Source: an uncultured Phascolarctobacterium sp.
GTDB taxonomy: Bacteria; Bacillota; Negativicutes; Acidaminococcales; Acidaminococcaceae
Reading direction: 5' to 3'
Assembly (NCBI GenBank): GCA_949287345.1
Contig: CASEGD010000003.1
Coordinates: 1 to 18,221 of the forward strand
DNA: 18,221 bases
In this document: positions 1 through 18,221 of the stretch, in pieces
Layout of the letters: each line of letters starts with the position of its first letter
Position numbering within the stretch: the stretch's first letter is position 1
The notes under the pieces: model-generated
The model's input: only the letters and a program-made list of their open reading frames with translations
Database searches by the model: none
Told to the model about the DNA's origin: nothing
Program-made: the position numbers and the translations under genes

Positions 1-107
1 TAGAACTGATTACCCCGATCGCTATCGAACAGGGCCTGCGCTTTGCAATCCGCGAAGGCGGCCGTACCGTTGGCGCCGGTGTTGTAACCGAAATCGAAGG
101 TAAATAA
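1..107 (+). CDS. tuf: Elongation factor Tu, C-terminal fragment
   Basis: Only the last 34 codons are in the window, read in the frame starting at base 3 and ending at TAA 105-107. The translated end ([20 protein letters not shown]) is the highly conserved C-terminus of domain 3 of EF-Tu, the GTPase that brings aminoacyl-tRNA to the ribosome. tuf is usually the last gene of the str operon (rpsL-rpsG-fusA-tuf), and its place directly before rpsJ fits the normal str-S10 order. The gene is cut by the window edge and is not broken. Confidence 0.96.
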
Positions 108-141
108 TTTTATAAGGATCCCATCATAAAATAGATCCCGT

Positions 142-169
142 TATGAGGGGCTGAAAACCGCCCCTCATA
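142..169 (+). terminator. Hairpin after tuf, probable weak terminator
   Basis: TATGAGGGGC (142-151) pairs perfectly with GCCCCTCATA (160-169) around an 8-nt loop, giving a GC-rich 10-bp stem 34 nt after the tuf stop. The following bases are T-rich but interrupted by A and G, so this is not a canonical U-tract. It may terminate only partly and let transcripts from tuf run into the S10 operon. Confidence 0.65.
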
Positions 170-189
170 TTGTTATGTTTGTTTGTATG

Positions 190-290
190 GCCCTGCGATG
201 ATGTGAGAGGTTGCTTGCCTGTTCAGACAGGGAGATTTTCACGGAGTATGTCCGTTCTTAGAAACTGGGCGATTAGGAGGAAATGTTTTA
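190..290 (+). promoter_or_regulatory. Candidate S10 operon leader upstream of rpsJ
   Basis: This untranslated stretch has two small hairpins: CCTGT (218-222) with ACAGG (227-231), loop TCAG, and ACGGA (241-245) with TCCGT (251-255), loop GTATG. GCCC at 190-193 could also pair with GGGC at 267-270. It ends in a strong AGGAGG ribosome binding site (275-280). Firmicutes are known to carry structured leaders before rpsJ, and this one sits in the right place, but I cannot confirm membership without a covariance model. I see no convincing sigma-A promoter between the tuf hairpin and rpsJ. Confidence 0.45.
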
Positions 291-602
291 ATGTCGAAAT
301 CACAGAAAATCAGAATACGCCTCAAAGCGTATGACCACAAAGCACTTGACCAGAGTGCTGCCAAAATCGTGGAAACTGCGAAACGTACCGGTGCTCAGGT
401 TTCCGGCCCGATTCCGCTTCCTACCGAAAAAAACATCTATACGATTCTGCGTTCCCCGCATGTTAACAAAGACAGCCGTGAGCAGTTTGAAATGCGTACT
501 CACAAACGTCTTGTAGACATTCTGGAACCGACCGCGAAGACCGTTGATTCTTTGATGCGTCTTGATCTTCCCGCCGGCGTAGATATCGAGATTAAACTGT
601 AA
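291..602 (+). CDS. rpsJ: 30S ribosomal protein S10
   Basis: This 103-residue protein matches S10 in length and in its conserved blocks ([17 protein letters not shown] near the start, [20 protein letters not shown] in the middle, [11 protein letters not shown] afterwards). S10 sits in the 30S head and also serves as NusE, the partner of NusB in antitermination. The start ATG follows AGGAGG by about 10 nt. It is the first gene of the S10 operon, 15 nt before rplC. The conserved loop segment is intact. Confidence 0.98.
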
Positions 603-617
603 GGAGGAGGTGCGAGA

Positions 618-1262
618 ATGGCTAAAGGAATCTTAGGTAAAAAAATCGGTATGACTCAGATTTTTGAAGCTGACGGCAGATTGATTCCGGTAACTGTAAT
701 TGAAGCCGGCCCCTGCGTTGTCATTCAAAACAAAACCGAAGAAAAAGACGGCTACAATGCTGTACAGCTTGGCTTCGGCGAAGTAAAAGAAAAACATACC
801 ACGAAACCGATGAAGGGCCATTTTGACAAAGCAGGTGTTGCTCCTGTTAAATTTGTCAAAGAATTGCGTTTGTCTGCTCCTTCTGAATTTACAGTAGGCG
901 ATAAAATTTGCTGCGACATCTTCGCTGCTGGCGAACTGGTTGATGCAACCGGTATTTCCCGCGGTAAAGGTTTTGCAGGTACCATTAAACGCCACAATTT
1001 CGCTCGTGGTCCTATGAAACACGGTTCCAAATCTCATCGTGAACCTGGCTCCATGGGTCCCATGTACTCCGGTCCTGGCGGCCGCGTTATCAAAGGTAAA
1101 AAACTGCCTGGACGTATGGGTAATGCTCAAGTAACCGTTCAACGCTTAACCGTAGCTAAAGTTGACGCTGAACGCAATCTTATTCTGGTTAAAGGTTCCA
1201 TTCCGGGAGCTGCCGGTTCTTTCGTTGTAGTTAAAGAAACCGTAAAACCCAATAAGAAATAA
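618..1262 (+). CDS. rplC: 50S ribosomal protein L3
   Basis: At 214 residues this is a normal bacterial L3. It opens with [20 protein letters not shown], and the region around residues 115-165 holds the conserved loop ([38 protein letters not shown]) that reaches toward the peptidyl transferase centre. L3 binds 23S rRNA early and helps to start 50S assembly. An AAGGAGGAGG sequence begins in the rpsJ stop codon and drives translation, so the two genes are closely linked. Nothing is missing or inserted. Confidence 0.98.
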
Positions 1263-1294
1263 GAACATAAGCGAAAGAAAGGAGGATGCTTCTA

Positions 1295-1924
1295 ATGCCG
1301 AAGTTATCAGTATATAATATCTCCGGTCAACCTACCGGTGAAGAAATAGAATTAAATGAAGTTGTGTTTGGCGTAGAGTTCAACGAAGCTGTTGTACATC
1401 AGGCAATCGTTATGCAGCACGCTAACCAGCGCCAGGGCACTGCTGCTACCAAAACCCGCGGCCTTGTTCGCGGCGGCGGTCGCAAACCTTGGAAACAGAA
1501 AGGCACCGGCCGTGCACGCAGCGGTTCTACCCGTTCTCCTCTGTGGGTAGGCGGCGGCACCGTATTCGGACCGCAGCCCCGCAGCTACGACAAAAAAATG
1601 CCGCGTAAAGCACGCCGCCTGGCAATCCGCTGCGCACTGAGCGCAAAAGTTGCTGCCGGTGAAATGGTAGTGGTTGACGGCCTTGCATTCGATGCACCGA
1701 AAACCAAAAACGTTGTTAACATGCTCGCTGCATTTGACGCTGCAGACAAAAAAGCTCTTATCATTACCAATGGTGAAAACGAAAACGTTGAGCTTTCTTC
1801 CCGCAACATGCCGAAAGTAACCGCACTTTCCAATGCATGCCTGAACTGCTTCGACTTGCTCAACAACAACAAAGTATTCCTGGCTAAAGATGCTATTGCC
1901 AGAATTGAGGAGGTGCTCGCATAA
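1295..1924 (+). CDS. rplD: 50S ribosomal protein L4
   Basis: A 209-residue L4, an early 23S rRNA binder whose extended loop lines the exit tunnel. The loop is recognisable at about residues 45-90 ([20 protein letters not shown], then [16 protein letters not shown]). I start it at ATG 1295 (MPKLSVYN) because AAAGGAGG lies at 1278-1285. An in-frame ATG at 1286 is directly against that site and too close to be used. In E. coli L4 represses its own operon, but no matching leader can be assigned here. The stop overlaps the rplW start by one base. Confidence 0.97.
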
Positions 1925-2214
1925 TGGCAACCAATCCTCGCGATTTATTAATCCGCCCTGTAATCACCGAAAAAACTTCCATGATGATGCAGGATAACAA
2001 ATATACCTTTAAAGTGCCTCTTACTGCTAACAAAACTGAAATCAGACAAGCGGTAGAGAAAATTTTTAACGTAAAAGTTGAAAAGGTAAACACCGTGCGC
2101 GTACTTGGCAAAACCAAACGCATGGGCAAATACGTTGGCAAACGTTCCGACTATAAGAAAGCTATCGTGAAGCTGGCTGAAGGCAATACGATTCAAATTT
2201 TCGAAGGAATGTAA
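1924..2214 (+). CDS. rplW: 50S ribosomal protein L23
   Basis: A 96-residue L23, the usual length, with the conserved start [15 protein letters not shown] and the central [20 protein letters not shown]23 lies at the tunnel exit and is the docking point for trigger factor and SRP. Its ATG shares one base with the rplD stop (TAATG), and its GAGGAGGTG binding site lies inside the end of rplD, so translation is probably coupled to L4. Confidence 0.97.
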
Positions 2215-2241
2215 TTTAACGTAATAAGGAGGTAAAATTAA

Positions 2242-3072
2242 ATGGCTATTAAAAGCTTTAATCCGTATTCTCCTTCGAGACGCTTCATTACAGTGTCTAC
2301 CTTCGAAGAGATTACGACCGATAAGCCGTACCGTCCGCTTGTTGAAAAACTCAACAAACATGCTGGACGCAACAACACCGGCAAAATGACCGTTCGCCAT
2401 CAGGGCGGCGGCGTTAAAAGACTGTATCGTATCATCGACTTCAAACGCACCAAAGACGGTATCCCGGCTCGCGTTGCTACCATCGAATACGATCCTAACC
2501 GTAATGCACGCATAGCTCTCGTTAACTATGTAGACGGTGAAAAACGCTACATCATCGCTCCGCTTGATTTGAAAGTAGGCGACATGATTGAAAGCGGCCC
2601 GGAAGCTGATATCAAAATCGGCAACTGCCTGCCGCTGAAAAATATTCCGCTTGGCACCACCGTGCACAATGTTGAATTGAAAATCGGCAAAGGCGGCCAG
2701 ATGGCACGCAGCGCCGGCGCTTCCGCTCAGTTGATGGCTAAAGAAGGCGATTACGCACTTCTCCGTCTGCCTTCCGGCGAAATCCGCAAAGTTCATATCA
2801 ACTGCCGTGCTACTATCGGCCAGGTTGGCAACATTGATTTTGAAAACATTACCATCGGTAAAGCCGGCCGCAGCCGTTGGCTGGGCATCCGTCCTGCAAA
2901 CCGCGGCGTAGTAATGAACCCGAACGACCATCCGCATGGCGGTGGCGAAGGCCATTCTCCTGTCGGCCGCAAACGCCCTGTTACTCCTTGGGGCAAATGT
3001 GCTTTCGGTACTCGTACCCGCAAGCAGAAAAAAGCTTCCAGCAAGCTGATTGTAAAACGCAGAACGAAATAA
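2242..3072 (+). CDS. rplB: 50S ribosomal protein L2
   Basis: At 276 residues this is a standard L2, one of the most conserved 50S proteins, needed for subunit joining and for peptidyl transferase activity. The C-terminal [11 protein letters not shown] motif is present with its key histidine at residue 230, matching E. coli His229. The start follows AAGGAGG at 2227-2233. The basic C-terminal tail ([16 protein letters not shown]) is intact. Confidence 0.98.
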
Positions 3073-3102
3073 TTAGCAGGTTAAAGAAAGGAGGCCCAAA
3101 TA

Positions 3103-3378
3103 GTGTCCAGATCAATCAAAAAAGGACCTTATGTGCATGAAAGTCTTCTGAAGAAGATTGAAGCCATGAACGCTTCTAACGATAAAAAAGTTGTAAAGAC
3201 CTGGTCTCGCAGCTCCACTATTCTTCCGGAATTTTTAGGACATACGATTGCCGTTCATGACGGCCGTAAACATGTGCCTGTATTCATTACCGAAGATATG
3301 GTTGGCCATAAATTGGGAGAATTCGCTCCCACCCGTACTTACAAAGGTCATGCCGATAAAAGTACGGCTTTAAAATAA
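3103..3378 (+). CDS. rpsS: 30S ribosomal protein S19
   Basis: This 91-residue protein is S19, which pairs with S13 in the 30S head near the A and P sites. It opens with the typical [20 protein letters not shown] and contains [19 protein letters not shown] and the C-terminal [12 protein letters not shown]. The start is GTG, placed after an AAAGGAGG site; no ATG is available in register. It lies 30 nt after rplB. Confidence 0.97.
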
Positions 3379-3398
3379 GGGGAAAGGGGGCAGATAGC

Positions 3399-3731
3399 AT
3401 GGAAGCAAAAGCAGTTGCAAAATATGTTCGTATCGCGCCGCGCAAATTGCGCATCGTGATTAACCTTATCCGCGGCAAATCCGTGGGTGAAGCATTCGCG
3501 ATCCTCAAATACACCCCGAAAGTTGGGTCTGAGGTAATCGAAAAAGTACTGCGCAGCGCAGTAGCAAATGCAGAGCATAATTTCGACATGAACGTAGACG
3601 ACCTGGTAGTATCCACCTGCTTCGTGGACCAGGGTCCTACCATGAAAAGAATTCATCCGCGTTCCCGCGGACAAGCGTTCAAAATTTTGAAACGCTCCAG
3701 CCACGTTACCGTAGCAGTTAAAGAAAAATAA
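3399..3731 (+). CDS. rplV: 50S ribosomal protein L22
   Basis: A 110-residue L22 of normal length. Its conserved start region reads [20 protein letters not shown], and the C-terminal loop that lines the exit tunnel is visible as [22 protein letters not shown]22 and L4 form the tunnel constriction where macrolide-resistance changes arise; nothing here looks altered. ATG follows a GGAAAGGGGG purine-rich site and is 20 nt after rpsS. Confidence 0.97.
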
Positions 3732-3757
3732 TATCCCGAAGAAGGAGGGAAACGATA

Positions 3758-4426
3758 GTGGGTCAAAAAGTTAATCCGCATGGTCTGCGTGTGGGCATCA
3801 TTAAAGGTTGGGATTCCAAATGGTATGCCGACAGAGACTATGAAAAATTCCTGTTAGAAGATATCAAAATCCGTGAATTTATAAAAGACAAACTGTTCTT
3901 ATCCGGTATTTCCAAAGTAGAAATCGAACGTGCTTCCAACAGAGCGCGCATTTCTATCCACACCGCTAAACCCGGTATGGTAATCGGCCGTCAGGGCAGC
4001 AACATCGAATTGCTTAAAAACGATTTGAAAAAAATGACTGACAGCGTAATCGACATCAATATCGTTGAGGTTAAAACCCCGGATATGGACGCAACCTTGG
4101 TTGCAGAAAACATCGCTTCTCAGCTCGAACGCCGTATCGCTTTCCGCCGCGCTATGAAACAGTGCGTAGGCCGTACCATGCGTATGGGCGCTAAAGGCAT
4201 CAAAGTACAGGTTGGCGGCCGTCTTGGCGGTGCAGAAATTGCCCGCAGCGAAAGCTACCGCGAAGGAAGCATTCCTCTGCATACCCTGCGTGCCGACATT
4301 GATTATGGTACCGCAGAAGCACATACCACTTACGGCCGTATCGGCGTAAAAGTATGGATTTATAAAGGTGAAGTCCTTCCTGAAAGTAAAGAAGTAGCAA
4401 AAGCTGCTCCGACGAAGGAGGCATAA
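3758..4426 (+). CDS. rpsC: 30S ribosomal protein S3
   Basis: A 222-residue S3, part of the mRNA entry channel helicase with S4 and S5. The N-terminal [20 protein letters not shown] is typical. The type II KH domain carries its GxxG loop as GRQG at residues 77-80, and the C-terminal domain has [20 protein letters not shown]. The start is GTG after GAAGGAGGG. The tail ([11 protein letters not shown]) is a short, weakly conserved extension. The rplP binding site lies inside the last codons, only 4 nt separate the genes, and coupling is likely. Confidence 0.98.
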
Positions 4427-4430
4427 GTTA

Positions 4431-4883
4431 ATGTTATTACCGAAGAGAGTTAAACATCGTAAACAGCACAGAGGCCGTATGACCGGCCGTGCAATGCGCG
4501 GCAATAAAATTGCCCATGGCGATTACGGTCTGGTAGCACTTGAGCCGGCCTGGATCACCAACCGTCAGATTGAAGCAGCACGTATTGCTATGACCCGTTA
4601 CATTAAACGTGGCGGTCAGGTATGGATTCAGATTTTCCCTGACAAACCGATTACCGCTAAACCGGCTGAAACCCGTATGGGTAGTGGTAAAGGCTCCCCG
4701 GAATACTGGGTAGCAGTTGTTAAACCCGGCCGCGTAATGTTTGAAATGAACGGTGTATCCGAAGAAGTCGCTAAAGAAGCTATGCGTCTTGCTAGCCACA
4801 AACTGCCGATTAAGACAAAATTTGTGACCCGCGCACAGCAAGAAGCTGAAGCTGCCGCACAGGAAAAGGGTGGTGAAGCTTAA
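4431..4883 (+). CDS. rplP: 50S ribosomal protein L16
   Basis: The 150-residue product is L16, which organises the A-site region of the 50S subunit. It starts [20 protein letters not shown] and contains [20 protein letters not shown] and [20 protein letters not shown]. It is a few residues longer than the usual 137-146 because of an alanine- and glutamate-rich tail ([15 protein letters not shown]). ATG is served by GAAGGAGG inside rpsC. Its stop overlaps the rpmC start by one base. Confidence 0.97.
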
Positions 4884-5077
4884 TGAAAACCGCAGAAATC
4901 CGTGAAATGTCTGCTGCTGAATTAGACAACAAGCTGGCAGGTTTAAAAGAAGAACTCTTCAACCTGCGTTTTCAAATGGCAACCGGACAATGTGAAAACC
5001 CGATGAAAATTCACGAAATCAAAAAGTCCATTGCCCGTATCAAAACCATTCAGCGCCAGCGTGAATTAAACGCCTGA
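4883..5077 (+). CDS. rpmC: 50S ribosomal protein L29
   Basis: This small 64-residue protein is L29, a two-helix protein beside L23 at the tunnel exit. Diagnostic pieces are [38 protein letters not shown] and the C-terminal [16 protein letters not shown]. The ATG overlaps the rplP stop (TAATG), which indicates translational coupling to L16. Length and sequence are ordinary. Confidence 0.96.
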
Positions 5078-5111
5078 GTGTGTTTGAAGTATGAAGAAGG
5101 AGGAAACAGTT

Positions 5112-5372
5112 GTGACCGTTGAAAGAAATTCGCGTGTTACCCGTATTGGTAAAGTAGTAAGCGACAAAATGCAGAAAACCGTAGTTGTTGCTGTTGAGCG
5201 TTTTGTTCAGCATCCGCTTTACAAAAAAGGTGTTCAACATACTATCAAATTCAAAGCTCATGATGAAAATAACGAAGCGCATGTTGGCGATACTGTCCAA
5301 ATTATGCAGACCCGCCCGTTGTCCAAAGATAAATGCTGGCGTGTTATTGAAATTTTAGAGCGTGCAAAATAA
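5112..5372 (+). CDS. rpsQ: 30S ribosomal protein S17
   Basis: An 86-residue S17, an OB-fold primary binder of 16S rRNA. Conserved segments are [20 protein letters not shown] and the C-terminal [19 protein letters not shown] place the start at GTG 5112 because AAGGAGG lies at 5097-5103, eight bases upstream. An in-frame ATG at 5091 precedes that site and would make the protein seven residues too long. This is the last gene of the classical S10 operon; a hairpin lies between it and rplN. Confidence 0.94.
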
Positions 5373-5379
5373 TGAATTC

Positions 5380-5400
5380 TGCCGATTTTATTGATTGGCA
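5380..5400 (+). promoter_or_regulatory. Hairpin abutting the rplN ribosome binding site
   Basis: TGCCGAT (5380-5386) pairs with ATTGGCA (5394-5400) over 7 bp including one G-U, with a 7-nt loop. The next base begins AGGGAGG (5401-5407), the rplN ribosome binding site. No U-tract follows, so it is not a terminator. It lies exactly at the S10/spc boundary and could be an mRNA processing, stabilising or translation-control element. Its role is inference. Confidence 0.4.
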
Positions 5401-5414
5401 AGGGAGGTAAAACC

Positions 5415-5783
5415 ATGATCCAACAACAGACTATTCTTAATGTCGGCGACAACACCGGCGCTAAGAAAGTTATGTGCATCCGCGTATTGGGCGGTTCCTA
5501 CCGTAAATATGCTAATATTGGCGACGTAATCGTGTGTGCTGTAAAAGATGCATCACCCGGTGGCGTTGTAAAAAAAGGTGACGTTGTAAAGGCAGTTGTT
5601 GTTCGTTCAGCTAAGGGTGTCCGCCGTCCGGATGGTTCTTACATCCGCTTCGACGAAAATGCGGCAGTTGTAATCAAAGACGACAAAACTCCGCGCGGAA
5701 CCCGCATCTTCGGGCCTGTTGCCCGCGAACTCCGTGAAAAAGACTTTATGAAAATCATTTCTCTGGCACCTGAAGTGCTGTAA
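5415..5783 (+). CDS. rplN: 50S ribosomal protein L14
   Basis: The 122-residue product is L14, which forms intersubunit bridges and is the docking site of the silencing factor RsfS. It begins [20 protein letters not shown], the family N-terminus, and ends [17 protein letters not shown] choose ATG 5415, eight bases after AGGGAGG, rather than the in-frame ATG at 5391 that lies inside the hairpin before it. It is the first gene of the spc portion. Confidence 0.96.
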
Positions 5784-5818
5784 GAAATCTGATTGAGCAC
5801 ATAAGGAGGTGTACCTGA

Positions 5819-6145
5819 ATGACAGCTGTAAAAATGCACGTCAAAAAAGGCGACAAAGTTCTGGTACTGTCCGGTAAGGACAAAGGCAAAGAAGGTAAAA
5901 TTATCCTGGCTATGCCTAAAAAATCCAAAGTTGTCGTTGAAGGCGTAAATAAAGTAAAACGTCACACTAAACCGACTCAGACCAACCCGCAGGGCGGCAT
6001 CATTGTTAAAGAAGCTCCGCTGGCTTCCGCAAAAGTAATGCTCGTTTGCCCGCACTGCCAGAAACCGACCCGTATTAAAAAAGTTGAAGTTTCCGGCAGC
6101 TATGTAAGAGCCTGCAAAAAATGTGGCGAAGTAATAGATAAATAA
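5819..6145 (+). CDS. rplX: 50S ribosomal protein L24 with zinc ribbon
   Basis: This 108-residue L24 is an early 50S assembly protein. The N-terminal KOW region reads [20 protein letters not shown]. The C-terminal part holds two CxxC pairs (Cys77/Cys80 and Cys99/Cys102, in CPHCQKP and CKKCGEV), a probable zinc ribbon of the kind common in Firmicute L24. ATG follows AAGGAGGT by eight bases. Confidence 0.97.
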
Positions 6146-6169
6146 TCCGGGAAAGGAGGAAATGTTTGA

Positions 6170-6715
6170 ATGGCAAACACCAGATTGCAAGAAAAATATT
6201 TGTCTGAAGCCGTTAAAGGCCTGATGGACAAATTTAACTATAAAAACGTTATGGAAATTCCTAAAATCGAGAAAGTTGTCATCAATATGGGCGTTGGCGA
6301 AGCAGTTGGCAACAGCAAAGCTCTGGAATCTGCAGTTGCAGACCTGACCGTAATCTCCGGCCAGAAACCGGTTATTACCAAAGCTAAAAAATCCATCGCA
6401 GCTTTTAAACTGCGTCAGGGCATGCCGATCGGTGCAAAAGTAACCCTTCGCGGCGACCGCATGTACTACTTCCTCGACAAACTGATGAACATCGCACTGC
6501 CTCGTGTACGTGACTTCCGCGGTGTTAGCCCGACTGCATTCGACGGCCGCGGCAACTATGCACTTGGCTTGAAAGAACAATTGATTTTCCCGGAAATTGA
6601 CTACGACAAGATTGATAAAGTACGCGGAATGGATATCATCATTGTTACGACCGCTAAGACTGATGAGGAAGCAAGAGAATTGCTGAGAATCCTCGGAATG
6701 CCGTTCAGCGCATAA
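6170..6715 (+). CDS. rplE: 50S ribosomal protein L5
   Basis: A 181-residue L5, the 5S rRNA-binding protein of the central protuberance that contacts the P-site tRNA. Typical blocks are [39 protein letters not shown], the RVRDFRGV segment and the C-terminal [23 protein letters not shown] is preceded by AAAGGAGG. Length and domains are complete. Confidence 0.98.
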
Positions 6716-6731
6716 GTTAGGAGGGAATACT

Positions 6732-6917
6732 TTGGCTAAGAAAGCCTTGATTGAAAAGTGGAATAAAGAGCCGAAATTTAAAGTACGCCGTTACAACCGC
6801 TGCAAAATTTGCGGCAGACCCCATGGTTATATGCGTAAATTTGGCATCTGCCGTATCTGCTTCCGTGAATACAGCTATCAGGGCGCTATTCCGGGAGTTA
6901 CCAAAGCAAGCTGGTAA
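6732..6917 (+). CDS. rpsZ: 30S ribosomal protein S14, zinc-binding type
   Basis: At 61 residues this is the short zinc-type S14 (type Z, also called rpsN in some annotations). Four cysteines form the zinc site: Cys24 and Cys27 in CKIC, and Cys40 and Cys43 in CRIC. The end, [11 protein letters not shown], is diagnostic. The start is TTG, preceded by AGGAGGG at 6719-6725; no ATG exists in register. Firmicutes often keep a second, zinc-free S14 elsewhere for zinc starvation, which cannot be judged from this window. Confidence 0.96.
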
Positions 6918-6948
6918 GACAGCATTTTAGGAAGGAGGGTATTAAAGT

Positions 6949-7347
6949 ATGGTAATGACTGACCCGATTGCCGATATGCTTACCCGTATTCGTAACGCAA
7001 ATTCGGTTCATCACGATAAAGTTGAAATCCCGTGCTCTAAAATCAAAGTGGCTATCGCTGAGATTTTAAAGAACGAAGGTTTTATAAAAGATTTTGAAGT
7101 AGTTGCTGACAATAAACAGAACGTTATCCGCGTCAGCCTGAAATATGGTGCCAACAAAGAGAAAGTTATTTCCGGCATTAAACGTATTTCCAAACCTGGC
7201 CTGAGAGTTTACTCTCAGAAAGACCAGCTGCCCAGAGTTCTCGGAGGTCTTGGCATTGCAGTAATCTCTACTTCCCAAGGCCTTATGACTGATAAAGCAG
7301 CACGCAAAGCCGGCCTCGGCGGCGAAGTGCTTGCATACGTCTGGTAA
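6949..7347 (+). CDS. rpsH: 30S ribosomal protein S8
   Basis: The 132-residue product is S8, a primary 16S rRNA binder. It begins [20 protein letters not shown] and ends [19 protein letters not shown], both conserved. Of two in-frame ATGs, the first (6949) lies 10 bases after AAGGAGG and gives the usual start, so I use it. In E. coli S8 represses spc operon translation near rplE; I could not identify a matching binding site here. Confidence 0.97.
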
Positions 7348-7373
7348 TACTGAAAGATAGGAGGTGCTCATAA

Positions 7374-7922
7374 GTGTCTAGAATTGGTAAGCATCCAATT
7401 GCTGTGCCCGCTAACGTAACCGTTACCATCGAAAACAACTTCGTTACCGTTAAAGGGCCTAAAGGCGAACTTTCCCGCCAAATTTCCAAAGATATGAAAC
7501 TTACCATGGAGGACGGCGTAATCACCGTTGAACGTCCGAGCGACGACAAAGAACATCGCTCCATGCACGGTCTGTCCCGTACTCTTATCAACAATATGGT
7601 TGTTGGCGTAACCGAAGGTTTTTCCAAAACTCTGGAAATCACCGGCGTAGGTTACCGTGCAGCTAAACAGGGTAACAATATCAACTTCACCCTTGGTTTT
7701 TCCCATCCCGTAATTAAAGAGCCGCCTGCTGGTATTACCTTTGAGGTTCCGGCTCCGAACAAAATCGTTGTAAGCGGCGCTGACAAAGAAAAAGTTGGTG
7801 CAGTTGCAGCAGAAATCCGCACTTTGCGTCCGCCTGAACCGTATAAAGGCAAAGGCATCCATTATGAAGGCGAACGTATCCGCCGTAAGATTGGTAAAGC
7901 AGGCGCTAAAGGCAAGAAGTAA
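7374..7922 (+). CDS. rplF: 50S ribosomal protein L6
   Basis: A 182-residue L6, found near the factor-binding site and the sarcin-ricin loop. The start [19 protein letters not shown], the central [20 protein letters not shown] and the C-terminal [19 protein letters not shown] are family signatures. The start codon is GTG, after AGGAGG. The C-terminal basic tail (GKAGAKGKK) is normal. Confidence 0.97.
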
Positions 7923-7947
7923 TTTCTAAAGGAAGGGAGTGAAACTC

Positions 7948-8310
7948 TTGCTTAACAAAGTTGATAAAAACGCGAAACGCCAGAAACGCCATCTGCGCGC
8001 CCGTCAGTTCATCTACGGCACCGCTGAAAGACCGCGTCTGAACGTATACCGTTCTCTGGCTAACATTTACGCCCAGGTTATTAACGACGAAACTGGCGAA
8101 ACCATCGTTTCTGCCAGCACTGTTGAAAAAGATAGAAAAGCCAACTACGGCGGGAACGTAGAAGCTGCCCGCGAAATTGGCAAAGCCATTGCCGAAAGGG
8201 CTTTGGAAAAAGGCATTAAAGAAGTAGTATTTGACCGCGGTGGTTATCTTTACACCGGCCGTGTAGCAGCTCTTGCAGATGCAGCCCGTGAAGCTGGACT
8301 GCAATTCTAA
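7948..8310 (+). CDS. rplR: 50S ribosomal protein L18
   Basis: A 120-residue L18, which together with L5 carries 5S rRNA. Conserved pieces are [34 protein letters not shown] and the ending [21 protein letters not shown] prefer TTG 7948 ([15 protein letters not shown]), about eight bases after AGGGAG (7934-7939). An in-frame GTG at 7939 overlaps that binding site and would add three residues not usual in the family. The start is less certain than the gene. Confidence 0.93.
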
Positions 8311-8327
8311 AAGAAGGAGGAATAATA

Positions 8328-8828
8328 GTGGCTAATTTCAGAAATGAAGAAAGCGACTTGAAAGAGAAAGTCGTGTTCATCAACCGTGTTGCAAAGGTTG
8401 TTAAAGGCGGACGCCGTTTCTCCTTCTCTGCACTTGTTGTGGTAGGTGACGAAAACGGCCATGTTGGCATGGGCCTTGGCAAAGCGGCAGAAGTTCCCGA
8501 AGCTATTCGCAAGGGTGTAGAAGACGCTAAAAAGAATTTGATTAATGTTGCTTTGGTTGGTACAACCATTCCGCATGAATGCATCGGTGAGTTCGGCGCA
8601 GGCCGCGTATTTTTAAAACCGGCTGCAGAAGGTACCGGCGTTATCGCAGGTGGCCCTGTACGTGCCGTACTTGAACTGGCAGGCGTGCGTGACATCCTTA
8701 CCAAATGCCAGGGTTCCAACAACCCGAATAACGTAGTTCGTGCAACCATTGAAGGTCTTCGTTCCTTAAAGAGTGCTGAAACGGTTGCTGCTCTCCGCGG
8801 CAAAACCGTTCAAGAAATTTTTGGCTAA
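8328..8828 (+). CDS. rpsE: 30S ribosomal protein S5
   Basis: This 166-residue S5 forms the mRNA entry site with S3 and S4 and affects accuracy. The double-stranded RNA-binding N-terminal domain reads [20 protein letters not shown], followed by GNGxVG-like [20 protein letters not shown]. The C-terminal part has [20 protein letters not shown]. It starts with GTG after AAGGAGG. Its stop codon overlaps the start of the rpmD binding site. Confidence 0.97.
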
Positions 8829-8840
8829 GGAGGAAGCTCG

Positions 8841-9026
8841 ATGCAACAACTTAAAGTTACGCTGACCCGCAGCCTTATCGGTTATCCGCAAGACCAGCGC
8901 ATGACCGTAAAAGCTCTGGGCTTAGGAAAAATTAATTCTACTGCAATAAAAGACGATACCCCGGCAATCCGCGGTATGCTTCACAAAGTAAGACACCTTG
9001 TGAAGGTTGAAATCGTTGAAGCTTAA
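8841..9026 (+). CDS. rpmD: 50S ribosomal protein L30
   Basis: A 61-residue L30, the usual bacterial length. The pattern [20 protein letters not shown], then [20 protein letters not shown] and [16 protein letters not shown] is characteristic. The binding site TAAGGAGG begins in the rpsE stop, so the two genes are tightly linked. L30 is dispensable in some bacteria; here it is intact. Confidence 0.96.
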
Positions 9027-9044
9027 TGCGAGGAGGTGCAACAG

Positions 9045-9485
9045 ATGAATCTGCATGAATTATCACCTGCACCGGGTTCCAAAACCAAGCATGTACGCGT
9101 TGGCCGTGGTTTGGGTTCCGGTCTTGGTAAAACATCCGGCAAAGGCCAGAAGGGTCAGAAATCCCGTTCCGGCGGTGTAAAACGCCCTGGCTTTGAAGGT
9201 GGTCAAAGACCTTTGTATCTGCGTTTCCCGAAACGTGGTTTCTATAATAGATTCGGCTCCGATTATGTTGAAATCAATGTTGGCAGCCTTAACTGCTTTG
9301 AAGACGGCACTGTAGTTGAACCTGTAATGCTGATTGAATGCGGCATGATTAAAAACGTCCGCGACGGCGTTCGCATTCTCGGCAACGGTGAGCTGACCAA
9401 AAAACTTACCGTTCAGGCTATGGGCTTCAGCAAAACCGCTGAAGAAAAAATTATTGCAGCCGGCGGCAAAGTAGAGGTGATTTAA
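9045..9485 (+). CDS. rplO: 50S ribosomal protein L15
   Basis: The 146-residue L15 is a late 50S assembly protein. Its N-terminal [20 protein letters not shown] leads into the glycine- and lysine-rich extension ([20 protein letters not shown]) that threads into 23S rRNA. I place the start at ATG 9045 after GAGGAGGT at 9030-9037; an in-frame GTG at 9036 lies in that site and is rejected. Only one base separates it from secY, whose binding site is inside rplO. Confidence 0.96.
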
Positions 9486-9486
9486 A

Positions 9487-10743
9487 GTGTTGTCAGCCCT
9501 CGCAAATCTTTCTCAAGTATCAGAACTCAGGCGTAAAATTCTTTTTACTCTTGCCATGTTCGTAGTTTTCAGGGCTGGAACACATATCCCTGTTCCGGGC
9601 GTTAACGCAAGCATGATCGAGCAGCTGTTTAACAGCGGCAACCTTCTCGGTTTGCTCGACATGTTCTCTGGCGGTGCCTTGAGCAAGTTTTCTGTTTTTG
9701 CGATGAGTATCACCCCGTACATCAATGCTTCCATTATCCTGCAGCTCCTCAAAGTCGTTGTTCCTACGCTGGAACAGTGGGGCAAAGAGGGCGTTGAAGG
9801 ACAGAAGAAATTAACCAAAGTTACCAGATACGGTACGGTTGTTCTTGGTTTTATCCAGGCATTGGGTATGGCGTACGGTTTAAGGATGGCAATTAACAAC
9901 CCGGGCATCTTCTCGATTCTCTTAATTGCTATTACCTTAACTGCCGGTACTGTATTTTTGATGTGGATTGGTGAGCAGATTACGGCCAAAGGCGTCGGCA
10001 ACGGCATTTCGCTGATAATCTTCGCAGGTATCGTATCAAGGATTCCTGACGGGCTCAACGTAATCTACCAGTATTTACAGGCCGGTACTATCAACGCTTT
10101 AAATGTACTTTTATTCGCTGTTATTGCAGTTGCCATGATCGTCTTTGTAATTGCAATTACCCAGGGAATCAGAAAAGTACCGGTACAGTACGCTAAACGC
10201 GTGGTTGGCCGTAAAATGTACGGCGGCCATTCCAGCTACATTCCGCTGAAAGTTAACCAGGCCGGCGTAATTCCTATCATCTTCGCATCTTCCATCTTAA
10301 TGTTCCCGGTAACCATCGGGCAGTTTGTGGACGTTGCATGGATTAAAACCGTTGCAGGCTGGTTTGCGTGGGGTTCCCCGCTGCAGACTACTTTGTATGT
10401 ATTGATGATTTTGTTCTTCACATATTTCTATACTGCTGTAAGCATTAACATTAATGATGTGGCGGACAACCTCAAAAAATACGGCGGCTTTATCCCGGGC
10501 CTGCGCCCCGGTAAACCTACCAGCGATTATCTGGACAGAATAATGACCAGAATCACGCTTGCCGGTGCAATTTTCCTTTCGCTGATTGCGCTGATGCCTA
10601 ACGTCATCGGCTGGATGACCGGCATTGAAGGCGTATACTTCGGCGGTACCGCGCTGTTAATCGTTGTTGGTGTTGCGCTTGATACCATGAAGCAGATTGA
10701 ATCGCTCGTGCTCATGCGCCACTATCAAGGTTTTATGAAGTAG
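9487..10743 (+). CDS. secY: Preprotein translocase channel subunit SecY
   Basis: A 418-residue SecY, the membrane channel of the Sec system working with SecE, SecG and SecA. Ten hydrophobic segments can be followed. TM1 follows [18 protein letters not shown], the plug region reads [18 protein letters not shown], and the C-terminus ends with [20 protein letters not shown]. The cytosolic loop segment with [18 protein letters not shown] is the SecA- and ribosome-binding region. It starts with GTG one base after rplO, with GAGGTG inside rplO as its binding site, so translation is probably coupled. Confidence 0.98.
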
Positions 10744-10756
10744 GAGGAATCAGGAA

Positions 10757-11404
10757 ATGCATATTATTTTAATGGGACCTCCGGGTGCCGGTAAAGGCAC
10801 TCAAGCAGAAAGATTAATTGCTGAGTTCAAAATCCCCCACATTTCCACCGGGGATATGTTCCGCGCAGCTGTTAAACAGGGCACGGAGCTTGGCAAAGAA
10901 GCAAAAAAATATATGGATGCCGGTCAGCTTGTTCCTGATATCGTAACCATCGGCATTGTCCGCGAGGGCCTTTCCAAACCGGAATGTGCAAACGGTTTCA
11001 TCCTCGACGGCTTCCCGAGAACGGAAGAACAGGCAGTTGCACTGGACGGCATCATGAAAGACCTGGGCATAAAGATGACAGGCGTTATCAATATCGTAGT
11101 TCCCGATGCTGAGCTTGTTGGCAGGGTTACCGGCAGACGCATCTGCAAATCCTGCGGCGCTACTTACCATGTAGCGTTCAATCCCAGCAAAGTGGAAGGT
11201 ATGTGTGATAAATGCGGCGGGACGCTTTATCAACGTGACGACGACAAGGAAGAAACAATAAAGAACCGTCTGGTTGCATATCACGACCAGACCGAGCCTT
11301 TAATAGAGTACTACAAAAAGCAGGGCTTATACCACGAAATCAACGGCATGCAGCCGATTGACAAAGTATATGCCGATGTTAAAGCTAGTCTCTCTGGCAA
11401 CTGA
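10757..11404 (+). CDS. adk: Adenylate kinase, zinc-type LID
   Basis: A 215-residue adenylate kinase that balances ATP, ADP and AMP in the cytoplasm. The P-loop GPPGAGKGT is at residues 7-15, the AMP-binding ISTGDMFR at about 30-37, and the [11 protein letters not shown] motif at about 83-93. The LID holds Cys130, Cys133, Cys150 and Cys153, the structural zinc site of the Gram-positive type. ATG follows TAGGAGG, which starts in the secY stop codon. Unlike many relatives, it is followed directly by infA, with no map gene. Confidence 0.98.
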
Positions 11405-11421
11405 GCAAGGAGGTATTGAGC

Positions 11422-11640
11422 GTGTCCAAACAAGACGTAATTGAGGTTGAAGGCACAATCTTGGAATCTTTGCCAAATGCCATGTTCCAGGTAAAATTGG
11501 AAAACGGCCATGTTATTCTGGCACACATATCCGGTAAGATACGTATGAACTTCATCAAAATTTTGCCTGGCGACAGGGTTACAGTGGAGCTTACTCCGTA
11601 TGATCTGAACCGTGGAAGAATTACTTACCGTTTTAAATAA
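11422..11640 (+). CDS. infA: Translation initiation factor IF-1
   Basis: The 72-residue product has exactly the IF-1 length and OB fold. The start [20 protein letters not shown] and the later [20 protein letters not shown] and [16 protein letters not shown] are diagnostic. IF-1 binds the A site of the 30S subunit during initiation. I start at GTG 11422, seven bases after AAGGAGGT (11407-11414); an upstream in-frame TTG at 11416 is too close to that site. It lies 17 nt after adk. Confidence 0.96.
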
Positions 11641-11664
11641 GCAAGACAGGCAAGAGGAGGTTAA

Positions 11665-11781
<117 letters not shown>

Positions 11782-11798
11782 GAAGGAGGTGCGCTTTA

Positions 11799-12167
11799 AT
11801 GGCACGTATTGCAGGTGTCGATTTACCGAGAGATAAACGTATTGAATACGCTTTACCTTACATCTATGGCATCGGACTTACTCTCTCGAGAGAGATTCTC
11901 GCAAAAACCGGTATCAACCCTGATACCCGCGTTCGCGATCTCACCGAAGAAGAAGTTGCTAAAATCCGTGAAACTCTTGACGCTGATTATAAAGTAGAAG
12001 GTGACCTCCGCCGTGAGGAATCCCTCAACATTAAACGTTTAATTGAAATTGGCAGCTACCGTGGCCGCAGACATCGTATGGGTCTGCCGGTTCGTGGCCA
12101 GAACACCAAAAACAATGCACGTACCCGCAAAGGTCCTAAACGTACTATTGCCGGCAAGAAGAAATAA
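11799..12167 (+). CDS. rpsM: 30S ribosomal protein S13
   Basis: The 122-residue S13 lies in the 30S head and contacts P-site tRNA and L5. Conserved segments are [32 protein letters not shown] and the C-terminal [20 protein letters not shown] ending in [15 protein letters not shown] follows GAAGGAGG. It opens the alpha-type gene group after rpmJ and lies 22 nt before rpsK. Confidence 0.97.
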
Positions 12168-12189
12168 TCAGTGAAGGAGGGATAAACGA

Positions 12190-12582
12190 GTGGCTGGTAA
12201 AAAAGTTGTTCGCAACAAGAAAAAAGTTAGCAAAAATATCATCAACGGTGTAGCTCATATCCGTTCGACTTTCAATAATACTATCGTTACTATCGCTGAT
12301 ACCGAAGGTAATGTTCTTTCCTGGGCATCCGCAGGCGGCCTCGGTTTCCGCGGCAGCCGCAAAAGCACTCCGTTCGCTGCACAGATGGCTGCTGAAGAAG
12401 CAACCAAAGCAGCTATGGAACATGGCCTGAAACAGGTTGAAGTATATGTAAAAGGCCCCGGTGCCGGCCGTGAAGCCGCAATCCGCGCACTTCAGGCTGC
12501 TGGTCTTGAGGTTAACTCCATCCGTGACGTAACCCCGATTCCGCATAATGGCTGCCGTCCGCCGAAACGCAGAAGAGTATAA
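12190..12582 (+). CDS. rpsK: 30S ribosomal protein S11
   Basis: A 130-residue S11 of the 30S platform near the E site. Recognisable parts are [39 protein letters not shown] and the end [18 protein letters not shown]. It starts with GTG after GAAGGAGGG. It is of standard length and intact, and lies 17 nt before rpsD. Confidence 0.97.
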
Positions 12583-12599
12583 TTGGAGGTGTAGCATAG

Positions 12600-13193
12600 A
12601 TGGCAATTGATAGAACGCCTGTCCTCAAAAGATGCAGATCTTTGGGCTTAACTCCGGCATTTCTGGGCATTAGCAAAGAGTCTCACCGTCAGGCTAAACG
12701 CACTAACAGAAAAAAGAGTGAATATGGCATTCAGTTAACTGAAAAACAAAAAGCAAAATTTATTTATGGCCTGCTGGAAAAACAGTTCCGCGGCTATTAT
12801 GACAGAGCTAAAAAAATGGAAGGCATCACCGGTGAAAACCTGCTTATCCTTCTGGAAAGAAGAATTGACAACGTGGTATTCCGCCTTGGTTTGGCTAACA
12901 CCCGCCGTCAGGCCCGCCAGATTGTAAGACATGGCCATATCGCCGTTAACGGCAAACGCCTTGATATTCCTTCCGCTCTGGTAAAAGCAGGCGATGTTGT
13001 TTCCGTAATGGAAGGCAGCCGTTCCAAAGAATATTTCAAAGGCATGGCTGAAACTCTTGCCGGCAAAACCGTTCCGGCATGGTTGATTCAGGACGCTGAG
13101 AACCTCGGCGGCAAAGTTGACCGTTACCCGACTCGTGAGGAAATTGATGTTCCTATCGAAGAACATCTCATCGTTGAGTTGTACTCCAAATAA
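12600..13193 (+). CDS. rpsD: 30S ribosomal protein S4, zinc-free form
   Basis: This 197-residue S4 is an early 16S rRNA binder and fidelity protein. The S4 RNA-binding domain is at about residues 87-150 (ERRIDNVVFRLGLANTRRQA, HGHIAVNGKRLDIPS). The N-terminal part contains only one cysteine (Cys12), so the four-cysteine zinc knuckle of many S4 proteins is missing and the region is a few residues short. In E. coli S4 represses the alpha operon; here a 72-nt gap with a hairpin separates it from rpoA. Confidence 0.97.
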   Translation: MAIDRTPVLKRCRSLGLTPAFLGISKESHRQAKRTNRKKSEYGIQLTEKQKAKFIYGLLEKQFRGYYDRAKKMEGITGENLLILLERRIDNVVFRLGLANTRRQARQIVRHGHIAVNGKRLDIPSALVKAGDVVSVMEGSRSKEYFKGMAETLAGKTVPAWLIQDAENLGGKVDRYPTREEIDVPIEEHLIVELYSK

Positions 13194-13197
13194 TAGT

Positions 13198-13224
13198 TTG
13201 AACATCTATATGCCACTTTATATT
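13198..13224 (+). promoter_or_regulatory. Weak candidate promoter upstream of rpoA
   Basis: TTGAAC (13198-13203) and TATATT (13219-13224) resemble a sigma-A -35 and -10, but the 15-bp spacer is short. If used, transcription would start about 13231, inside the hairpin that follows. The 72-nt rpsD-rpoA gap is the longest within the cluster. The evidence is thin. Confidence 0.25.
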
Positions 13225-13226
13225 GG

Positions 13227-13245
13227 GCGTATTGTGGTAATACGC
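13227..13245 (+). promoter_or_regulatory. Hairpin just upstream of rpoA
   Basis: GCGTATT (13227-13233) pairs perfectly with AATACGC (13239-13245) around the 5-nt loop GTGGT. The rpoA ribosome binding site AAGGAGG (13251-13257) follows within six bases. No U-tract follows, so it should not terminate transcription. A processing, stabilising or translational role is possible but not shown. Confidence 0.45.
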
Positions 13246-13265
13246 AAAAGAAGGAGGCTTTCCAT

Positions 13266-14237
13266 ATGATCGAATTAGAAAAACCAAAAATGGTCACAGC
13301 TGATATCAGCGATGACGGGCGTTATGGTAAATTTGTTTGGGAGCCGCTTGAAAGGGGCTACGGCATTACTCTCGGCAACAGCCTTCGCAGAGTATTGCTG
13401 TCCTCACTGCCGGGCGCAGCAGTAACCAGCGTAAAAATCGAAGGTGTACTGCATGAATTCTCTACAATTCCTGGCGTCAGGGAAGACGTCGCAGACATTA
13501 TCCTCAACATCAAAGGCCTGTGCCTTAAAATGCACGGCGAAGAGCCTAAAACTCTGCGCCTTGAATGCAGCGGCGAGCAGGAAGTAACTGCAGCAAACAT
13601 TATTGCTGACGCCGATGTTGAAATTTTAAACCCTGAACTGCACATTGCCACGCTGGATACCGACGCGGTACTCAACATGGAAATTTATGTAGACAAGGGC
13701 TTGGGATATGTTCCGGCAGATAAGAATAAACGTGCGGATCAGCCGATAGGAGTTATTCCCGTTGATTCCATATATTCTCCTATTACCAGAGTGAAGTTCG
13801 GTGTTACCGATACTCGCGTAGGTAATGTTACCAACTATGACAAACTGACTCTGGAAGTTTGGACAGATGGCAGCGTAGAGCCTGATACTGCGGTAAGCAT
13901 GGCATCCGGCATTATGATTGACTATCTGAAAATGTTCCAGCCGGCAGCAGAAACTGCATCCGGCATCATTACAGTATCCGGCGGTACGGAAGAAGCTTCC
14001 GCAGATGAACAGGGCGCACAGACCGGTACAGGCAGCGTTTCCATCGATGACCTTGACCTGTCCGTTCGTTCCAACAACTGCCTGCGCCGTGCCGGCATCA
14101 ACACTGTTGATGAACTTATCCAGAGAACAGAAGAAGATATGATGAAAGTGCGCAACCTCGGCCGCAAATCGCTTGAGGAAGTTAAAAAGAAACTCAGCGA
14201 CCTTGGCCTTGCACTGCGCAAAAATGAAGAAGAATAA
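13266..14237 (+). CDS. rpoA: RNA polymerase alpha subunit
   Basis: A 323-residue alpha subunit. The N-terminal domain (about 1-230) dimerises and binds beta and beta prime; [20 protein letters not shown] is diagnostic. A linker rich in Glu, Gly and Ala (about 235-257) leads to the C-terminal domain, where the UP-element contacts are present: Arg268, Asn271 and Cys272, then Gly299, Lys301 and Ser302, aligned with E. coli 265, 268, 269, 296, 298 and 299. ATG follows AAGGAGG by eight bases. Confidence 0.98.
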
Positions 14238-14255
14238 GAAGGGGGTCGGAAACAG

Positions 14256-14594
14256 ATGGCATACAGAAAACTGGGCCGCAATTCCAGCAACCGTAAAGCT
14301 TTGTTCCGCAGCATTTTAAGTTCTTTCTTCAAACACGAGAGAATCGAAACCACCGTAACTAAAGCTAAAGAAGTAAGCAAACAAGCTGCTAAACTGATTA
14401 CTTTGGCTAAACGCGGCGACCTTCATGCACGCCGCCTGGTAATGGCTGAGCTCGTGGACGAAGAAGCAACGAGAAAACTGTTTAACGAGATCGCTCCTAA
14501 ATACGCAGACCGCCAGGGCGGCTTTACCCGTATTTACAGAGTTGGTCCCCGCCGCGGTGACGCTGCTGAAATGGCAATTATCGAGCTCATCTGA
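14256..14594 (+). CDS. rplQ: 50S ribosomal protein L17
   Basis: The 112-residue L17 is located near the tunnel exit. Typical segments are [40 protein letters not shown] and the C-terminal [23 protein letters not shown] follows a GAAGGGGG purine-rich site 18 nt after rpoA. This is the last gene of the cluster, followed by a strong terminator. The ecf transporter and truA genes that often follow in Firmicutes are not present here. Confidence 0.98.
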
Positions 14595-14624
14595 TTGGTA
14601 TAAACAGCTAACATAAACAAAAAG

Positions 14625-14649
14625 ACAGCGGAAAAACCGCTGTTTTTTT
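14625..14649 (+). terminator. Intrinsic terminator of the ribosomal protein cluster
   Basis: ACAGCGG (14625-14631) pairs with CCGCTGT (14637-14643) around AAAAA, followed by a run of T to 14649. It lies about 30 nt after rplQ and ends the 14-kb co-directional unit. Confidence 0.93.
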
Positions 14650-14689
14650 GTTGCCAAAAATAAATCGCCTGCGCGCAGTGATAAAAAAC

Positions 14690-14719
14690 TTGCAGCAGGC
14701 AGGATAAATTGTGTAAAAT
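14690..14719 (+). promoter_or_regulatory. Probable sigma-A promoter for the PPIase gene
   Basis: TTGCAG (14690-14695) and TAAAAT (14714-14719) are separated by 18 bp, just downstream of the rplQ terminator and about 35 bases before the PPIase start. GCCTGC (14667-14672) and GCAGGC (14695-14700) form an inverted repeat touching the -35. Confidence 0.6.
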
Positions 14720-14753
14720 AATAGCAGCACAAATTATGACTGGAGGCATAGCG

Positions 14754-15224
14754 ATGAGCGAAAACAGCAAAGTTAAATTTACTACCAATAAAGGCGTGTT
14801 TGTTGCCGAAATTTTTGAAGACAAAGCGCCGATGACTGCCAAAAACTTTTTGGACCTGGTTAACAAAGGCTTTTACGACGGCATTATCTTCCACCGCGTT
14901 ATCGACGGTTTTATGATTCAGGGCGGCGACCCGACCGGCACCGGCATGGGCGGCCCCGGCTACAAAATTAAAGACGAATTCGGCGAAGGATTAAAGCACG
15001 ACGATGAAGGCATCCTTTCCATGGCCAACGCAGGCCCCAACACCGGCGGCAGCCAGTTCTTCATCACGCTGGCGCCTACCCCTTGGCTTAACGGGCACCA
15101 CGCAATCTTCGGCAAAATTGTTGAAGGCATGGACCGCGTACGTTTAATCGGCGTTGTGCCGACGGATTTCAGGGACCGCCCGATTGAACCCGTGGTTATG
15201 GAAAAAGTAGAAGTTGTAAAATAA
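14754..15224 (+). CDS. Cyclophilin-type peptidyl-prolyl isomerase
   Basis: This 156-residue protein catalyses cis-trans isomerisation of Xaa-Pro bonds. The cyclophilin core is complete: [19 protein letters not shown] at residues 46-64 with Arg48, Phe53 and Gln56; [16 protein letters not shown] at 90-105; and [10 protein letters not shown] at 111-120 with Trp111 and His116. No signal peptide is seen, so it is probably cytoplasmic. I start at ATG 14754, seven bases after GGAGG; an in-frame TTG at 14709 lies inside the promoter. The stop overlaps the next gene by one base. Confidence 0.95.
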
Positions 15225-15487
15225 TGCCTGCTTATGTATATATGCTGCGCTGTGCGGACGGCACGCTTTACACCGGTTGGACGAGCGACCTTGCGCACCG
15301 CGTAAAAGCGCATAACAGCGGGCACGGCGCCAAGTACACCCGCAGCCGCACGCCGGTTGAGCTTGTTTACAGCGAGGAGCTGGCAGACAAACCGGAAGCC
15401 TTAAAACGCGAATACGCCATTAAGCAATTAACGCGCGAACAGAAGGAACAGCTGATAGAACGTAACAAATTAAACACTTTTTGCTGA
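15224..15487 (+). CDS. GIY-YIG domain protein, YhbQ/UPF0213 family
   Basis: An 87-residue single-domain GIY-YIG protein. The first strand reads YVYML (residues 4-8) and the second YTGWT (16-20), which replace GIY and YIG. Arg26 (in LAHRVKAHN) and Glu63 (in LKREYAIKQ) are the expected catalytic residues. Family members are small putative nucleases of unclear role. Its ATG shares one base with the PPIase stop, so the two are co-translated. The gene ends 120 nt before the cold-shock gene with no clear terminator. Confidence 0.92.
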   Translation: MPAYVYMLRCADGTLYTGWTSDLAHRVKAHNSGHGAKYTRSRTPVELVYSEELADKPEALKREYAIKQLTREQKEQLIERNKLNTFC

Positions 15488-15515
15488 AAATATTGCTTAT
15501 TTTGCATAAAGAAGC

Positions 15516-15544
15516 TTGCTTTATTTATATTGATAGGGTATAAT
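15516..15544 (+). promoter_or_regulatory. Near-consensus sigma-A promoter for the cold-shock gene
   Basis: TTGCTT (15516-15521), a 17-bp spacer and a perfect TATAAT (15539-15544). The predicted start near 15551 gives a leader of about 57 nt. ATAAAG (15506-15511) and CTTTAT (15519-15524) form an inverted repeat over the -35, which may be an operator or a weak upstream hairpin. Confidence 0.88.
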
Positions 15545-15554
15545 AGGCGGAGTG

Positions 15555-15579
15555 AGTGCAAGAAAGTGGTTTTTGCACT
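15555..15579 (+). promoter_or_regulatory. Leader hairpin of the cold-shock gene
   Basis: AGTGCAAGAA (15555-15564) can pair with TTTTTGCACT (15570-15579) over 10 bp with one G-U and a 5-nt loop. It begins a few bases from the predicted transcript start and lies 14 nt before the AGGAGG binding site. Cold-shock mRNAs often have structured, temperature-responsive leaders, so a role in mRNA stability or translation is plausible but inferred. Confidence 0.5.
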
Positions 15580-15607
15580 TAAGTAATATTTTTAGGAGGC
15601 CCAGAAA

Positions 15608-15805
15608 ATGACTGGCAAAGTAAAATGGTTTAATGCAGAAAAAGGTTATGGTTTCATTGAACGCGAAGAAGGCGGCGACGTATTTGTACATTTTTCCGCT
15701 ATTCAGTGCGATGGATTCAAAACCCTTGAAGAAGGTCAGGCTGTAGAATTCGACGTAGTTGCAGGCCCGCGCGGTGAGCAGGCTGCAAATGTAGTTCGTC
15801 TGTAA
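15608..15805 (+). CDS. Cold-shock protein, CspA family
   Basis: A 65-residue single cold-shock domain, a nucleic-acid chaperone that melts RNA structure. RNP1 reads KGYGFI at residues 12-17 and RNP2 VFVHF at 25-29, with the usual start [15 protein letters not shown]. The end ([10 protein letters not shown]) is typical. ATG follows AGGAGG by about eight bases. It is a monocistronic gene between its own strong promoter and terminator; paralogues elsewhere are likely, so no specific csp letter is given. Confidence 0.96.
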
Positions 15806-15858
15806 TATATAGTTATTAATCCCAATTAATTATATAGAATCGGCTTGTGAACAAACCG

Positions 15859-15892
15859 GAACGCATTTTCTTCGGAAGATGCGTTCTTTTTA
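15859..15892 (+). terminator. Terminator with UUCG tetraloop after the cold-shock gene
   Basis: GAACGCATTTTC (15859-15870) pairs with GAAGATGCGTTC (15875-15886) over 12 bp with one T-G, closed by a TTCG tetraloop, then a T run. A weaker AT-rich inverted repeat (15806-15836) lies between the stop codon and this hairpin. Confidence 0.93.
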
Positions 15893-15906
15893 TTTGCCTT
15901 TAATAG

Positions 15907-15915
15907 TGTTATAAT
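15907..15915 (+). promoter_or_regulatory. Extended -10 promoter for the lipase gene
   Basis: TGT followed by TATAAT (15910-15915) forms an extended -10. The -35 position falls in the T-tract of the preceding terminator (around 15887-15892) and is poor. It lies 34 nt before the lipase ATG. Confidence 0.6.
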
Positions 15916-15948
15916 TAAACTATCACTTAACATAAAGCAGGTAACAAT

Positions 15949-17229
15949 ATGAAACGCATCAAACTAATCTGCGTGCTGTGCCTTTTGCTTTGCAGCTTAA
16001 CGGTGCAGGCACTGGCAGCGCCCACGGCGGATGAAAAACGGCAAATTTTTAAGGACTACTATTTTACCGAGGCGGTAAACATCGCCGCGGGGCTTTGCAT
16101 TGGCATTTACGACCCGCAGCAGGCGCCGGAAATTGCCTACCTGCGTGATTACGGCTGGGAAATTGTGCCGGTTAAATTGCAGGACGGTAAGGTGGACAGC
16201 AGCTTTGTAGTTGCCAAAAGCCGCGATAAAATACACGACCTTGATTTTTACGTTGTCGGCTTCCGCGGCACAGCCAATAAAAAGGACTGGAAGATAAACC
16301 TTGAAACAGAACAGGTGCCATACGGCGGCACCAACTTGCAGGAGTTTATTGACTTTGCCAACAACACCAAAGGCGATGAGCACGTGCCGATGGTGCATAA
16401 GGGTTTTAACGAATATGTCAACACCGTTTTAAGCGCCACCATGCAGGACGGCAGCAGCACTAAAAAATTTATCGACGAAATTAAAACCAACCCCAAAGTA
16501 AGGGTGCTTTTAACAGGGCACAGCCTTGGCGGCGCAGTGGCAACGCTTGCGGCGGAACGGCTTGTCAGCATGGGCATTGAAAAATGGCGTGTGCCGGTAA
16601 TTACCTTCGGTGCGCCCGCAATCGGCAACAAAGCCTTTGCCGAAGCCTACGGCGATAAGATTTTGCTGTGGCGCATCACCAACACTGCCGACCCCATTCC
16701 GGGCAGCCTGCAAACCTTCTTCGGCGGCTACAAGCAGTTTGGCAAACAGTATAAATACAGCGTATCGCCAAGGCTGGAAGTAAAACAGCATGATATGGCG
16801 ATGTATTTTGACGTATCCGTACACAACTACTACGAAGCATTGCGCAAAGCACGCGAAGCAGGGCTGGTTGCCACAACGCCGATGCAGCAGCTTAACGGCA
16901 GAGAGCCTTTGGTTGCGGTGTGGATAGGGCACAGCCGCGCGCTGGAAAAACGCCCCTACCTGCCCGATATCCAGACCTTTTTGCTGACGGAATACCAGAA
17001 CATGCTGCCGCGCTACATTATAATGGATGACAACATCAATTTAAGCCGCGAAAACTTTTACCCCATGAGCTACTTCGTCCGCGAGGCGCAGGGCGTGGGC
17101 GCGACGGCGGGCTGGTTAACGTCATCAGCGTGTCCAAACTGGTTTCGCCAATGTCCGGCACAATGCACGCCGCTGTATACGCCGTTAAGGAAGGTCGCAC
17201 GCAGCTTAAAAACTGCCTGCCGTTTATAA
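15949..17229 (+). CDS. Secreted class 3 lipase-like protein, 3' end frameshifted
   Basis: A 426-residue reading frame starting with a signal peptide (hydrophobic residues about 6-20, cleavage likely after the ALA at 21-23). The alpha/beta-hydrolase core matches Lipase_3: FRGTANKKDWKIN supplies the oxyanion region, GHSLGG holds nucleophile Ser192, and NTADPIPGS holds Asp248. His292 in VHNYY is the best catalytic His; His281 is the alternative. Residues after about 300 form a second domain I do not recognise. The sequence degenerates after about residue 384, where a one-base deletion appears to shift the frame. The ribosome binding site (CAGGT) is weak. Substrate is unknown. Confidence 0.85.
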   Translation: MKRIKLICVLCLLLCSLTVQALAAPTADEKRQIFKDYYFTEAVNIAAGLCIGIYDPQQAPEIAYLRDYGWEIVPVKLQDGKVDSSFVVAKSRDKIHDLDFYVVGFRGTANKKDWKINLETEQVPYGGTNLQEFIDFANNTKGDEHVPMVHKGFNEYVNTVLSATMQDGSSTKKFIDEIKTNPKVRVLLTGHSLGGAVATLAAERLVSMGIEKWRVPVITFGAPAIGNKAFAEAYGDKILLWRITNTADPIPGSLQTFFGGYKQFGKQYKYSVSPRLEVKQHDMAMYFDVSVHNYYEALRKAREAGLVATTPMQQLNGREPLVAVWIGHSRALEKRPYLPDIQTFLLTEYQNMLPRYIIMDDNINLSRENFYPMSYFVREAQGVGATAGWLTSSACPNWFRQCPAQCTPLYTPLRKVARSLKTACRL

Positions 17230-17285
17230 AAACAAGCTACAACATCACTCCGCAGTGGATTAGATTGGGAGATGACGCAAATTGA
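17103..17285 (+). pseudogene. Displaced C-terminal end of the lipase reading frame
   Basis: From 17103 another frame of the same strand gives a protein-like sequence (DGGLVNVISVSKLVSPMSGT, later KTSYNITPQWIRLGDDAN) ending at TGA 17283-17285. It has no start signal of its own and reads as the natural continuation of the lipase after loss of one base near 17101-17104. The restored protein would have about 445 residues. Its stop overlaps the next gene's TTG start (TTGA), the arrangement expected of coupled genes. It could be a true mutation or a sequencing or assembly error. Confidence 0.75.
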
Positions 17286-17926
17286 AGGAAGAAGCGTTAA
17301 AAGAACTGGGCGCGCAGCTTGCCAAATGCCGCCAGTGTAAATTATGCGAATTTGCCAAAGGACCCGTGGGCTGGTTTGGCTGCGCCGAAACACCGATAGT
17401 ATTTGTTGGCGAAGGCCCCGGCGGCGTCGAGGATGACTACGGCTGCCCGCTGATTGGCCCTTCCGGCCAGCTTTTGGATAAAGCATTGTGGGCAACCAAG
17501 ATGACGCGCGACAGGGTAATAACCACCAACATTGTTAAATGCCGCCCCAAAGGCAACCGCACGCCTAACCTTGCCGAAGCCGATTTTTGCGCTCAGCACT
17601 GGCTGGAAAAAGAACTGGAAATTTTGCAGCCCAAAGTTGTAGTGGCGCTGGGCAGCGTAGCACTGCACTATCTGGGCAACTCTGATATGCGCATTACGCG
17701 CGACCGCGGCAAATGGTTTAAAACAAAGCAGGGGTTTGACTGCATTGCCACCTACCACCCGGCGTATTTGCTGCGCCTGGCCGACCCGTACGTTTTAAAC
17801 CACGCCAAGTGGGAAGTGTTTTACGATTTGGAAGCCGCCCGCAAAAAAGCGGAAGAAGCCGTGCCGGATTATAAATTTATGAGCGAGCAGAAAACGGATT
17901 TGTTCAAGCTGTTCAGTAAACGATAA
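17282..17926 (+). CDS. Uracil-DNA glycosylase, family 4 (iron-sulfur)
   Basis: A 214-residue family 4 uracil-DNA glycosylase, which removes uracil from DNA to start base excision repair. The [4Fe-4S] ligands are Cys16 and Cys19 (CRQC), Cys87 (VKCRP) and Cys103 (DFCAQHW). Motif 1 is GEGPGGVEDDYG from residue 43, where most family 4 proteins have GEAPG. Motif 2 is TYHPAYLLR with His159. The charged C-terminal tail (about 185-214) is extra to the fold. The start is TTG 17282, overlapping the restored lipase stop; GGGAG lies about 10 bases upstream. Confidence 0.93.
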   Translation: MKEEALKELGAQLAKCRQCKLCEFAKGPVGWFGCAETPIVFVGEGPGGVEDDYGCPLIGPSGQLLDKALWATKMTRDRVITTNIVKCRPKGNRTPNLAEADFCAQHWLEKELEILQPKVVVALGSVALHYLGNSDMRITRDRGKWFKTKQGFDCIATYHPAYLLRLADPYVLNHAKWEVFYDLEAARKKAEEAVPDYKFMSEQKTDLFKLFSKR

Positions 17927-17935
17927 AAATTTTGT

Positions 17936-17974
17936 AAAAAAGACGTAGTTAGGTATTGCTAACTACGTCTTTTT
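17936..17974 (+). terminator. Intrinsic terminator after the uracil-DNA glycosylase gene
   Basis: AGACGTAGTTAG (17941-17952) pairs perfectly with CTAACTACGTCT (17959-17970), loop GTATTG, preceded by A5 and followed by T4. The A and T tracts extend the stem, so it could act on both strands. The loop and 3' arm overlap the -35 of the next promoter. Confidence 0.93.
17948..17965 (+). promoter_or_regulatory. Dyad copy 1, GTTAG-N6-CTAAC
   Basis: GTTAG (17948-17952) and CTAAC (17959-17963) are separated by six bases and overlap the -35 TTGCTA. The element matches copy 2 at 14 of 18 positions. Because it also lies in the terminator stem, its operator role is uncertain. Confidence 0.4.
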
Positions 17975-17984
17975 ATGTTATACT
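17956..17984 (+). promoter_or_regulatory. Sigma-A promoter for the last gene
   Basis: TTGCTA (17956-17961), a 17-bp spacer and TATACT (17979-17984) with an extended TG (17976-17977). The predicted start is near 17991, giving a leader of about 130 nt. The -35 lies in the terminator hairpin of the preceding gene. Confidence 0.75.
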
Positions 17985-17990
17985 GCAAAT

Positions 17991-18120
17991 GTAAGTTAGA
18001 TAACGCTAACCAAGTATTCTAAAGAACCTTCTTCTTTTGATTACTGCTTAAATAACTGCGCTTTGACCAATGCCCCTCCTGAGGAATATTTGGTTAGCTG
18101 TCTTACTTTTAGGAGATGTT
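17991..18120 (+). promoter_or_regulatory. Long structured leader, candidate cis-regulatory RNA
   Basis: GCTAACCAAGTATTC (18005-18019) pairs with GAATATTTGGTTAGC (18084-18098) over 15 bp with one G-U. Outside it GTAAG (17991-17995) pairs with CTTAC (18102-18106). Inside, AAAGAA (18021-18026) can pair with TTCTTT (18032-18037). CCTCCT (18075-18080) mimics the 16S anti-Shine-Dalgarno and can pair with the AGGAG binding site (18111-18115). I do not recognise a known riboswitch core. Confidence 0.55.
17995..18012 (+). promoter_or_regulatory. Dyad copy 2, GTTAG-N6-CTAAC
   Basis: GTTAG (17995-17999) and CTAAC (18006-18010) repeat copy 1 with the same six-base gap, 47 bp downstream, just after the predicted transcription start. 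It may be a DNA operator or part of the RNA fold, since CTAAC is also in the long stem. Confidence 0.45.
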
Positions 18121-18221
18121 ATGGCACAGTCAATTTTAGGCTTTAATAATTTAGATGAATTTTTTGCATTTCATGCAGCTCCGGCGCTTGCCGGCATAAA
18201 ACCTGCCAGCCTGTTCAGCTG
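18121..18221 (+). CDS. Probable DUF3793 family protein, N-terminal fragment
   Basis: Only the first 33 codons are present before the window ends. The sequence (MAQSILGFNNLDEFFAFHAA, then PALAGIKPASLFS) resembles the start of DUF3793 proteins, where I recall an HxxPxLxGIKxxxLF pattern; this is recall, not a search. Function is unknown. I start at ATG 18121, five bases after AGGAG. An in-frame ATG at 18070 would add a hydrophobic segment (MPLLRNIWLAVLLLGDV) but has no binding site. The long leader suggests regulated expression. Confidence 0.6.
   Translation, partial: MAQSILGFNNLDEFFAFHAAPALAGIKPASLFS

Follow-up and report, generated by a model that had tools for sequence, protein, structure and literature searches.

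The 3′ end of the window analysed here (the whole stretch of 18,221 nucleotides from an uncultured Phascolarctobacterium sp., a gut bacterium) probably holds the control region of an iron-starvation operon, composed of repressor sites, two of which would supply the arms of a conserved RNA hairpin. The operon would consist of the DUF3793, flavodoxin, ZIP transporter and desulfoferrodoxin genes and would be induced on iron starvation. When iron is present, a DtxR/IdeR-like repressor would bind operator O1, over the -35 hexamer, and operator O2, at the transcription start, and the operon would be off, as suggested by the position of the operators, the regulon and the co-occurrence of regulator and operator. 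Without iron, the transcript would be made and its 5′ end would fold into a stem, P1. The P1 arms would have grown out of the facing halves of O2 and of a third operator, O3, and the stem would then have been lengthened and maintained through compensatory changes. The fuller statement, put forward tentatively, gives a single sequence two readings: in DNA it would serve as tandem DtxR-type operators and in RNA as the arms of a selected stem-loop with a post-transcriptional action, the lineage having exchanged Fur for a repressor of the DtxR type at the DUF3793 gene. The features are collected in Table 1.

Table 1. Features at the 3′ end of the window
Feature	Position	Strand	Remarks
Terminator-like hairpin and T run after the uracil-DNA-glycosylase gene	17940..17974	+	O1 nested inside; by eye
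Operator O1, GTTAGGTATTGCTAAC	17948..17963	.	overlaps the -35 hexamer; one mismatch in L049
Promoter TTGCTA, 17 nt, TG-extended TATACT	17956..17984	+	scan; putative start near 17991
Operator O2, GTTAGATAACGCTAAC	17995..18010	.	just past the putative start; perfect in five other g1 genomes
P1 5′ arm, first part = O2 3′ half	18005..18019	+	
Local hairpin excluding the inner part of P1	18013..18045	+	folding only
P1 loop, pyrimidine runs ACCTTCTTCTTTT, CCCCTCCT	18020..18083	+	
P1 3′ arm, last part = 5′ half of O3	18084..18098	+	
Degenerate operator O3	18093..18106	.	GTTAGC half intact, CTTAC mis-spaced after 4 nt
AGGAG ribosome-binding site	18111..18115	+	not conserved: AGGTG in L015, TGGTG in ET69
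DUF3793 gene start, cut by the contig end	18121..18221	+	ATG at 18121

Genes, promoter and operators at the window end

The uracil-DNA-glycosylase gene, the terminator-like hairpin and the first codons of the DUF3793 gene follow one another at the window end, a layout common to six named loci (L011-L016), five of them labelled Phascolarctobacterium (one being P. faecium DSM 14760) and one Acidaminococcaceae; the order and family placement of further genomes was inferred from these labels. L012 carries an intact DUF3793 orthologue followed by flavodoxin, ZIP transporter and desulfoferrodoxin genes. The consensus scan for terminators listed none at the place of the hairpin, and in the alignment with L014, L015 and L016, inspected by eye, the letters of its stem outside O1 vary and the pairing is kept. 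Further upstream, a lipase-like gene (15949-17281, named by eye) shows an apparent reading-frame change near 17,100; the listed ORF has an unlikely tail and another frame seems to go on. A mobile element or repeat was rejected as the nature of the leader, which occurs once in its own genome apart from a self-match of the terminator palindrome. A leader peptide was also rejected, because none of the start codons listed within 17991-18120 had a convincing ribosome site by eye. The in-frame upstream ATG (18070 in the window) lies in an open frame in genera g1 and g13, TTG or ATG candidates are found in g18 and none in g9, and since this start varies among the four genera, an N-terminal extension of DUF3793 is not conserved.

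The promoter that the first-pass annotation had predicted, with a start near 17991, held up: the scan found TATACT ending at 17984 with TG before it, and the same geometry recurred in related leaders, where a -10-like hexamer lay 7-11 nt ahead of an operator in 24 out of 25 DUF3793 leaders of the family and TG in 23 out of 25 (under a loose criterion with the best match chosen). All 25 family DUF3793 genes, which come from 25 of 59 genomes and do not include the truncated gene of the window, carried a perfect operator upstream, two or three in most cases. The GTTAG/CTAAC half-site palindrome was likewise perfect in O1 and O2. The second half of O3 reads CTTGC in L015 and CTTTC in L014, and O3 is intact with N6 in L062. 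GTTAG-N6-CTAAC occurred only once more in the genome of the window, before a porin-like gene (by eye). This third palindrome (L042, 1101-1116) overlaps a promoter-like stretch, and the porin-like gene has an SLH-like start (by eye).

In ten relatives, 54 forward operator sites were counted, and the control, the pattern reversed, gave 9. In G031 the two counts were 15 and 0, and in G057, G058 and G011 the operator count was at most one above the control. We read 20 stretches around operator sites and scanned 10 proteins. Operators were found near genes for FeoA, FeoB, a TonB receptor, a periplasmic binding protein, SOD, a ferritin-like (Dps-like) protein, AhpC, ZIP and an ABC transporter, and at least six of the sampled stretches (L089, L095, L096, L097, L100 and L106) were devoid of an evident iron gene. 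Thus, judging from the 10 proteins scanned, the sites have the iron-related regulon of a DtxR/IdeR-regulated operator. Altogether, the GTTAG/CTAAC elements look like DNA operators. GTTAG (17995-17999) and CTAAC (18006-18010) had been described in the first-pass annotation as a local pairing that competes with the long stem; they do lie there, but the description missed their likeness to a DNA operator palindrome. As the elements look like operators, the competing pairing would be the O2 palindrome itself. Family leaders also show a repeated layout of operator, terminator-like hairpin with a U run, and operator, in some cases before iron genes.

Structure and conservation of the leader stem

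The 15-bp stem with one G-U pair and the outer pairing of GTAAG (17991-17995) with CTTAC (18102-18106), both noted at first reading, were found in the sequence. The single-sequence fold of 160 nt was no better than chance (z -1.4, 16 out of 200 shuffles as good). In the window the stem was not the minimum-energy fold, lying 0.3 kcal/mol above it with a computed P of 0.39, and the same applied to L047 (computed P 0.11). In addition, the first pairs of P1 are automatic, since a palindrome that occurs twice in an RNA will always pair with its copy. We therefore counted pairing past the 5-bp operator half, with two positions beyond it held fixed in the shuffles. The test covered 21 of the 25 family leaders, leaving aside L048 and L056, which have a single operator, and L052 and L053, which are almost identical to the window. 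Pairing extended over 6-12 positions in 7 leaders from four genera (g1, g13, g18 and g9), including 10 positions in the window (shuffle P 0.0004). The shuffle P values were 0.0004, 0.0004 and 0.0008 for g1, 0.056 for g13, 0.043 and 0.0014 for g18, and 0.001 for g9, where rows of the same genus are not independent and g13 alone is weak. The remaining 14 DUF3793 leaders tested extended by 0-3 positions, and 7 further pairs of neighbouring operators by 0-1; spacers of 17-18 nt limit the possible extension in L043, L045, L055 and control L101, and controls L099 (298 nt) and L105 (417 nt) are poor because their spacers reach over other genes.

The first positions past GTTAG/CTAAC may be part of the operator. 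Past the first three positions, the letters of the extension differ among g1, g13 and g18/g9. When the arms were aligned from the operator ends, 7 out of 15 pairs were changed on both sides (11 out of 500 shuffles reached that number) and the covariation was 0.627, vs a shuffled mean of 0.199 (reached by 0 out of 500) and 0.243 in the best slid register, values that depend on this anchoring and derive from four genera with 5 distinct arm pairs among them. Over the 7 rows, 8 out of 12 inner pairs were changed on both sides vs 1-6 in slid registers, and 71 out of 84 cells paired vs at most 42. Automatic alignment of whole cores misplaced the P1 arms and recovered 8 operator-derived pairs only, none of them changed on both sides. 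On the anchored arms, the compensatory changes are those expected of a structured cis-regulatory RNA. Stem extension and covariation across four genera thus support a real structured leader, despite the chance-level single-sequence fold. The search for stem covariation upstream of related DUF3793 genes, recommended with the first description, had in this way a positive outcome on the anchored arms.

Comparisons within the genus of the window showed how little the core of the leader changes. Relative to strain ET69 (L014), the 94-nt core presented 1 substitution, vs differences at 40 out of 87 and 24 out of 52 fourfold sites (46%) in the flanking genes, the gene of L012 having been used in place of the truncated window gene for the second count; the upstream 64 nt differed at 13 positions and the ribosome-site region (18099-18120) at 6 out of 22. 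Relative to L015, the core had 0 substitutions and one gap column, vs 19 out of 86 and 17 out of 71 fourfold sites, 18 out of 64 upstream positions and 4 out of 22 in the ribosome-site region. The 64-nt loop presented 1 substitution with respect to ET69 and 1 gap with respect to L015. Between genera the loop is not conserved, except for a pyrimidine content of 58-63% between the operator halves. In the genus of the window, the second half of O3 has been lost and the P1 arm is intact. Because compensatory changes accompanied both the lengthening and the retention of the stem, P1 would act as an RNA, and the hairpin looks selected as RNA and built on operator halves. The role favoured for it, that of a 5′-proximal hairpin with a stabilising effect on the message and a loop open to an RNA or protein acting in trans, is the weakest step and less likely than not.

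DtxR-type and Fur-type regulation of DUF3793 genes

A DtxR-domain protein was present in 17 out of 17 genomes of the order vs 1 out of 6 others first tested. Among 150 genomes of the class, the strict operator (GTTAGC-N4-GCTAAC) occurred in 33 out of 61 genomes with DtxR and in 7 out of 89 without it (P 3e-10); outside the family, the counts were 20 out of 33 and 7 out of 87 (P 7e-9), so that the gene and the operator co-occur. Outside the family, 8 out of 12 genomes had, among the matches listed, an operator at most 3 kb from the DtxR gene. In family members the repressor gene mostly does not adjoin an operator, since only L145 and L146 out of 18 DtxR loci, mostly from family members, hold one. 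In G116 (L146) the order was DUF3793, operators, DtxR, operators, two feoA-like genes, operator and a feoB-like gene, the feo genes being named by likeness. The DtxR-like protein has both DtxR domains, and of the proteins with solved structures IdeR and DtxR match its sequence best; as read from L136 it is short (123 aa), in which the candidate repressor differs from known DtxR/IdeR proteins. The DtxR profile found no match in 2 out of 30 family genomes (G039 and G041), and the strict operator was absent from G168 and G157 of the same order. The metal sensed could be manganese. Fur-family proteins were present in all 23 genomes tested, and for this reason the repressor could be a Fur-family protein.

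To score Fur sites, the 7-1-7 Fur box consensus was used. We examined 25 further DUF3793 leaders, the new ones among the 30 best-scoring loci retrieved, 24 of which came from outside the order. The operator was absent from all 24 (at least 3 mismatches), and 20 of them had a Fur-box match of at least 11 out of 14 before the same gene family. The best match in the 25 family leaders was 8-10 out of 14 vs about 9 in shuffles, that is, at shuffle level. The GTTAG operator was found in L115, which belongs to the same order but to a second family. An apparent regulator swap is thus suggested at the DUF3793 gene, from Fur-box-like sites (L107-L131) to the GTTAG operator (L043-L067 and L115).

Alternative readings and significance

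P1 might be a by-product of tandem palindromic operators, the leader acting purely as DNA through start-site repression, possibly together with a roadblock at O3. Operator halves do account for the first 5-8 pairs, and 14 other DUF3793 leaders with two operators have no extended stem; we nevertheless regard this reading as unlikely, given the compensatory changes past the operator in 4 genera, the nearly unchanged 94-nt core and a P1 arm retained where the other half of O3 is lost. Transcription attenuation, with O3-bound repressor stalling polymerase and the leader releasing it, would fit the terminator-like hairpins found between two operators in 8 of the 22 spacers tested, which were those measuring 40-150 nt among 28. 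Those of L050, L058, L059, L064, L090, L098 and L104 were matched by 0 to 12 out of 200 shuffles, and that of L062 was weak (30 out of 200). Such a hairpin is, however, absent between O2 and O3 in the window type and in L054, L049, L044, L046 and L047, and O3 is degenerate in the window, which makes this mechanism improbable here. The chance appears slim that processing of the leader yields a regulatory RNA responsive to iron, with C/U-rich loop segments that would pair with the ribosome sites of other messages. FsrA and RyhB are the functional analogues of such an RNA, and the leader shares with them a putatively iron-regulated promoter and pyrimidine runs in the loop of a stem-loop; unlike them, it sits in cis and is known here as a leader sequence only. 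A 13-mer complementary to one loop segment (at most 1 mismatch) found the leader itself in all 6 g1 genomes and, with one mismatch, 11 places elsewhere, vs 4 for the reversed control, a result counted against this reading.

The first-pass annotation had read the leader as a translational switch, in which CCTCCT (18075-18080) could pair with the AGGAG ribosome-binding site. Both motifs are in place, CCTCCT is unchanged within the genus, and the window is nearly bistable (stem P 0.39), one of its two folds within 0.3 kcal/mol burying the ribosome site. As in anti-Shine-Dalgarno riboswitches and RNA thermometers, a structured and strongly conserved 5′ leader has competing pairings; unlike them, this leader lacks a conserved ribosome-site partner, a cross-genus loop core and an Rfam match at gathering score. 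The pairing of the loop with the ribosome site scored -11.2 in the window type (P 0.10), -7.1 in L054 from the ET69 genome (P 0.54) and -7.0 in L049 from the L015 genome (P 0.92), and the bistability was lost in these relatives (stem P 0.89 and 0.75, respectively). In L054 and L049 the stem thus dominates and this pairing does not rise above shuffles, so that the anti-Shine-Dalgarno reading is not supported. The test for a cis anti-Shine-Dalgarno in 17 leaders gave no consistent signal (lowest P 0.047 in L050 and 0.05 in L063), and no conserved expression platform over the ribosome site, as a translational riboswitch would have, was found. The initial remark that the core belongs to no known riboswitch class agreed with the Rfam covariance-model search, which gave 0 matches at gathering score; at E up to 10 there were 11 matches, all under gathering, 10 over the upstream terminator hairpin and one in the coding start, and none covered the stem-loop. 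The best, STnc40 (E 0.0048, minus strand), reached 5 nt into the P1 5′ arm. With a varying ribosome-site partner, pairing at shuffle level, bistability lost in relatives and a loop that is unlike between genera, a switch toggled by a ligand or condition is very improbable, and sequestration of the ribosome site by the leader is not supported.

The preferred reading, operators with an RNA hairpin built on two of them, bears comparison with known regulators. The corynebacterial DtxR consensus is TTAGGTTAG(G/C)CTAACCTAA, a 19-bp operator with 1 bp between halves, according to a Corynebacterium glutamicum study (PMC1382209). The present system resembles DtxR/IdeR systems in its GTTAG and CTAAC half-sites, its iron-related targets and its DtxR-domain protein, and differs in having 6 bp between halves instead of 1 bp, so that the 19-bp spacing does not apply. 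The operator system is, on sequence grounds, a variant of DtxR/IdeR regulation. The literature searched contained no paper on this leader and none combining Acidaminococcus with DtxR; DUF3793 turned up in a single paper, which by its title deals with a fungus, and titles and abstract beginnings of the Phascolarctobacterium riboswitch literature held nothing on this leader. To our knowledge, a leader RNA with repressor sites as its arms is unusual. If true, it would illustrate a route by which the binding sites of a repressor give rise to a structured leader RNA. It would also provide a concrete case in which a DtxR-type repressor seems to have taken over a gene from Fur, and would place the uncharacterised family DUF3793 in the iron-starvation response.
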